Below are positions 1-64,000 of a stretch of DNA of 64,000 bases, piece after piece. The notes beneath the pieces were generated by a model that made no database searches, was not told the origin of the DNA, and was given only the letters and a program-made list of their open reading frames with translations. Location: the NCBI GenBank assembly GCA_005518205.2, contig RFFC02000005.1, positions 1 through 64,000 on the forward strand, read 5' to 3'. Both the position numbers and the translations under genes were made by a program. Positions within the stretch are counted from its first letter, which is position 1. Each line of letters starts with the position of its first letter. The DNA comes from Hormoscilla sp. GUM202 (lineage in GTDB: Bacteria > Cyanobacteriota > Cyanobacteriia > Cyanobacteriales > Desertifilaceae).

Positions 1-634
1 TGCCTGCACAAAATGGCAATTTGTCAATCCCCCTAAATCAACCAATTTGGGCATCGAAAATCAACCTTTTTGGCACGCTCCTCGCCGGTTGGGGGCGAGA
101 GCGCTTTCCATCCTCGAAGGGGGCGAGAAGATCTCAGAACCACAACCACCGGCGCTCGCACTGAGGGAAAATCCAAAAAAAGCGCTCACACCGAAAGAAG
201 CGCGATCGCATTAGGGCGATCGCCTCACAGACTGCGAGAGCATCGTTCAGTACGCCGGTGCCAGCAGGTGACAACTGCGAGTCATAACCTCCCAGGGAAG
301 GAGCCTGTATACGCCGGTGCTAGCAGGTGGCGATCGCCATCAATAAGGTGCCACGAGAGCATCTCAAGAATGCATGAAGAAACCCGGTTTTGTGGAAAAA
401 CTGGGTTTCTGGGCTAGTATAGCTGGTAACAGCACGTTCGGATCCCCGCAGCCAAGAAGCAAAACTGGGATGCACCCGAGTAGCTTCGCCCATTGAGGGT
501 AATTCGCCCGACATGATATCAGAATATTTTCTAAATGCCAGAATAAAGAAACCAGGTTTCGCAGAAGTTACCTGGTTTCTGGGTGGGATTTGTTCCCTGG
601 ATATGCCTGCCAAGGGTTCGGGAATGATATAATT
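1..634. other. Repeat-rich stretch without a supported gene
   Basis: No convincing gene is seen here. The stretch holds HIP1 sites, two copies of a 20-base unit TACGCCGGTG[C/C]..AGCAGGTG at 251-270 and 310-329, two palindromes of the GAAACC..GGTTTC type (about 380-414 and 549-582), and at about 461-478 a sequence equal to the end of the ISKra4-type element found at 35.9 kb (AACTGGGATGCACCC). The open frames present are interrupted by, or built from, these repeats. Confidence 0.6.
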
Positions 635-1030
635 CTAGTTGGTCCGTGCTGTGTTACCTCCTTTGACCCAACCTTCCTGGAAGCTATCTGATACCCGCAC
701 GCGCTGCCAAACTTTATCAGAGCTTTCTCCCAGGACTAGCACCCGTTCATTATATCCGATGCCACCAATTCTAAGAGAGTTATAGCTGGGCCGATCGCGC
801 AGAATCAGACCGAGAGGCCAGGTAACGCGGGCTTCATAGGTTCTTGGTGGCAGTCCGCTCTGTTTTTTGCCACCAGGGATATCGTTAGCGAACATGGGTT
901 TAGGCGCAGGTGCCGTCATTTTGGTCATGAAGAAGCGAGCGCTGGTTAGGCAACCAGCGAAGACCAGGGCGATCGCGATCGCCAACCCCAGTAAGAACTG
1001 AGTTGTATAAAACAAAGCCTTAAGGATCAT
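635..1030 (-). CDS. Membrane-anchored SH3-like domain protein
   Basis: A 131-residue protein with one hydrophobic N-terminal segment (about residues 7-27) followed by a small globular part. The second half (LILRDRPSYNSLRIGGI ... VLVLGESSDKVWQRVRV ... EGWVKGG) has the look of a bacterial SH3 domain, a fold often used to bind peptidoglycan or peptides outside the membrane. It starts one base from the ycf46 stop codon, so the two genes are very likely transcribed together. Precise role unknown; the domain call is by pattern only. Confidence 0.7.
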   Translation of the reverse strand: MILKALFYTTQFLLGLAIAIALVFAGCLTSARFFMTKMTAPAPKPMFANDIPGGKKQSGLPPRTYEARVTWPLGLILRDRPSYNSLRIGGIGYNERVLVLGESSDKVWQRVRVSDSFQEGWVKGGNTARTN

Positions 1031-1031
1031 A

Positions 1032-2540
1032 TTAAAATGCGCCCATAGAGGAGATCAAACTGCTTTGTCGGGAAGCAAGGCGGGCTTTACCAGAGGCCGC
1101 CCAGTCTTGTAAGAACCGGATCTGTTCTTGAGCGGTGCGAGCCAGGGGGACAATTTGGCTAGCAGCTTCTAGAATATCATCTGTAGTGAAATCCCGGTTC
1201 TGGCTAAAGCCAATGTGCATGGCTTCAATTATAGTCTGCTCGATCTCGGCTCCCGAAAAATCAGGCGTTTCGTAGGCCAACCGTTCGATATCGTAGTTCT
1301 TTAAATTGTGGGGGCGCAGGCGGGACAAATGGACAGTAAATATTGAGCGGCGTTCTGCCTGGGAGGGCAAACCGACAAAGAAGATTTCATCAAACCGACC
1401 TTTGCGTAGCATTTCCGGGGGCAAAGCCTGGATATCATTGGCCGTAGCCACGACAAACACGGGTGAGGTTTTCTCCGCCAACCAGGTGATAAAGGTGCCG
1501 AAGACGCGGTTAGCTGTACCTGCATCCCCTTTGCCCCCTAAGCCCGAAAATGCCTTATCAATTTCGTCTATCCACAGCACGCATGGGGCCAGGGCTTCTG
1601 CTAGCTGAATCATCTGTCTGGTGCGAGATTCCGATTCACCCACTAAGCCCCCAAATAGACGCCCCACATCCAGCCGCAATAGGGGTAGGTGCCAGTGGTG
1701 GGCGATCGCCTTAGCGGTCAGGGATTTACCAGTACCCTGAATGCCCACCAGCAGCAAGCCGCGCGGATGGGGCAGGCCATAGCTTCTGGCCTGTTCTGAG
1801 AAAGCCCCTCCCCGTCTGAGCAACCAATCTTTGAGGTTATCCAACCCGCCGATATCGGAAATATCCTCTTTGGCCGGATAGAAATCTAATATTTGCGTTT
1901 GGCGAATTTTCTGCCGTTTTTCTGCGAGAATCAGTTCTACATCTTCCGGACGCAATTCCCCGTGATTGGCGATCGCCTTAGCCAGCACCCTGCGAATCCG
2001 TTCGATGGAGAGTCCCTGACAGGAGCGCACCAATTCATCTATATTTGTCCCAGTCAATCTTTTCCCGATCGCCCCTAACAAGCGTTCCAGTTCTGCTTTA
2101 ATTTGGTCGCTGGTTGGCAGAGGAAACTCCAGGACAGTAATCGCTTCCGATAGTTCTGTCGGAATTGCAATTTCTGGCGCTACTATGACCAAATTTTTCG
2201 GCTGAGACAGTAGCACCCGGGATAGATTCCGCAGCTTTCGAGAAATAGAAATATCTTCTAAAAACCTATTGAAGTCCCGCAGTACCAATATTGCTGCTGC
2301 CGTTATGGGCAATTTCTCTACAAATTCTAGCGCTTGCAAGGGATTTCGGCGTCCGAAACCCGCATCATTAGGATTTCCCTGATAGCCATCCACAAAATCC
2401 CAGATATATACAGCCCTATTTCCTAATTTGGCTGCGATATTGGCGATCGCCTCTTCTACTCTTTCCTCTTCTGCTGTCTGGATGTAGATCGCCGGGTAAC
2501 GCGATCGCAGCAATAATTCAAACTCCTCATTAAAATCCAT
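1032..2540 (-). CDS. ycf46: Ycf46-like AAA family ATPase
   Basis: A 502-residue AAA ATPase of the Ycf46 type, conserved in cyanobacteria and in red-algal plastids. An N-terminal alpha/beta region (about 1-210) precedes the AAA module. Walker A is seen at GIQGTGKS (about residue 267), Walker B at VLWIDEID (about 318), and the arginine-finger region in RKGRFDEIFF. Related cyanobacterial proteins have been linked to CO2 uptake and photosynthesis regulation, but the substrate is not known. It lies four bases downstream of the DUF177 gene in the minus-strand block that begins at rpmH. Confidence 0.93.
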   Translation of the reverse strand: MDFNEEFELLLRSRYPAIYIQTAEEERVEEAIANIAAKLGNRAVYIWDFVDGYQGNPNDAGFGRRNPLQALEFVEKLPITAAAILVLRDFNRFLEDISISRKLRNLSRVLLSQPKNLVIVAPEIAIPTELSEAITVLEFPLPTSDQIKAELERLLGAIGKRLTGTNIDELVRSCQGLSIERIRRVLAKAIANHGELRPEDVELILAEKRQKIRQTQILDFYPAKEDISDIGGLDNLKDWLLRRGGAFSEQARSYGLPHPRGLLLVGIQGTGKSLTAKAIAHHWHLPLLRLDVGRLFGGLVGESESRTRQMIQLAEALAPCVLWIDEIDKAFSGLGGKGDAGTANRVFGTFITWLAEKTSPVFVVATANDIQALPPEMLRKGRFDEIFFVGLPSQAERRSIFTVHLSRLRPHNLKNYDIERLAYETPDFSGAEIEQTIIEAMHIGFSQNRDFTTDDILEAASQIVPLARTAQEQIRFLQDWAASGKARLASRQSSLISSMGAF

Positions 2541-2543
2541 TTC

Positions 2544-3074
2544 TCAATTCTCTATTTTCAATCCTGCCAAACTGGCCCATCGCCGATCTAGTAGCGGTTG
2601 TGACTCCCTAGCATCAGGCCCTGGCTGAATGCCCGGACATTGGCGATCGCACAGTTGGCGGTGAGGCATTGACAAGCACAGATGTTCGTACAACCACCCA
2701 TCTGGATAAAAATAGCCCCTCGGGTGGAGGACTTCTACCAAATCTTCCAGTCCCACTTCCCGATTTTTCGGGCCGTCTGCGGCCCGATCTACGGGCCCAT
2801 CTGCGTCCTGTTTATCAGCAGCTGCATCCAACCAGATCAGTTCCGAAGTATCAACTTTCAGGCGGTGATTGTACTGCTGCAAACAGCGATCGCAGGTGAG
2901 AGTAATAATCGTTTCCGCTGTTGCTGAAACCTCCAGATAATTCCGTTGATGTCTCACCTGCATCCGTCCCGTCACCGCCGTCAGACTTTCCAGACCTGGT
3001 AGGCGATCGCGCACATCAAGAGAAAGAGTGCGATCGGGGGCTTTCACTAAGTTAGGAATATAAATTGGTTCCAT
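2544..3074 (-). CDS. DUF177 (YceD-like) family protein
   Basis: About 176 residues. I chose the ATG at 3074 (MEPIYIPNL) over one five codons upstream because family members start near this motif. The DUF177 signature is present: a CDRCLQQY cysteine pair near residue 70 and a C-terminal LCDRQCPG pair. In many bacteria the gene precedes rpmF and is tied to 23S rRNA biogenesis; here it sits in the rnpA-yidC block. The middle carries a small acidic insert (DGPVDRAADGP) encoded by an imperfect GC-rich repeat near 2760-2800. The upstream gap (3075-3289) is filled by heptamer repeats. Confidence 0.88.
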   Translation of the reverse strand: MEPIYIPNLVKAPDRTLSLDVRDRLPGLESLTAVTGRMQVRHQRNYLEVSATAETIITLTCDRCLQQYNHRLKVDTSELIWLDAAADKQDADGPVDRAADGPKNREVGLEDLVEVLHPRGYFYPDGWLYEHLCLSMPHRQLCDRQCPGIQPGPDARESQPLLDRRWASLAGLKIEN

Positions 3075-3086
3075 GACACCACTAAG

Positions 3087-3121
3087 CAATTCTCAATTCT
3101 CAATTCTCAATTCTCAATTCT
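3087..3121. repeat. Short tandem heptamer repeat (CAATTCT)n
   Basis: Five head-to-tail copies of CAATTCT. The same 7-mer runs again at 3194-3225 and, on the opposite strand, at 21253-21309 and 21798-21846. Such heptamer arrays are well known in filamentous cyanobacteria and have no established function. Confidence 0.9.
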
Positions 3122-3193
3122 GACAACCATTGATAACAATTGTTTCAGCGTTTCAATTTAAATGGGTGACAGCTTACCAGAAACATTGCTAAG

Positions 3194-3225
3194 CAATTCT
3201 CAATTCTCAATTCTAAATTCTCAAT
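3194..3225. repeat. Second short tandem heptamer array
   Basis: Four to five copies of CAATTCT with one variant unit (TAAATTCT), between the jag and DUF177 genes. The surrounding sequence (CAATTTAAATG.GTGACAGCTTAC.A / CAATTTCAATGCGCGACAGCTTAC) is itself duplicated at about 3150-3178 and 3269-3296, so array and flank seem to have been copied together. Confidence 0.8.
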
Positions 3226-3289
3226 GGCGAAAGTAATTTATAGCAAGGGTTTCAGCATTTAGATCCATGCAATTTCAATGCGCGACAGC

Positions 3290-3781
3290 TTACAACCGGC
3301 GCACTATCAGGCGTCTATCTGGTTCTCGACCCCGGCTTTCACTTGCGATATCCTCATAGGACTTGAGAAAAGTATGGACTTGGCGTCTTTCTGCCGCCGA
3401 TAGGTCCTTCATCTCAAACGGCACCCCCGTGCGACGCACCTGGGTAGCAGCATCAGATGCCAGCTGGAGTAACTCTGCTTGCCTGCGAGCTCGATAGCCA
3501 TTCAATTCAATTGTATAGGCAATTTGCTCATTTCTAGTACAGCCCAAATTTAGGATAGTATTTGCCAAATACTGAATTGCATCTAGGGCCACACCCTCCC
3601 TGCCCGTAGTTAATATTTCCATCTGTTGGGCCGTCAGATTCTGGGAGTCAATAGTCAGCCAGCAACTTTCCATTTCCGGTTCTGCTTGATTTTCTTGCCT
3701 GGTGACAGTTGCTGGCAAACCTGCTTTGTGCAGAAATTCTTCAAGCCACTCCTTACCTCGTTGGATTTGACTCTCATTCAT
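3290..3781 (-). CDS. jag: Jag/KhpB-like R3H domain RNA-binding protein
   Basis: About 163 residues, with the ATG at 3781 preferred; a GTG four codons upstream would overlap the yidC stop. The C-terminal third matches the R3H pattern (ERRQVHTFLK ... SESRGREPDRRLIVRR), and the preceding region (DAIQYLANTILN) fits the KH-like part of Jag. Jag/KhpB proteins bind RNA and influence cell division and envelope growth. The gene directly follows yidC, the conserved order in many bacteria. Confidence 0.9.
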   Translation of the reverse strand: MNESQIQRGKEWLEEFLHKAGLPATVTRQENQAEPEMESCWLTIDSQNLTAQQMEILTTGREGVALDAIQYLANTILNLGCTRNEQIAYTIELNGYRARRQAELLQLASDAATQVRRTGVPFEMKDLSAAERRQVHTFLKSYEDIASESRGREPDRRLIVRRL

Positions 3782-3789
3782 AAGCACAA

Positions 3790-4992
3790 TCACATCTTTT
3801 TCTTTTTAGCACCTTGCGACTTTTTCGTCATATCTGGTTCTGTTTTCTCTTTCTTCTTGTAACTTTTCCGCTCAAATGGCAGGACATCTTTTTGCTCTTC
3901 CTTTACATTCTTAGCCTCCTCCACGTCTACTATTTTTTGGATGTTCTCCGGCAGAGGCTCCCGGGACAAAATCAACGTCTGGCCCGTTTGGAAAATGTTA
4001 GCTATCACGATGTACATCAATACTCCAGCTGGCAGAGGGAAGAACAAAAACATGCCTGAGAACAAGACTGGCGTAATTTTGTTAACCGTCTGCTGCTGAT
4101 CGTTAGCATTGCTTGTTCCTTGACCTGAGAGATTCTGGTTGAGATACAAGCTGATGCCAAAAAACAGTACCATGCCCACGATATCCCAATTTATTTCCCC
4201 ATTTTCACCAACTGCCCCCACCTGGCCTAGAGCCTTGATGAATAGAAATCCTTTATTAGCGGCTAACCCTGGTATCGTTCCCTGAATGGTGACGTCTCCG
4301 GGCTGGAGGGCTACTATATTGCCCTGGTCATCGATCTGTACTCGTTCTTCGCCCTTGATGACTGTCCATTCTATTGCCAGATCCTGCTTATTTTCCGGGT
4401 GTTCTGCTAATATATCCTTGAAGGGTTTGCCTTCGGTAGTCTGAAACAATACCTTGGTTTTTTCTCCCACCCCCAGATTATTGCCTCCTGGAAGCAAAGC
4501 CACTACTGGTGCGCGAACCCCATCCGCTACATAGATATTCTGGGGCTTGGTGGCAAATGCTTGGGGCACTATTCGCTCGATCTGTGTTTCGGGAAATATT
4601 TGCAGATTGACTGAGTAATTGATATTAGCAAAGGGCGAACCCCGCAAGGTAGCGAACAGGGCAAACAACACGGGCATTTGCAACAGCACTGGCAAGCACC
4701 CTGCCAGAGGGTTGCCCACTTCCTTGAAGAGTTTACCCATCTCCTCCTGCTGTTTGGTTGGGTCGTCTTTATATCTAGTCTTAATTTCTTCTTGCCGCTT
4801 CTGCATGTAGGGCTGAACCGCTCGCGTGCGACGCATACTTCTAATGGAGCCTGCACTCAGAGGGTAGACTGCAGTACGAATTACCAGGGTTAGAGCCACG
4901 ATCGCTAATCCGTAGCTGGGCACGATCCCGTAAAAAAAGTCCAGGATCGGCAGCATTACATTGTTGGTGAGGAAACCGATACCAAAGTCCAT
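3790..4992 (-). CDS. yidC: YidC/Oxa1 family membrane protein insertase
   Basis: About 400 residues. YidC inserts proteins into the plasma and thylakoid membranes, alone or with SecYEG. I place the start at 4992 ([11 protein letters not shown]), the usual cyanobacterial N-terminus; the longer upstream frame runs through repeat sequence. Hydrophobic segments are seen near residues 22-43, 100-125, 275-295 and 320-345, with the conserved [16 protein letters not shown] in between. A hydrophilic domain between the second and third segments (about 150-265) is typical of cyanobacteria. The C-terminus is strongly basic ([11 protein letters not shown]), as expected for ribosome contact. Confidence 0.96.
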
Positions 4993-5204
4993 ACTTTCTG
5001 AGTTTACCTTTTTGCTGGGGAACTTTTCTGAATCTAATCGTTGCTTGCGAATTGTTAATTGTGAATTGCGAAGCCTTAACCGTGCCCCTGAACGGGGCAC
5101 GGAGAAACACTGAAGTGTTTACTACGAACCATGCCTCCTGACAACTGACAACTTTCCATCTCGGGGTCCGGCTGCACCTAGTTAGCACAACCCAGGTGTT
5201 TACT

Positions 5205-5597
5205 TTAACTACTTTGAGCACCACTCTGTTTTTTGGCTTTGCTAGGCATTTTATCGTTGATGTAGTTATATACTTCTCGAAACTTGGGGATAGCTCTGAG
5301 TTCTATCTTGCTACCATCTTTGAGGGTGATGACCATATCTCCCCATAAGCCTAGTCCGCGAGACACCTTTACTATGTTAGTGATTTCCGAATAGATCAGA
5401 TCGGCCCGATCGCGTCCCATCCAGCCACCTGTAACAGAGATGCGGCGACTGGTTATCCGGAAGCGCAGCCACAGGGCCCTGACTATGGCCCCCACTGTCA
5501 GGGGCAAAAAAATCAGGGTCAAACCCAGTAACAGATTAAAGATCAAATCACCGATATGGGGTCCTCCCTCATAATACACGTCCTCTCGAATCCCCAT
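5205..5597 (-). CDS. PH-like domain membrane protein
   Basis: A 130-residue protein with one long hydrophobic hairpin (about residues 16-45) and a bacterial PH (DUF304-type) domain: FRITSRRISVTGGWMGR followed by SEITNIVKVSRGLGLWGDM. In cyanobacteria this gene is regularly found between rnpA and yidC, as here. Its start overlaps the end of rnpA by 29 bases, which suggests translational coupling. Molecular role unknown. Confidence 0.85.
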   Translation of the reverse strand: MGIREDVYYEGGPHIGDLIFNLLLGLTLIFLPLTVGAIVRALWLRFRITSRRISVTGGWMGRDRADLIYSEITNIVKVSRGLGLWGDMVITLKDGSKIELRAIPKFREVYNYINDKMPSKAKKQSGAQSS

Positions 5598-6174
5598 TGA
5601 GTACCTCCGCTTCTGCCAACATCTGCTCTAATTCTCGCAGAAATTGAGCAGAATCGCACTCCCCTGCTGCTAGTCGGGCCATTACTACCAACTGCCAACC
5701 AGGTGATAAACTCGGCAACAACTGGCGCATACAGGCCCGCAGTCGCCGCTTGATCCGATTGCGGATCGTAGCTTTTTTACTGACTTTCCTGCCCACAACA
5801 ATACCAACCCGGGTTGGCTGCGACCCAGCTGCAACCGGCGCATCGACCTGCGACTGGTGCTGAGGTTGGGGCGGTGTCCCCGGGGTAGTGCGACGTATCG
5901 CTGTGGTCTCCTCCCTCGTTCCCATGGCTCTGCCTGGGAACGTGCGACTAGCGCGAGGTTTCTCCCCCCTCGTTCCCATGGCTCTGCCTGGGAACGTGCG
6001 ACTAGCGCTCCCAGGAGAAACCTCACCAGGAGATGCAGCACCAGGAGACACCTCACCCGGGGACACTGGAGGCAAAGCTCTTAAAGTCAGATGAGGGGTG
6101 CGACGGGTTCTTCGACTCTGATAAACTGCTTCAAAGTCTCGCCAATGTCTGAGTCTATGGGCTTTCGGTAACAC
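5569..6174 (-). CDS. rnpA: Ribonuclease P protein component with in-frame repeat insert
   Basis: About 201 residues from a GTG start at 6174 (V/M-LPKAHRLRHWRDF), where the family normally begins; the usual family length is 115-130. RnpA assists the RNase P RNA in 5' processing of tRNA precursors. The RNR motif is intact (RNRIKRRLRACMRQL). Between the first beta strand (TPHLTLRAL) and VGIVVGRKVSKKATI lies an extra stretch of about 85 residues. It consists of SPGxxSPG repeats and two copies of SRTFPGRAMGTR encoded by identical 40-base repeat copies at 5915-5954 and 5969-6008. The gene starts 16 bases after rpmH. It is probably functional because the insert falls in a loop, but this is inferred. 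Confidence 0.93.
   Translation of the reverse strand: MLPKAHRLRHWRDFEAVYQSRRTRRTPHLTLRALPPVSPGEVSPGAASPGEVSPGSASRTFPGRAMGTRGEKPRASRTFPGRAMGTREETTAIRRTTPGTPPQPQHQSQVDAPVAAGSQPTRVGIVVGRKVSKKATIRNRIKRRLRACMRQLLPSLSPGWQLVVMARLAAGECDSAQFLRELEQMLAEAEVLNGDSRGRVL
5915..6008. repeat. Two copies of a dispersed palindromic repeat inside rnpA
   Basis: Identical 40-base copies at 5915-5954 and 5969-6008, spaced exactly 54 bases apart (18 codons). The core is a palindrome CGTTCCCA-loop-TGGGAACG followed by TGCGACTAGCGC. Both read in frame within rnpA. Related cores lie at 6993-7020, 35119-35148, 43324-43362 and 63762-63790. Confidence 0.9.
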
Positions 6175-6190
6175 TGCGCTTAGGAAATCA

Positions 6191-6328
6191 TTAGACGCTG
6201 AGGCGATGACGCCCCTTTCTTCTGCGAGCATTGATCGTTCGGCGGCCACTTTTGATCCGCATGCGAGCGCGAAAACCCGAGGTTCGCTTGCGTTTGCGTG
6301 TCGTCCCACCCAAGGTGCGTTTAGTCAT
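6191..6328 (-). CDS. rpmH: 50S ribosomal protein L34
   Basis: A 45-residue protein beginning [19 protein letters not shown] and ending GRHRLSV, the typical L34 sequence: very basic, with the RTSGFRARM core. L34 is part of the large ribosomal subunit. It heads the minus-strand block rpmH-rnpA-PH-yidC-jag, the order conserved in most bacteria. The ATG is at 6328 and the TAA ends 16 bases before the rnpA start. Confidence 0.97.
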
Positions 6329-6394
6329 AATACTTCCAGCCTCGTCAACCTCGTCAAAAAGTCACAATCGCTAATTATAGTACCAAAGTTGCGC

Positions 6395-6928
6395 TTATCT
6401 ATTAATGCTCAAATCCCAGGTGCCGATATAGCGAGGCAGGGGGATATCACCGGGAGTGAGGATGAGACATTTGAAGTAGTAGATGCCAAAGGTGGGGTTG
6501 ATGACGTTGGAGAAGACTAGCTCCACTTGAGTTCCCGCCGGTACTGGAGTTTCGGGATAAATTTCAATCAGGTTATTTTCCTGGTCCCAAATCACCTCCT
6601 GTAAAGGAATGGGCTTCCTTTTCACCCGGACTTGAATTTCTTCGGGGTCGAATTTGCCGTTGAAGCGCTCGGGATAGGAAACGGAAAACTGAGAAGCTGC
6701 CAGCTTCAGTTTCCTGGCGGGAATTCTCAGTCGGTAACGGTCCCACCGATCCGGTTGACCCCCGAAATCTAACCGGAAGGGTAACTGGTGTTCCCGCCCG
6801 GGACCTCCAAATATTGTCAATCCCGGAAGTCCATTGGCATAGCTGATGACTGGCACCCCTGTTACTAGACAGGAGGCGATCGCCAATGCAGAAAGACTGC
6901 GTCTGATGGGAGATTTTTTCTGTAACAT
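6395..6928 (-). CDS. DUF2808 family exported protein
   Basis: A 177-residue protein with a basic N-terminus and a hydrophobic signal segment (residues about 11-30, SALAIASCLVTGVPVISYA), so it is probably exported. The mature part matches the cyanobacterial DUF2808 family: RLRIPARKLKLAASQF, SYPERFNGKFDPEEIQV, and the C-terminal PTFGIYYFKCLILTPG. Function unknown. It lies upstream of rpmH on the same strand with 66 bases between them. Confidence 0.85.
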   Translation of the reverse strand: MLQKKSPIRRSLSALAIASCLVTGVPVISYANGLPGLTIFGGPGREHQLPFRLDFGGQPDRWDRYRLRIPARKLKLAASQFSVSYPERFNGKFDPEEIQVRVKRKPIPLQEVIWDQENNLIEIYPETPVPAGTQVELVFSNVINPTFGIYYFKCLILTPGDIPLPRYIGTWDLSINR

Positions 6929-6992
6929 AGAATTGTACCTGTACGGCTGTACTCCATGGACGGTTTTACCTGAGTATTATGGCCCGCCCTGG

Positions 6993-7020
6993 CGTTACCA
7001 GGCGGTCCCCAGGTAACGAG
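6993..7020. repeat. Dispersed palindromic repeat
   Basis: CGTTACCAGGCGGTCCCCAGGTAACG is an inverted repeat of about 9-base arms. It is a member of the same family as the copies in rnpA and the copy at 35119-35148 (CGTTCCCAGGCGGTCCCC..GGGAACG). The compensating change in both arms (TTCCC/GGGAA to TTACC/GGTAA) suggests that the hairpin is maintained. Confidence 0.75.
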
Positions 7021-7203
7021 GCTCGGTGGCAGGCTGAGGCAACTGGTGCTAGGGGATGACCCTAATAACTCTGCTAGACTGCCGGTAGATCCGGATGGGG
7101 CTATAGAACTTGTATGAATATGGTAGGCATGAGTTATGATAAAAGATATTTCAGTCGAAGGTGGGAAAAGATTGAACGACTCTCATGAGAACCTAGTAGA
7201 AAG

Positions 7204-8298
7204 ATGAATAAATCATATCAGGCCTGGGCAATGACGATCGGCGCGGCCCTAACGCTAGTGCAACCCCAAGCTGTTTGGGCTCTCGAATCGAGGGAAGTGA
7301 ACGAAATTGCGAAAGAAATCACCGTGAGGATCTCGGGGGGTGATAATGGCACTGGGGTGATTATTGCAAGAAAACGCAAAGGCGACCATTACTATATGTA
7401 TGTGCTCACCGCCCACCATGTGGTGCTTCGGCAAAATGATTACAAGATCAAGACTCCCGATAAAGAGGAATATGGCGTTGACTATAGCAAAATCAGAAGA
7501 CTACCTGCGGTAGACTTGGCCCTGTTGGAGTTCACCAGTACAACGAAATACAAGGTGGCGAAGATAGGCGATTCGGATCGATTGACCGAGGCTTCTGCTG
7601 TTTATACTGCTGGATGGCCAGTCCCGGGAAGCGCGATAACTGAAAGGATATATCAATTTACTGAGGGTAAAATTTCCGCTCTGCGAAGCAGTTCACTGGA
7701 AGGCTACACTTTGGTGTACACGAATAACACCCGTGCAGGGATGAGTGGTGGCCCGGTGCTGAACGAGCTAGGTCAAGTGATTGGCATTCACGGTAAAGCG
7801 GAGGGGGAACGTCTGTCTGGGGGTCAAGTGCTCAAGGCAGGTTTTAACTTGGGCATTCCCATCCAGACTTTCATTGACTCAATCTACGGAAATGGATTGA
7901 GAATAGGTAAACGAAACAATAACTATCATCCACCTCACATATATACAAGTCCTCGGATGAATTCTGCGATCGGACAAGGAGGTTATGAAGGTGAGAGCCA
8001 GACGGAGGGACAAGCGCCCGATCGGACTTCAAGGACTCCGAGGATTGATCCTCCGACTAACGATAACCGCTTTCCGTCTCACATAGTGCTCAACAATCAG
8101 AGTCAGCCATTTGTCCCCAATGACATCGATAGAATTGATTCAGTATTGATCCATAAAGATTTGCAGCCAGCAGCGTGTAATCAGAGTGCTGATGATTTAG
8201 TAAGGATTAGAATGGGACCCTATAAAGTATGTGCATATCCTAATCCTGGGACTAAGTATCGAGCAGCAACAGAACACGAATTTCCTTTCTGGCGATAA
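7204..8298 (+). CDS. Exported trypsin-like serine protease
   Basis: A 364-residue protein with a signal segment (about residues 8-26, ending VWALESR), then an S1-type protease domain. The triad can be placed at His72 (LTAHHVV), Asp104 (PAVDLALLEF) and Ser181 (RAGMSGGPV). The C-terminal 120 residues are low in order and polar, ending in a small cysteine-containing module (ACNQSADDLVRIRMGPYKVCAYPNP). Similar short exported proteases are common in filamentous cyanobacteria; the substrate is unknown. The next gene on this strand is also exported and may be functionally linked. Confidence 0.87.
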   Translation: MNKSYQAWAMTIGAALTLVQPQAVWALESREVNEIAKEITVRISGGDNGTGVIIARKRKGDHYYMYVLTAHHVVLRQNDYKIKTPDKEEYGVDYSKIRRLPAVDLALLEFTSTTKYKVAKIGDSDRLTEASAVYTAGWPVPGSAITERIYQFTEGKISALRSSSLEGYTLVYTNNTRAGMSGGPVLNELGQVIGIHGKAEGERLSGGQVLKAGFNLGIPIQTFIDSIYGNGLRIGKRNNNYHPPHIYTSPRMNSAIGQGGYEGESQTEGQAPDRTSRTPRIDPPTNDNRFPSHIVLNNQSQPFVPNDIDRIDSVLIHKDLQPAACNQSADDLVRIRMGPYKVCAYPNPGTKYRAATEHEFPFWR

Positions 8299-8444
8299 TT
8301 GATTAGCCGCCTCGAAAGTTGTATTGCTAGCCTAAATAAGCGGTAAAGTTGCCAAATAAGAATTTAGGCTAGCAATATGATGAGGATAAAGGTGGTTGAT
8401 ATAATTATGGTACAGATCGATAACAGTAACAGGTAGGTTAAGTT

Positions 8445-9563
8445 ATGGGTAAAATGAAGCATGGTATTTCTTTGGTGAGAAAGTTGGGAGTTTTGGCCCC
8501 GATCGCCGCAGTGTGCCTGGGAATGACTGCCCCGGTGATTCAGCAGGTCCAAGCACAGCCGAGGAATTCTTCTGTTAATCTGGAACAATTGGTAAGGGAT
8601 TGGGGATACAGCCTAGTTACCTGTGGTCCGAATGTGGCTATAATTGCATTAGGATCCAAGGCAGTATGCGTGAGTTCGACACCTCAACTGCCAGCGGGAT
8701 TTTATACTTACGATCGAAATAGCAATCAACTAAATCCCGCATCCTCTCAAGCGACGGTGCCACAACGGACTGCGCCAGTGAAGATCCCGAAACCGATATT
8801 TACATTCACAGTTTCTCAGGAATATAGTTTGTGTGTAGAGGATATACTTCAGCTTTATCTAAATCGGGAGCAATTCCTACAGAGCAGAAGGAGGAGTAAT
8901 TGTCTGCCAGAAATAATTGATATCTATACTAACGCGGGAATGTTCGAGGAGTCTGATGCTCTGAAGTTGATCGAATCTGCTGACTTATATGCAACTACAT
9001 TACTAACCCGTAAACTATTTCTTCCGGTGGGACAGCGAAGGCGAATTGCTCAGTGGTTAGGGTATATTTATGAGATAGATGCAGGCAAGCCGGAGATGGT
9101 GAGACTGGCAGAAGGGGGCCCTCCCAATATACCGCCACCACTACCAGCGGAACCACCTCCAGCCCAAAATCAACCAGCCCAAAATCAACTAGCCCAAAAT
9201 CAATCTCAAAAAATAGCACCAATTGTGGTAGAGCGCAGCTGCCAACCTAAGAATCCATTATCTAACGGAGAGAGTTGTACGATCGAATTTTCCTACGCCG
9301 ACCCCGATGGGGATGCTAGCAGTTGGCGGGTGATGCAGGAAACAAATTCTGGGAATGTGCTGCTCAGGAGTGGTCAAATATATCCACCGAACGGTGAGGG
9401 CACAATTGAATCTGGCGCTCGTTTCAGTTGTGGTGGTACAAATTCCAGTATCAGTAGTGGTAAATATCATATCATTGTTATCGATCAAAATGGTATGGAA
9501 AGTGAGATCGGTCAGGGACAAGGACTGGTTTCATGTTCGGGCGGAAATATGTCGGGAGGGTAG
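8445..9563 (+). CDS. Exported protein of unknown function
   Basis: A 372-residue protein with a clear signal peptide (basic start, hydrophobic VLAPIAAVCLGMTAPVI, likely cut after VQA-Q). A cysteine-bearing N-terminal part is followed by a helical segment around residues 125-210. A linker with three PAQNQ/LAQNQ repeats follows, then a beta-rich C-terminal domain (ERSCQPKNPLSNGESCTIEFSYADPDGD ... SSGKYHIIVIDQNG) resembling Ig/cadherin-like surface modules. No family recognised. It follows the protease gene by 146 bases and could be co-expressed with it. Confidence 0.75.
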   Translation: MGKMKHGISLVRKLGVLAPIAAVCLGMTAPVIQQVQAQPRNSSVNLEQLVRDWGYSLVTCGPNVAIIALGSKAVCVSSTPQLPAGFYTYDRNSNQLNPASSQATVPQRTAPVKIPKPIFTFTVSQEYSLCVEDILQLYLNREQFLQSRRRSNCLPEIIDIYTNAGMFEESDALKLIESADLYATTLLTRKLFLPVGQRRRIAQWLGYIYEIDAGKPEMVRLAEGGPPNIPPPLPAEPPPAQNQPAQNQLAQNQSQKIAPIVVERSCQPKNPLSNGESCTIEFSYADPDGDASSWRVMQETNSGNVLLRSGQIYPPNGEGTIESGARFSCGGTNSSISSGKYHIIVIDQNGMESEIGQGQGLVSCSGGNMSGG

Positions 9564-9627
9564 TGGTTCTGGGAAAGTCAAATCCAGATACAGAAGTATA
9601 GGAGTTGCTCTCAAGATTGTATTAAGA

Positions 9628-9662
9628 AACCAAGTTTTCGCCGAAAACCTGGTTTCTGGTAA
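9628..9662. repeat. Palindromic repeat of the AGAAACC..GGTTTCT type
   Basis: AAGAAACCAAGTTTTCGCCGAAAACCTGGTTTCT forms an imperfect hairpin just downstream of the exported protein gene. Related hairpins occur at about 380-414, 549-582, 21691-21706, 61148-61228 and 61261-61278. It may act as a terminator, or simply be a dispersed repeat. Confidence 0.6.
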
Positions 9663-9756
9663 AGGAGTGAATCTACCCGCGCTTCGATGCAACTCAGCTA
9701 CCGTCGAAAAAGTGAGATACATCCGAGGTATAGTTGTTTGAATTGGAGAAAAACCT

Positions 9757-10217
9757 ATGACTGCTTATACCTTAAACTCACGGTAGTGATAAGCATGTAG
9801 TGATGCCATGCCTGCCCTAGTCTGTCCCCATAGGCGTGGTGGTGTGGCATTTTCAACTCGATCACTGGGAGAGGAAGGGAATGCATGAAATATCGTTATT
9901 TTACTTGCAGTTGGAGGCCACTATTGCCATCGCCCTCTAAGCTATGAAGTGCTAACATCACTACTTGTGACCCACCACCCAGATTTTTTGGTAGAATTGC
10001 GCTCTGCTAGTGATGAGTTGGAGAATATTCAACAAAAAATGCAGGAATATTTAGAAAATGGATTACAGTTGGTTGGTTAATCGACCCAGAAATGCACCAG
10101 GTGGAAATTTATCGACCGGATAAAGAAGTGAAGATACTGTACAGTCCAGCGGTGCTGTCGGGAGAGTAAATTTTGCCGGGGTTTGTTTTGGAGTTGAAGG
10201 GGATTTTGACTGAGTAA
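9757..10217 (+). pseudogene. Decayed Uma2-family gene with an IS1-type end inside
   Basis: The start MTAYTLNS is followed directly by a 23-base sequence (9782-9804) that differs at two positions from the terminal repeat of the IS1-family element at 22037-22983. The 3' part still reads as a Uma2 (DUF820) C-terminus: PDFLVELRSASDELENIQQKMQEY, then, after a one-base loss near 10070, GWLIDPEMHQVEIYRPDKEV. A TAA follows before ILPGFVLELKG. Uma2 proteins have a PD-(D/E)XK nuclease fold and are abundant in cyanobacteria. The gene is dead, probably after IS insertion and partial deletion. Confidence 0.75.
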
Positions 10218-10416
10218 AAAGTTAGTGATGGTTTTTATGATGTTGGTTATGAGGGGCGCATCGAAGCAAATATGAGATGCGCCCAATCGTTTCAGCAATA
10301 ATCAGTCTGGTAAATCATAAAGTAAAGCTATAGTTCCTTTGACTTATATGACACCGCACTGTAAGATGAGGGTTGATATCCATTTCATTTGACCCGAGGA
10401 AGTCCAAAAAGTAAAG

Positions 10417-11199
10417 ATGATGCCAAGTTATACTCTCAGCAATCTCGGCACAGCGGTTGGGAAAGCTTTACAACTAACAGCACTGCTGCTATGCTGCCTA
10501 GCTCTCACGTTTTGGTCGCTACCGGCACAAGCAGCCAGCGGCATTAGTCCGCAATTGGAAGAACAAATTTTGCAGGTTATCCGCGCACACCCAGAAGTGA
10601 TTATCGAGTCTGTAGATGCTTACCAGCAAGAACAACAACGGCAACTGCAACTGGCACAGCAGGCATTTTTGCAGGAGATAAAAGTCAATCCTCAAGCGCT
10701 AATTGGCGAATCTCCCACTACTGGCGCAACTGATGCGAAAGTTCTGTTCGTAGAGTTTTCAGACTTTCAATGTCCATTTTGCGGTCGGGCTTATAAAACT
10801 GTTAAAGAGTTTATGGAAAAGCATCAGGATGAAGTTACCTTGGTTTACAAGCATTTTCCTTTGATTTCGATTCATCCACAAGCCCTTCCGGCTGCTAAAG
10901 CTGCTTGGGCGGCTACTCAGCAAGGTAAGTTCTGGGAGTACCAAGACGCCCTGTTTACTCAGCAAGGTAAATTGGGTGAGGAATTTTATCTGGAAATTGC
11001 CCAAAGTTTGGATCTGGATTTAGAGCAGTTTAACCGCGATCGGAATTCTGCGAATGCGGATAGTGCCATTCAGCAGGATATGCAGCTAGGCGAAAAAGCT
11101 GGTCTTTCTGGCACCCCTTTCTTCGTGATGAATGATAAAGCTTTCTCTGGCGCAATTCCTCTAGAAGAGATGGAGAAGATATTCCAGCAGGTGCGTTAA
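10417..11199 (+). CDS. DsbA-like thioredoxin-fold oxidoreductase
   Basis: A 260-residue protein with a long signal segment (about residues 17-40, ending PAQAAS), so it acts outside the plasma membrane or in the lumen. The thioredoxin-like domain begins near residue 105 with VLFVEFSDFQCPFC; the redox-active pair is Cys119-Pro-Phe-Cys122. A cis-proline loop is seen in SGTPFFVMNDK. Such proteins make or exchange disulfide bonds in exported proteins. A HIP1-containing hairpin lies 24 bases downstream. Confidence 0.9.
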   Translation: MMPSYTLSNLGTAVGKALQLTALLLCCLALTFWSLPAQAASGISPQLEEQILQVIRAHPEVIIESVDAYQQEQQRQLQLAQQAFLQEIKVNPQALIGESPTTGATDAKVLFVEFSDFQCPFCGRAYKTVKEFMEKHQDEVTLVYKHFPLISIHPQALPAAKAAWAATQQGKFWEYQDALFTQQGKLGEEFYLEIAQSLDLDLEQFNRDRNSANADSAIQQDMQLGEKAGLSGTPFFVMNDKAFSGAIPLEEMEKIFQQVR

Positions 11200-11222
11200 A
11201 GGGAAATTTAAAGGTTCTGTTT

Positions 11223-11268
11223 TAGGGGCGATCGCACTTCGAGCGGCATCAGAGTGCGATCGCCCCTA
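11223..11268. terminator. Strong hairpin after the dsbA-like gene
   Basis: A 16-base perfect stem (TAGGGGCGATCGCACT paired with its complement) around a 14-base loop. HIP1 forms the middle of each arm. It has no T-run, so termination is possible but uncertain; it could equally be a dispersed HIP1 palindrome. Confidence 0.55.
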
Positions 11269-11310
11269 CATTTGTGATAAGATGACAAAGGAAGTGAGAG
11301 GAATATGATA

Positions 11311-11642
11311 TGAGTACAGACAGGCCGGATTGAAGGTATTCTAGAAGAAATCGTCCTAGACAGAGAAGCTGACCGGCGGGAAATGGCCGAATTACGCGCT
11401 GCTGACCGGCGCGATCGATCTTCTACCGGCGGGAAATGGCCGAATTACGGGCCACCATTAGTTCTTTGGTGCAGATAGTTGAGATCCATCAGCGCAATTT
11501 TGAGGAAATTGTTGATGAGATCAGAAAGATAACAGTTGAAATCAGAGAAATGCAATCTGAGATCGGAGGTTTGCAGGTTGAGAACCGCCGCATTTTAGAA
11601 CACCTGTTTGGTCCTGAAGATAACGACTCCACAGAGCAATAA
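11311..11642 (+). pseudogene. Small coiled-coil protein, N-terminus probably frameshifted
   Basis: The open part from ATG 11436 encodes 68 residues (MAELRATISSLVQIVEIHQ ...), almost entirely a coiled coil, ending HLFGPEDNDSTEQ. Upstream, another frame reads LEEIVLDREADRREMAELRAADRRDR. That frame contains a near copy of the start region (GACCGGCGGGAAATGGCCGAATTACG at about 11366 and 11424). The original protein was therefore probably longer and was broken by slippage between these repeats. Similar small coiled-coil proteins are common in cyanobacteria and have no known role. Confidence 0.5.
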
Positions 11643-12051
11643 CCAAGTATTAATGTTGTTTGTTGTTTATCCTTTGTTGACCACCTAAATTTAATACAAC
11701 TGACTACTGACCCGGGACTGTCTCTACCAGTCCGTTATTTTTTGCTGTCTGGGGACAAATTGGATATTATAGCATTCCTTACTCGCTCGGTAAGGGAAAA
11801 ATATAAATAAAATCTAAATATAGGCAAATCTGTTTAAATGCTGAAAAAATCAGTTGCGAACTCCAGAAATAAGCAATAATTTGGTCCGAGCGAATACAGA
11901 AGAGCGAGTGGGAAGAGCTAAATGTAGAAAAAAGTTAAAGAAGGGCAGGGATTTAGGGAAATTAACATAGGATGCAGAATGGAGATGCCCAAATCCGATG
12001 CAATCAAGTAAAACTTCTGAGAGTTTTCGAGAAAAGGGAAAAGGAGCGTAA

Positions 12052-13197
12052 ATGAAAATAGCAGTTGCCAAAGAAGTAGAATTCGGCGAACGCCGCGTGG
12101 CTTTGATTCCCGATATCGTCTCCCGGTTGACAAAGCAGGGCTTAGAAATATGGGTAGAGTCGGGGGCGGGGGAACAGTCATTCTTCCCGAACAGCGCCTA
12201 TGAAGCTGCGGGTGCCAAAATAATCGAAGATCCCGGATATCTCTGGGGCGAAGCAGATGTGCTGCTGAAGGTGGGGACGCCCAAAGAGTCCGAAATTGAC
12301 CAGCTACGGGCAGAAGGAGTCTTGATTAGCTTCCTCAATCCCCTGGGTTCGCCAGAATTGATAGGCCAGATGGCACAACGTCGGGTGACGGCTTTCAGTA
12401 TGGAAATGATACCTCGTACCAGTCGGGCCCAGAGTATGGATGCTTTGTCCTCTCAGGCGGGTGTGGCTGGGTATAAAGCAGTACTGCTAGCCGCAGCGGC
12501 TTTGCCTAAGTTCTTCCCCATGTTGACAACGGCTGCTGGTACGATCCGCCCCGCGAAAGTGTTTGTGATGGGTGCTGGAGTGGCAGGTTTGCAGGCGATC
12601 GCCACTGCGCGACGTTTGGGTGCGGTGGTGGAAGCTTTTGACATCCGCCCAGCGGTAAAAGAAGAAGTGCAAAGCCTCGGTGCCAAGTTCGTAGAGGTGA
12701 AATTGGAGGAAGATACAGTAGCCGCAGGTGGCTACGCTAAGGAAATTTCCGAGGAGTCCAAGAAACGCACTCAAGAATTAGTGACTGATACTGTGGCCGC
12801 CGCCGATGTGGTGATTACCACTGCCCAGGTTCCTGGCAAGAAAGCTCCGCTGCTGGTTACCGAAGAAATGGTCGCGAAGATGAAACCTGGTTCAGTAATT
12901 GTTGACTTGGCAGCCGAACAAGGTGGTAACTGCGCCCTGACAGAAGCTGGCAAGGATGTGGTGCGTAATGGCGTTACGTTCGTCGGTCCGATTAATTTGC
13001 CTTCCTCCATGCCAGTCCATGCTTCTCAAATGTATGCCAAGAACATTTCCACTCTGTTGCAAACCATGATTAAAGAGGGGGAATTAAACCTTGATTTTGC
13101 TGATGATATCATTAGCGGTACTTGCGTCACCCATGGGGGCGAAATTCGCAACCAACGGGTTAAGGCGGCTCTGGAACAGGTAGCAGTTAATGCCTAG
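12052..13197 (+). CDS. pntAA: NAD(P) transhydrogenase subunit alpha part 1 (PntAA)
   Basis: A 381-residue soluble NAD(H)-binding domain I of the proton-pumping transhydrogenase. The enzyme transfers hydride from NADH to NADP+ driven by proton flux. The sequence opens with MKIAVAKEVEFGERRVAL and carries the nucleotide fold GAGVAGLQAIATARRLGAVV ... FDIR (about residues 170-196). The RQD-loop region and VIVDLAAEQGGNCALT are also typical. It is the first gene of a three-gene cluster; splitting the alpha subunit into two genes is the usual cyanobacterial arrangement. The stop is followed by a perfect 24-base palindrome. Confidence 0.96.
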   Translation: MKIAVAKEVEFGERRVALIPDIVSRLTKQGLEIWVESGAGEQSFFPNSAYEAAGAKIIEDPGYLWGEADVLLKVGTPKESEIDQLRAEGVLISFLNPLGSPELIGQMAQRRVTAFSMEMIPRTSRAQSMDALSSQAGVAGYKAVLLAAAALPKFFPMLTTAAGTIRPAKVFVMGAGVAGLQAIATARRLGAVVEAFDIRPAVKEEVQSLGAKFVEVKLEEDTVAAGGYAKEISEESKKRTQELVTDTVAAADVVITTAQVPGKKAPLLVTEEMVAKMKPGSVIVDLAAEQGGNCALTEAGKDVVRNGVTFVGPINLPSSMPVHASQMYAKNISTLLQTMIKEGELNLDFADDIISGTCVTHGGEIRNQRVKAALEQVAVNA

Positions 13198-13207
13198 TCA
13201 AAAGGAT

Positions 13208-13231
13208 GTGTCTGGAGCATGCTCCAGACAC
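13208..13231. promoter_or_regulatory. Perfect 24-base palindrome between pntAA and pntAB
   Basis: GTGTCTGGAGCA followed by its exact complement TGCTCCAGACAC, with no loop beyond the turn itself. It lies 10 bases after the pntAA stop and 51 bases before the pntAB start. It may be an RNA hairpin that sets the ratio of pntAA to pntAB message (processing or attenuation) or a binding site for a dimeric regulator. The sequence alone does not decide. Confidence 0.6.
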
Positions 13232-13282
13232 AGAAGGGCAGTACAGAAAACCCCTGGGATAAATAAAGGAGATTTGAGTTCG

Positions 13283-13576
13283 ATGACGGAAGCATTAATT
13301 TCTGCTTTGTTCGTTTTTGTCCTGGCTTCCTTTGCTGGGTTCGAGGTGATTAACAAGGTGCCGCCAACCCTGCATACGCCCTTGATGTCTGGGGCGAATG
13401 CGATCTCGGGCATTGCAATTTTAGGTGCCCTGATTATTGCGGGGGATAAGGATTGGAATGTGACGGTGATTTTGGGCTTAATTGCTGTGGTTTTTGCCAC
13501 AATAAATGTGGTGGGCGGTTTCCTGGTAACGGACAGGATGTTGCAAATGTTTAAGAAGAAGGAGATTAAGGCATGA
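13283..13576 (+). CDS. pntAB: NAD(P) transhydrogenase subunit alpha part 2 (PntAB)
   Basis: A 97-residue membrane protein with three predicted membrane helices (ALISALFVFVLASFAGFEVI, ISGIAILGALIIAG, VTVILGLIAVVFATINVVGGF). It is the alpha-side part of the proton channel, domain II. I chose the ATG at 13283 with a preceding AAAGGAGA ribosome-binding site; a longer frame from 13190 would overlap pntAA and is not family-like. The stop overlaps the pntB start (ATGA), a sign of coupled translation. Confidence 0.95.
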   Translation: MTEALISALFVFVLASFAGFEVINKVPPTLHTPLMSGANAISGIAILGALIIAGDKDWNVTVILGLIAVVFATINVVGGFLVTDRMLQMFKKKEIKA

Positions 13577-14985
13577 GCAGTATCAGCGAATATATCCCGA
13601 CCAGCATACAATTGACCTATTTGCTGGCAGCATCGTTATTCTTTGTCGGTCTGAAAAAGCTGGGTTCTCCAGCCACGGCTCGCAATGGTAACCTGTGGGC
13701 TGCTGTCGGCATGCTGCTGGCGATCGCGGTGACGCTGCTGGACCAGGAAGTGCTGAACTATCAGATGATTCTGATCGGCATTGCGATCGGTTCGGTAATA
13801 GGGGCGATCGGGGCTTACAAAGTAGAAATGACTGCCATGCCAGAAATGGTAGGTTTATTCAATGGCTTAGGGGGGGCTGCTTCCGCCCTGGTGGCTGTGG
13901 GAGAATTTTGGCGCTATTTCGCTGGCTTGGATAACCCACCCTTAGACACTACAATTACGGTATTGCTAGGGGTGTTAATTGGTGGCGTGACCTTCACAGG
14001 CTCTCTGATCGCCTTTGCGAAGCTGAAAGGGATTATGAGTGGTTCCCCCATCCTCTTCCCTTTGCAGCAACCCTTTAACGCCCTCCTCCTCGGCAGCTTT
14101 CTGGCAGGTTGTGTTTATATCTGCCTGAACCCCTTGAACACGCCAGTTTTCCTGGCATTGGCGGGTATTTCCCTGGTACTGGGAGTAATGTTTGTCATTC
14201 CTATTGGCGGCGGCGACATGCCCGTGGTAATTTCCCTGCTGAACTCTTTCTCTGGGTTAGCTGCTTCTGCTGCGGGCTTCGTGGTGATGAACAATATGCT
14301 GATTATCGCTGGTGCCTTGGTGGGTGCTTCCGGTATCATCCTGACCGTGATTATGTGTAAGGCGATGAACCGCTCCCTCACCAATGTCTTGTTCGCTGGC
14401 TTTGGTACGGGTGGCGGCACAGCTGCGACTGCTGCTGGTGGCAAGGTCGATAAAACTGTCCATAGCATCGACCCCGAAGAGAGTGCGATGATGTTGGGTT
14501 ATGCTCGCTCTGTGGCGATCGTTCCCGGTTATGGCATGGCTGTAGCCCAGGCACAGCATGCGGTGCGGGAGTTGGCTGACCAGTTGGAACGCCTCGGGGT
14601 TGAGGTGAAGTATGCCATTCACCCAGTGGCCGGACGGATGCCCGGACATATGAACGTGTTGCTGGCCGAGGCGAACGTGCCTTACGAGCAGCTGTACGAT
14701 ATGGAGGACATTAATCCAGATTTCGATCGCACGGATGTAGCCTTGGTAATTGGGGCGAACGATGTGGTCAACCCAGCAGCGCGGGATAATGCTGGTAGCC
14801 CAATTTATGGGATGCCCATTCTGGAGGTAGACAAGGCTGGACACACGATCGTGATCAAGCGTAGTCTGAATACAGGCTTTGCTGGGATTGATAACGATCT
14901 GTTTTACAAGGACAAGACGATGATGCTGTTTGGCAGCGCTAAGGATATGGTGACTAAGATCGTTGGCGAAGTGAAACAGCTTTAA
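13573..14985 (+). CDS. pntB: NAD(P) transhydrogenase subunit beta (PntB)
   Basis: A 470-residue protein of which roughly the first 265 residues are membrane helices (domain II). The rest is the NADP(H)-binding domain III, with GYGMAVAQAQHAVREL, HPVAGRMPGHMNVLLAEA and the C-terminal DKTMMLFGSAK. With PntAA and PntAB it forms the complete transhydrogenase, which in cyanobacteria is located mainly in thylakoid membranes. The gene overlaps pntAB by four bases. A long inverted repeat follows the stop codon. Confidence 0.96.
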   Translation: MSSISEYIPTSIQLTYLLAASLFFVGLKKLGSPATARNGNLWAAVGMLLAIAVTLLDQEVLNYQMILIGIAIGSVIGAIGAYKVEMTAMPEMVGLFNGLGGAASALVAVGEFWRYFAGLDNPPLDTTITVLLGVLIGGVTFTGSLIAFAKLKGIMSGSPILFPLQQPFNALLLGSFLAGCVYICLNPLNTPVFLALAGISLVLGVMFVIPIGGGDMPVVISLLNSFSGLAASAAGFVVMNNMLIIAGALVGASGIILTVIMCKAMNRSLTNVLFAGFGTGGGTAATAAGGKVDKTVHSIDPEESAMMLGYARSVAIVPGYGMAVAQAQHAVRELADQLERLGVEVKYAIHPVAGRMPGHMNVLLAEANVPYEQLYDMEDINPDFDRTDVALVIGANDVVNPAARDNAGSPIYGMPILEVDKAGHTIVIKRSLNTGFAGIDNDLFYKDKTMMLFGSAKDMVTKIVGEVKQL

Positions 14986-14999
14986 GCAGCTACACCCTA

Positions 15000-15053
15000 C
15001 GGTTTCTCCTGCTATGCTCTTGTCCCTCGGGACGCGGCATGCAGGAGAAACCG
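15000..15053. terminator. Long hairpin downstream of pntB
   Basis: CGGTTTCTCCTGC at 15000-15012 pairs perfectly with GCAGGAGAAACCG at 15041-15053, with further partial pairing inside (GTCCC/GGGAC). It starts 14 bases after pntB and probably marks the 3' end of the operon. It lacks a U-tract, and the GGAGAAACC arm also resembles repeat sequence found inside rnpA. Confidence 0.6.
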
Positions 15054-15204
15054 CCTCACCCTTTAGGTTGCTGTTGGCGAATCAACTGGGGCAGAGCCCC
15101 AGCGAGCCCCAAGCATTAAAAATCAATGATTTCTCGCCTCTCCCTGCTCAAAGCTCCCTGCTCAGAACTCTCGCAGATCGCTCCTGAATGGTAATTCGCC
15201 AACA

Positions 15205-15388
15205 GAATCCTTTAGGGTGGGGATGGGGGTGGAGTGCGATGGCGCTGCGCGCACAGGGCTACACGCGCTCGGGGCATAATTATTGCTGGGGTAGCGCCAC
15301 CGAGGTGGGCGAAAGAGTATGTTTTGGCGATCGCCCATCTTGCGGAAGTATTAAAGTTCCCGGTATTAGCAGAAGGACTCTCACCTTA
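15205..15388 (+). pseudogene. Duplicated menD fragment
   Basis: The segment from about 15275 (GGGGCATAATTATTGCTGG) to 15388 matches 16641-16755 of menD almost base for base. It is preceded by a variant of the same CTTTAGGGTGGGG repeat that lies inside menD. It has no start, and its frame ends soon after the homology stops (LSPYLSLL). A second copied piece, TTATACAGCATGGGTCAGGGAAAAGG, occurs at about 15557 and 15842, so this whole upstream region was shaped by local duplication. Confidence 0.85.
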
Positions 15389-15952
15389 TTTATCTTTGTT
15401 ATTTTTGTCCTGCCACCGCTTCCAGATAGTTGGCGCAGTAGCCCGCCCCCAGCAGCACTAGCCCCGGAATGGGGGAAAATTCATAGGGCGCACCCGCACC
15501 GTTACTAACACTTGCTCCAAAGGCAGCTTCTCCAGCGGCCACGTCTACCGCTGGTATTATACAGCATGGGTCAGGGAAAAGGCAATAGAAATGGTGAGCG
15601 GTACAGCTTAAACTATTGATGGGCCCCCTACTAACTGGGTTAAGCAATTCAAAATTATTTCTTCAAAATTCAAAATGGGTAAACAATTTGAGAACAAGAG
15701 TCTCAGGTTTGATCTGTATGCAATTTAACTGCGCGACAAAAAGCTGGTGGAAAAACTACTTTGAATCTGAATTTTGGCAGATATTTATTGATTATAATAC
15801 TAAGGATATGTAGCTGGACAAGAGATAAAATGTACTGGGATTATACAGCATGGGTCAGGGAAAAGGTAAGGGAGAACAAGGGACAGGTTAAGAAGTCAGC
15901 AATTTAAGGAATTACCAACGGGTTTTAACCGCTGAGGAACAACAAGTAAAAA
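15389..15952. other. Stretch without a supported gene upstream of menD
   Basis: No supported gene. It contains two copies of a 26-base segment beginning TTATACAGCATGGGTCAGGG and a short AAAATTCAAAATGGGTAAACAATT stretch. A minus-strand frame (15399-15647) encoding a Gly/Ala-rich 82-residue peptide is present, but I do not recognise it. The menD promoter should lie near the 3' end of this stretch. Confidence 0.5.
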
Positions 15953-17707
15953 ATGCTCTTATTCCGCAATGTAAATTTAGTTTGGGCTTCAATTTTAGCA
16001 GAAACATTAAAGCGACTGGGATTGAAAACGGCGATCGCCTGTCCGGGTTCGCGCTCGACTCCCCTGACGGTAGCTTTTGCCCAAAACCCCCAAATCGAAG
16101 CTATTCCAGTGTTGGACGAACGTTCAGCGGCATTTTTTGCCCTAGGAATTGCCAAGGGAACGGGATTGCCAGTAGCATTGGTTTGTACTTCGGGAACGGC
16201 GGGTGCGAACTTTTATCCAGCAGCGATCGAGGCGCGAGAAAGTCGAGTACCTCTATTGATTTTAACAGCCGATCGCCCTCCGGAACTGCGGAACTGCCAT
16301 GCCGGACAGGCGATCGACCAAGTAAAATTATATGGCAATTACCCGAACTGGCAAGCAGAGTTAGCATTGCCATCATTAGAAATGGAAATGTTAGCATATC
16401 TGCGACAAACAGTAATTCATGCCTGGGAATGTACCCTGTTTCCTACCCCTGGGGTAGTCCATCTGAATGTACCATTTCGCGACCCCCTCGCCCCCATCCC
16501 ACAACCAGAAGCAGAAGCATTAAAATCCGAGTTTTCCTCAGTAGAGTTCTTCACAGGAATAGCCAACATCGATCCAACTCTAAAGCCCGCCTGCGCGGGC
16601 TTTGTTCCTGTAGCCCCACCCTTTAGGGTGGGGGTGGGGAGGGGCATAATTATTGCTGGGGTAGCGCAACCGAGGTGGGCGAAAGAGTATGTTTTGGCGA
16701 TCGCCCATCTTGCGGAAGCATTAAAGTTCCCGGTATTAGCAGAAGGACTCTCACCTGTGAGGAACTACGCCCATCTGAATCCTAATATAATTTCCACCTA
16801 CGACATCATTCTGAGAAATGAACAGTTAGCAGAAAAACTCGCCCCAGAAATTGTCATCCAGATTGGATATTTTCCCACTAGCAAGCAACTCCGGGCCTGG
16901 TTAACAGGGAAAAAGCCGCCAACTTGGGTCATAGACCCCAGTCATCACAACCTGGACCCCATTCATGGTCAAGCAATTCACCTGCGCACATCCATAGAAA
17001 ATCTTTGTGCTACAATTGAGTCAGGTCAGATGGAGACTTCCCCTTACCTGGAAGAATGGTCTGATGCGGAAAGGAAGGTGAGAGAGTCCTTAGACCCAAC
17101 CCTGGCAGAGATAGATTATTTATTTGAAGGCAAAGCAGCATGGTTACTATCCCAGACCTTGCCCCCAGGAACGCCGATATTTATTGCCAACAGCATGCCA
17201 GTCAGGGATGTCGAATATTTCTGGAAACCAAACAACCTGGAAATCTCACCCTTCTTCAACCGAGGTGCCAATGGCATTGACGGCAGCTTATCTACCGCTT
17301 TGGGGATTGCCCATCGGCATCAACCCTGTGTTATGCTAACGGGAGACTTAGCCTTATTGCACGATAGCAATGGTTTTTTGCTCTCGAATAAACTTGTGGG
17401 ACATTTGACCATAATCTTGATTAATAATCGGGGAGGTGGTATATTTGAGATGCTGCCCATCTCCCAAGAAGATCCGCCCTTTGAAGAGTTCTTTGCTATG
17501 CCCCAGGAGATTGACTTTGCCCAGCTATGTCCTGCTTATAATGTAGAATATGAATTGATTGCAGGGTGGGAACAGCTGCAGGAAAGGTTAAATCCATTAC
17601 CGGAAACAGGGAGGCGGGTGTTAGAGTTGCGGACTTCTAGAAAGGCAGATGCTAAGTGGCGTAAGGAGAATTTGGAGAAGTTGGCGGCGGAGATAGAGTA
17701 CATGTAG
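15953..17707 (+). CDS. menD: MenD (SEPHCHC synthase) with in-frame repeat insert
   Basis: A 584-residue thiamine-diphosphate enzyme that condenses isochorismate with 2-oxoglutarate in phylloquinone (photosystem I quinone) synthesis. Typical MenD features are CPGSRSTPLTVAF at the N-terminus, LDERSAAFFALG, CTSGTAGANFYPAAIEA, and the C-terminal ThDP/Mg site GDLALLHDSNGFL ... NNRGGGIF. Around residues 210-229 the peptide LKPACAGFVPVAPPFRVGVG is encoded by a GC-rich inverted repeat (16582-16640) that also occurs outside genes at 50264-50312. The frame stays open, and the insert falls in the linker before the central domain (RGIIIAGVAQP). Probably still active. Confidence 0.95.
   Translation: MLLFRNVNLVWASILAETLKRLGLKTAIACPGSRSTPLTVAFAQNPQIEAIPVLDERSAAFFALGIAKGTGLPVALVCTSGTAGANFYPAAIEARESRVPLLILTADRPPELRNCHAGQAIDQVKLYGNYPNWQAELALPSLEMEMLAYLRQTVIHAWECTLFPTPGVVHLNVPFRDPLAPIPQPEAEALKSEFSSVEFFTGIANIDPTLKPACAGFVPVAPPFRVGVGRGIIIAGVAQPRWAKEYVLAIAHLAEALKFPVLAEGLSPVRNYAHLNPNIISTYDIILRNEQLAEKLAPEIVIQIGYFPTSKQLRAWLTGKKPPTWVIDPSHHNLDPIHGQAIHLRTSIENLCATIESGQMETSPYLEEWSDAERKVRESLDPTLAEIDYLFEGKAAWLLSQTLPPGTPIFIANSMPVRDVEYFWKPNNLEISPFFNRGANGIDGSLSTALGIAHRHQPCVMLTGDLALLHDSNGFLLSNKLVGHLTIILINNRGGGIFEMLPISQEDPPFEEFFAMPQEIDFAQLCPAYNVEYELIAGWEQLQERLNPLPETGRRVLELRTSRKADAKWRKENLEKLAAEIEYM
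16582..16640. repeat. Dispersed inverted repeat inside menD
   Basis: Two adjacent hairpins, AAAGCCCGCCTGCGCGGGCTTT and CCCCACCCTTTAGGGTGGGG, joined by GTTCCTGTAG. The same composite, in reversed orientation, lies at 50264-50312 downstream of the MlaE permease gene, and half of it precedes the menD fragment at 15205. Here it is translated in frame. Confidence 0.9.
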
Positions 17708-17989
17708 GAGAAGGGGCGATTCGTCTGCGAAGACGCTACGCGATCGGACGGGTGTATCTCACTTTTGCTATGTTACCACTTCCCTGTATCCTGGTCGATC
17801 GATGCCCCGGAAAACATCGAGCGACCAGAAAACATCGAGGGACCAGCTCCGGGCCCTCTCCGCTACGAGCGAACGGAAGAATCAAAGTGTTCAGTCAGAA
17901 TTCGGGTTAATCCCTTTTTGTCTAACTACTTACCGATGCCAGTAGCGATCGCTCATAGACCGGTAGCCCATTTACCGATGGTGAGTCTA

Positions 17990-18035
17990 ATGGCTGGCGC
18001 CACGCTGCGCGAATGGCTGGCGCCACGCTGCGCGA
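17990..18035. repeat. Two tandem copies of a 23-base GC-rich repeat
   Basis: ATGGCTGGCGCCACGCTGCGCGA occurs twice head to tail. Each unit holds the palindromes TGGCGCCA and GCGC. Just upstream, 17909-17936 contains a piece resembling one end of the 104-base MITE described at 25560. No gene function is apparent. Confidence 0.85.
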
Positions 18036-18052
18036 ACGGAACCCACCGGTGC

Positions 18053-18517
18053 TTACTGAAGACTTTCTGCAACTAGCTTGAGGCGTTGCAGTTGGGCCTG
18101 CATGTCCCCTTGAGTCCAGCGAGAGGCAAAAGTATTGAAACCAAAGCGGATCAGGGGGTTGGGAATTTCAAAGGAAAATTGATTCAGCAGATGGGTTCCG
18201 ACTTCTGCGGGTTGACATTCCCAGAGATCTTGTCCTCGGAAAAATCCGGAAAACCCCCAGACCACCTTGCCTGGCGATCGGCACAGCACCACAGTTTCTA
18301 AGGTAGGCTGCCACAGAGGAATCTGGATAATAAAGCGACCTACCGCACCGATGCTGGTATCCCAAATACCCTCATCTTCAGTAGTACCCACTGGCTCACA
18401 CCGGAGCATGGGGTTAAGCCATCGGTGCATCAAATCTCGCTCTGTAATACAGCGCTCAACTACAGTAGCACTGGCATGAATTTGGATTGATTGTTCAAAA
18501 ACTTGACTAAATGACAT
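18053..18517 (-). CDS. SRPBCC-fold (START-like) protein
   Basis: A 154-residue protein with the pattern of the SRPBCC/polyketide cyclase superfamily: an N-terminal beta strand FEQSIQIHASATVVERCIT, the following LMHRWLNPMLRCEP and a long C-terminal helix (TQGDMQAQLQRLKLVAESL). Members form a deep hydrophobic cavity and bind lipids, pigments or other small hydrophobic molecules. The ligand cannot be told from sequence. The gene faces menD tail to tail and is divergent from the following membrane protein gene. Confidence 0.82.
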   Translation of the reverse strand: MSFSQVFEQSIQIHASATVVERCITERDLMHRWLNPMLRCEPVGTTEDEGIWDTSIGAVGRFIIQIPLWQPTLETVVLCRSPGKVVWGFSGFFRGQDLWECQPAEVGTHLLNQFSFEIPNPLIRFGFNTFASRWTQGDMQAQLQRLKLVAESLQ

Positions 18518-18745
18518 CGTTGGGATATAGGTATGGAATGCTGCTGGGCGATACCAAAAAGCGGCTCTTACCGTAATATGGTAATGCCCGGTGGCCCCAG
18601 GTCAGGAGCCGGAAATTATCGCTAGTCACGCAAGTAAGCTCGCAAACAGTGCAGCTACTGACGATAAGTGAAGATAATTCTCAGTAATAGCTTCTATCTG
18701 GAGCAATTTTTGCATTGAGTACCGTTGTGAGGATAGAAAAAATCT

Positions 18746-20383
18746 ATGAATGAAATATGGCAAGGCATAACTCCATCAGTGGGGTTAGGCCAAATAATGG
18801 CAACAGAGCGGATTTCGGTGCCGCCGACTATGGCACAATTTCCCGCCCCTGACCTTTCCAGCTTGGTCCCGCGTCTGGTGGATATCGCCATTGCGGTGCT
18901 GATTTTGGTAGTCGGCTTTATAGTGGCTAAAATTCTGGCAGGAGTGGCCAGAGGAATACTGAAAAGTACCAAGCTGGATAACAAGATCGCAGGATGGGTC
19001 GCGGGTCGTACCGATCAACCGTCAACGCTACAGACTGAGAAATGGATCTCGGATCTGGTGTTCTGGTTGATCGTGATTTTCGCGTTCGTGGCCTTTTTGG
19101 ACGCCCTGAAGCTACAGGTGGTTTCTCAGCCCCTGAATAATTTCCTCAGTGAGATTCTGATATACATTCCCAGGATGGCCAGTGCAGGAATTTTGTTGGC
19201 GATCGCTTGGCTGCTAGCAACCATCGTCAAGATGGTGGTGACGCGGGCGCTGAATGCCTGGAATTTCGATCGGCAAGTCTGTTCTCAGACTGGTGGCAAC
19301 CAGTTGGCGGTGAGTAACACCCTGGCAAATGCCCTGTACTGGTTCATATTCCTGCTATTTCTACCGTCCGTTCTCAACACTTTGCAGTTAGAGGGCACAT
19401 TAGAACCGGTACAGGGGCTACTGGATGAATTCCTCTCGATCCTGCCCGACATGGTGGCGGCGGGACTGATTGCTGCGGCAGGCTGGTTGGTAGCGACGGT
19501 GGTGCGTCGGATTGTTACCAATCTGTTACTGGCAACCAACGTAGACCAGTTGGGGTCGAGGTTTGGACTTTCTCCGAGCAGTGGCAGCCAAACCCTTTCC
19601 TGGCTGGTGGGTACGATCGTGTATGTTTTGATTTTGATTCCCATTGCGATCGCGGGCTTAAACACTGTCGGTATTGAGGCCATCTCTGCCCCAGCGGTAG
19701 CGATGCTAGAGGATATTCTCGGCATTATCCCCCTACTGTTTGTGGCTGGGTTGATTGTGGCGATATCTTACGCGATCGGCAGGTTTGTCTCAGATTTAGT
19801 GACAAATATCCTCACTGGGTTTGGGTTCAACAATATCTTTTCTTGGTTAGGTTTGCAATCAGCACAGGCAAGTGAGACTCAGTCGTCACCCGATGGCGAA
19901 CAGACTCTGCTGCAAAAGACCCAGACCAAAACACCTTCAGAAATTGTGGGTACGATAGTGCTGGTGGCCATCATGCTGTTTGCCACAATTACGGCAACTG
20001 ATATCCTGGGCTTAAATGCACTGACGTTGATTCTGGGGACGATTTTGCAGATAGCTGCCCAAGTTCTAGTAGGGGTAGTAGTGTTTGCCATTGGTCTGGC
20101 TGGCGCTAACTTCGTCAAAAACCTAATTATTAGTTCTGGCACTAGCCAAGGGAACTTTTTAGGTCAGGCTGCTTACATTGCGATTATCATCTTGGTCGGC
20201 GCGATGGCACTGCAACGAATGGGAATTGCTCCGGACATTGTTAATTTGGCTTTTGGTCTGCTGTTGGGTGCTATTGCTGTGGCGATCGCCCTGGCTTTTG
20301 GTCTGGGCGCGCGCGATATTGCTGGCTCGCAACTCAATGAATGGCTAGCAGCCTTCAAGGGAGATAAAACTCCTCGGTCTTAA
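18746..20383 (+). CDS. Mechanosensitive-channel-like multi-helix membrane protein
   Basis: A 545-residue protein of repeated hydrophobic units. Each unit pairs a helix of the LVDIAIAVLILVVGFIVAKILAGVARGIL type with a short amphipathic segment and a DxLG linker; at least four units can be seen (starting near residues 45, 120, 220 and 310, and again near 400-500). This is the conserved TM helix repeat found in small-conductance mechanosensitive-channel relatives. It lacks the MscS beta domain. A role as an ion or osmolyte channel is inferred from the family. Confidence 0.8.
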   Translation: MNEIWQGITPSVGLGQIMATERISVPPTMAQFPAPDLSSLVPRLVDIAIAVLILVVGFIVAKILAGVARGILKSTKLDNKIAGWVAGRTDQPSTLQTEKWISDLVFWLIVIFAFVAFLDALKLQVVSQPLNNFLSEILIYIPRMASAGILLAIAWLLATIVKMVVTRALNAWNFDRQVCSQTGGNQLAVSNTLANALYWFIFLLFLPSVLNTLQLEGTLEPVQGLLDEFLSILPDMVAAGLIAAAGWLVATVVRRIVTNLLLATNVDQLGSRFGLSPSSGSQTLSWLVGTIVYVLILIPIAIAGLNTVGIEAISAPAVAMLEDILGIIPLLFVAGLIVAISYAIGRFVSDLVTNILTGFGFNNIFSWLGLQSAQASETQSSPDGEQTLLQKTQTKTPSEIVGTIVLVAIMLFATITATDILGLNALTLILGTILQIAAQVLVGVVVFAIGLAGANFVKNLIISSGTSQGNFLGQAAYIAIIILVGAMALQRMGIAPDIVNLAFGLLLGAIAVAIALAFGLGARDIAGSQLNEWLAAFKGDKTPRS

Positions 20384-20410
20384 TCGACAATTTTGCCCTT
20401 ACCCCTTACT

Positions 20411-20442
20411 CTCTCTCCCAATTTGGAAGAGGGATTTTTTTA
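20411..20442 (+). terminator. Possible terminator after the channel-like gene
   Basis: CTCTCTCCCAATTTGGAAGAGGG followed by ATTTTTTT. The stem is imperfect, but the T-run and its place 28 bases after the stop codon fit a rho-independent terminator. Confidence 0.45.
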
Positions 20443-20557
20443 TCAAACCAACGACTGAAACCCGCAAAAGTTTGAGGCGCTCGTAACTTGTACTTTGTTC
20501 AGAAGTATGTATGTAAGCTCCTACGGTTAGGCTGCGGGTTATTTCTATCATAGTATT

Positions 20558-21192
20558 TCATAACTCAAAGGGTTTCACGGCAAAATCTCCCAGAGTCACA
20601 GTAAAACTCTGCTGCTGTTTGCAGGCGACAAAGGCGATCGTCACCTCGCAGGCGACAGCTACTGTCAGCATGACGAGATTCCTTGCCAAAGGATAATCGC
20701 AAACATCATCTAAGCCAGGTGAGGGGACGCGATAGATGTCATTCCAGATTACTTCGGCATAATCTGTCGCTAAACCTACATGCAGACAGGGAAGATTTGC
20801 ATCAGCACAGTAATCTTTTACCGCTTGACGACGCTATTATCAAAAGTATCGATCGCGATCGCGCTTCCCTTTAACAACTGCGAGGCATTAGCTGAGGTTA
20901 ATTCTTTGGTACGTCCATCTACAGCTACTCCCAAGGCGCGGTAGAGGGTATTGGCGATCATTTTCGCTTTATAAGCACCAACATCTGACTTGTAGTAAGG
21001 CTGGGTGGAGAGGTTGCGTTCTTCAATGCGATCGCGATCGATTACTCTCAGCTTAGCAAACCCAGCCCGCGCCAAGTTTTCGGTAATATTAGCACCCAGC
21101 GCCCCCGCACCGCAAATGGTTACGGGGAAATCTTTCATCTGGGCCATCAATCCTGGAGTTCTGTGAAGTTGTTCGTGAAAGAAAATAGACAT
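20558..21192 (-). pseudogene. ThiF/MoeB-like adenylyltransferase, frameshifted
   Basis: The 5' part (from ATG 21192, MSIFFHEQLHRTPG) shows the E1-like nucleotide-binding fold: VTICGAGALGANITENLARAGF and RVIDRDRIEERNLSTQPYY. At about 20825-20832 one base is missing: the frame runs into TAA after DTFDNSVVKR. In the neighbouring frame the protein continues as RQAVKDYCADANLPCLHVGLA to a TGA at 20558. The whole would be about 210 residues. E1-like proteins adenylate the C-terminus of ubiquitin-like sulfur carriers or activate small molecules; the partner is unknown here. It is either recently dead or carries a sequencing error. Confidence 0.8.
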
Positions 21193-21252
21193 AAGCAATT
21201 CAAAATTCAAAGTTCAAAATTTGGACAGTCTTTGGGCGCAAGGATCTGCTTC

Positions 21253-21309
21253 TTGAGAATTGAGAATTGAGAATTGAGAATTGAGAATTGAGAATTGAGA
21301 ATTGAGAAT
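21253..21309. repeat. Heptamer array TTGAGAA
   Basis: About eight copies of the 7-mer TTGAGAA/GAGAATT. With the following 88 bases (21313-21400, ending TGAGATGCTCC) it is repeated at 21798-21925, so the toxin-antitoxin remnant between them sits in a direct-repeat frame. Confidence 0.9.
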
Positions 21310-21429
21310 CGAGATCTGGGCTATTTTCCATTCTCCATTCGCAATTCTCCATTCGCAATTAGCATAATTTAATGCCAAAATGCAAAAGTGAGATGCTCCC
21401 AAACTGTAGAAGCCCGATCGCAGGAGAAT

Positions 21430-21642
21430 ATGACAGCTATAGACAGCATTAAACAAGAGCCCGAGACAGGACGGCGAGAAGTTGTCAGATCTGTTAATGA
21501 TTTGCTATCCTCTCAGAATCAGAGTTTTTACCAGTCTCAAGTAGATGAGAATCTCGATCGAGATCCGCTATCGGAGTTTATTGGAGCAGTTGAACATGGT
21601 TATCTAGCTGAAAATATGGATGCAGAAATTTATGAAACCTAA
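21430..21642 (+). CDS. Antitoxin-like small protein
   Basis: 70 residues from the ATG at 21430 (RBS CAGGAGA), MTAIDSIKQEPETGRREVV, ending LSEFIGAVEHGYLAENMDAEIYET. The C-terminal part resembles small cyanobacterial antitoxins that precede PIN-domain toxins. An ATG at 21632 overlaps its stop and opens MKPKVFVDGDG, the normal beginning of such a PIN toxin, but stops after 11 residues. The antitoxin is thus probably an orphan. Confidence 0.6.
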   Translation: MTAIDSIKQEPETGRREVVRSVNDLLSSQNQSFYQSQVDENLDRDPLSEFIGAVEHGYLAENMDAEIYET

Positions 21643-21667
21643 AGTTTTTGTAGATGGGGATGGTTAA
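21632..21667 (+). pseudogene. Truncated PIN-type toxin start
   Basis: The frame MKPKVFVDGDG followed by TAA overlaps the antitoxin-like gene by 11 bases. PIN toxins of this type begin MKPKVFxDADV, where the first aspartate belongs to the metal site. The remainder is gone: downstream lie a GAAACCCGGTTT repeat and unrelated sequence. Confidence 0.5.
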
Positions 21668-21797
21668 ATCTACATGATAGAATAATAGCAGAAACCCGGT
21701 TTATGGCCACAAACAGGCGATCTCCCGGTGGAACCAGGGCCATCTGCACAAACTAGAGCAAAATTGTTAGCATATTTGGTGCATCCCAGTTTTGCTT

Positions 21798-21925
21798 CTT
21801 GAGAATTGAGAATTGAGAATTGAGAATTGAGAATTGAGAATTGAGATCTGGGCTATTTCTCCATTCGCAATTTTCCATTCGCAATTAGCATAATTTAATG
21901 CCAAAATGCAAAAGTGAGATGCTCC
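21798..21925. repeat. Second copy of heptamer array plus flank
   Basis: TTGAGAA units followed by a nearly identical copy of the 21313-21400 flank (ATCTGGGCTATTTCTCCATTCGCAA ... AAGTGAGATGCTCC, with a short deletion). The pair forms direct repeats of about 130 bases, 0.5 kb apart, and recombination between them could delete or duplicate the intervening segment. Confidence 0.85.
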
Positions 21926-22036
21926 AAATATCTTTTAAAGGAGGTAAACTGTATGGTTTTCCGCTATCAGATTGTCAAAAAATCAGTCGGTAACACCCCT
22001 TATACCACCAGACCTGACTTGGGTGCTCCTCTCACC

Positions 22037-22983
22037 GGTAGTGATAAATATGTAGTGATATAACATTTTATCCCTCTATTAATCCTTGCTTTTCAAAGGG
22101 ATAATATAACATTTTTCATTACCATTGATAAGTTTAATTTATCAAAAATATCAGAGATAATCATGTATAATTAGTTGTCACAATGCTATATTGTTATTGG
22201 TAAAAACAATGTCTAAATTTATGAACACATCATCAGATTTATGCTTGCGACCTTCTTGTCCCCACTGTCAAAGTGAGCGAACAGTAAAAAACGGTAGTAC
22301 TCATAACAAAAAGCAAAAACATAAGTGTAAAGACTGTGGCAGGCAATTTGTTGAAAACCCTACCAATAAAACGATATCATCAGAAACAAAAAAGAAAATA
22401 GATGGCCTTTTACTTGAGAGAATTTCTTTAGCTGGAATTGCACGTCAAGTTGGAGTTTCCAAAACTTTGCTCCAAGATTATGTTAATAAAAAATCTGCGG
22501 AAACTCCGCGTGAGATAAAGGTTTTAGACAAGCCAAAAGGGAAAATGACTATTGAATGTGATGAAATGTGGTCTTTTGTGGAGAATAAAGAAAATAAGCA
22601 ATGGATTTGGTTAGCGTTAGATACAAAAACTAGAGAAATAGTTGGAGTTTATGTGGGCGCTCGCAGTCGGGAATCGGCAAAAAAATTGTGGAAATCTTTA
22701 CCTCCTGTTTATCGGCGCAGTTTTTTACACATATTTTTGGGAAGCTTATAACACAGTAATCCCCAAAAAACGTCATAAACCAGTAGGTAAAGAAACTGGA
22801 AAAACTAATCATATTGAAAGGCTAAACAACACATTAAGACAAAGAATTAGTCGTTTGGTTCGTAAAACATTATCATTCTCCAAGAAACTAGAAAATCACA
22901 TCGGAGCTATTTGGTATTTTGTACATTATTACAACAAATGTTTATCGGGATAGATAATGCATCACTACATATTTATCACCACC
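22037..22983 (+). mobile_element. IS1-family insertion sequence
   Basis: A 947-base element with 23-base terminal inverted repeats (GGT[A/G]GTGATAAATATGTAGTGAT) differing at one position. No clear target duplication is seen. It carries one transposase gene in two frames. A single IS end of the same type (two mismatches) remains at 9782-9804. The element splits the gene that starts at 21953. Confidence 0.85.
22200..22953 (+). pseudogene. IS1-family transposase, frameshifted
   Basis: The first frame (from about 22209) has the IS1 zinc-binding start CPHCQSERTVKNGS ... CKDCGRQF, a helix-turn-helix (ISLAGIARQVGVSKTLL) and the first catalytic region IECDEMWSFV. The last third lies in the +1 frame, AVFYTYFWEAYNTVIP ... 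NHIERLNNTLRQRISR. The break lies near 22715-22722 inside a conserved segment, not at the usual programmed-shift site, so the transposase is probably inactive. Confidence 0.85.
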
Positions 22984-24524
22984 CTGTTTGCAAATGATAA
23001 TAGATTTGAAGCTGAATATATACGGCTACTGGACGAACAGAAGCAGAAAACAGAGGCACAGTTTGAGGATACCACAAAATGCTACAAAGGATATTATTAT
23101 CCCGTATGCATAAACGATGCTTATGGATTGCTGGTAGACTGTTCTATTAACGATAAATCGGCACCGCAACGGGCAAAATGCTTCGCCGAACTGAAGGAGG
23201 AGATCCAGCAAAACAGACTCCAGGGGGAACAACCGACGATCGGTCAAACCTGGATGATATCAGGTTGGTTCCCCGAGGGTTCAGAGAAAACACCCGCAGA
23301 AATTGCGGAAGCTTGCTATGCAGCATTAATGAGCACCCAAAGGTGGGAAAACGACTTGCAAGGAAAAGGAAAGTGGATGGGAGCGGATATTTTTGAACTC
23401 TCCAAATATCGCATCGTCATGAAAGAAGATGCGACGAGAGAGGCAAGGATCCAAGATATCCAAGATAACCAGCATGTCATCATTATCATCTATCCAGATA
23501 GAGAAACAGCGGATATAGCGGCATTTTTCTATGATGGGTGGATGAGGATGTTTCTCTTTCGCCACAAAGTTCTCTGGAATTACGGACAGAGTCGCATTCT
23601 GAAGCACGAGCTTAAAAGTCAATTTAGTCAGATAGAAAAAGTTGAATCAGATATCAAAATAGGTCTCGCTAAAGGTAGAGAAATAGACTTACTCAATGAA
23701 AAATTCTACGATCTGCAAGGGTCATTCGATCGCTATATAAAATTCTTGAGAACGCTGGATTTGCTGAAAGGGGCGATCGACATCAACCTGAAAAATTATC
23801 AGAGCGCAGAGAGTACACAGAAAAATAAAGCCCTGAAGTTAAAAGCAGAAGCGGAGACAGAACTGGATTTTTTAGATATATTTATCGCCGAGTTCAAGGA
23901 GAAATATTTGCAGCAAATCATCAAGGATAGGAGTAACATGTGGACGGGGATGAAATTGCTGCAAGAAGTAATTAAAGCGACAGAGAGTAGCGTAGCAGTC
24001 GAAAAGGTGAAGAGGGATAAAAATTTTCAAGAATTGCTTACGGATCTGGGAGTAGGATGGGCGGTAGGTTCCTTCCTAGCAGGGCGACTTCAGACAGAAG
24101 ATAAATTGTCTGTGGAAAAGCTAGGATCTGTGGAAAAGCTAGTGTCTGTGGAAACTATCCAGTATTACGCTACCCTATTGGGACCGCCTGTCGGGACCGC
24201 GATCGCCGCCGCCTTGTTGTTTAGGTTCGGAAGATTCCTGTTGGTGCGATCGGATGTGTTGTCGCAACTGTACTCCCTGACAGTGGGTAAAATAGTAGAG
24301 ATGCTCAAGAAATAGTAAATGATGTACCAAGCGGACAGCCTTCACCTGGCAAAACAGCCCCGATCGCCAGTTAATGCGCGATCGGTTTCTCTAGCCGAGG
24401 GATAGAATGACATCGCAGGGGTGCAGTTGGCGAGAGTGCACTGGCCGCCAAGCTTGCGGTACTAAACGCTGATATTTAGCGGCAAAATTGCTATAATATT
24501 GGAGGCGATCTATAGGATAAAACC

Positions 24525-24881
24525 GTGATTCAGGGAGAAGGATTTACTATCGATGAAAGCAAATTTGACTACTTTTTTGGTCGTGTTACCTCTAATCCCC
24601 ACAATACAGAAAGATCCTGGCGTAATTATGAAGGATTGCGGAGACTAGGGATTGAAGAGACTACTGGTGGCAGAGAACGGTTACTACAGATCTTTCAATC
24701 AGGCTTAAATCAGCCTATAATTGATCGCAAAGAAAATAGCTATGGAATCACGCTGGTCAGGAAAGTTGAGATCGATCGCGGATCGCTCCAAGGCTCTATT
24801 GAAATCAGTTACTTCTACACAGATGGAGACTTAGAGTCAATCCCAAAGATTTCCTCAATCATTACAAAAATATACAAATAG
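24525..24881 (+). CDS. Possible polymorphic-toxin C-terminal domain
   Basis: 118 residues from a GTG start (GTGATTCAGGGAGAAGG). The motif FDYFFGRVTSNPHNTERS followed by RRLGIEETTGGRERLLQIF resembles toxin tips at the end of large secreted toxin proteins, where the FGRV..xxHN pattern is recurrent. Here the domain stands alone without its secretion part, as in orphan toxin modules. The next gene starts eight bases downstream and may be its immunity partner. This is inference from motif and gene order. Confidence 0.5.
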   Translation: MIQGEGFTIDESKFDYFFGRVTSNPHNTERSWRNYEGLRRLGIEETTGGRERLLQIFQSGLNQPIIDRKENSYGITLVRKVEIDRGSLQGSIEISYFYTDGDLESIPKISSIITKIYK

Positions 24882-24889
24882 GAGCAAAA

Positions 24890-25384
24890 ATGAAGGTTCA
24901 AAAGATTAGTGAATTAGAATTCAATCAACTTGAAGCCCCCCGAAAGATAATTGTTAACGAACATTCTCACGTATTTGGGATTATCGACTTGGGCAAAACA
25001 TTGGGGAATTACGGACTTTGTTGGGGAAGCGATATAATTACTCCCTGTGTTGAATTGTCAAGCGATCGCCGTACCCTTTGGGTGGGAGTGGATCAAAGGT
25101 TAGCAGCGATCGATTTGCAAAAGGGTCACATTTGCATAGCCATGTCCCTAATGATGCCCCTTTTCCAAATTGCGATCGCAGATAATTTCACCGCAGTCCT
25201 GACGGAGCTAGAAGTTTTACTATTCAGCCCCAATCGTACTCTTACTTGCTTCAGCGTATTACCAGATCTGACATCAAAAATATCAGTCTCAGGCTCAGAT
25301 TTTACAATTGAGATGTTCGATGGCTCCAGTTTATTCTTAACCCGATCGGGAGTTATCAAGCAGCCTAGTGTAGCCTCAAAATAA
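24890..25384 (+). CDS. Possible immunity protein
   Basis: 164 residues, not recognised by family. It is beta-rich with regular turns (HSHVFGIIDLGKTLG, RRTLWVGVDQRLAAIDLQ) and lacks signals or membrane segments, as expected for a small cytosolic binding protein. Its close spacing behind the toxin-like gene (eight bases, RBS AGGAGC) suggests an operon, and the pair looks like toxin plus immunity. Confidence 0.45.
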   Translation: MKVQKISELEFNQLEAPRKIIVNEHSHVFGIIDLGKTLGNYGLCWGSDIITPCVELSSDRRTLWVGVDQRLAAIDLQKGHICIAMSLMMPLFQIAIADNFTAVLTELEVLLFSPNRTLTCFSVLPDLTSKISVSGSDFTIEMFDGSSLFLTRSGVIKQPSVASK

Positions 25385-25559
25385 TGGGATGTAGGGCGGA
25401 CGAGACGACGCAGACATTCCCTCACGCCTCTTCAGTCGTACCGTCCTTCCATCACTCCTACCAAAGATTGCAGATCGAAATCCCGATCGCGCCCACTCAA
25501 ACAAATCCCAGAACTAATCACCGTTAAGTCATGCTTGCCAATAGCAGAATTATGGCGTG

Positions 25560-25663
25560 TAAGTACATGGACAAAATTAATTTCACACACTCTCTCGCGC
25601 TAGTCTCCATATCCGGAGCATGTCGCCCATGGCTATGTGCAATTATTTTTGTCTAACTACTTA
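25560..25663. mobile_element. 104-base MITE, copy 1
   Basis: A non-coding element with imperfect terminal inverted repeats (TAAGTACATGGACAAAATTAATT against TAAGTAGTTAGACAAAAATAATT). It is identical or nearly identical to 33543-33646, and the flanking sequences of the two copies are unrelated. The ends begin with TA, as expected for elements moved by IS630/Tc1-type transposases. Its right end supplies the last codon and the stop of the gene on the minus strand. Confidence 0.85.
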
Positions 25664-26364
25664 CCATCCGCCGTCGTCCACTCCACCCGCCAGAAATCAC
25701 CTTTATCGGAAAACTCTTGTAACTCGCCGCCACCTTGCCGCAACGCCTTCTGCAAACGTTTCTCATCACTTGCAGTCTGAAAATCCTTCTCCCGCGACGC
25801 AGCCATCTGGTAAACAGTCCGCATTTCCGGCGTCATCCCCTGAAACTGGATCTCCTCGGGTGCCGTTACCTGCTTAAGTTGCTCTGTCAACTTTTCCATC
25901 ACCAGTGGATCCGCACGGCGATCGATCTCTTCAAACCACCAATATCTGTCATCGACACGGGCAATGATTTGTTCAAATTGTCCCCCTTCACTCACAAGAT
26001 GCACCGGCACTGGCTTAACTCTACCAAACCGCTGTCGGGCATCGGACTCATTGACTGGATAAGCTAGCCAAGTTTGTCCTTGCAATTTGTATACGAGGCG
26101 CAGACGCAGAGGTTTGAGCAAATTGAGATATTCCCCCAGTTGGTGTAAGCTAGGTTCTTCGACAACTTCAGCAGTTACCGAATCCACTGGCTGAAAGATG
26201 CCCCAACCCTCAAATTTGCGGGGCTTGGGCATGAAGCTGTAGACAATACCAGCCACCTTCGCGCGCACCGAACCCCCACGCACACAAGGCGCAAGGAATT
26301 GGGTGTCCTGCAGCTGCGCTTCCAGTGCAGCCAACTGGTTAAGAAGCTTGCCGATATCTGCCAT
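25657..26364 (-). CDS. Conserved cyanobacterial protein of unknown function
   Basis: About 235 residues from ATG 26364 (MADIGKLLNQLAALEAQLQ). Recognisable conserved segments are LAPCVRGGSVRAKVAGIVYSF, RKFEGWGIFQPV and WWFEEIDRRADP. I know these from cyanobacterial hypothetical proteins without assigned function. No membrane segment. The reading frame runs into the MITE, which contributes K-stop at the C-terminus; the natural end may have been lost, although only a few residues seem missing. Confidence 0.75.
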   Translation of the reverse strand: MADIGKLLNQLAALEAQLQDTQFLAPCVRGGSVRAKVAGIVYSFMPKPRKFEGWGIFQPVDSVTAEVVEEPSLHQLGEYLNLLKPLRLRLVYKLQGQTWLAYPVNESDARQRFGRVKPVPVHLVSEGGQFEQIIARVDDRYWWFEEIDRRADPLVMEKLTEQLKQVTAPEEIQFQGMTPEMRTVYQMAASREKDFQTASDEKRLQKALRQGGGELQEFSDKGDFWRVEWTTADGK

Positions 26365-26458
26365 ATGTTTGCTGCCAGGCCAACACCAGTCCAGTCTAAC
26401 AGTCTGCGGAGAGTGTAAAACCTTTAAAAATAAAAAACGCCCTGCTAGTGTGCGTCCA

Positions 26459-27290
26459 TCAGGCTGCATCTATTTCACTATAACCTATCGATTTAGCGAT
26501 CGCGGTACCCAAACCAGTGCCACCCTGCTTTTCCTGGGTAACAAAAGCTTCAAAGAAGCGATCGCGAATCTCTTCTGGAATACCGGGTCCGTTATCGCTA
26601 ATCTTCACCTGCACCCACTCCGACAGTGGTTCAGCCGTAATTTCTATCCTACCGCCACCGGCGTCAAAAGCTTCTACAGCGTTGGTTACTAAATTTTGCA
26701 CAACCCGCAAGAACTTGTTTTGATCCAAACAAACCACCAAATCCGCTGTTTTAGTTATCAACTCAACCTGGGAGTACTGAAAATATACATGATTGAGACG
26801 TTCAAACCGCTGCAATAGCTGAGCCAGGTTAACAGGTTGTTTGTTCAATACAGCGCATCCCCGTGTAATTCCAACACCTCTTCTGCCATTCCTAACATCC
26901 GCGTAATCTGCGCTTGAATCAGATCGCACCACTCCTGAGTTTCTTCATCAGGATACATTTCTTTCAACATTGAACTAGATAACTGGATGCTGTTGAAAGG
27001 ACTTTTGAAATCATGAATAATCGTATTAACCATCTCGCCCACCAACTCCATTTTATCTTTGTGAACAACCTGATCCACATATTGATCCGTCATGTACCGC
27101 ACACGTTTAATAATGTAACGAAACAGTTCCCGGACGATCTTACCCTTAGTGTTATCCAAAATTTCCATCAAAGACTCCCGGGGGATTTTTGCCAGAATTG
27201 AGCCCTTGCAAGCTACGGCACTGGCGCTACGTGGTTCTCCATCTAGAACCCCAAGTTCTCCTCTGGTTGCATGTCTCTTAAGTCACCGAC
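26459..27290 (-). pseudogene. Broken cyclic-nucleotide-domain histidine kinase
   Basis: Remains of one sensor kinase in several frames. Near 27250-27170 a CNB-type ending is readable (GELGVLDGEPRSASA, AKIPRESLMEILDN). From ATG 27171 comes the phosphoacceptor helix, VGEMVNTIIHDFKSPFNSIQ, with His about 53. Near 26850 a shift leads to the ATPase half in another frame (NKFLRVVQNLVTNAVEAF, ISDNGPGIPEEIRDRFFEAF, GGTGLGTAIAK), which then ends in YSEIDAA instead of the last part of the domain. Both ends and the middle are damaged, so the kinase is not functional. Confidence 0.82.
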
Positions 27291-27374
27291 CTCGTCACCA
27301 CAACCCTTCCCTTTCTGGCAAACAGGGGGTGGGCCGCTACCACTCCAGCTTACCCCAAGTGGAAGCTTGAGACT

Positions 27375-28110
27375 CGTTTAATCAGATGCCCTATTCTATA
27401 ATAACTGAGTATGATTGCTCATCCCATCTAGTGCAGCCCAAACAGTTGGCACGCGGCGGGTACGGGGCGCGATCTTATTGGCATTATAACAGAGATTTTT
27501 CTATCTTTCTGATTTTTTCTTAATTGGCTCAATATTTTCGGGAATAAAGAGAAGTTTTAGGACTGGGAATCTAGTCGGCGATCGCCTCACCCTAGGCCGC
27601 TCTCATTTAAACCAAATAATGCTACAGATAATACCTGAAACTCTCTGGGCGAGAGAGTTTAGCAATCTCAAATTGAAAATTTGTATGACAATTAACTATC
27701 TCATGTGATATTGAAAAAATTATCATGATTATAATTAATCGAGCGAAAATATTAATAAAAATCAAGAAATCAAGGGAGAGCGAAATAAAGATTTAATATT
27801 TGTAGAAATAACAGCGCGATCGCGCAAATGATGTTATAATCATGATAATCACCTGTGTAAACTTTTGTTAAACTAGCTTAAACCATTTATATGAGGTAGT
27901 TTCGGGTATCTTGTATACTAACAACTGACAACTGACAACATAGTTGACAGAGCAGTCATCACCAACTCCTGCCATGGTCTCATACCCGTGGGGCTGTCCC
28001 AGGTGGACTCTGTATCGCCGGTGTTAGGGCAGCGATCGCGGGCCAACTCTATGGGATTGACAGCAGAAGAGATATGCTAAATAAATCTGTTCCTCACAAG
28101 CTCCACCGTT
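27375..28110. other. AT-rich stretch without a gene
   Basis: No supported gene in about 0.7 kb. The part from 27640 to 27900 is clearly more AT-rich than its surroundings (for example ATTATCATGATTATAATTAATCG) and contains the inverted piece ATTATCATGATTATAAT / ATTATAATCATGATAAT at about 27719-27736 and 27836-27853. A TGACAACTGACAAC direct repeat lies near 27924. The stretch probably includes the promoter of the nitrilase gene. Confidence 0.55.
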
Positions 28111-28114
28111 ACAC

Positions 28115-28927
28115 ATGAAGTCATATCTAGCCGCAGCCATTCAAATGACCAGCGTGCCTGACCTGGAAAAAAACCTGGTACAGGCAGAAGAACTGATAAA
28201 GGTAGCCGTGAATCAGGGAGCCGAACTGGTAAGTTTACCAGAAAACTTTCCCTTCCTGGGCAGCGAGTCAGAAAAACTGGCTCAGGCTGCAATTATCGCC
28301 CAAAAGAGCGAAAAATTTCTTCAGATAATGGCGCAGCGGCACAAAATCACTATCCTCGGCGGGGGCTTCCCCGTACCGGTAGACACGGACAAAGTCTATA
28401 ACACAGCATTATTAATAGACTCAACCGGCAGTGAAGTAGCCCGTTACCAGAAAGTCCATCTGTTCGACGTCAACCTCCCCGACGGCAACACCTATCGCGA
28501 ATCTTTAACAGTCCAACCAGGAACCCAGTTACCGCCGGTCTACGCGAGCCCATCATTAGGCGTGATGGGACTCTCCGTATGCTATGATGTCAGGTTTCCC
28601 GAACTGTACCGGCATCTGTCAGATGAAGGTGCAGATATCTTGTTTGTACCAGCAGCTTTCACCGCCTACACAGGCAAAGACCATTGGCAAGTACTGCTGC
28701 AAGCAAGAGCGATTGAAAACACCTGCTACGTCATCGCCCCCGCCCAAACTGGGAACAATTATGCCCTGCGCCAAACTCACGGCCACGCCATGATTATTGA
28801 CCCTTGGGGGATGATTATCGCCGATGCTGGGGAAGCGCCAGGAGTGGCGATCGCCAAAATAGACCCCTCACGCCTGCAACAAGTGCGGCGTCAGATGCCT
28901 GCATTAAAGCATCGGGTGTTCGGCTGA
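28115..28927 (+). CDS. Carbon-nitrogen hydrolase (Nit-type amidase)
   Basis: A 270-residue nitrilase-superfamily enzyme, full length. The catalytic triad is visible as Glu43 (SLPENFPF), Lys113 (YQKVHLFDV) and Cys156 (LSVCYDVRFPELYR). The sequence most resembles the Nit1/Nit2 branch, which hydrolyses deaminated glutathione or omega-amides as metabolite repair. The exact substrate is inferred. The neighbour downstream is an ion antiporter on the same strand, 60 bases away, with no functional link known. Confidence 0.92.
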   Translation: MKSYLAAAIQMTSVPDLEKNLVQAEELIKVAVNQGAELVSLPENFPFLGSESEKLAQAAIIAQKSEKFLQIMAQRHKITILGGGFPVPVDTDKVYNTALLIDSTGSEVARYQKVHLFDVNLPDGNTYRESLTVQPGTQLPPVYASPSLGVMGLSVCYDVRFPELYRHLSDEGADILFVPAAFTAYTGKDHWQVLLQARAIENTCYVIAPAQTGNNYALRQTHGHAMIIDPWGMIIADAGEAPGVAIAKIDPSRLQQVRRQMPALKHRVFG

Positions 28928-28987
28928 ACGCAGATTGGGTAAATCTGATTGCGCCCAATGTGTAAATAACCTGTACAGTATACCCCG

Positions 28988-30523
28988 ATGAGTTATAGGG
29001 AACCAATGGTTGATGCAATAGCCTGGATGACTACCTTCACCCCAACCAACTTTATCCCATCTGCGCCCCCCGGACAAGTCCTGTTGGCAACAGCAACTCC
29101 AACAGCGGCGGCCCCTAGCACTTCCATGGTACTGGCAGCAGTGCTACTGAGTTTAGTTGTTATTTACCTAGCTAGCAAAGTCGGCGGCGAGATTTGTGCC
29201 AGAATTGACTTGCCCCCCGTCTTAGGGGAACTGGTCGGCGGCGTAGTTGTGGGCATATCTGCCTTGAACTTGCTAGTTTTTCCAGAAGGAGGGGCCCAAA
29301 GTTCTGATTCCGTGATTATGGCCTTCCTGCAAGGGACAGGTAATCTCACCCCAGAAACCTCCAGCAGCGTGTTTGAAGCCGCAAGCGAAGTCATTTCCGT
29401 TTTATCGGAACTGGGCGTGATCCTGCTATTGTTTGAAATTGGTCTGGAATCAGACTTGAAGGAATTGCTGAAATCCGGACCCACCGCAACAGTCGTAGCT
29501 GTGACGGGGGTGATTGTACCCTTTGCTGCTGGTACAACTGGACTGATTTATCTGTTTCATGTCTCCATTGTCCCAGCGGTTTTCGCCGGTGCTGCTCTGA
29601 CCGCCACCAGTATCGGCATTACGGCTAAGGTGCTAGCAGAACTACAACGTCTGACTTCAACTGAAGGTCAGATTATCATTGGCGCAGCAGTGATAGACGA
29701 TGTCCTGGGCATTATCGTTCTGGCCGTGGTAGCTTCTCTGGCCGAGACAGGTGAGATCGAAGTCACTATCGTCATTTATTCGATTATCATTGCTGGAGTT
29801 TTCCTGATTGGCTCGATTTTATTGGGTCGTTTTTTGATGCCCTATTTTGTCGGGCTAGTCAAAAGACTGCAAACGCGGGGTCAGCTGTTGATTGCTGCCC
29901 TCATTTTCACCTTTATTCTGTCCTACATTGGAGACGCGATTCAATTAGAAGCCATACTTGGCTCCTTTACTGCTGGTCTGATTCTGGCAGAAACGGAACT
30001 GCGCCGAGAACTGGAAGAGAAAATCATTCCCATTGCCGATATGTTCACGCCAATTTTCTTTGTTACCGTTGGTGCTAAAACAGATCTAGGAGTGCTAAAT
30101 CCAGCAGTACCCAGTAATCGAGAGGGTCTGATTATCGCTAGCTTCCTGATTGTGGTAGCAATTGTAGGAAAGGTAGTTACGGGATTGACAGTGTTTGGCG
30201 CAGAGGGCAAAATTAACCGCCTCGCAATTGGCGTCGGCATGATTCCCAGAGGGGAAGTGGGACTTGTGTTTGCAGGCGTCGGTTCGGCTAGTGGTGCTCT
30301 CTCAGAACCCTTGCAAGCTGCAATTATTATGATGGTGATTTTGACGACCTTTCTAGCGCCGCCCTTATTGCGGGTAGTGTTCGCCCTGCCAGCATCCGAC
30401 ACCAAGCCAGAAACTCCTACTGGGACACCGAAGAGTCCCAAAGCAGAAGGATCAGCTACCGTTCGGGAACAATCGGAACAAGAGTTAAGGGAGTCGGTCA
30501 AAGAGTCAGATCGAAGTAAGTAG
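28988..30523 (+). CDS. CPA2-type Na+/H+ antiporter (NhaS3-like)
   Basis: A 511-residue membrane protein with about twelve hydrophobic segments. The double aspartate typical of the ion site is in IIGAAVIDDVLGIIVLAVV, and the membrane-core segment VILLLFEIGLESDLKELLKSG is characteristic of the family. The N-terminus is longer than usual, and the C-terminus is a charged tail rich in Thr/Pro/Glu. In cyanobacteria NhaS3 relatives sit in the thylakoid membrane and are essential for sodium and pH balance; the same place is inferred here. An internal start around residue 35 (MVLAAVLLSL) is also possible. Confidence 0.88.
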   Translation: MSYREPMVDAIAWMTTFTPTNFIPSAPPGQVLLATATPTAAAPSTSMVLAAVLLSLVVIYLASKVGGEICARIDLPPVLGELVGGVVVGISALNLLVFPEGGAQSSDSVIMAFLQGTGNLTPETSSSVFEAASEVISVLSELGVILLLFEIGLESDLKELLKSGPTATVVAVTGVIVPFAAGTTGLIYLFHVSIVPAVFAGAALTATSIGITAKVLAELQRLTSTEGQIIIGAAVIDDVLGIIVLAVVASLAETGEIEVTIVIYSIIIAGVFLIGSILLGRFLMPYFVGLVKRLQTRGQLLIAALIFTFILSYIGDAIQLEAILGSFTAGLILAETELRRELEEKIIPIADMFTPIFFVTVGAKTDLGVLNPAVPSNREGLIIASFLIVVAIVGKVVTGLTVFGAEGKINRLAIGVGMIPRGEVGLVFAGVGSASGALSEPLQAAIIMMVILTTFLAPPLLRVVFALPASDTKPETPTGTPKSPKAEGSATVREQSEQELRESVKESDRSK

Positions 30524-30619
30524 CAACGTCATCAGGTTTTGTGGTTTTTGCCTTAGCATTGGTCAGAAACATCTGATGACCAATGACCGAAGATTTTTGA
30601 CAAAAAAGAGGAGCGGTTC

Positions 30620-32485
30620 GTGAAATTCCATTGGCTATTATCTGGTGCTCTAGGTGTTTGGCTGCTATCGAGTCCCGTACAAGCGGCTAACTTACAGTTT
30701 TGGCGCTTTGATGCTAACCGCAACCGCTTAGAGTTTACGACATCCAGCCGCGTTCAGCCCAGAGCGCAACTGCTCTTCAACCCCACTCGTCTGGTGATTG
30801 ATTTACCCGGAGTTAGGTTAGGGAGAAGCATGCAAGAGCAGCCGGTGAAAACACCGGGGATTCGATCGGTCCGGGTGGGGCAGTTTACCCCTGGAACTAC
30901 TAGGATTGTGATTGAATTGATTCGGGGTTATACCCTCGACCCACAACAAGTCAGATTTCAAGGAGCTACTCCGAGCCAGTGGCTAGTTCAATTACCGACT
31001 CCCCAACCCTTAAATCTATCTCCCCCCGCCCCACAGGCTCCACCTGTATATCCTCCGCTAGAGGTGGAGCCTTTCGATCCACCGTTAAATCCTGGTACTC
31101 GACCAGCCCCTACGATGTCCGCCGGGAGCGCTACTCGCACTACCCAGCGGACATCGGAGAGTGATATACCTAGATCGAGAATTCAAGTGGAAAATCTGCG
31201 GGTGACGAACGGTGGGTTTTTCATTAGCACCCGGGGGGAAACTCCAGAAATTAAAAAGGTAGAGCGCAGTAAAAATGGCACGGAAATTAATATTGACCTA
31301 CCGGGAGCAAGCATCGATCCTAATCTGAGGCAGCGAGAATTATCGATCGACAGCAAAGGTGTTAAAAAGGTCAGACTCTCTCAAGTTGAAACCTCACCTC
31401 CCGTTACTCGTATTACTCTTTCTGTCACAGAAGATAGCCCCAATTGGCGGGCCCAGATGATCGGGAACGCGATTATACTCTTACCCAAAGGTGGCAGTCC
31501 TGCTTTGCCCTCTTCTGGTCAGCCTTGGCCAGTTGGAGAACAGTTAGCTAGCGCCGATCCTGGGTCTGACCAAACTGCCACCATACAGTCGGTTCAACTG
31601 TTTGGATCTCGACTGATAATCAGGACCGAGCGCCCGGTGAATGCTATGGGTAGATGGGAAACACCCGCAGTCTACAAGCTGACAATCTCTCGGGCACGAC
31701 TGAGTAGCCAAACTAGAACACCCCAGTTAAATTCAACTGGTCCCTTGTCAGACCTGAGTATAGAGCAGTCAGATATTAACAGAGTAGTGATTTCCTTGCG
31801 CCCAGTTTATGGTGTGACAATTGCAAATTTCAGTCAGTCTGGTCAATATCTGTCTCTACCACTGTCACCCATTGCCACCAGAAATCCTCCCGTCCCGCCG
31901 GTGACTACTCCCAGGGGTCCGATCGTGATTGATGTGCCACCTAATGAGCGCCTTGTCGTGGTGGTCGATCCCGGTCATGGTGGAGGCGATCCCGGTGCTA
32001 TTGGCATTGACGGCTTGCAAGAAAAACAGGTAGTTTTGGATATCTCTCTACAAGTGGCAACAATCTTGCAGCAAAAAGGCATCCTTGCACTGCTGACTCG
32101 CGATGATGACCGGGAAATTGACTTGCAACTTCGGGTGGATTTTGCCGAACGGGTCAATGCTAGTTTATTTGTGAGCATCCACGCTAACGCGATTAGTCTC
32201 AGTCGTCCCGATGTGAATGGGCTAGAGACCTATTACTATGATACTGGCGTCCGCCTGGCCAGGACTATCCACGACAGCATTCTGCAACGCACTGGCATTT
32301 CAGACCGGAGAGTGCGGCGAGCCAGATTTTACGTTCTCAGGAAAACTTCTATGCCCGCCGTCTTAGTGGAAACTGGGTTTGTAACTGGTGCTGATGATGC
32401 GCCTAGATTAAGGAATCCAGCTTGCCGCCGCCGCATGGCTGAGGCGATCGCGGAGGGGATTGTTCGGTATCTGCGGCAAAATTAG
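30620..32485 (+). CDS. amiC: N-acetylmuramoyl-L-alanine amidase with AMIN domains
   Basis: A 621-residue exported amidase that cleaves the bond between muramic acid and the stem peptide, acting in daughter-cell or septal wall processing; in filamentous cyanobacteria such AmiC proteins drill septal nanopores. The signal peptide ends at VQAANL. Up to three AMIN-like beta domains follow (about 25-125, 190-295, 315-420). The amidase_3 domain has zinc ligands His453 (VDPGHGG), the Glu of LQEKQ and the His of SIHANA, and the catalytic Glu of VETGF. A Pro-rich linker lies between. murI follows at once, giving a small wall-related pair. Confidence 0.94.
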   Translation: MKFHWLLSGALGVWLLSSPVQAANLQFWRFDANRNRLEFTTSSRVQPRAQLLFNPTRLVIDLPGVRLGRSMQEQPVKTPGIRSVRVGQFTPGTTRIVIELIRGYTLDPQQVRFQGATPSQWLVQLPTPQPLNLSPPAPQAPPVYPPLEVEPFDPPLNPGTRPAPTMSAGSATRTTQRTSESDIPRSRIQVENLRVTNGGFFISTRGETPEIKKVERSKNGTEINIDLPGASIDPNLRQRELSIDSKGVKKVRLSQVETSPPVTRITLSVTEDSPNWRAQMIGNAIILLPKGGSPALPSSGQPWPVGEQLASADPGSDQTATIQSVQLFGSRLIIRTERPVNAMGRWETPAVYKLTISRARLSSQTRTPQLNSTGPLSDLSIEQSDINRVVISLRPVYGVTIANFSQSGQYLSLPLSPIATRNPPVPPVTTPRGPIVIDVPPNERLVVVVDPGHGGGDPGAIGIDGLQEKQVVLDISLQVATILQQKGILALLTRDDDREIDLQLRVDFAERVNASLFVSIHANAISLSRPDVNGLETYYYDTGVRLARTIHDSILQRTGISDRRVRRARFYVLRKTSMPAVLVETGFVTGADDAPRLRNPACRRRMAEAIAEGIVRYLRQN

Positions 32486-32523
32486 TCATGTCGGGCCTGG
32501 GAAGTTACAGAGGACACAGACAG

Positions 32524-33363
32524 ATGCAAAACGGACGGATTGGTATTTTTGACAGCGGTGTTGGTGGTTTGACCGTTTTAAGAGAGCTTTACTGGCAACT
32601 ACCTGGGGAGTCGATTCTTTATTTTGCCGATACGGCTCGACTTCCCTATGGCACCCGAGAACCGGTCCAAATCCAACAGTTTGTCCGCGAGATTCTGACC
32701 TGGATGGTACAGCAGCAGGTTAAAATGGTGGTAATGGCTTGCAACACTAGCGACGCTTTAGCTCTGGAAGTCCTGCGCTCAGAATTCGACCTCCCCATTA
32801 TCGGACTCATCTTACCCGGAAGCCGCGCTGCTGTCCGTTCTGGAAAGCGGATTGGTGTTATCGCCACTCCAGCTACCGTGAAGAGCAATACCTATCGTCG
32901 GGCTATCCTAGAACTTGACCCAACTGTCCAAGTTTGGCAAGTAGCCTGTCCCGAGTTTGTGCCTCTAATCGAGCAAAACAGGATTAATCACCCCTACACC
33001 AGGCAAGTAGCACGAGCATATCTGGCTCCTTTGCTGGAACAGCAAATTGATACCCTCGTTTACGGCTGCACTCATTATCCACTCATGGCACCAGTGCTCC
33101 GCCGGATTTTACCCCACTCAGTGCAGTTAGTTGACCCAGCTGTACATGTAGTTGCCGCGGCCGCTCAAGAACTAGACCTGTTAGGATACAGAAATCCTCG
33201 CCCTCTTTTACCAACCCGGTTTGGAGTCAGCGGCTCTCCGGAGCTGTTTGCCCAATTGTCAGTTCAGTGGCTAGGTTGTACAATTAAGGTGGAACATGTA
33301 AATCTCACAAAAGTTCGAGCCCAGCCAGCTGAGATCTCATCTCGTGCGCAATCTCAAATCTGA
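32524..33363 (+). CDS. murI: Glutamate racemase
   Basis: About 279 residues from ATG 32524 (MQNGRIGIFDSGVGG), preferred to an ATG two bases after the amiC stop because the family begins here. MurI converts L- to D-glutamate for peptidoglycan. The two catalytic cysteines are Cys73 (MACNTSD) and Cys182 (YGCTHYPL). It follows amiC on the same strand and precedes sds, a frequent cyanobacterial neighbourhood. Confidence 0.95.
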   Translation: MQNGRIGIFDSGVGGLTVLRELYWQLPGESILYFADTARLPYGTREPVQIQQFVREILTWMVQQQVKMVVMACNTSDALALEVLRSEFDLPIIGLILPGSRAAVRSGKRIGVIATPATVKSNTYRRAILELDPTVQVWQVACPEFVPLIEQNRINHPYTRQVARAYLAPLLEQQIDTLVYGCTHYPLMAPVLRRILPHSVQLVDPAVHVVAAAAQELDLLGYRNPRPLLPTRFGVSGSPELFAQLSVQWLGCTIKVEHVNLTKVRAQPAEISSRAQSQI

Positions 33364-34118
33364 TCTGTCGAAATTCTGCCCCGCGCCCTAGCGGACAGAA
33401 CTGCGCGTTAGCGAAGCAGAACGATTTATCTTCCTTCGCGACCAATTGACACCTCGTTGTGCCAGAATTAATATCAGATAAACTACACAGATATAAGCCG
33501 TGGCCAGAACGGGAATTATCATGGGAAGATCTTTATAAATCATAAGTACATGGACAAAATTAATTTCACACACTCTCTCGCGCTAGTCTCCATATCCGGA
33601 GCATGTCGCCCATGGCTATGTGCAATTATTTTTGTCTAACTACTTAGCACAGTTACACGGATAGCGGAGAGCAAACTGTTAGGGTATTTCAAATTCTATG
33701 GATCGCCAAACCTCGCCCTTGACTAGCACTGGCGCAGGTATATGCTTACGGCCACAATAATTTAACCTGTGGCGGATCCACAGATATCATAGCCGCAATA
33801 AACTAACCCATCAGACTTAAGACCTTTGACTAAGAACTGGACTGAGGACTTGACAACCCACCTTGAAAAGGAAGTTTGTGATTGCCTAGATCGACCGCGA
33901 GTGTTTGAACTGTCATCGGAGATGATCGCCGGTCAGTCTCGATCGGGTTAAATAAATTTGAAATCCTTAATAATTAAAATAACACAAAATTTCCTGCGGC
34001 TGTAGTTAATTTTGAGAAAAAGTTAACAAATCTTAATATTAGCTGTCAGATGCCGCCGGTTTGGCTTAGAATAGAGGAAATATGTAATTCGTAACCTAGC
34101 GCTAGAGTCGGCTGATCC
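33364..34118. other. murI-sds intergenic stretch
   Basis: No supported gene in about 0.75 kb. It contains the second 104-base MITE copy (33543-33646), a short GC-rich inverted piece near 33385-33420, and AT-rich sequence upstream of sds that may hold its promoter. Related cyanobacteria often have murI and sds close together, so the MITE has probably lengthened this gap. Confidence 0.55.
33543..33646. mobile_element. 104-base MITE, copy 2
   Basis: Same sequence as 25560-25663 across its length, from TAAGTACATGG to CTAACTACTTA, while the flanks differ. It is too short to code for a transposase. The near identity of the two copies indicates recent movement by an enzyme encoded elsewhere. Confidence 0.85.
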
Positions 34119-35090
34119 ATGACCGATCGCACAAAAATATTTTATCCGGTGGAAGCAGACCTGCTTTTGCTGACGGAAAACTTGAAGCAGCTTGTTCCTG
34201 CTCGTCACCCGATCCTGTACGCAGCGGCAGAACACCTATTCGGCGCAGAGGGAAAAGGGGTAAGACCGGCGATAGTCCTGTTGGTCTCGCGGACAACAAT
34301 GCCGAACCAGGATATTACCCAACGCCACAGAAAGCTGGCGGAAATTACAGAGATGATCCACACGGCTAGTCTGGTACATGATGATGTGGTGGACGAATCA
34401 GAAGTGCGTCGCGGCATACCGACGGTACATAGCCGTTTTGGCAACCGCATCGCAGTGTTAGCAGGAGATTTCCTGTTCGCCCAATCTTCCTGGTATTTGG
34501 CTTCCTTGGATAACCTGGAGGTGGTCAAACTGCTATCAGAGGTGATTATGGATCTGGCGGAAGGGGAAATTCGACAGGGACTAAATCGATTTGATACGAG
34601 TTTGTCAATTGAGGCTTACCTGGAAAAGAGTTATTATAAAACGGCTTCTTTGATTGCTAATAGCTGTAAGGCTGCCGCAGTACTCAGTGAGGTGTCTCCG
34701 GAAATAGCGGAAAATTTATATCAATATGGCCGTCATCTGGGACTGGCTTTCCAAGTTGTCGATGATATTCTCGATTTCACTGGTTCAACTAAAACTTTAG
34801 GAAAACCAGCAGGTTCGGACCTCTGTAGTGGAAACTTGACAGCACCAGTCTTATATGCTCTGGAAGAAAAACCCTACCTGGAAGCAATGATTTCCCAAGA
34901 GTTCACTCAATCAGAAGACTTGGAAAAGGCTGTGGCTGTGATTAAAGAAAGTAATGGCATCAAGCGTTCTCAGGAATTAGCTGCATACCACGCCAGTAGC
35001 GCTATCGATTGTTTAGCTTCTTTACCACCCTCTGACTCTCGCCAAGCTCTAAGGGAGCTGGCTGATTACGTTTTGATTCGTATATATTAG
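34119..35090 (+). CDS. sds: Solanesyl diphosphate synthase
   Basis: A 323-residue trans-long-chain prenyl diphosphate synthase that makes the C45 side chain of plastoquinone by repeated addition of isopentenyl diphosphate. The two aspartate-rich motifs are Asp88-Asp89-x-x-Asp92 (HDDVVDES) and Asp215-Asp216-x-x-Asp219 (VVDDILDF). GKGVRPAIVLL and the KTA at about residue 175 are also typical. The last residues (YVLIRIY) are close to those of other cyanobacterial enzymes. Full length. Confidence 0.94.
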   Translation: MTDRTKIFYPVEADLLLLTENLKQLVPARHPILYAAAEHLFGAEGKGVRPAIVLLVSRTTMPNQDITQRHRKLAEITEMIHTASLVHDDVVDESEVRRGIPTVHSRFGNRIAVLAGDFLFAQSSWYLASLDNLEVVKLLSEVIMDLAEGEIRQGLNRFDTSLSIEAYLEKSYYKTASLIANSCKAAAVLSEVSPEIAENLYQYGRHLGLAFQVVDDILDFTGSTKTLGKPAGSDLCSGNLTAPVLYALEEKPYLEAMISQEFTQSEDLEKAVAVIKESNGIKRSQELAAYHASSAIDCLASLPPSDSRQALRELADYVLIRIY

Positions 35091-35118
35091 TGGCGTTGTA
35101 AATTGAGAATAGCGCAGC

Positions 35119-35190
35119 GTGTTCCCAGGCGGTCCCCAGGGAACGAGGAGAAGGGAAAGTTGAAAAGGGAAAGTTGAAAAGGGAAAGTTG
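35119..35190. repeat. Palindromic repeat followed by a 13-14-base tandem repeat
   Basis: CGTGTTCCCAGGCGGTCCCCAGGGAACGAG (35119-35148) is a member of the family found in rnpA. It is directly followed by three copies of AAGGGAAAGTTGA(A) at 35151-35190. Both lie downstream of sds; the first could form a terminator-like hairpin. Confidence 0.75.
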
Positions 35191-35894
35191 TTGATTATTT
35201 ATTCATGTTCATAGCGCTCCCGCATCGGACACTTAGGATAGCCCAAGGTCGGGACTTGCCTCAGTTGTCAATGCCAGAATTTTGAATTGTTAGGCGATAT
35301 CGTCGGGGCGCTCTCGGACACTCCGACAACATCAGCATTCGGCATCAACTCTTTCACCAAACTTTTATACGGTTTCCACAGGTCTATACTCACTTCTTCT
35401 ATACCATTTAAAACCTCAGAACCCCATGAGAGCAATACTTTCCGCAAATCTTCTTGTCGTCGAGACGGAACTATTTCCAAAAGTTTACTATTAGAAATGT
35501 CTACCAAAACCGCTACATAATTTCCTTGCCCTTTCACCAATGCAATTTCATCGATACCTAGCTTTTTTAGTTCAGTCGATCGCGGTTGAATTTTTAGCTT
35601 TCCCACAGAAGATAACATTTGTCGCGTCGGATTCTTTTAAGTCATATCTCGCTGCTACATTCAGAAGATCTCCATTTAATACTTCTCGAACCACTTGTTC
35701 GGCTAGCCTATAAGTATATTTGCCTTGCTACATATTCTAATTCCTCACTAAATGGTTTAGAGCAGCATTGGCACTTAAATTGTCGGCGATTTATTTTGAG
35801 AAAAACTTTTCATTCCAGGGCAAATCCTTAATTAAATAAGTATGATTCTGATGCAAATGCTGACTTTTATGATGACATCTAGGGCAAATCGCTT

Positions 35895-37228
35895 GGGTGC
35901 ATCCCAGTTTGGTAATGAGTATTTTTGCTTAGTCGAGCAACTGACGAGATGATGTTAGGCTGAGATACCAGACAAACGTTCCCCCTGAAACGATGAATAG
36001 AGAGAAGTTGGCTCAAATACAAACTTATGCCTTGGCCATGGCCGCCTTGTTGTACGAGGAGGCTCAAGCGACTGTTCCAGAGGAATTGAAAACGCTCTCA
36101 GGGATAGAAGGCACCATCCGCAGGCAGTGGCTTCAATACGTCGGTCCAGAGATTGCCCTTTTTTTATCCAAAGTAGCAGTGGTACCACTGCCGGACGAGC
36201 CAGAGCTTTAAATAGCATTGTGGGCAAGATTTCAATCACCTCCAAACAAGCGGCCTATTTTGAGGTAAAGCCCTATAGCCAGTGGAGCCCCTATCTGGAG
36301 AAATGTTGCTTATTGCTAAGTGCAAACTCTTCCTATGAGCACGCCTCGGAAGATCTTAAGGTGCTCACGGGGATTAGCGTCTCCCGGGGAACTCAGCAAC
36401 GGCTGGTGCAGCGCCATGATTTTGAGTTCCCGACGGTCTCCGAGGCCATTGAAGAAATCAGGCATTCACAAGAGAAAGAGTCTGGCCCAGAGCAAGAGTG
36501 GCCGACGGTCTCCGAGGCCATTGAAGAAATCAGCATCGACCAGGACAAAGAGCGCACTCCTTCCTTTGAGTTGACTCATTTGCCAGAATCCCTTGCCAAT
36601 CTCGGTAGAACACCCAAGGCTAGATATACTTCCGATATTGCGCTTACGGACTCCCCTTGGTCAACCCTGTGAGTGGCGCGATTACAAGGCTGTCAATCTG
36701 CATGACCAGGGGGTAGCGGCCTTTTTTCGAGACAATGCAGGACTGGTCAAATGGGTAAATCAGCAGCCCTTGGCGAATCCGCTTGTGTGTCTCGGGGATG
36801 GCCATGTTCGTCAAGAAATCCTCGATTGGTATCACTTAATGGAAAATCTGGAAAAAATCGGCGGGTCCGGCCAGCGACTGGCACGAGTGAAAGCCCTTTT
36901 CTGGTCTGGCAAGGTGCCAGAGGCCCTCAAGGAATTTGACGACTGGGACCATCCACGGGTGGACAATTTTAGGGCCTATGTTACTAAGCATCGCCATCGC
37001 ATTGTGAACTATAGCTATTATCAAGCCGAGGGGATTTCCATTGGTTCGGGAGAGGTGGAATCAACGGTACACAGAAGGCGGCACGGCTAAAGCTTTCAGG
37101 ATCGCAATGGAAAGCCGTCAATGTTCCCCAGGTTCTGCTGCATCGCTGCGCTTATCTTAATGGAGTATTCTCAAGGTGACAGTTGCGCAATGAAGTATTT
37201 TTACTCATTGCCAAACTGGGATGCACCC
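35895..37228 (+). mobile_element. ISKra4-type insertion sequence with 8-bp target duplication
   Basis: A 1334-base element with terminal inverted repeats GGGTGCATCCCAGTTTGG[T/C]AATGAGTA and target duplications AATCGCTT at 35887-35894 and 37229-37236. The perfect duplication and the intact ends show insertion into the ISL3 gene as a unit. Solo ends of the same type occur near 461-478 and 21776-21796. Confidence 0.9.
35993..37170 (+). pseudogene. ISKra4-type transposase in several frames
   Basis: Starts MNREKLAQIQTYALAMAALL with the usual helical N-terminus. It shifts frame near 36200 and again near 36600-36670. The remaining part has TPLGQPCEWRDYKAVNL, PLVCLGDGH, LDWYHLMENLEKIGGS and, at the end, ISIGSGEVESTVHR. 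A 29-base piece (CGACGGTCTCCGAGGCCATT...) is duplicated at 36431 and 36502, explaining one extra stretch. After GDGH a segment found in intact relatives seems missing. Not functional. Confidence 0.8.
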
Positions 37229-37495
37229 AATCGCTTCTTGTTTTTCAGCCTCAATCGTCAGAATCAATTCTTTTAAATGAGCCTTTGTATTCCCGACCAC
37301 TTTTACGCAGGGAATGTTTAACAATGTTGTTAGCATTTTATTATTCGAGCGTGGCATAAAATAAATTCCCCCTTGTTTTTTCTATAGAGCGTAAGAGCGA
37401 TTATACCATAACTAGAGGCTGAATGTCAACCCTGATAAGGTTTTCCCGTTTTTAAGAGTTCCCGTTGAGCTCCTGCATCAATGCCCATTCAAGAC

Positions 37496-37984
37496 CTATT
37501 TTAGCATACTAGATTGAGAAGAGCCGATATTATTAGACTTGCGCTTGAGAAGCTGCATATATGAGAAAATTAATTTTTGTACATCAGCACGCTCAACTTC
37601 AGTACCAGCGTCGAGATTTCCGGGGGTCTCAAAGAACACCAGACTATCGACAGTTTCCATTGCTACCATCTGAAATAAAATGTGAGTGACAGGATGTGGC
37701 AAGGCCATCGCCCTCGGGTCTTGTCGGGCATAGGCGGTATTGGCGGCGTCTTTCTGGGTAGGAAAGGCATAAATGACATTTTTTTGCAGCTCGGGTTGGA
37801 CCCGATTGCTCAGAGTTGTTAACACCCAATTGTCATCAGGGCTCTGTATGATATAATATTGCGAGTGCTTTAACTGCGAAGCGATCGACTTGAGTACAGG
37901 AGCGATCGCCTCCATCAAGAAGGGGGTGCTGCCATCGGTGGGAGCTTGGTCAATCAACAGTTGAATTTGTTGGTCTAAGTTCAT
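37496..37984 (-). CDS. Conserved cyanobacterial protein upstream of hetZ
   Basis: About 162 residues from ATG 37984 (MNLDQQIQLLIDQAPTDG), chosen because CGAGAAG lies eight bases before it; an in-frame ATG at 38005 has no such site. No signal or membrane segment. Conserved-looking segments are LMEAIAPVLKSIASQLKHSQYYI and NWVLTTLSNR. Function unknown. It is divergent from hetZ with about 220 bases between the starts, so the two may share a control region. Confidence 0.72.
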   Translation of the reverse strand: MNLDQQIQLLIDQAPTDGSTPFLMEAIAPVLKSIASQLKHSQYYIIQSPDDNWVLTTLSNRVQPELQKNVIYAFPTQKDAANTAYARQDPRAMALPHPVTHILFQMVAMETVDSLVFFETPGNLDAGTEVERADVQKLIFSYMQLLKRKSNNIGSSQSSMLK

Positions 37985-38202
37985 ATAGACTTCTCGGGTA
38001 TTCATGCTGTGGGTAGGGATGATGAGATGGCCCAAATGGCGGCGACAAGACGAGCGGGCGGATCCTTGGTAGCAAGATTTTTGGTCAATGCTATAAATTA
38101 TAAGCTGTACCATGCCCACTGGCTATCGGGAGTGGCCAATGAGCGTAAAGTTTTGAGTATGCTGGTGGGTGTGTTAGGGTCATTGATAGCAAAGAAGTCG
38201 TA

Positions 38203-39348
38203 ATGGGGAGATTGGTGCCGATCGTGGAGGCAATCTTTGAGAAAGTTTTTCAGCTCCTGTTGAGAGAACTTAAACAGTCTACCCGTGCATCAGAGGGAAA
38301 CTGTCAAGAGGTGGCAAAACGTTTTGCCACAGAAGTGACGCGGATATGCTCTGAAAGCAAGCGGATTCAAGCCTCCGGCGAAATAGCTTCATGGGCGCAG
38401 ACGCTAGCCAGTCAGCGCCTGAAGCAATGTCTCCACTACTATAATTTGGGGTCTCGCCAAGGACGGGTGGAATTACACAGCTCTCTGAGTGCGATCGTCT
38501 ATCGCTACATTACTCCATCTGGGCTGCCATCCAGCTATCAAGGCAGGCTGACTCTGATTGAAGATTTTTTGCAGGGTTTTTACATAGAGGCGCTGAATTC
38601 CTTGCGCCGGGAATCAGAACTGCCAGTTACCTATCAACCGAAAACTTTGCTGGAGTTGGCAGAGTACATGGCTTTTGTAGAACGCTACGGGAAACGCCGC
38701 ATTCGACTATCGCGAGGTCGGTCTCAACAACTGATTATTCTCCGCGCCCAAACTTTTTCAGGGCAGCAACCGCCAGAAACTTTTGTTGATATGGAAAAAG
38801 CAGCGGAGGGATCCACTGGTGAGTCAGGCGGAAACTGGAGTGCAGCGCTGGGAAAGCAGGTGCGAGAGGTGATGGTGGCGGCGGCGGATCCTAACCCAAT
38901 AGAAGATCACCTGCGCTTAAAGGTGGTTGAAGAATTGATGCAGTATTTACAGGACCGCAATCAACTTGATTGTGCTGACTACTTTGCCCTCCGCTTGCAG
39001 GATTTATCGACATCGGAAATTGAAGAGATCCTGGGTTTGACTCCCCGGGAACGGGACTATTTACAGCAGCGCTTTAAATATCATCTGAGCCGGTTTGCTA
39101 CGGGACTGGGATGGGAATTGGTGCATCAGTGGTTGGAAGCGGACCTGGAACGGAACTTGGGCATGAGTCCCGGACAATGGCAGACTTTTACGGACCTGCT
39201 GAATCAACAACAGCGGAGTTTGCTCGGCCTCAAGCAACAGAAACTCCCCCATCAGGAGATCTCCTCCGAGATGGACATCACTCCTAGCCAAGTCACCAAA
39301 AAGTGGTCACATCTGCTACAAATAGCTTGGGAAATCCGTAATACCTGA
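38203..39348 (+). CDS. hetZ: HetZ-like regulator
   Basis: A 381-residue protein matching HetZ through its length: FQLLLRELKQSTRASEGNCQ, ICSESKRIQASGE, SLSAIVYRYI and TLLELAEYMAFVERYGKRRI, with a C-terminal helical part DYFALRLQDLSTSEIEEILGLTPRERDYLQQRFKYHL that looks like a sigma-region-4-type DNA-binding module. In Anabaena HetZ is needed early in heterocyst differentiation and helps to control hetP and patS. The protein is also kept by filamentous strains that make no heterocysts, so its presence does not prove heterocysts here. patU follows by 18-30 bases. Confidence 0.88.
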   Translation: MGRLVPIVEAIFEKVFQLLLRELKQSTRASEGNCQEVAKRFATEVTRICSESKRIQASGEIASWAQTLASQRLKQCLHYYNLGSRQGRVELHSSLSAIVYRYITPSGLPSSYQGRLTLIEDFLQGFYIEALNSLRRESELPVTYQPKTLLELAEYMAFVERYGKRRIRLSRGRSQQLIILRAQTFSGQQPPETFVDMEKAAEGSTGESGGNWSAALGKQVREVMVAAADPNPIEDHLRLKVVEELMQYLQDRNQLDCADYFALRLQDLSTSEIEEILGLTPRERDYLQQRFKYHLSRFATGLGWELVHQWLEADLERNLGMSPGQWQTFTDLLNQQQRSLLGLKQQKLPHQEISSEMDITPSQVTKKWSHLLQIAWEIRNT

Positions 39349-39378
39349 TATTATTATCCGGAATGAATGCATCTAAAC

Positions 39379-40458
39379 ATGAATAGAGAGCCAGAAGCCA
39401 ACACAGATGAATTACTCGCTTGGCTGCTACAAGCTCCAAGAGCGAACGCATCTACACCTTCATCTGGGCCACAAGCTAACCTAGAGAATTCCAAAACTTC
39501 CAGAGATCGAACTTCACCAGACGAAGATATATGGTGGGGTGACGATATTCCGCTTGTAGCGGCAGAAATTGATATTTTCACACCCGACTCTAGCGGTTCT
39601 CCTAGACAACCGCTGGAGTCTCAACCTCTTGAAATTGGAGAGATACCTGCTGTGCAAGATCGTTTCCAGGCTGTTTTAAAGCGCCGAATTCAATCGGAAA
39701 TCGCATCTATTCTACCACTATTTCCTTGGGAAACAGAGGTTTGCGAATACTATGATGATATTTCTGACTCCACATTGTCTTCCGGAGTTCCCGGACTACC
39801 CTGGACTGCCCAGCTACTTTACCTGAACCTGCCAGTGCCAGTTAAACTCCCCGAATCTATCTTAGCTCATCTGCTAGAGCAATGTCAGCCGATCGCCCGA
39901 TCGGGACTGCGTGAAGGTGCTAAATTAGTTCAGGCTACCGGCGAGCTGTTTCCTAACCACCTCCAGACTCTGAACGAGTTAGCTGGTATGGTGCTCTTAG
40001 AGTATCGGTTCAATCAATGGGGGCAGTTAGAGTCTACCCATCGTGGTCCAGTAGACCAGAATAATTTCCTCAGTAGTTATGAAACCGCAACGCCTACCCA
40101 ACAGATGCAACTATCCTTACTGGCAGCAAGGCAGATTTTGAATGGTCTGACTCTGTCATTAAACTTGTCGGGACCGGTGGTGTCCAGAGAATGGCTGACT
40201 AGGGCTGGGAAGTTGATTGTTCGGGCTAATTACTATATTAGAGATGGTGTATCTTGGTTGGAGATTCAGGCTCAGATGCCTTGTGCTGGTAGGTTAAAGT
40301 TGACCGGAGACCAGACAGAGGCGATCGCCCTTGGAGAAAATCCCGGCAGTTTGACTGTAGAATTGTCAGATATTCAAGCCGATCGGACTTACCCTTTGGT
40401 GGTTGAGTTTCCCACAGAGTCTACAGATCCCCTGATTTTTGCTGTTTGTCCTACTTAA
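39379..40458 (+). CDS. patU: PatU-like protein, fused form
   Basis: About 359 residues (ATG 39379; an ATG four codons earlier is possible). The N-terminal part (EANTDELLAWLLQAPRAN ... DEDIWWGDDIPLVAAEID) corresponds to PatU5 of Anabaena. The longer part (FQAVLKRRIQSEIASILPLFPWE ... QLLYLNLPVPVKLPESILAHLL) corresponds to PatU3. In Anabaena these are separate genes behind hetZ, and PatU3 affects heterocyst spacing by binding HetZ. Here they form one frame. The C-terminus is beta-rich. Function outside heterocyst formers is unknown. Confidence 0.75.
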   Translation: MNREPEANTDELLAWLLQAPRANASTPSSGPQANLENSKTSRDRTSPDEDIWWGDDIPLVAAEIDIFTPDSSGSPRQPLESQPLEIGEIPAVQDRFQAVLKRRIQSEIASILPLFPWETEVCEYYDDISDSTLSSGVPGLPWTAQLLYLNLPVPVKLPESILAHLLEQCQPIARSGLREGAKLVQATGELFPNHLQTLNELAGMVLLEYRFNQWGQLESTHRGPVDQNNFLSSYETATPTQQMQLSLLAARQILNGLTLSLNLSGPVVSREWLTRAGKLIVRANYYIRDGVSWLEIQAQMPCAGRLKLTGDQTEAIALGENPGSLTVELSDIQADRTYPLVVEFPTESTDPLIFAVCPT

Positions 40459-40464
40459 GATGGG

Positions 40465-42798
40465 TTGGGTGGATATGTTACATTAATTGTAGCATCCCAA
40501 ATCTATGAATTAACATGTCTAACTCCTCTGCAAGTTGGCGATCAGTGGCGGCGCATTCAGGCGTTGCCTCTCCCAGTGCCGGAGGATTCACTCCTGTTAA
40601 GGGTGCTAGTACAAGGGCTGGTAATTGTGGGAATTATTGCTACGGATGTGGCGGCAGAAACCCAGATGAGTTTCTGGGCGGTGCCCCTGAGTGTGGTTGG
40701 TGCTACTTGGAGTTGGCATCGGCGCAGAAAACGCAATGTGGCAGTGAAATTCCTACTGGCGATGGCCATGCTGGTGGCCCTGTTTGCTTTCTTGGGTAAC
40801 CTGTTCACTCAGCTGAATGATACTAGGCTAGTGTTGGCAGAGTTGTTGATTCAACTCCAGGTACTCCACAGTTTTGACCTCCCCCGCCGTCATGATTTGG
40901 GATACTCGATGGCGATCGGGCTGATTTTGATTGGGATTGCTGGTACCCTGTCTCAAACTTTGGCTTTTGCCCCACTTTTGCGGATATTTTTGGCTTTAGC
41001 TCTGCCAACTCTGGTTTGAGATTACCGATCGCGCCTGGGTTTAATTCCTAGTAGGACTAAAGTTGGTACTAGGAGAAAAAATAGCCGCAAATTATTACCA
41101 TCGCTACCACCAGAACTATCTCTGGGGCGTTTGAGTCTGATATTGCTGTTAATTGTCACATTAGGTTTGGCAATTTTTGCGTCTTTACCCAGGGTGCCGG
41201 GCTATCAATTGCGGACGTTTCCGGTGAGTGCTTCTAATCAAGTGGCAGAAGCGGACAGACCGGAAATTAATGGGATTGCTAATCCTGGTTATGTTAGAGA
41301 AGGAAATGCTGAATCGGACGGTGAGGGCTCTGGTGGTAGGGGGAGCGATGGTACGGAACTAGATGACACTTTTTATTACGGCTTTAATACTAAGATTAAC
41401 CAGAACCTGCGGGGACAGATGCAACCGAGGGTGGTGATGCGGGTGCGATCGCAGGCGGCAGGTTTTTGGCGGGTGTTGGGTTTTGACCGCTACACCGGTC
41501 ATGGTTGGGAGATTTCTCGCGAACAGACGGCAACTGTGGAACGGCCTAGCTGGTCCTATCGGTTCTTTTTGCCGAGTAGGCCGACTCAGGCTCAAACTAG
41601 AGAGGTGGTGCAAACCTATTCTATAGTTTCGGAACTGCCGAATATTATTCCCGCTATGACCCAACCGAAGCAACTTTTCTTTTTTACTAAGAAGGTTGAG
41701 GTTGATGCGGAAGACTCTTTGCGATCGCCTTTAGGTTTGCTGGATGGGGATACTTATACCGCGATCTCCAAAGTGCCCCTGCGCGATCGCACTCAATTGG
41801 GACAAGCGCGATCGGAGTATATAGCTAGTATCGAGGATAAGTACCTGCAAATTCCCTCCTCAATCGCTGCGCGGGTGCGCCAAAAGACTGAAGAAATATT
41901 GGCAAAATCCCAAAAGCCCGTGACTGTTCCCTATGAGCAAGCTCTCTATCTGGCACAATATTTAAAGCAGCATTATACAATTCAGCCCAACTTGCCTGTA
42001 TTAGATGAAGAACAGGATCTGGTAGAGGCTTTTCTGTTCGACTACGAAGGTGGCTATCCCGACCACTTCTCTACTGTTTTAACAATTATGCTGCGTTCCA
42101 TCGGCGTACCTGCGAGGCTAGCGGTGGGCCTTGGACCGGGAGAGTTCAATCCGTTCACGGGCCTGTATGAGGTTCGCAACAGTGACGCCTATGCGGTGAC
42201 GGAGGTGTATTTTCCCGATTACGGTTGGTTTGCTTTTGACCCCATTCCCGGTCACGAACTGATTCCCCCTTCGGTTGAAGATTATCAGACTTTTGGTGTC
42301 CTGCGACAGTTCTGGCATTGGGTGGCCGGTTGGTTTCCCAGTCCGGTCAGGAATCTATTGGCGACTCTGTTTGGTGGGATTTTCCGGTGGGCAGGGCAAT
42401 CGCTCATCTGGCTGTGGCGACTGTTTACCAGTGGCTGGGTGGGATTGTTGACTGGTCTGATGCTGGCGTGTGGCCTGGCCTTTCTGGGATGGTTGGGTGG
42501 GAATCTGTTGGGGCGGTGGCTTCACAGCCAGAAGCTGGCTAAGTTGCCTCCCATTGAAAGTGTCTACCAGCAAATGCTGGATCTGTTAAAGGCTCAGGGA
42601 TATCCTAAGCATCCGGCTCAAACTCCCTTGGAGTATGCTACAGCATTACGCCCACATTATCACTCGGAGGCCCTAGGGGCGATCGATGAGATTTCTCAGG
42701 CTTATGTCCTCTGGCGTTATGGCGGTAAGGAGACTAGCTACAATCTGCTGCGGCCACGTCTGCAACATTTGATCCGGGGATCCTCAGGGTTTGGATAA
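40465..42798 (+). pseudogene. Transglutaminase-like membrane protein (DUF3488 type) split by a TGA
   Basis: Two open frames, 40465-41019 and 41131-42798, are in the same phase. Between them only a single TGA (41017-41019, after ALALPTLV) interrupts the reading; it continues DYRSRLGLIPSRTKVG. The family normally has a leucine at this place. The whole would be about 777 residues: five or six N-terminal membrane helices, the extracytoplasmic transglutaminase core with His and Asp (GYPDHFSTVLTIMLRSIGVPARLAVGLGPGEFNP ... SDAYAVTEVYFPDYGW), one more helix and a DUF4129-like end. Catalytic Cys is replaced by His-Phe-Ser (PDHFSTV), as in many cyanobacterial members. The 5' start is a TTG. Confidence 0.82.
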
Positions 42799-42826
42799 GA
42801 TTAAGCGGCTACCTAGTAACCGGTAA

Positions 42827-42908
42827 TGCGGATGAAAGGACTTGAACCTTCACGTCATAAGACACTAGAACCTAAATCTAGCGCGTCTACCAATTCCGCC
42901 ACATCCGC
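42827..42908 (-). tRNA. trnL-UAG: tRNA-Leu (anticodon UAG)
   Basis: An 82-base class II tRNA. The acceptor arms GCGGATG and CATCCGC pair fully, the anticodon stem CTAGA/TCTAG surrounds TTTAGGT with anticodon TAG, a long variable arm follows (TGTCTTATGACG), and the T arm has GGTTCAAGTCC. Discriminator A; CCA is not encoded. It reads CUA and probably other CUN codons. Confidence 0.96.
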
Positions 42909-43072
42909 AGCTATCTCTAAGTTAGCATTCAGCCGCCTCTACTGTCAAGAATTTTTTTTGTGATGGCATCTTTTTTTGTCTTTGAGAATATTGTTGACAT
43001 GTAAGCATATATATGATATAATAACCCATTATTCGCCTGTTGGTTGTCAGTTGACCACTATCAACTGACCTT

Positions 43073-43508
43073 TTACCAGCTATTGGGCAACTTCAGGATC
43101 TGTTGATTTCGCAGGAGGAGTAGGTTCTGGGTTTGAGGGCCCGCCACTCCATCAGGACGTAACTGATTATCGCGTTGGAACTTGATGACAGCGAGTTCTG
43201 TGACTGGACCAAAGTAGCTATCAAGCCAACCTGCCTTTTCTGGACTATTTCCCGCTGATTGCAACGGCGTCAAAGTTGCTGTTACAATCGCTTCATCTTC
43301 CCTATCTTCTATCTGTGCCCCCCCTCGTTCCCAGGCAGAGCCCTGGGAACGTGCGAGTAGCTCGCTGCGTCTCCTGGGTAGCGCGAATACGATGTCTCCC
43401 GGGTAGTGCGATGGGAGACATCGAGCGACCAGGAGACGCCCCTTTCCTTTGACCCTGAGCATCAATTACAAACTGAACAGATTTCAATGCTGCTCTTAAA
43501 TCTGTCAT
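43073..43508 (-). pseudogene. Chimera of an antitoxin-like gene, repeat insert and peptidoglycan-binding domain
   Basis: From ATG 43508 the frame MTDLRAALKSVQFVIDAQGQR is the start of an antitoxin-like protein. It then enters repeat sequence (SPGRSMSPIALPGR, RTFPGLCLGTRGG, the same motif as in RnpA) and stops at 43302. In another frame the antitoxin-like C-terminus continues (EDREDEAIVTATLTPLQSAGNSPEKAGWLD). At GWLD it passes straight into SYFGPVTELAVIKFQRDNQLRPDGVAGPQT, a PG_binding_1 module that normally belongs to wall enzymes. The product is thus a patchwork. The C-terminal frame of 130 residues may still be expressed, but no function is likely. Confidence 0.7.
43324..43362. repeat. Palindromic repeat inside the antitoxin-like gene
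   Basis: CTCGTTCCCAGGCAGAGCCCTGGGAACGTGCGAGTAG is a member of the family described in rnpA, with the inner loop inverted (CAGAGCCC instead of GCTCTGCC). It is read as RTFPGLCLGTRG on the minus strand. Confidence 0.85.
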
Positions 43509-43539
43509 ATTTTTCCTCCCAGCAAGGTTTGTAATTATC

Positions 43540-45302
43540 GGGTGTAATTAAAAGTGACACTTAGGCATTATTAACCGGTCCGGTAGTTCTACCTCTGTAT
43601 CACTGGCGGAGTTCTGATACCGCCGGTGATGGCCCCACAGTGGATGGAACAACTCAAATAGTGAATCTGCCTTGATTGGGAGATTTTTTTACCCTTATGT
43701 TATATAATTTTATTTATAAGTTGATCGTGGAGCTAAAGCCCTATATGTCTGAATTCATGAATTATGATGAAACGGTTGAACTAACCAGCAGCGCTTCGGA
43801 ATTAGCTCTAAGATTGCAGGCTCATCCCAATATATCGGCTCGTATTTTATCTCTGCTAGATCTTGTGGAAAATCCGGATAATAATTGTGAAACAGCGAGC
43901 AGTACCGAGTTGAAAATTATCTCGGAACTCAAAAAACTGGGAAATGATTCTCTTCAAGATTGGGCCAATTCGCAAGAGAAAAAAAAAGCCTTAGCTTGTG
44001 AAAAATCTCCGGGGATGCGCCGTCAGAGAAAAAAGCAACTATATTGGCATAGTCTGTTGGGAACTATCCAAATTATAGAAGAAACTTTTATTTCTCGAAG
44101 ACCGTTTTCATCATCTGCCCAAATACATTGTCGAGGTTATTCTTTGCCATTGCAACGAGCAATTACGGATTTTGGAGCCGATGTGCCATTTGGAAAAATT
44201 CCTGAAAAGCTACAAGAACATTACGGTATAACTGTGCCGATTAGTTCGGCCCAAGCTATTACTCAAAAACATGCACATGCGGTTAAAGGATCTCAAAAAC
44301 CAGCAGAAAAAATTACCGATAGAGATGGAGTAGAGCTTCTAATTGCAGAAATGGATGGCACGATGATTCCAATTGTAAAAACTCCGACCAATGATGATAA
44401 AATTATCGATCGCCGAAAAACCAGATCTTGTTGTTGGAAAGAAGCTCGTCTATCACTTGTGGAAATCCCTACTCAGAAAAAAACAATTATTGGAGGTACA
44501 GTAGGTACCGTAGACTCCGCAGGAAACAAATGACTGCATAGCGCTATAAGGGCTGGGATAGGTGAAAAGACTAAAGTTCATGCGATCGGAGATGGAGCCA
44601 GTTGGATTGTTAATCAGGTAATGGGCTTGTTTGGAGAACGTGCTAGCTATCTAATATATTTTTATCATCTATGTGAATATTTAGCAGCAGCAGCTCCTGG
44701 AGCTAATGAAAAGCAACAAAAAAAATGGCTGGAAAAACAAAAAAAAGCTCTCAAAAACAATCAGGTTCTCAAAGTATTAAATAATTTATCAACTCGCCTG
44801 GAACCAGAACATATAGCTGATAAATTTGCTCCCGTCAGAGTCGGTGTACGATACATTAAAAACCGGCTTGAATACATGAACTACAAAGATGCGATTGATG
44901 CTAATTTACCAATTGGATCTGGAAAGATTGAGAGCGCACATCGTTATGTAATTCAAAAACGTTTGAAATTAACAGGTTCTTGGTGGACCGTTGAAAACGC
45001 TAATGATATGTTAGCTTTAAGGATATTAAGAGTTAATGATGATTGGCAATCCTATTGGCTAAATTTAAACCCAGAAAATTCGTCCCTTACCTAAGCAGTC
45101 TAACAATTATTGAGGCTCTTACCTTCTCAACATCAGTTTTCTGCCATGATCGCGTTCTGAACATATATCAATCTCGGGCGTCAATATTGCGCCTTCGTTC
45201 ACCGGCGATATTGAGGCAGTGCTGGCACTGCCGGCACTGCCCGACCAACTACTTTTGACCACATCACCGGTTCATGATTAAGTGTCACTTTTAATTACAC
45301 CC
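43540..45302 (+). mobile_element. Insertion sequence with 24-bp ends and 9-bp target duplication
   Basis: A 1763-base element. Its terminal inverted repeats GGGTGTAATTAAAAGTGACACTTA are perfect over 24 bases, and it is flanked by GTAATTATC at 43531-43539 and 45303-45311. It separates the start region of the antitoxin-like gene from the aspartic protease remnant, both on the minus strand, and probably broke an operon. Confidence 0.92.
43694..45094 (+). pseudogene. Transposase of the ISKra4 superfamily, shifted once
   Basis: Two frames together form one transposase of about 465 residues. The first (MLYNFIYKLIVELKPYMSEF ... EKITDRDGVELLIAEMDGTMIPIV ... SCCWKEARLSLVEIP) ends at 44533 after VDSAGNK. 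The second continues AIRAGIGEKTKVHAIGDGAS, YLIYFYHLCEYLAAAAPGA and the end motif LPIGSGKIESAHRYVIQKRLKL. Catalytic aspartates lie in MDGT and GDGA, and the glutamate in KIESAH. The break near 44533 is a single shift (TAAG instead of an open frame). Family assignment by motif; an ISAzba1-like subgroup is my best guess. This differs from the ISKra4-type copy at 35.9 kb. Confidence 0.78.
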
Positions 45303-45325
45303 GTAATTATCTCTAAATGCGGATA

Positions 45326-45702
45326 TTATTTTAAGATCGTCACAGCCATGTCAGGATTGTCGGGATTGATAATTAACTTTTGCTGCTTAGGGTCAATCAA
45401 AACATCCATGCCTTCCAGGGGAATAGCCCCCAGTAAAACATTACTGCCATCGGGTAAACTCAGAGAGTGTCACCACTCCGAGGAGTCTTCAGAACCGGAC
45501 GTGAGACTTGAGGGGGTCTGCTCCCTCTTTTTTGATCCTCTGCTGTCTTTTCGTTTTTATTAGGCCCCTACACGAACTTCCGGCCTGGTAACAGCGCCCT
45601 GACCTGGCAGCGTTTGATTTGGTCTGTTGAGATGTGGCCCCTGCGGTAGAAGGTGAGGTCATCCCCGTTAATCAGTTCAATGTCTGCGTAAACTAAACCC
45701 AT
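45326..45702 (-). pseudogene. Clan AA aspartic protease interrupted by an intron remnant
   Basis: From ATG 45702 the start MGLVYADIELINGDDLTFYRRG is readable, the usual N-terminus of small retropepsin-like proteases in cyanobacteria. It ends soon after (GRKFV-stop). The C-terminus is readable near 45462-45326: LSLPDGSNVLLGAIPLEGMDVLIDPKQQKLIINP. The active-site region (DSGA) is missing; in its place lies sequence resembling the 3' end of a group II intron. Confidence 0.72.
45463..45530 (-). other. Group II intron 3'-end remnant
   Basis: On the minus strand, AGTCTCACGTCCGGTTCTG followed by AAGACTCCTCGGAGTGGTGACACTCT matches the second arm of a group II intron domain V and the following domain VI. 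The first arm of domain V (GAGCCGG..) is absent, and no reverse-transcriptase gene is seen. It is a truncated intron scrap within the aspartic protease gene. Pattern recognition only. Confidence 0.55.
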
Positions 45703-45829
45703 CTTTTTTTCCTGTCAACCTGGTTTAAGCTATATTATGGCAGGTGACGAGATATTTGCCCACATCGGTTCAATGTCTGGTAGCTGTCGTACCGAACTCG
45801 CCAACAGTATCCACTGCCTTTAACCAAAC

Positions 45830-46237
45830 CTACTTTATATCGATCTTCGTCACAGTAGTCCCCCGATCGAGACTACTTAGAGGTGGCTGAATTGTCGAAG
45901 CATTGCCCACTACCAGAGTCACGATATCATCTGGTTGGAGATAACGGTTAGCGACCCGCTGGATATCTGCGACTGTAGTCCCTTCCACCCCTTTCCGGTA
46001 CTGGAAGATAAAATCTTCTGGGTAGCCGTAATATTCATATTGCATCAGCCGCGACAGGGTTTGAGAGGGGGTAGCAAAGTTAAAGACAAAAGAGTTGAGA
46101 ACGGCATCTTGGGCGGACTTCAGTTCTGCTGGGGAAATAGGAGTTGTCCGGATCTGCTCAATTTCTGATCGGACTGCCTGAATAAAGGGCACAGTTGCCT
46201 CGGAAAAGAATAGAATAGTTAAAAAATCGCTACTCAA
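45830..46237 (-). pseudogene. C-terminal fragment of a second M16 peptidase
   Basis: The 135-residue frame is the end of an M16-family protein: IQAVRSEIEQIRTTPISPAELKSAQDAVLNSFVFNF, YYGYPEDFIFQYRKGVEGTTVADIQRVANRYLQPDD. The preceding 350 or so residues, which should lie to the right, are missing; the homology begins abruptly at about 46180 and the divergent Uma2 gene begins 16 bases beyond the frame start. Loss probably accompanied insertion of the Uma2 gene. In related genomes two M16 genes lie side by side, and the partner is found at 47167-48750. Confidence 0.8.
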
Positions 46238-46252
46238 ATCAAGTAAAATCCT

Positions 46253-47086
46253 ATGGTCCAGACAGCAGAAAAAATAGTAAAGACTCCGATTTTACCGGAT
46301 CACACCCAGCTACCAGAGTCGGATGGTACTTTTGTGAAGAACTTTCAAGAACATCCCCAAAGCCTGATTCTCACAGATTCAATTGGACCAGTATTACGAC
46401 AACTGCACCCCGACGGACAATATGCGATCGGGCAAGACTGCGGTATCTACTGGGCTCGAACAGACCCGCCAGAAGCAGGAGCAGTAGCACCGGACTGGTT
46501 CTATGTACCGGGAGTACCCCCCATAATAGACGGAGAGATTCGCCGTTCCTACGTGTTATGGAAGGAACCGACCATACCGCAGATTGTCTTAGAGTTTGCC
46601 AGTGGCAATGGTTCTGCCGAACGTAACAATACACCAATGGCTCGCGACGATGAAGGTAATCTCATCAAGCCCGGAAAATTCTGGGTTTACGAGCAAAGAT
46701 TGAAGATTCCCTATTATGGCATCTATTTTGTCAATAGCGGTGCATTAGAATTCTATGAGTTGCAGGGGGGATCTTACCAGCTTCGGAGACCCAATGAACG
46801 AGGACATTATCCCATACCGCCCTTGGGAGTAGAACTAGGAGTATGGCGGGGGTTTTATCTCAACCAAAATCAACCGTGGATGCGGTGGTGGGACTCCCAG
46901 GGAAATCTCTTACTGCTGGGAGAAGAACGAGCCGAACGCGAACGAGAGCGTGCTGAAAGGGCTGAACAGGCTCAAAGAGCAGCAGTTCCCAGATTATTAG
47001 CTCTTGGCTTAACCGCCGAGCAGGTCGCCCAAACCCTGAGCTTGACCATTGAAGAAGTCCAGCAGTACTCTCAAGATCGCCCTTAG
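46253..47086 (+). CDS. Uma2 family (DUF820) putative nuclease-fold protein
   Basis: A 277-residue protein. The Uma2 core is present: DCGIYWARTDPPEAGAVAPDWFYV, PQIVLEFASGNGSAERN and KFWVYEQRLKIPYYGIYF; the carboxylate pattern D...E is seen as APDW and VLEF. The C-terminus is a charged coiled coil (EERAERERERAERAEQAQ) and an HTH-like tail (GLTAEQVAQTLSLTIEEVQQY), as usual for the larger cyanobacterial members. Uma2 genes are highly multiplied in cyanobacteria; their function is unsettled. It is inserted between two M16 fragments and ends at a strong hairpin. Confidence 0.88.
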   Translation: MVQTAEKIVKTPILPDHTQLPESDGTFVKNFQEHPQSLILTDSIGPVLRQLHPDGQYAIGQDCGIYWARTDPPEAGAVAPDWFYVPGVPPIIDGEIRRSYVLWKEPTIPQIVLEFASGNGSAERNNTPMARDDEGNLIKPGKFWVYEQRLKIPYYGIYFVNSGALEFYELQGGSYQLRRPNERGHYPIPPLGVELGVWRGFYLNQNQPWMRWWDSQGNLLLLGEERAERERERAERAEQAQRAAVPRLLALGLTAEQVAQTLSLTIEEVQQYSQDRP

Positions 47087-47112
47087 CTTGAGTCAGTTAA
47101 AATTGATAGCGC

Positions 47113-47151
47113 AAAGAAACCCAACAGCCGTTGGCGCGGTTGGGTTTCTTT
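47113..47151. terminator. Bidirectional terminator hairpin
   Basis: AAAGAAACCCAAC (47113-47125) pairs perfectly with GTTGGGTTTCTTT (47139-47151) around a 13-base GC-rich loop. A and T runs on the two sides let it work for both the Uma2 gene (plus) and the M16 gene (minus). Confidence 0.85.
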
Positions 47152-47166
47152 CACATAAGCATTTTT

Positions 47167-48750
47167 CTATGATTTTGGTAACAGACGCCCTACTGTCCGA
47201 TTTTCTGGGGTAAAGGTAGCCTGGGCGACTCGCTGGATATCTGCCGCTGTTACCTTTGCAATCAAATCTATTTCTCGGAACAGGTTCCGCCAAGCCCCAG
47301 TTTTCGCTTCGTACTCTACTAACAAACTAGCTAGACCGGCGTTAGACCCGATCGCCCGCAACCGACCTGCCCTTGCTTGAGTTTTCACCCGGTCTAATTC
47401 TGTTTGGGAAACCGGTTCAGTTTTCAGGCGGGTAATTTCTGTCTGTAAAGCTGCCGCTACCTCTTCTACAGTACGACCGGGTGCAGTCACGGCATAGAAC
47501 AGCATCAAATTAGGATACTTATTCCCAGGGAAACCACTCTCACCTGCTGCTCCCAGGGCTACTTGCTGCTTTTCTACCAGAGACTTATATAGCCGTGAGG
47601 TGCGACCGTCACTGAGAATGCTGCCAATCATTTCATAAACTACATTATCTTTATCCTTCATGGCTGGGCGATGATACCCTTCCAAATACCAGGGTTGAGA
47701 AGGAAACTCTACTGTCACTTCCTGGGCTTCAGTTTGCGGCGGTTCCTCTGGGATTAGATCTTCTGGTAACTGTTTATCTTCATAGCCCCCAAAGTAAATT
47801 TGCGCTCACCGCTTCACTTCTGCCAGCTTCACATCTCCCACGATCGCCACTGTCAGGTTGCGAGGCACGTAATAAGTTGCAAAGAATTCTTCTACATCTT
47901 GCCGCGTCAGGTTGCGGATATCTTCTTCATAACCAATTATGGGACGGCCATAGGGATGTTCTTGGAAGGCAGAATCTTGAAATGCCTCTATCATCTTACC
48001 CAAAGCCGAGTTATCCGTGCGCAGGCGTCGTTCTTCCAGGATCACCTCTTTCTCTGTAAAAAACTCCCGAAACACGGGATCGCCAAACCTTTCCGACTCC
48101 AGAGACATCCACAGTTCTAGCTTATTGGATGGTAAGCTGAAAAAATAGCGGGTGGCATCTGCCGAAGTCGTCGCATTCAGTCCTACTCCCCCTGCCCGAT
48201 CGATAATTTGACCGAATTCATTTTGCTTCACGTAACTTGATGCCTGCGATCGCACCCGCTCGAACTCCTCCTGGATTTCCGCCAATTTTGCCCCATCTCC
48301 GGCTGTTTGGACTGACTTTATTCGATCGAATAATCGATCCAGTTTAATTAGCAGAGGTTTTTCGGCTGCGTAATATTTGGTGCCGATGCGAGTAGTACCT
48401 TTGAAAGCTAAATGCTCTAAATAGTGAGCCACCCCCGTTTTCCCAACTGGTTCATCCACGCCCCCGACATTTACATAGGTAATGAATGATATAATTGGCG
48501 CTTGATGGCGTTCCATGACAATGAATTTTAACCCATTGTCCAGAGTGAATTCTCGGACTTGCTTTTCTATTCGTTCCAGATCCTGGCCAATGCGATCGGC
48601 TGCTGGTGCTGTCGAATTTTGCAATCCCAGGCCGCTCACCGGGCGATCGCGGTTGTGGGGGGAGTTCCCCAAGCCAACAGCATGACGATCGCGCTTCTTG
48701 GACCACCACGATCTCAATCTCAACACAGGTCTGCTCTTTTTATCTCCCAT
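47167..48750 (-). pseudogene. M16 zinc peptidase with one in-frame TGA
   Basis: The two open frames 47806-48750 and 47167-47718 are in one phase; between them a TGA (47806-47808) follows VGDVKLAEVKR and the reading continues AQIYFGGYEDKQLPEDL. The whole is about 527 residues. The inverted zinc motif HxxEH is intact (VAHYLEHLAFKGT), and the later glutamate is in KEVILEERRL. M16 members degrade peptides, often in the periplasm. The N-terminal 50 residues are basic and lack a clear signal sequence, so the start may also be damaged. A single change would restore the frame. Confidence 0.82.
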
Positions 48751-48845
48751 AAGAATTACTCCTCACTCTAGGATCGGAGCACAAATTTGGGGCCAACTCG
48801 ACCCCAAATATCATGGCCAATACCCTATTTGGTGCCACCTTGCTG

Positions 48846-49139
48846 TTAATTGCCATGGAGGATTTGATTGCGATAGAAAGCGTAGGTATCAAACAAGGCT
48901 CCCACAAAACTACAGGCCAGACCTATCACCACCAGTCCTTCCATGGGACATCCACTGCCGAAGGTCGCCAAAAAATTCCAGACTATTGTTGCCCCCGCTT
49001 GAGAGATTCCTGCCATGCCCGGCAGATAACCACTCAGGAATATACTTACCATTATGCCACTAATTAACACCAGGGGGGCGACAAAACTGAGGACAGTTGT
49101 CAACAGCAGGGAGCGGATAAAAACCGGCAAGCTGCTCAT
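48846..49139 (-). CDS. Small membrane protein
   Basis: 97 residues with two long hydrophobic segments (about 8-35, FIRSLLLTTVLSFVAPLVLISGIMVS, and 62-85, CPMEGLVVIGLACSFVGALFDTYAF). No catalytic motifs. It appears to be a conserved cyanobacterial small membrane protein with no known role. It is divergent from the MlaE-like gene. Confidence 0.7.
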   Translation of the reverse strand: MSSLPVFIRSLLLTTVLSFVAPLVLISGIMVSIFLSGYLPGMAGISQAGATIVWNFLATFGSGCPMEGLVVIGLACSFVGALFDTYAFYRNQILHGN

Positions 49140-49430
49140 TTCTATGTTACTCCAGTTAAATTGACTATTCTGGATGCAGGTCTATACTGCACCCGTTTCT
49201 CTACCATACGCCTCAATGCCATACCTAACCCAAGAGTTTATAAAACTTAAATTTTACTTACCAAATCTTTGTGAAGATATGTAGCAAAATTTTAATATTT
49301 TTACCTTGAGAGCCAAAATAAGGATATTTTTGCTAATGAGTAAAAAATGATAGAATATTACAGAACGTAAATAAGAGCGCTATGATAGACCAAGGCGATC
49401 GAGCCGATCGGGAAAATGGAGTTGTAGCTT

Positions 49431-50198
49431 ATGGCATGGGGTAAGCGGTTACTAGCGGCGGTTTTATTGGCCGGGCAAGTGCTGGTGCATATATTGGCCG
49501 GTAAGATTAACCGCCGCAACACCCTGGAACAAATGGCATTGGTAGGTCCGGCGAGCTTGTCGATCACTCTGATGACCATGGGCTCTGTGGGCATGGTATT
49601 TACCATACAGGTAGCACGGGAATTTATTAACTTTGGTGCGACGGCGGCGGTGGGCGGGGTTCTGGCCCTGGCCTTAGCACGGGAACTAGCACCGGTACTC
49701 ACTGCAGTGGTGTTGGCGGGTCGGGTCGGTTCGGCCTTTGCGGCGGAAATCGGTACCATGCAGGTAACGGAACAGATCGACGCCCTCTATATGCTGAAAA
49801 CAGACCCGGTTGATTACTTAGTCATCCCCCGGGTGCTCGCCTGCTGCGTGATGCTGCCGCTGTTGACGATTTTGTCCTTGATTACAGGTCTGGCGGGGGG
49901 ACTGCTGGTGGCAAGCGCTAATTTTAGAATCGTCTCGTCCCTGTTTCTCGATTCTGTCCGTAATTTCCTACAGCCTTGGGATATTGTCAGTGCGATGATT
50001 AAAGCTGTGGTCTTCGGTGCCTTACTGGCAGTGATCGGTTGCAGCTGGGGCTTGACTACCACTGGTGGAGCCAAGGGCGTGGGACAATCTACTACCACGG
50101 CTGTGGTAACTGCGATGTTGGCGATCTTTATTGCTAATTTCTTTCTCTCCTGGTTGCTCTTTCAAGGACTGGGCATCTCGTCCCTGGGAAATGTCTGA
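49431..50198 (+). CDS. MlaE-family lipid ABC transporter permease
   Basis: A 255-residue permease of the MlaE/TGD1 family, with five or so membrane helices and the conserved EIGTMQVTEQIDAL loop after AVVLAGRVGSAFAAE. Members move phospholipids between outer and inner envelope membranes together with an ATPase and an MCE protein, whose genes are not in this window. In cyanobacteria the gene is often followed by a DUF3119 gene; here that neighbour is 1.8 kb away because of an ISL3 insertion. Confidence 0.92.
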   Translation: MAWGKRLLAAVLLAGQVLVHILAGKINRRNTLEQMALVGPASLSITLMTMGSVGMVFTIQVAREFINFGATAAVGGVLALALARELAPVLTAVVLAGRVGSAFAAEIGTMQVTEQIDALYMLKTDPVDYLVIPRVLACCVMLPLLTILSLITGLAGGLLVASANFRIVSSLFLDSVRNFLQPWDIVSAMIKAVVFGALLAVIGCSWGLTTTGGAKGVGQSTTTAVVTAMLAIFIANFFLSWLLFQGLGISSLGNV

Positions 50199-50207
50199 AC
50201 TTAACCC

Positions 50208-50312
50208 AGCCCAGCCGCCCCAGCCCAGCCGCCCCAGCCCAGCCGCCCCAGCCCAGCCGCCCCACCCTAAAGGGATGGGGCTACATTACAAAGCCCGCCT
50301 GCGCGGGCTAGG
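50208..50312. repeat. 14-base tandem repeat and dispersed inverted repeat
   Basis: Four exact copies of AGCCCAGCCGCCCC (50208-50263), directly followed by the inverted-repeat composite ACCCTAAAGGGATGGGG + AAAGCCCGCCTGCGCGGGCT (50264-50312). The second part is the same element that is translated inside menD at 16582-16640, in reversed order. Confidence 0.9.
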
Positions 50313-50494
50313 GAGATAAGCATGACGATCGCGGCGGTTGCAGATATAGAAGTTCTCGCCCTTTGTGTGATATGCTATTGGTGAGATTGCTAGTGCTCCT
50401 GCGTCGCACCGCTGCGCTAACGGGGGGTTAACTCATAAAGCATAAGTCGATCGCAGTTATCCCCTCTCGCAATGACAAATAGGCTATGAAAACA

Positions 50495-51908
50495 GGCTCT
50501 TCGGTACCTGAGTTGCTAAACTATCAAATAAATACTCGTCAAATTAAACTAAAATTGTTATACTTGAAGAGTAAACATATTGCTGTACTTGACTTCTGGC
50601 ATTTTTAATGCTTTACTGAAATTGAGGACAAAGTGAAAACTGAGGTAAAATTATCATGGCTTCAAAAGGACAACTCAAACTACTAACAGATTTTCTGAAC
50701 ATCCCAGATGTTAAAGTTACTCATTTCGTACAAGATACATCTCTAGGAAAAATCCTCTCCGTAGCGAGTTTAACTTCAGAAGTAGCCTGCCCTCATTGCG
50801 GTCAAATGAGTCAGAAAATTCACTCCTATTATTCACATCTAATTAAAGACTTGCCTATGAATGGTCAAAATGTTTATTTACAGGTAAATAAACGAAAAAT
50901 GAAATGTGAAAATTGTTTAAAAATTTTTAGTGAGCCTTTGGATTTTTGTGAACCAAAACGCAACTATACTAAAAGACTTGCCGACGATATATTGAATCAG
51001 GTAAAACATAGTAATATTAAAAGTGTTGCCGAAAGAACCGGGGTAAGTGAGTCAGAAATTGAAACTATGTTAAAAGATTTAAAAAAAAGTTTGGTAGGTC
51101 AAAAACCTCAAGACTTAAAACGATTGGGGATTGATGAAATTAGCCTGATAAAAGGACAAGGTAATTATTGTGCGGTATTAGTAGATTTGGACAATAGTCA
51201 ACTTCTAGCTTTAGTCCCCGATCGAACCCAAGAAGCCATTGAAAAAGTGTTGCTATCTTGGGGAATAGACGTGTTATCAGGCATAGAAGAGGTTAGCATT
51301 GATTTATGGCGTCCCTATAAAACTTTGGTAGAAAAATTAATGCCTCACGCCGAGGTAGTAGCTGATAGATTTCATGTAATGAACCAGGTTCAAGAAGAAT
51401 TAGACAATGGTCGTAAGCAAACAAAAAAAGAAGTTAATAACATGGATGATAAGAAGAAAAAAACTGCAAAACTCAAGGTGCTTCATCACAGTAAATATGT
51501 CCTTCTTGCTAATTCCGATGATTTAAATGAAGCTCAAAAAAGCCAATTAGAAGAAGTCAATAAAGAATTCCCGAAGCTGCAAAAGATGCATGAATTAAAA
51601 GAAAATTTTAGGAAAGTATTTGAAGAGAGCATAAATTGGTTTGATGGCTTATTGAATTTAGCAGAATGGTTGAAACAATCAGCAGAATTATTTCCCAAAA
51701 GTCAAGGAACAATCCGTCGCTGGTTAGTGGAGATAACAGCAGATTTTGAGCAAAAAACAACTAATGGCATTGTTGAAGGTATTAACCAAAAAATTAAGTT
51801 AGTTAAACGGTGCGGATTTTGTTTTCGTAACATAGAAAATTTTGAGCTAAGATGTTTATTAGCTTTTCAAAATTAGCAATAGTTTAGCAACCCAAGTACC
51901 GAAGAGCC
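50495..51908 (+). mobile_element. ISL3-family insertion sequence with 8-bp target duplication
   Basis: 1414 bases. The ends GGCTCTTCGGTAC[C/T]TG[A/G]GTTGCTAAACTA are inverted with two mismatches, and target duplications TGAAAACA lie at 50487-50494 and 51909-51916. The transposase frame is intact, so this is the only IS in the window likely to be active. Confidence 0.93.
50656..51876 (+). CDS. ISL3-family transposase
   Basis: 406 residues, full length. The N-terminal zinc-binding part (CPHCGQMSQKIHSYYSH ... KCENCLKIF) is followed by a helix-turn-helix (SNIKSVAERTGVSESEIETML). The DDE domain follows: KRLGIDEISLIKGQGNY with the first Asp, EEVSIDLWRPY with the second, and a C-terminal TTNGIVEGINQKIKLVKRCGFCFRN with the Glu. 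The coding sequence is AT-rich compared with neighbouring genes. It is related to the dead copy at 35.3-37.4 kb (VSIDLW[R/K]PYK[T/S]LV). Confidence 0.95.
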   Translation: MASKGQLKLLTDFLNIPDVKVTHFVQDTSLGKILSVASLTSEVACPHCGQMSQKIHSYYSHLIKDLPMNGQNVYLQVNKRKMKCENCLKIFSEPLDFCEPKRNYTKRLADDILNQVKHSNIKSVAERTGVSESEIETMLKDLKKSLVGQKPQDLKRLGIDEISLIKGQGNYCAVLVDLDNSQLLALVPDRTQEAIEKVLLSWGIDVLSGIEEVSIDLWRPYKTLVEKLMPHAEVVADRFHVMNQVQEELDNGRKQTKKEVNNMDDKKKKTAKLKVLHHSKYVLLANSDDLNEAQKSQLEEVNKEFPKLQKMHELKENFRKVFEESINWFDGLLNLAEWLKQSAELFPKSQGTIRRWLVEITADFEQKTTNGIVEGINQKIKLVKRCGFCFRNIENFELRCLLAFQN

Positions 51909-51986
51909 TGAAAACAATACCACATCAATGCCGAGATTCGCTATAAAATAGGGAGATAACTGAGCAAGCTAGAGAAAATTAAGCCC

Positions 51987-52391
51987 GTGACTACTACTGC
52001 TACTATTGAATCAACAGAGACAATTGAACTAACTCCTAGCTATAAGCTGCCTTTGGTGTTGGTAATTTCTGCCCCAGTCCTGGCACTGGTACAAGTATGG
52101 TTGAGCTTGCCGATCGCCCTGGTGGGATTATTCTTAATGTTTCAGACGGCCAGGATCCGCCTGCTATTCACACCAACGGCAATGGATGTCTACAGCACTT
52201 CGACTTTAATCAGAAGTTTTCCCTACAGGGATTGGCAGAACTGGCGGATATTCTGGAATCCGGTGCCCATACTGTTTTACTTTAAGGAGGTCAAGAGTAT
52301 CCACTTTTTGCCGATTCTGTTTGACCCCAAGATGCTGAGGACTTGTCTGGAACAACGCTATCCATTAAAGTCAAGCGCAGATGAGTTATAG
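51987..52391 (+). CDS. DUF3119 family protein
   Basis: A 134-residue protein from a GTG start (GTGACTACTACTGC). Two close hydrophobic segments (about 22-55) are followed by a PH-like domain: FTPTAMDVYSTSTLIRSFPYRDWQNWRIFW. DUF3119 is confined to cyanobacteria and plastid-bearing eukaryotes and typically lies beside the MlaE permease gene, pointing to a role in lipid transport. The ISL3 element now lies between the two, 79 bases upstream of this start, so its expression may have changed. Confidence 0.85.
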   Translation: MTTTATIESTETIELTPSYKLPLVLVISAPVLALVQVWLSLPIALVGLFLMFQTARIRLLFTPTAMDVYSTSTLIRSFPYRDWQNWRIFWNPVPILFYFKEVKSIHFLPILFDPKMLRTCLEQRYPLKSSADEL

Positions 52392-52400
52392 TTGCATTGG

Positions 52401-52425
52401 TAGGGTGGGCACCGCCCACCATGCG
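52401..52425. repeat. Short dispersed palindrome
   Basis: AGGGTGGGCACCGCCCACCATG: GGTGGGC pairs with GCCCACC around ACC. This small repeat is very common between genes in many cyanobacteria. Its place after DUF3119 could make it serve as a weak terminator. Confidence 0.7.
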
Positions 52426-52538
52426 CGGGTTGAGGCAATAACAACAAACTGGGAAGTGACCCAAGTAAACCACAGAGAGAACAGAGGTAAATTTTAAGAT
52501 CAGATATTAGTTGTTAGTAGTTAGTCATAAGTTACCAG

Positions 52539-53777
52539 ATGAATTCAGAACATACTACAAGCCCAGAACAAGAAGATAACAATAAAGCTGTTGAGGAAAC
52601 AGACAATAACCAAGTGACAGCAGAGGAAAACTCGGCATCTGAGGGTGCGGACACAGAAGAAGCATATATAGAGACAGAGGTGGAATCTCCAGATGTGCCG
52701 TCCGAAAACATAGAAGCAGAAGAGTCGGCAGTGGCGACAGAAGCATCTGATGAGACAATGTCGGCTGAGGTAGATAGTTTGGCGGAACGAGTAGCGGATT
52801 TAAAACGCCAAGAACGAAAACTTACAGAACAAATAGCTGCTAAGGAAGCGGAATTTAAACGCTGGCAAGAGGCGATCGCATCTACGCAAGCGGCGATGGG
52901 AAAGTTGGTGGAAGAGGGGGTGTCTGAGTTAGAACAACGGAAGAAAAAGCTGCAAATTAATGTAGAACAGTTGGAAAGGCGATCGGAGAGGATAAAGTCG
53001 GAGATGCGCACGAATTTTGCCGGGGTATCCCAGGATCTGGCAATTAGAATTCAGGGGTTTAAGGACTATCTGGTGGGGAGTTTACAGGAGTTGGCCAGCG
53101 CCGCAGAACAACTGCAACTGGTGCCCGATCGCGATCGCACGGTTCCGGAAAAATCGGAATATTATCAATCAGGGCCAGCAGCAAGGCAAGATCGCAGGAG
53201 AGTCAGTCAGGAACCATCGGGGGGTCCGGAGTTTGGGTCGGGGGGTTTTACGGAACAAAGAAGGCAAATTCGCCGGATTTTGGACCAATATCGCACCCAA
53301 CCAGATTACTACGGTCCAGCTTGGCAGTTGCGCCGCACTTTTGAACCAATTCATGCCGAACGTGTATATAATTGGTTTTTTGCTCAAGGGGGAAAGGGTG
53401 CCGTGCCCAGTATGGGTAGTCGCTTGCAAAATATTCTGATTACTTCGGCGGTGATTTCCGTGTTGCGCAGTCTCTATGGCGATCGCCTGCGGAGTCTGAT
53501 CTTGGTAAACTCGCCGGAACGACTGGGAGAATGGCGGCGGGGTTTGCAAGATTGCCTGGGCATTTCTCGCAGTGATTTTGGTTCCGATGGGGGTATAGTG
53601 CTGTTTGAGGAACCGGAACCTTTGGCGGTGAAAGCTGAACGCTTGGACAAGCAAGGGGAACTACCACTCATTGTGGTGGATGAGTCGGAAAATAAAGTTA
53701 GTCTGTCCATGCTGCAATTTCCTCTCTGGTTGGCTTTTGCAGCCGATCCGGAAGCACCGCCACCAATGATTTATTAG
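52539..53777 (+). CDS. DUF3086 family protein
   Basis: A 412-residue protein. Residues 1-85 are acidic and low in complexity (many Glu, Thr, Ser), residues about 88-165 are a coiled coil (SLAERVADLKRQERKLTEQIA), and the C-terminal 200 residues form the DUF3086 domain (RRQIRRILDQYRTQPDYYGPAWQLRRTFEPIHAERVYNWFF). Only cyanobacteria are known to have this domain; no function is assigned. It precedes plsY by 17 bases, so the two are probably co-transcribed. Confidence 0.87.
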   Translation: MNSEHTTSPEQEDNNKAVEETDNNQVTAEENSASEGADTEEAYIETEVESPDVPSENIEAEESAVATEASDETMSAEVDSLAERVADLKRQERKLTEQIAAKEAEFKRWQEAIASTQAAMGKLVEEGVSELEQRKKKLQINVEQLERRSERIKSEMRTNFAGVSQDLAIRIQGFKDYLVGSLQELASAAEQLQLVPDRDRTVPEKSEYYQSGPAARQDRRRVSQEPSGGPEFGSGGFTEQRRQIRRILDQYRTQPDYYGPAWQLRRTFEPIHAERVYNWFFAQGGKGAVPSMGSRLQNILITSAVISVLRSLYGDRLRSLILVNSPERLGEWRRGLQDCLGISRSDFGSDGGIVLFEEPEPLAVKAERLDKQGELPLIVVDESENKVSLSMLQFPLWLAFAADPEAPPPMIY

Positions 53778-53794
53778 CAATGGAGTAAAGAGTA

Positions 53795-54460
53795 ATGACG
53801 CTTTGGCTGGCTATCAATGGGGTTTTACTTTTGCTTGCCTATCTGCTAGGATCTCTGCCCACGGGCTATCTGGCAGGACGCTGGCTGCAAGGAATCGATC
53901 TTCGCGAGCATGGTTCGGGTTCTACGGGGGCGACAAATGTGCTGCGGACTCTGGGGAAAATTCCCGCGATCGTTGTTTTGTTAGTTGACGTGCTCAAAGG
54001 TGTCCTGGCGATCGCCCTTGTGGATCTGGTTTACGCTTTTGACCCACTGCAGGCGATCGCCTCCTGGCAGCCTTGGATGGTAACTTTAGCAGGGTTAGGG
54101 GCGATTTTAGGTCATAGTAAGTCCATCTGGCTGAATTTCAAAGGCGGTAAGTCTGTGGCTACCAGTCTGGGGATTTTGCTGGCTATGTCCTGGCAAGTGG
54201 GACTCTTAACTATGGTGGTGTTTGGCGTGGGAATGGCTATTTCCCGCATTGTCTCCCTCAGCTCCATCGCCGGGGCGATCGCCTTATCGGGTATCATGTT
54301 CTTGCTAGGTCAACCTTTGGCTTACGAACTGTTCGCGATCGCGGCTAGTTTGTACGTGATCTGGCTGCACCGCACGAATATCCAACGGTTGCTGGCCGGA
54401 ACGGAACCAAAGGTGGGACAAAAGCTATCACAGCCGTCAGAACCAAGTCTGGAAAGCTAG
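53795..54460 (+). CDS. plsY: Glycerol-3-phosphate acyltransferase PlsY
   Basis: A 221-residue membrane enzyme that transfers the acyl group from acyl-phosphate to glycerol-3-phosphate, the first step of membrane lipid synthesis. The three PlsY motifs are readable: LLGSLPTGYLAGR, GSGSTGATNVLRTLGK and HSKSIWLNFKGGKSVATSLG. Five hydrophobic segments. A 93-base piece of its 3' half has been copied to 57199-57291. Confidence 0.96.
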   Translation: MTLWLAINGVLLLLAYLLGSLPTGYLAGRWLQGIDLREHGSGSTGATNVLRTLGKIPAIVVLLVDVLKGVLAIALVDLVYAFDPLQAIASWQPWMVTLAGLGAILGHSKSIWLNFKGGKSVATSLGILLAMSWQVGLLTMVVFGVGMAISRIVSLSSIAGAIALSGIMFLLGQPLAYELFAIAASLYVIWLHRTNIQRLLAGTEPKVGQKLSQPSEPSLES

Positions 54461-54570
54461 TAATTTATGTAGGTTGGGTTTCGTTCCTCAACCCTACCCT
54501 ACTATGCTGATGTTGGGTTTCGCTAGCGCTTGTAGCCGTGCGATCAACCCAACCGGAGCGTATTATGACT

Positions 54571-55110
54571 CTAGATGGTGAAAGTCCGAGGTTCGCCCAT
54601 TGCCTCAGTCGGATCGGCGAACTCAAAGCCTAGCTTGCTATAGAATCCAGATGTATCATAGGGTGGCTCTACGTCAGAATCGTAAAGCGCATCTACAGTA
54701 ATGAATCTCACCCCGATGATAGGAACAACCTCGGTAATCACATAATCGATCGCCCACTCCATCAACCGCACTCCCAGACCTTTTGTGCGCCGATCGACTG
54801 CGAGTAGTCCAATCTTGACGGCTGGAAAAGTACGATATTTCACGCCTTCTTCAACCAGTAGCACATCCTCCACCTGTAACTTATCTGCTAGAAGAGTAAT
54901 GTAGCCAGCTAGCGCATTCTCCACTCTACTAATCCAACATTGGCACAGGTAGGCATCAACTTCCCGCTGGATTCGTCCCTGTTTCCAATAGGTGACAAAT
55001 TCTCCCCTGACACAGCGAAACCCTTGACCAAGTGACCGAAGTTCAGGGGTTAGCAGTTCAATATCGAGTTGGGAAAAGTCTACTCCATCAAATTTACCGG
55101 AATTAGCCAT
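54571..55110 (-). CDS. GNAT-family acetyltransferase
   Basis: A 179-residue protein with the GNAT fold: the acetyl-CoA loop region is LLAVDRRTKGLGVRLMEWAIDYV and the C-terminal strand-turn is GFYSKLGFEFADP. The upstream 54-residue gene overlaps its start, an arrangement seen in GNAT toxin-antitoxin pairs and also in other two-gene units. Substrate unknown; it could be a tRNA-acetylating toxin or a metabolic enzyme. Confidence 0.82.
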   Translation of the reverse strand: MANSGKFDGVDFSQLDIELLTPELRSLGQGFRCVRGEFVTYWKQGRIQREVDAYLCQCWISRVENALAGYITLLADKLQVEDVLLVEEGVKYRTFPAVKIGLLAVDRRTKGLGVRLMEWAIDYVITEVVPIIGVRFITVDALYDSDVEPPYDTSGFYSKLGFEFADPTEAMGEPRTFTI

Positions 55111-55267
55111 TTTTCAGAGCTTTCTGGCGACGAAGATCGGCAAGGCGTTTGGCTAGGGCAATCATCCGATCGTTAACCACTGCGTTGCCAGAATCGATCG
55201 CTTCGAGCAATTTCTGAGCGGCAATGCCTGAAACAGGCTGAGATTGTCTCTGGAGAGGATATTTCAT
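55103..55267 (-). CDS. Small protein paired with the GNAT gene
   Basis: 54 residues, MKYPLQRQSQPVSGIAAQK ... ADLRRQKALKNG, from ATG 55267 with an AGGTTCACCTC region upstream. It overlaps the GNAT gene by eight bases (ATGGCTAA). It is helical and basic at the C-terminus, compatible with an antitoxin, but it lacks the ribbon-helix-helix pattern typical of the DUF1778 antitoxins. The antitoxin role is suggested by gene order only. Confidence 0.6.
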   Translation of the reverse strand: MKYPLQRQSQPVSGIAAQKLLEAIDSGNAVVNDRMIALAKRLADLRRQKALKNG

Positions 55268-55516
55268 GAGGTGAACCTATGATTTACTATAGCAACTGAG
55301 AAGGCGAGATCGTGTTTTAGGCGGCTGCAAGTGAAAATTGAACCTGTCGCGATCGCTACCTGCTGAGTCTCGTCACGAGTCCGAGGCGTGAGCCTTGAGT
55401 CGTTACCAATATCATAGCACGGGCCGGGCACAGTGGCTAGTTAATCTATCCGTCGAGCGATCGTCCCCTCCAACTAAGCGCGACTGCTATCCCTTACCAA
55501 GGCATAAGCCATCGGG

Positions 55517-55869
55517 TAATATGTCAGTATCGATGTTTCGCAAGGAACCGAGTTATCATGTCGTACAAAGTTAGCATTCAGCTAGAAAAGACTGAATCTG
55601 GCTATAGTGCCTATTCTCCCGATCTGGCGGTAGGCGAATTTCAGGCTGATTCCCTCGATCTGATATTCATTAAGCTCAAAGAAGCTGTCAAACTCGATTT
55701 CAAAGAACTGGACTCTGACAACAATAACGGTAAAATTGGTCAATCAATCTGGGAACTGGCTGAAAACTTCGTTACAGATTTGACAGAGTCCGAACTGAAC
55801 CAACTGCCCACTGATGGTGCAGAACAACACGACCATTACATCTACGGAACACCAAAAAGAACGACATGA
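55517..55869 (+). CDS. HicB-like antitoxin, copy 1
   Basis: The coding part (55558-55869, 103 residues) begins MSYKVSIQLEKTESGYSAYSPDLA, a HicB-type strand pattern, and ends with the conserved tail LPTDGAEQHDHYIYGTPKRTT. The 40 bases before the start (GTCAGTATCGATGTTTCGCAAGGAACCGAGTTATC) are shared with copy 2 at 56415-56456, so promoter and gene were duplicated together. Its toxin partner directly downstream is reduced to seven codons. Confidence 0.72.
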
Positions 55870-55925
55870 AAGTTGTATTCGCAGCAAACCATACCTGCTA
55901 TTCTGGGGGAAACCAATCCGATTGA
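55866..55925 (+). pseudogene. Truncated PIN toxin start
   Basis: MKVVFAANHTCYSGG compares with MKMVFADTFYWISS of the intact toxin at 56796: about six codons agree and then the frame enters the 3' flank of the DUF29 gene. The first metal-binding aspartate is replaced. The toxin was lost, probably when the DUF29 gene arrived. Confidence 0.65.
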
Positions 55926-56320
55926 ATTTGTTCGGGGGAGTAAGGACAATCTTCTGGAAAATCCCAATCGTCAATTCCGGTTTCATTAGCAGCATCGGCT
56001 CTCGCATCACGATATACTTTTGATAGATCTGCCCAGTATCGCTTTAAGCTGGGAGCATCTCTCAGATAGCGTTTCAGGTGATTGCGTTCTCTTTTGATGG
56101 TGATTTCCCAAGATAAGAATCGTTTTTCTGGTTCATATTCCCATTTTAACAGATGTTGAATTATTAAGCGAATAGAAGATAAAAACAGGTCCCGTTCTCG
56201 TTTACTCAAATCTTCAATTTCCTCGATAATATTAACCCAATCTACTTCACTATATCGTTGTGCTTGGATGAGGTTAACTTGTTGTTCTACCCATTGGATG
56301 ATGTCAGTTTCGTACAGCAT
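55898..56320 (-). CDS. DUF29 family protein
   Basis: About 140 residues from ATG 56320 (MLYETDIIQWVEQQVNLIQAQ), the standard DUF29 start; the longer frame begins in repeat sequence. The pattern YSEVDWVNIIEEIEDLSKRERDLFLSSIRLIIQHLLKWEYEPE is diagnostic. DUF29 proteins are small helical proteins multiplied in cyanobacteria, of unknown function, and are often found among toxin-antitoxin genes. Here one lies between the two HicB-like copies, in opposite orientation. Confidence 0.88.
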   Translation of the reverse strand: MLYETDIIQWVEQQVNLIQAQRYSEVDWVNIIEEIEDLSKRERDLFLSSIRLIIQHLLKWEYEPEKRFLSWEITIKRERNHLKRYLRDAPSLKRYWADLSKVYRDARADAANETGIDDWDFPEDCPYSPEQIQSDWFPPE

Positions 56321-56456
56321 TTTTCCTCCCAAGTGGTAACGAGGCTGGTGAGGCACAGCCCAACTACTGGCTTAACCTGCTATAATCAAGTATATCTTAC
56401 CCAAAACGCGATTCGGGTATAGTCAGTATCGATGTTTCGCAAGGAACCGAATTATC

Positions 56457-56786
56457 ATGTCGTACAGAGTTAGCATTCAGCTAGAACAGACTGAAGATGG
56501 CTATAGTGCCTATTCTCCTGAGCTAGCGGTAGGGAAATTTCAGGGCTCTTCAGTCGATCGAGTCTTTGATGATTTAAAAGAAGCGGTCAAACTTGACTTG
56601 AAAAAACTAGAGGAGAAAGCAAATAATTCATTAGAGGAGAAAGCAAATAATTCATCAGCACACTCCATCCTGAAGCTGTTTGAAGACGTTGTCAAAGATA
56701 TGACAGAGGAGGAACTTAGCCAACTGCCCACTGATGGTGCAGAACAACACGACCATTACATCTACGGAACCCCTAAAAGAACCTAA
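56457..56786 (+). CDS. HicB-like antitoxin, copy 2
   Basis: 109 residues, MSYRVSIQLEQTEDGYSAYSPELA, about 65 per cent identical by eye to copy 1 and ending with the same tail. The middle has a repeated LEEKANNS unit (two copies of TTAGAGGAGAAAGCAAATAA), so a 24-base tandem duplication has lengthened the linker. It is followed after nine bases by an intact PIN toxin, forming a complete pair. Confidence 0.75.
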   Translation: MSYRVSIQLEQTEDGYSAYSPELAVGKFQGSSVDRVFDDLKEAVKLDLKKLEEKANNSLEEKANNSSAHSILKLFEDVVKDMTEEELSQLPTDGAEQHDHYIYGTPKRT

Positions 56787-56795
56787 AAGAAAACA

Positions 56796-57188
56796 ATGAA
56801 GATGGTGTTTGCAGACACATTTTATTGGATATCTTCAATCAATCCAAGAAATGAGTGGTATCCGAGAATTATAGATGTCACCAGCAGGCTGGGTCAGACC
56901 CGTATAGTAACAACAGATGAAGTGCTAGTAGAATTTCTGACTTTCTACTCAAACTACGGTCCTCAAATGCGGCGACGTGCAGTTGAGCTAGTCCGAGGTC
57001 TTCTAAACGATCCAGGGGTCCAGGTGATTGAACAGACCCATGAATCTTTTCTGTCTGGTCTTAACTTGTATGAAAATCGCCTCGATAAGGGATACAGTCT
57101 GACGGATTGTATTTCTATGAATACTATGATCCGACTGGGAATTACTGAAGTGCTGACCCATGACAAACACTTTTATTGTCTCGCTTAG
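56796..57188 (+). CDS. PIN-domain toxin (VapC-like ribonuclease)
   Basis: A 130-residue PIN protein. Acidic metal ligands are Asp6 (MVFADTFYW), Glu about 45 (DEVLVEFLTFY), Asp about 106 (SLTDCISMN) and Asp about 124 (VLTHDKHF). Such toxins cleave RNA unless bound by the antitoxin, here the HicB-like protein encoded nine bases upstream. The pairing of a HicB-like antitoxin with a PIN toxin instead of a HicA toxin is unusual but is seen in cyanobacteria. Confidence 0.85.
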   Translation: MKMVFADTFYWISSINPRNEWYPRIIDVTSRLGQTRIVTTDEVLVEFLTFYSNYGPQMRRRAVELVRGLLNDPGVQVIEQTHESFLSGLNLYENRLDKGYSLTDCISMNTMIRLGITEVLTHDKHFYCLA

Positions 57189-57198
57189 TTAAATCGTA

Positions 57199-57376
57199 GG
57201 GGCGATCGCCTTGTCGGGTATCATGTTCTTTCTAGGTCAACCTTTGGCTTAGGAAATGTTCGCGATCGCGGCTAGTTTGTACGCGCTCTGGAAACTGGCT
57301 GAAAATTTTATTAAAGATATGACAGAATGACAGAAGAGAAACTGAACTAACTGCCGACGGATTGTGCAGAACATTA
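57199..57376 (+). pseudogene. Fused fragments of plsY and the HicB-like gene
   Basis: 57199-57291 repeats 54272-54363 of plsY with about six changes, including a stop in the plsY frame. At 57292 it joins directly to a diverged piece of the HicB-like gene (AAACTGGCTGAAAATTTTATTAAAGATATGACAG ... GATTGTGCAGAACA). The junction lies at a shared CTGG.AACTGGCTG. Neither part is translated as a whole. Confidence 0.85.
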
Positions 57377-60300
57377 ATTGTCATAATCATCCCCTTTATG
57401 TTCGGCAACGATACGTTCGGCTTCACGATCGTAATATTCTGACAGGCCCTTGAGCGTGACAGCAAGGCGTTGATATCCTTCATTCTCGACCTCATCGGCC
57501 ATTTTTCTGTACTTTTCAGCCAGTTCCCGTTCCGGCTTTCCTGTAGGAGCGACCCAATAAACTCCACGTGAGTTCAAAAACCCCAGGTAGTAACCGTTTC
57601 GCATTTCCTCTGAATCCCCAGAATTCAGTGCATCGGCAACCGTGCGATCGATCCACAACCCATCTGCATCAGCTGGGGAATGGATAAGTACCTGTCCTAC
57701 ATGGGTGAGCGCGACTTCTAGGTGCCCTGATTCCGTGCAGACCTCTTTTACACGCTGAAGCCAACTTGAGAATTGATCATTCTTGAAACTACCATCCGAT
57801 TGCATGCCGGGTGGGGTACGCCACTCATAGAGCAATTGCCAAGGATTTGTGGCAATCGCCTTCCTGTCTTCGGATGGTTCATCGGCAATCTTGTCGTTTT
57901 TCTTCGAGCGGTAAATCAACAAAATGACTTCGCAGAAAAAATCCGGGTCTCCAGCAAGGCGACTTTCCAGCAGTTTTGGGGTAGCCCCGTAATGGCTATT
58001 TAAAAATGGCAAATAAGCCCACTCTACAAAAAGAGCATCCGGACTTACCTCGGGAGTTTCTTGCAGAATCTTGACGAGTTCGACTATTTTATATGGATCC
58101 TTTGAATAGAATGGCTCTGATGAAGACAAAGCAGCAAGGAGAGCATTGACAATTTGAGCTACATCGATGGGTTGCTTGCGGCAGTGCATTGTATACAAAC
58201 AGTTGATTGCGGTGTAGGGTCTCCCATATTCGAGAAGTTTGTCGATGGCGATGCTTAAGTCACTCTTTGCCTGGCAGAGATTAGCATTGGTTTTTGCCCA
58301 GTATTCGCCTTGTGATTCTCCCAACCACTCAGCAGTTCGATCCCAGGTTTCCTTTGTGAACGGCAGGTAGCTCAAAAACTGTCCAATTTGACTGGCGCTC
58401 CATTTCGACTTGTTCAATCTGTCTGCCCACGACCAACCATTGGTATAGTGACGGCTCCAGACATACCCGCTGGCGAAGAACGAGAGCTTCCGGTTTTCTG
58501 TTTCCAGGTATGCTGGCAGTAAAACTTCATCAATTTGGCGTCTATCGGCAATATCGGCAATACACCCGATAGAATACCCAACGTCGAACGGCGAATTGAC
58601 AGCTTCGGCAAATTCAATTACTAAATTTAGACCACCTATATTGAATATTTCGCTTATAGCTTTTTGCCGGCGATCGTCGAGTTCCTTCCTCTGATCGTCC
58701 AAATTCACATTCTTTTCATAAAGTTCCCAGTCGCGATCGGAAAATAAATGTTGATACAGGTTCAGAGGATTTGATGGAACCAGTTGGTCGGAAACCGCCT
58801 CAATGGCAGATAGCAAATCGGAGTTCAGCGCCCATTTCGCATCAGAAAAACGCCTGTGTTCGGAGGTCAATTTTGTGAGTCTGTCCCAAAGAGGTAAACG
58901 CTCATTTTCTGGTAGTCCTGTAATGGCATCTGACGATAATACTTTAAGCAAGCGATAGAAAGAAGGTTTGGGAAGCTTATCGAAATGGTCGATAAGTTCG
59001 CCAAGCCTGGAATTATCCTGACTTGCCATTGAAACAGCAAGTTCGGCATAAGAGGAGATTTGTTTCCAATATTCCTGGTGAGTAACAACTTGTTCCCTAT
59101 CGTCTGGTATTGGGTTACGCCATGAAGGCTTATGTGAGCCCATTGATGTTTGTCGCTGATTGGGTAACAGGTTGATAATGAGTCTCCAAGTGATGTCTGG
59201 CAGCTCTTTACGGAGTGTCTGAACTGCTACGTTGCGCTTTTTTATTGATGCCATGGTTTGCGGGCGCCATGGCAGTAAGATAGTTGATAGTGAGTTGGCA
59301 GGTCTGTTTGCCCACTTTCCTCCTGGGTCATGGCTAGCGAGTTCCCCAAGGACGAGACAAACTCGGACGAAGTATTTCTCATCCCATGCGAGTCCTTCTA
59401 GTGCCCAAAGCAGGCCCGTCAGATAGTTACCACCAGTAATGCCATCATCTTCCCGAGAGAAAAGCTCATCAAACGGGCAAGGAGATAAACGCAACGCTTT
59501 TTCTACTGCATGCAAAAATAAATTTGGAGCTGCCTCTGCTAATATAGGGAGCAGGCTATTCAAGCTGCCCGACAGTACCCAATCAGCGTCTGCGAAAATT
59601 TCATGAATAGCCATAACAGCCGTGCTCTCTGCTTTACCATGCGAGCAGTTGATTAACTCGCTAGCTCTGCTGCCGAGTAGGGCTAGACCTTCTGCCAGAC
59701 CTTTTCGCAGAGCTGACGAAAAAGATGGATTGCGTTCGGTTAGTATCGCAACAATCAATTTTTTGAAAGTATCCAGATGTTCGTCGAAAATACGCGAACC
59801 TAATGCAGTCCAAAGACTGCTGCGTTTCTCAACCTTCCATATTCCATTTTGAAGCAAAATTGGACTGTCAGAACCTTGAAGAACATCTCTAATTTTTGCG
59901 ATCCAACCAGAATAATTTTCAGTGGTTATTTGGCTCATAATTGAGATGTCTGCCTCATTTTTATCGTGCCATGCACCAACTAAATTCGCCAAAGCAAGAG
60001 CATTGGCATATCGATGCTGACTCCAGTCTGTTTCCGCTGTTTCAGACGGGGGCACGGTAAATTCTGTAGGAATCTGCGCCAAGGCTGGTTGCTTGAATGC
60101 TTCCTTCAAGTCTTCGGGAAGTTTTTCAGGGGTGATTGTTCCCGCATTCTTATTGGTCGATTGCACTTCATCAACTAATTGTGTCCAAATATAAGCTGCA
60201 TTATCCCTGGAATACTGACCGATCAATGAATGCAGTAGTGCGAGGGTTACGCCTGATTTGATATCCAGATCAAATCCTAACAGATGGAAGTGCTTTAAAA

Positions 60301-60877
60301 AATCATAAATAGTTTTGTCTTCTACATCATTGTCGTCGTTTGCCTTCTTTATGTTTGTCTTAAATGCCTCTATTTTTGTGCGTTTGCCATCATTGCTGAC
60401 TTTAGGGAGATCTATATTTTTGAAGAATTCATCAGCGTTATCTAACGACCGAGCCCATTCCAAAACTGTACGAGTATCCTTGGTGTCTGTTACATTTAAT
60501 GGCCCAGTTATTAGAGCAAATCTATCTCGACCTTTAATAAACACTTCTGGATTATTGAAGTCGTCCCAAGCAGCCTTTATGACTTCACCAAAAATCTCGT
60601 CATTCTTAGTGATGTTGATCGAGCGTTTGATTTGACCGAGGAGCTTGCTTTGTTCTCCTGTACCAGGATTTTCAACAAAAACGATTACATCATCTGTGTT
60701 ATAGCCTGCCGATTTACCTTGCAACCTGATTTTCTTAATCGGCCAACATGGCAAGCATGGTGCATATCCACCAGTCAGCATCAGCGCAACAAACGTTGCT
60801 TGAACATGGGCCTCAAAATGTGGGCCACCCCCTCCGGTAGAAAAAGGGTTGCTAAGTTGTTTTATGTCCTTGCTCAT
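57374..60877 (-). CDS. Large putative defence protein with nuclease-like N-terminus
   Basis: 1167 residues, not recognised with certainty. The N-terminal 110 residues (GGGGPHFEAHVQATFVALML ... TDDVIVFVEN ... KLLGQIKRSI) have the layout of a PD-(D/E)XK nuclease as found in Cap4-like effectors: an early Glu, then Asp, then QxK. Residues about 110-260 look like a helical extension (FHLLGFDLDIKSGVTLALL). The remaining 850 residues are helical and probably form HEAT/TPR-like repeats. I see no Walker A motif, so an NTPase domain, usual in such proteins, is lacking or degenerate. It lies alone, convergent with the PIN pair and amid toxin-antitoxin genes, which supports a defence role by inference only. 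Confidence 0.6.
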   Translation of the reverse strand: MSKDIKQLSNPFSTGGGGPHFEAHVQATFVALMLTGGYAPCLPCWPIKKIRLQGKSAGYNTDDVIVFVENPGTGEQSKLLGQIKRSINITKNDEIFGEVIKAAWDDFNNPEVFIKGRDRFALITGPLNVTDTKDTRTVLEWARSLDNADEFFKNIDLPKVSNDGKRTKIEAFKTNIKKANDDNDVEDKTIYDFLKHFHLLGFDLDIKSGVTLALLHSLIGQYSRDNAAYIWTQLVDEVQSTNKNAGTITPEKLPEDLKEAFKQPALAQIPTEFTVPPSETAETDWSQHRYANALALANLVGAWHDKNEADISIMSQITTENYSGWIAKIRDVLQGSDSPILLQNGIWKVEKRSSLWTALGSRIFDEHLDTFKKLIVAILTERNPSFSSALRKGLAEGLALLGSRASELINCSHGKAESTAVMAIHEIFADADWVLSGSLNSLLPILAEAAPNLFLHAVEKALRLSPCPFDELFSREDDGITGGNYLTGLLWALEGLAWDEKYFVRVCLVLGELASHDPGGKWANRPANSLSTILLPWRPQTMASIKKRNVAVQTLRKELPDITWRLIINLLPNQRQTSMGSHKPSWRNPIPDDREQVVTHQEYWKQISSYAELAVSMASQDNSRLGELIDHFDKLPKPSFYRLLKVLSSDAITGLPENERLPLWDRLTKLTSEHRRFSDAKWALNSDLLSAIEAVSDQLVPSNPLNLYQHLFSDRDWELYEKNVNLDDQRKELDDRRQKAISEIFNIGGLNLVIEFAEAVNSPFDVGYSIGCIADIADRRQIDEVLLPAYLETENRKLSFFASGYVWSRHYTNGWSWADRLNKSKWSASQIGQFLSYLPFTKETWDRTAEWLGESQGEYWAKTNANLCQAKSDLSIAIDKLLEYGRPYTAINCLYTMHCRKQPIDVAQIVNALLAALSSSEPFYSKDPYKIVELVKILQETPEVSPDALFVEWAYLPFLNSHYGATPKLLESRLAGDPDFFCEVILLIYRSKKNDKIADEPSEDRKAIATNPWQLLYEWRTPPGMQSDGSFKNDQFSSWLQRVKEVCTESGHLEVALTHVGQVLIHSPADADGLWIDRTVADALNSGDSEEMRNGYYLGFLNSRGVYWVAPTGKPERELAEKYRKMADEVENEGYQRLAVTLKGLSEYYDREAERIVAEHKGDDYDN

Positions 60878-61147
60878 TTGTTCTCATTATTCCGATCGAC
60901 TACTGATAATTGTACCGCATTTCCTTGGCAATACCCTCTAAGTATGATAAAGGTTACTTTCTCGGGCTTAGGATATACGATATTATATGAGATGCACCCT
61001 ACAAGATTAAGAAAAAGGGTAGGAGCAATTGCATTCTATTTCTTTTCCCATTCCCATCATACACCTAATTAATTCACTTCCCGTGTAAAATTCATAATTT
61101 ATTCACGATTTCCCCCTACTCTCCCGGGTTTCTTTTCCTTCTCTCGC

Positions 61148-61278
61148 ACATTGTCGCAGAAACCCGGTTTCTTTTCACCTCTTGGGTCCGGCGGGCTTTC
61201 GACTGTGGGCCAGAAACCGGGTTTCTGCTACCTACTGGAGCCCGAAATGCCAACATTATCCGAGAAACCCGGTTTCTT
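61148..61278. repeat. Cluster of GAAACCCGGTTTC palindromes
   Basis: Three copies of the palindrome AGAAACCCGGTTTCT (or AGAAACCGGGTTTCT) within 130 bases, the first two forming a large inverted pair around CCTCTTGGGTCCGGCGGGC. This is a member of the family scattered through the window. Confidence 0.85.
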
Positions 61279-61295
61279 ATCACTCCGAGATGCTA

Positions 61296-61544
61296 TTAAA
61301 ATCCCAACTTTGCCTTAACTGCTTCTAAACTAATGGTTTCTCCTGCATCTGCTTGTCTTATCCCCTCTTGCAACTGTGCCATAAATTCCCGATCGCTTAA
61401 AATTTCCATCGTTTCCAAAAGAGATTCAAACCCCAACTCATAGCTATCATCACCGGTGCCATCCTTGGTGATAATGGCTGATTCGCTTACCAGCTTATTC
61501 GGCAAGTCGGGCAGTTGTTGTTGAGCTTCAGTGTCTTGTGACAT
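61296..61544 (-). CDS. Antitoxin-like small protein fused to the MNT frame
   Basis: 82 residues from ATG 61544, MSQDTEAQQQLPDLPNKLV, ending EILSDREFMAQLQEGIRQADAGETISLEAVKAKLGF, a tail found in several cyanobacterial antitoxin-like proteins. The frame upstream is open through the end of the MNT gene (ILGNAKTI-M), so either the two are joined or translation restarts at this ATG. Function unclear. Confidence 0.55.
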   Translation of the reverse strand: MSQDTEAQQQLPDLPNKLVSESAIITKDGTGDDSYELGFESLLETMEILSDREFMAQLQEGIRQADAGETISLEAVKAKLGF

Positions 61545-61871
61545 AATAGTTTTAGCATTCCCTAAAATATTTTGGCGACGAATCCAGTTATGACTGCGTT
61601 CGATAGCGCGTTTAGTGACCAGATCGACTGGGCGTTGCAAGAGTTTTTAGAATCCAATTTCAATAGCTTCGAGGCCAAACATGGTAATTCTCGCTTCGGG
61701 GTGAAAAGTAACCAGAAGGTCGATATCGCTATTGAGATTAAAGTCATCTCTGAGGATGGAACCAAAAACAGCCAGTTCAGTAATTTGCCACTGTTTACAG
61801 ACTTTGGCAAGAGTAGCAGGAGAGATTTGAAGGCGTTGATAGATTTGTTCGATCGTGGAAATGTAATACAA
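61545..61871 (-). pseudogene. MNT-type nucleotidyltransferase interrupted by a TAA
   Basis: From ATG 61871: MYYISTIEQIYQRLQISPAT, then the nucleotidyltransferase motif FGSILRDDFNLNSDIDLLVTF. A TAA (61647-61649) follows FGLEAIEIGF, and in the same phase the family sequence continues KLLQRPVDLVTKRAIERSHNWIRRQNI. A single G to T change (GAA to TAA) would explain it. MNT proteins neutralise HepT RNases by adding AMP; no HepT gene is adjacent. It is probably dead. Confidence 0.8.
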
Positions 61872-61913
61872 TTTTGGGAAAAGAATGCTACAATTACTTA
61901 CAACATTATTTAT

Positions 61914-61968
61914 TAGTCGGTTTTAACCGACTTCAGCTATTAGCCGGGGTAAGCATACCCCGGCGGGA
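61914..61968. repeat. Palindromic repeat GTCGGTTTTAACCGAC with flank
   Basis: TATTAGTCGGTTTTAACCGACTTCAGCTATTAGCC followed by a second palindrome (CCGGGGTAAGCATACCCCGG). An inverted copy of the first part lies at 63839-63878. Similar hairpins form the ends of IS200/IS605-related elements in cyanobacteria, so the two may be remains of such ends. Confidence 0.65.
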
Positions 61969-62106
61969 TAACAGCGAAGTGACTTCGTCGTATACTCTAT
62001 TTTTAGTCCCTAATGCATTCATCTGTTTCGACTGACTTTTGATTATTTTATCTCTCTCATATTGTAACATAGATAGAGGCCGATCGCCCTCTATTGCTCT
62101 AGCAAA

Positions 62107-62709
62107 TCAGCCATTGAGCACCATCCAAACCAGAAAGCCCAAAATTTGCTCGACCGGCGGCAGTGGATAATCCGTCAGATCGATCGCAACAGTTTGTCCT
62201 TCTAGCTTAAGAAATCGCCAAACCGTACCACTGGTCACCGTTCCGTAGATAGTTGAAATCGGCTGCTGCTTCTGTTGATTAAAGCGTTGAGCGGCTACCA
62301 TCTCGGCTAAACATTGCCCCAGTGCTGGTTTGAGGTCTTCTTTTTTCGCTTCTACCAAAACTACCGCCGGAGCCTTAATAAATAACTGCTCTGGAGAGCG
62401 GCTAATCAGAAAATCGACATACCCAGTCAAATCAACCTCTGGTTGCACGGTAAACTCTTCACCCGAAAAAACACTGATTTCTCCTTTGAGTTGACGTTTT
62501 ACTTCTAACAATACTGGATTGATAATGCCTTCCGATCGCGCCTTTTCACTACTCACCGCGATCGCCCAAGGAATTGTTTCTTTCAGGGTATCTTTCAGCA
62601 AGGCCGTGGGATTGACTGGCGAAACCTCTGGCAAAAAGCGATCGCCTTCCCTGAGAGTGAGTTGAAAATCTTCTACAGCTTTACTGAGGGTAAATTTACT
62701 ATAAGGCAT
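62107..62709 (-). CDS. Putative PD-(D/E)XK nuclease-fold protein
   Basis: A 200-residue protein, MPYSKFTLSKAVEDFQLTL. The core GYVDFLISRSPEQLF followed by APAVVLVEAKKEDLKPALGQCLAEM shows the Asp...Glu-x-Lys pattern of the nuclease superfamily, followed by a helix with a conserved Gln. Similar stand-alone proteins are widespread in cyanobacteria without known function, often near toxin-antitoxin genes. A role in DNA processing or defence is inferred. Confidence 0.72.
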   Translation of the reverse strand: MPYSKFTLSKAVEDFQLTLREGDRFLPEVSPVNPTALLKDTLKETIPWAIAVSSEKARSEGIINPVLLEVKRQLKGEISVFSGEEFTVQPEVDLTGYVDFLISRSPEQLFIKAPAVVLVEAKKEDLKPALGQCLAEMVAAQRFNQQKQQPISTIYGTVTSGTVWRFLKLEGQTVAIDLTDYPLPPVEQILGFLVWMVLNG

Positions 62710-62772
62710 AAATATTTTTCCTTCACTCTAGTTACTTGACTAATGTATTCATCTGTTTAGACGGTATTTTGA

Positions 62773-63309
62773 TTATTTTATCTCTCTCATATTGTAGCTG
62801 AGATCGGGAGCGATCGCCCATTTTCCCTCCATCCATAGGGGCGAATTATTAAAATTAATCGCGTCTATTCCTATTTTTTGAAGGTAATGAGCTAACTTGA
62901 GATCGTCAGTAATTACGTCTCTAGCAACATTTATTATCCCACAATCCGTTAAGCCAAACTTAGTAAACTTTTCTGTTTTGACAACTTCTTTACTTTGCAG
63001 ATAGAATTCGTTTAAGCGATCTACTCCTTCTGCAAATACAGACAAACACCGAGAACGTTCCGGTTCCCCCAGCTCGCCAGGCTGTTAACTTCTGTTAGGA
63101 TATTTGGAGTTGTTACTATTTTGTCAAAGTACGACAAAATTTGCACTAATGAATCGTAATCTGCTGGCAAAAATTTTTCGGTTCGATTAAATCGTGAAAT
63201 TCGCTCCCGGTTAACAGTGCCAACAAACCACAACAACAGGATATTTGTATCGATCTAAATCCCTTTTTGTTTGTACTGCCCAAATAGAGACCGGATCGGT
63301 TCTTTCATA
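62773..63309 (-). pseudogene. PIN-domain protein with a stop and a frameshift
   Basis: From ATG 63309 the frame MKEPIRSLFGQYKQKGI meets TAG and then goes on in phase with IDTNILLLWFVGTVNRERISRF and IVTTPNILTEVNSLASW. Near 63040-63080 a shift leads to SVFAEGVDRLNEFYLQSKEVV, KFGLTDCGII and VITDDLKLAHYLQKIGIDAINFN. Restored, it would be about 175 residues with PIN aspartates in IDTN, TDCG and TDD. The start overlaps the stop of the upstream partner gene (ATGA). Confidence 0.82.
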
Positions 63310-63592
63310 ATTCTCTGATTTTCATCGACTGAACTTCGCCAGTTTCTGCATTTATTTGAAATACCTTATAGTCTCGTTCATCAGGCGACTTGGCAATCAA
63401 ATCGACAAAGCTATCCTTAGTTCGATCTACAGGGCGGGTAAATCCTAAGGTAATAAACCAGTATTTTTTATCTTCTGAAATTTCCGTTTCTTCTAGCATT
63501 AAATCTTGGATTTGAAATCCCATCAGATCTTCCAGGCTTGCAAAATGTTTTTGGGCAGCAACTACTGCACTTCGGACATCAAGACTCATCAA
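63305..63592 (-). CDS. Conserved partner of the PIN gene
   Basis: 95 residues, M(M)SLDVRSAVVAAQKHFASLE, then MLEETEISEDKKYWFITLGF and a strand pattern ending VFQINAETGEVQSMKIREL. It couples to the PIN gene by a four-base ATGA overlap, so it is probably co-expressed with it and could act as its antitoxin or adaptor. With the PIN gene broken, it is now alone. Confidence 0.65.
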   Translation of the reverse strand: MMSLDVRSAVVAAQKHFASLEDLMGFQIQDLMLEETEISEDKKYWFITLGFTRPVDRTKDSFVDLIAKSPDERDYKVFQINAETGEVQSMKIREL

Positions 63593-64000
63593 TTATTCAC
63601 CTTTTTCACTCATCAACTATTAGTATAGCGAGCCCTTATGAGTTGAGCAATAGGAGTTTGCTCAACTCCTTACTATGCCAGGGAGCATCTCAGTTTTGTA
63701 ATTTAGCCCCTGCGCAGCGGAGGGGGCCCGGAGCGTGGGCTTTGTGAGTGTAGCCGGACCCCTCGTTCCCACGGCTCTGCCTGGGAACGGGTTCGGACGG
63801 CGACGGCAAATATGAGATGCACCTCTGGTTCAAACCAGAGGCTAATAGCTAAAGTCGGTTAAAACCGACTAATAGAATGATGCTTGAAATAATTGTAGCA
63901 TTTTTTTTTAAGTTAAATCATGGCGATGAAGGTTGGGACTGGTATAGTTGATTGTAGTTCCGATCTACTATAATCTAGCAATTATATTTTATTTGTGAAC
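63593..64000. repeat. Repeat-rich stretch at the window end
   Basis: No supported gene. It contains a palindromic repeat of the rnpA type (63762-63790, CCTCGTTCCCACGGCTCTGCC..GGGAACGG), the inverted copy of the GTCGGTTTTAACCGAC repeat (63839-63878) preceded by CTCTGGTTCAAACCAGAG, and two short stretches ending GAGATGCACC. The last 100 bases are AT-rich. Confidence 0.65.

Follow-up and report, generated by a model that had tools for sequence, protein, structure and literature searches.

Small palindromic repeats nested in frame in rnpA and dispersed through Hormoscilla genomes

The rnpA locus

The window, a 64,000-nucleotide stretch of DNA from Hormoscilla sp. GUM202, carries rnpA on its minus strand (6174..5569, GTG start, 201 aa) with rpmH directly upstream at 6328..6191. 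The product was identified as RnpA by its match to Pfam PF00825 (5.1e-25), the single such match across the genome, a repeat-rich metagenome assembly drafted at 6.87 Mb in 70 contigs and published as 70 scaffolds with a mean of 98 kb (PMC6520454). All conserved RnpA positions are kept and the RNR motif is intact, as an earlier note made from sequence alone had stated.

The same note claimed two identical copies of a palindrome, 54 bases apart and in the rnpA frame, and this held. A 48-nt match between 5907-5954 and 5961-6008 is 98% identical, with a start-to-start distance of 54 nt. The fully identical stretch measures 41 nt and consists of GCGCTAGTCGCAC, the palindrome P (GTTCCCATGGCTCTGCCTGGGAACG) and GAGG (5914-5954 vs 5968-6008). 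The P cores at 5918-5942 and 5972-5996 are both in frame, and both units are read as RTFPGRAMGTR. The further claim of an insert of ~85 residues held relative to family outgroups, with P making up only part of it; H, another repeat, and an array of 15-nt units account for the rest (Table 1).

The insert lies between predicted core strands at residues 29-34 and 122-126. In an AlphaFold2 model of RnpA, scores are 78-92 in the blocks of the core and 46-60 in those of the insert, and the insert is likely to be disordered, as far as a low-confidence prediction can indicate. Tryptic peptides predicted from the insert sequence include ALPPVSPGEVSPGAASPGEVSPGSASR and EETTAIR; its translation has not been shown. 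A known structured RNA at this position was rejected, as an Rfam search of the insert region returned no match. Elsewhere in the window, TTGAGAA 7-nt tandem repeats form two blocks ~500 nt apart (21239-21340 and 21785-21872) and resemble heptamers common in cyanobacteria.

Table 1. Coordinates of rnpA, its insert and the repeat copies of the window
Feature	Position	Strand	Remarks
rnpA, RNase P protein	5569..6174	-	PF00825, conserved residues
In-frame RnpA insert (~residues 35-119)	5818..6072	-	3' part overlaps naturally variable linker
First unit (5' in gene): H half-loop GCGCTAGTCGCAC + P	5968..6008	-	P core 5972-5996
Second identical unit, 54 nt on: H half-loop + P	5914..5954	-	P core 5918-5942; missing in G002
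Four 15-nt units in rnpA	6007..6066	-	VSPGE VSPGA ASPGE VSPGS
Inner H stem, 5' arm GAGGTTTCTCC	6014..6024	-	Pairs with 5955-5965
Inner H stem, 3' arm GGAGAAACCTC	5955..5965	-	
Outer H-like stem, 5' arm GTGTCCCCGGG	6056..6066	-	Perfect complement of 5874-5884
Outer H-like stem, 3' arm CCCGGGGACAC	5874..5884	-	Homologous arm in G002 model match
Complete 48-nt H hairpin in AMIN/amidase_3 gene (30620-32485)	31111..31158	+	64.6 bits, E 9.4e-17
P copy beside degenerate H (43388-43425), close to 5' end of PG_binding_1 ORF	43326..43350	-	
Non-genic P copy	63765..63789	+	GTAG motif upstream (GTAGCCGGACCCCTC)

Distribution of palindrome P

P is 25-30 nt long and matches the window genome 119 times at ≤3 mismatches, while a reversed-pattern control gave 0 matches; its abundance is far beyond chance. 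Restriction of the repeat to rnpA, which would have refuted the earlier note, is therefore excluded, and its claim of further copies in the window held, with one in or near the PG_binding_1 ORF and one that is non-genic. The three Hormoscilla genomes contain 107, 124 and 92 copies. No copy was found in the 7 same-family genomes searched, and diverged P is present in one of 49 order relatives. This distant relative, G011, has nine diverged copies (GTTCCGGTGGCTCTGCCTGGGAACG) and the other order relatives none, which could hint at transfer or a wider ancestry.

It had also been suggested that the repeat tolerates translation in some frames. P is indeed open in all six, with no stop in any frame in 108/112 copies, but six open frames are also found in 33% of 25-mers shuffled by base and in 53% of those with shuffled palindrome arms. 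As shuffled 25-mers are so often open, the openness of P needs no special coding design, and this reading was rejected.

An upstream GTAG motif accompanies 30 of 99 type-A P copies and is missing from both rnpA copies. The window genome contains four Y1_Tnp matches. In G002, a RAYT-type Y1 transposase gene (L166:1160-2229) has a GTAG-tagged P ~250 nt upstream and is a possible mobiliser of P. At the remaining Y1/RAYT genes the nearby palindromes are diverged or absent. A RAYT as the proven mover was rejected, its support being one neighbourhood only; GTAG-tagged P together with Y1/RAYT-type genes is no more than suggestive of possible mobilisation in trans.

Repeat H, a hairpin with a covarying stem

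The flanks of several P copies are mutually complementary yet differ from locus to locus, and a P-free form was therefore sought and found as H. H is ~48 nt long and, in aligned copies, has a conserved 16-nt loop and a variable stem with covariation. Counts of the P-free form GCGCTANTCGCACTACCC are 142, 98 and 95 for the three Hormoscilla genomes, and three other genera searched yielded none. A covariance model recovered at least 143, 127 and 133 copies, these being minimum counts because scoring covered no more than 150 candidates in each genome; in 11 genomes from outside the genus it recovered none. H-in-H nesting was also found at L099 and L174.

Changes on both sides are seen in 12 of the 14 stem pairs. 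The covariation score is 0.498 vs 0.186 in shuffles (0/500 as high), and the signal is lost when the partner is slid. Because the copies share descent and form subfamilies, the covariation counts do not represent independent events and partly carry subfamily signal. Covariation of the stem may reflect selection on the hairpin or the copying of one arm from the other, which the data do not separate.

Nesting and allelic states in Hormoscilla rnpA

RnpA of the same family outside the genus is 125-133 aa long and lacks the insert. Within Hormoscilla the length is graded: 150 aa without P in G001, 181 aa with one P in G002, and 201 aa with two P in the window. An insert common to all relatives, the other result that would have spoken against the earlier note, is thus ruled out. 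In G002 rnpA the H model matches with a 50-nt insertion placed exactly in the loop, and P lies inside it (E 2.3e-9). At the corresponding position in G001 rnpA the model picks up a weak hairpin of exactly 48 nt, with 11.5 bits on one strand and 10 bits on the other (E 0.003 and 0.008, respectively, for a 200-nt segment); it is read as a degenerate H, although the match is weak. In the window the outer arms span the whole structure and the inner stem surrounds the first P.

The RnpA insert is therefore compound, with P nested in the loop of the genus-specific H, which corrects the earlier view of a single repeat. A plain 54-bp tandem duplication was considered as the whole story and replaced by nesting, because the outer and inner stems pair. 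The order of events, H followed by P and then by a second P segment, is inferred from the three allelic states.

In-frame copies in other genes

The earlier note had proposed listing the copies inside open frames with their phase, and such copies of P were found in several genes and in different frames. Only a sample of the P and H copies was examined in context, and genes are cited here only where Pfam or orthologs back them. That every long P-containing ORF is a gene was rejected, as many such ORFs are spurious or probably start only downstream of P. LysC (aspartate kinase) has two in-frame P copies between its ACT domains; P is present in LysC of all three Hormoscilla genomes and absent from that of the family outgroups. 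An Sfp-type transferase has P at two sites in two frames, and further in-frame copies lie in a BioD/DRTGG protein, a SpoU methylase and a Rad50-like ATPase. As the frames differ among genes, no single encoded peptide is favoured.

H is likewise found in frame. An HI0933 flavoprotein has an H of 45 nt net in G001 only, while a phosphoglycerate-mutase-like gene carries 51 nt in G000 (the window genome) and G002, with empty sites in G001 and G003. ComF-like and phosphomannomutase-like ORFs also hold in-frame H. The hairpin at 31111..31158 of the window is in frame and encodes about TMSAGSATRTTQRTSE; it sits between the domains of the AMIN/N-acetylmuramoyl-L-alanine amidase. In G001 (L210, L211) the phosphoglycerate-mutase-like gene is apparently broken at the very place that H occupies in the orthologs of G000 and G002. 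Besides P and H, a third palindrome, GGTCCGCGGACGGCCCGAAAAATCG, lies in frame in L015:60-2117 (lysC) and L073:2080-3387 (BioD-like). Its peptides are VRGRPEKS, duplicated in LysC of the window genome, and RSADGPKNR in BioD, and congeners vary.

Comparison among congeners gave filled and empty sites at both Sfp sites and in BioD, with G003 left out for BioD since the frame taken there was not homologous. The phosphoglycerate-mutase-like site is a clean 51-nt insertion, and at the filled Sfp, BioD and flavoprotein sites a few target bases are lost or changed. No clear case of target-site duplication was found among the filled and empty sites compared.

Interpretation and alternatives

The sequences, the allelic series, the empty sites and the frames are shown directly. 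The reading that best accounts for them is that small palindromes keep inserting into Hormoscilla genes and are filtered for frame. This is very likely (~0.85), with translation, neutrality and the order of events remaining inferences. H and P would be genus-specific, apparently non-autonomous hairpins that insert across Hormoscilla genomes and also into each other. The mobile-repeat reading is favoured because of the allelic series, the genus-restricted and dispersed P, the dispersed H with covariation, and the empty sites in congeners. The model of RnpA, confident for the core and not for the insert, is counted as further support.

In rnpA, an H-type hairpin would first have entered the variable-loop codons between two core strands, and the loop of an H copy would then have taken up P. 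Growth by multiples of 3 nt, nested or tandem (15-nt units, and a 60-nt segment with the second P), would have brought the protein from ~130 to 201 residues. Survivors in essential genes would be the frame-keeping insertions in tolerant surface loops. The RnpA insert is probably translated, on this inference, as a disordered and roughly neutral loop.

A domesticated insert is an unlikely alternative. The Arg/Pro-rich segment with its two RTFPGRAMGTR blocks could add a function such as RNA contact, or an mRNA hairpin could regulate expression. The insert is basic, it has stayed in frame in all three allelic states, and its RNA folding exceeds that of shuffled sequences (z -2.9). However, its length and content vary among close congeners, unrelated proteins contain the same peptides, which are read in several frames, the insert is predicted to be disordered, and folding is inherent to palindromes.

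That misassembly of this repeat-rich draft metagenome produced the second P copy in rnpA is very unlikely. The near-identical tandem units in a draft genome and the single copy in G002 would fit an artefact, but the sequences flanking the two copies are not quite the same (TCTCCTCCC vs TCTCCCCCC) and the 60-nt difference preserves the frame. The one-P state and the other genes are independent of this second copy.

Slippage of low-complexity coding sequence without mobility is all but excluded, and for P and H as a whole already refuted, since each occurs ~100-140 times at unrelated sites and congeners have clean empty sites. It is still a possibility for the SPGEV units, a true 15-nt array able to grow in this way.

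Beyond the preferred reading of frame-filtered insertion, a bolder version can be entertained as an unlikely possibility. Two independent mini-hairpin families would be a standing source of in-frame protein insertions genome-wide, and the stem complementarity of H would arise from arm-to-arm copying during movement or replication, making H a new mechanistic type of hairpin.

Comparison with known palindromic elements

Rickettsia palindromic elements (RPEs) and their Wolbachia counterparts are genus-specific palindromes whose in-frame copies occupy solvent-exposed parts of conserved and essential gene products (PMC3767692, PMC2229807). The parallel with Rickettsia drawn in the earlier note held as a resemblance and not as membership. 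In-frame insertion in conserved genes is common to both, in Hormoscilla in RnpA, LysC, Sfp, BioD, HI0933 and the phosphoglycerate-mutase-like gene. RPEs are 100-150 bp long, whereas P is 25-30 nt and H ~48 nt, and only the rnpA compound of H and P nears RPE size. The Hormoscilla repeats also differ in using several frames and in the nesting of two families. In-frame fusions of MITEs have been reviewed (PMC2229807).

REPs that are in frame in genes have been described from many bacteria and, for Anabaena variabilis, REPs that sit within larger palindromes (PMC3733652). Like P, the GTAG- and CGTC-tagged REP elements are palindromes of 20-40 nt, some of them in frame in genes. Unlike GTAG-REPs, the majority of P copies are untagged, H bears no tag at its ends, and the RAYT link is weak. 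The sections of PMC3733652 that were consulted name no intragenic REPs from cyanobacteria.

That paper cites the SDR work of Elhai et al. 2008. SDRs are reportedly very small mobile hairpins of Nostoc relatives among the cyanobacteria, with compensatory changes, nested mutually and in tandem repeats. Their very small size and compensatory changes are matched by P, at 25-30 nt, and by the stem covariation of H; their nesting is matched by P in the H loop and H in H. SDRs are not known to insert into essential coding genes. By analogy, the mode resembles that of RPEs, intragenic REPs and SDRs; membership in any of these is not shown.

Hormoscilla is regarded as an obligate symbiont of sponges (PMC6520454). 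No report of these repeats in Hormoscilla, or of such an RnpA insert, was found in the open-access literature searched, and the main text of the genome paper (PMC6520454) does not mention palindromes. In-frame palindromes outside Rickettsia are not new in kind. What is new are the hosts, the sequences, the nesting of two families in an essential gene, and the living intermediates.

Implications

Hormoscilla, a photosynthetic symbiont of sponges, offers an independent example of selfish palindromes turned into coding sequence, which is known mainly from Rickettsia. H, with its fixed loop and covarying stem, bears on the movement of very small elements. As living relatives carry this essential gene with the hairpin alone, with one P and with two P, the question of whether such insertions are neutral or useful is directly testable in RnpA.
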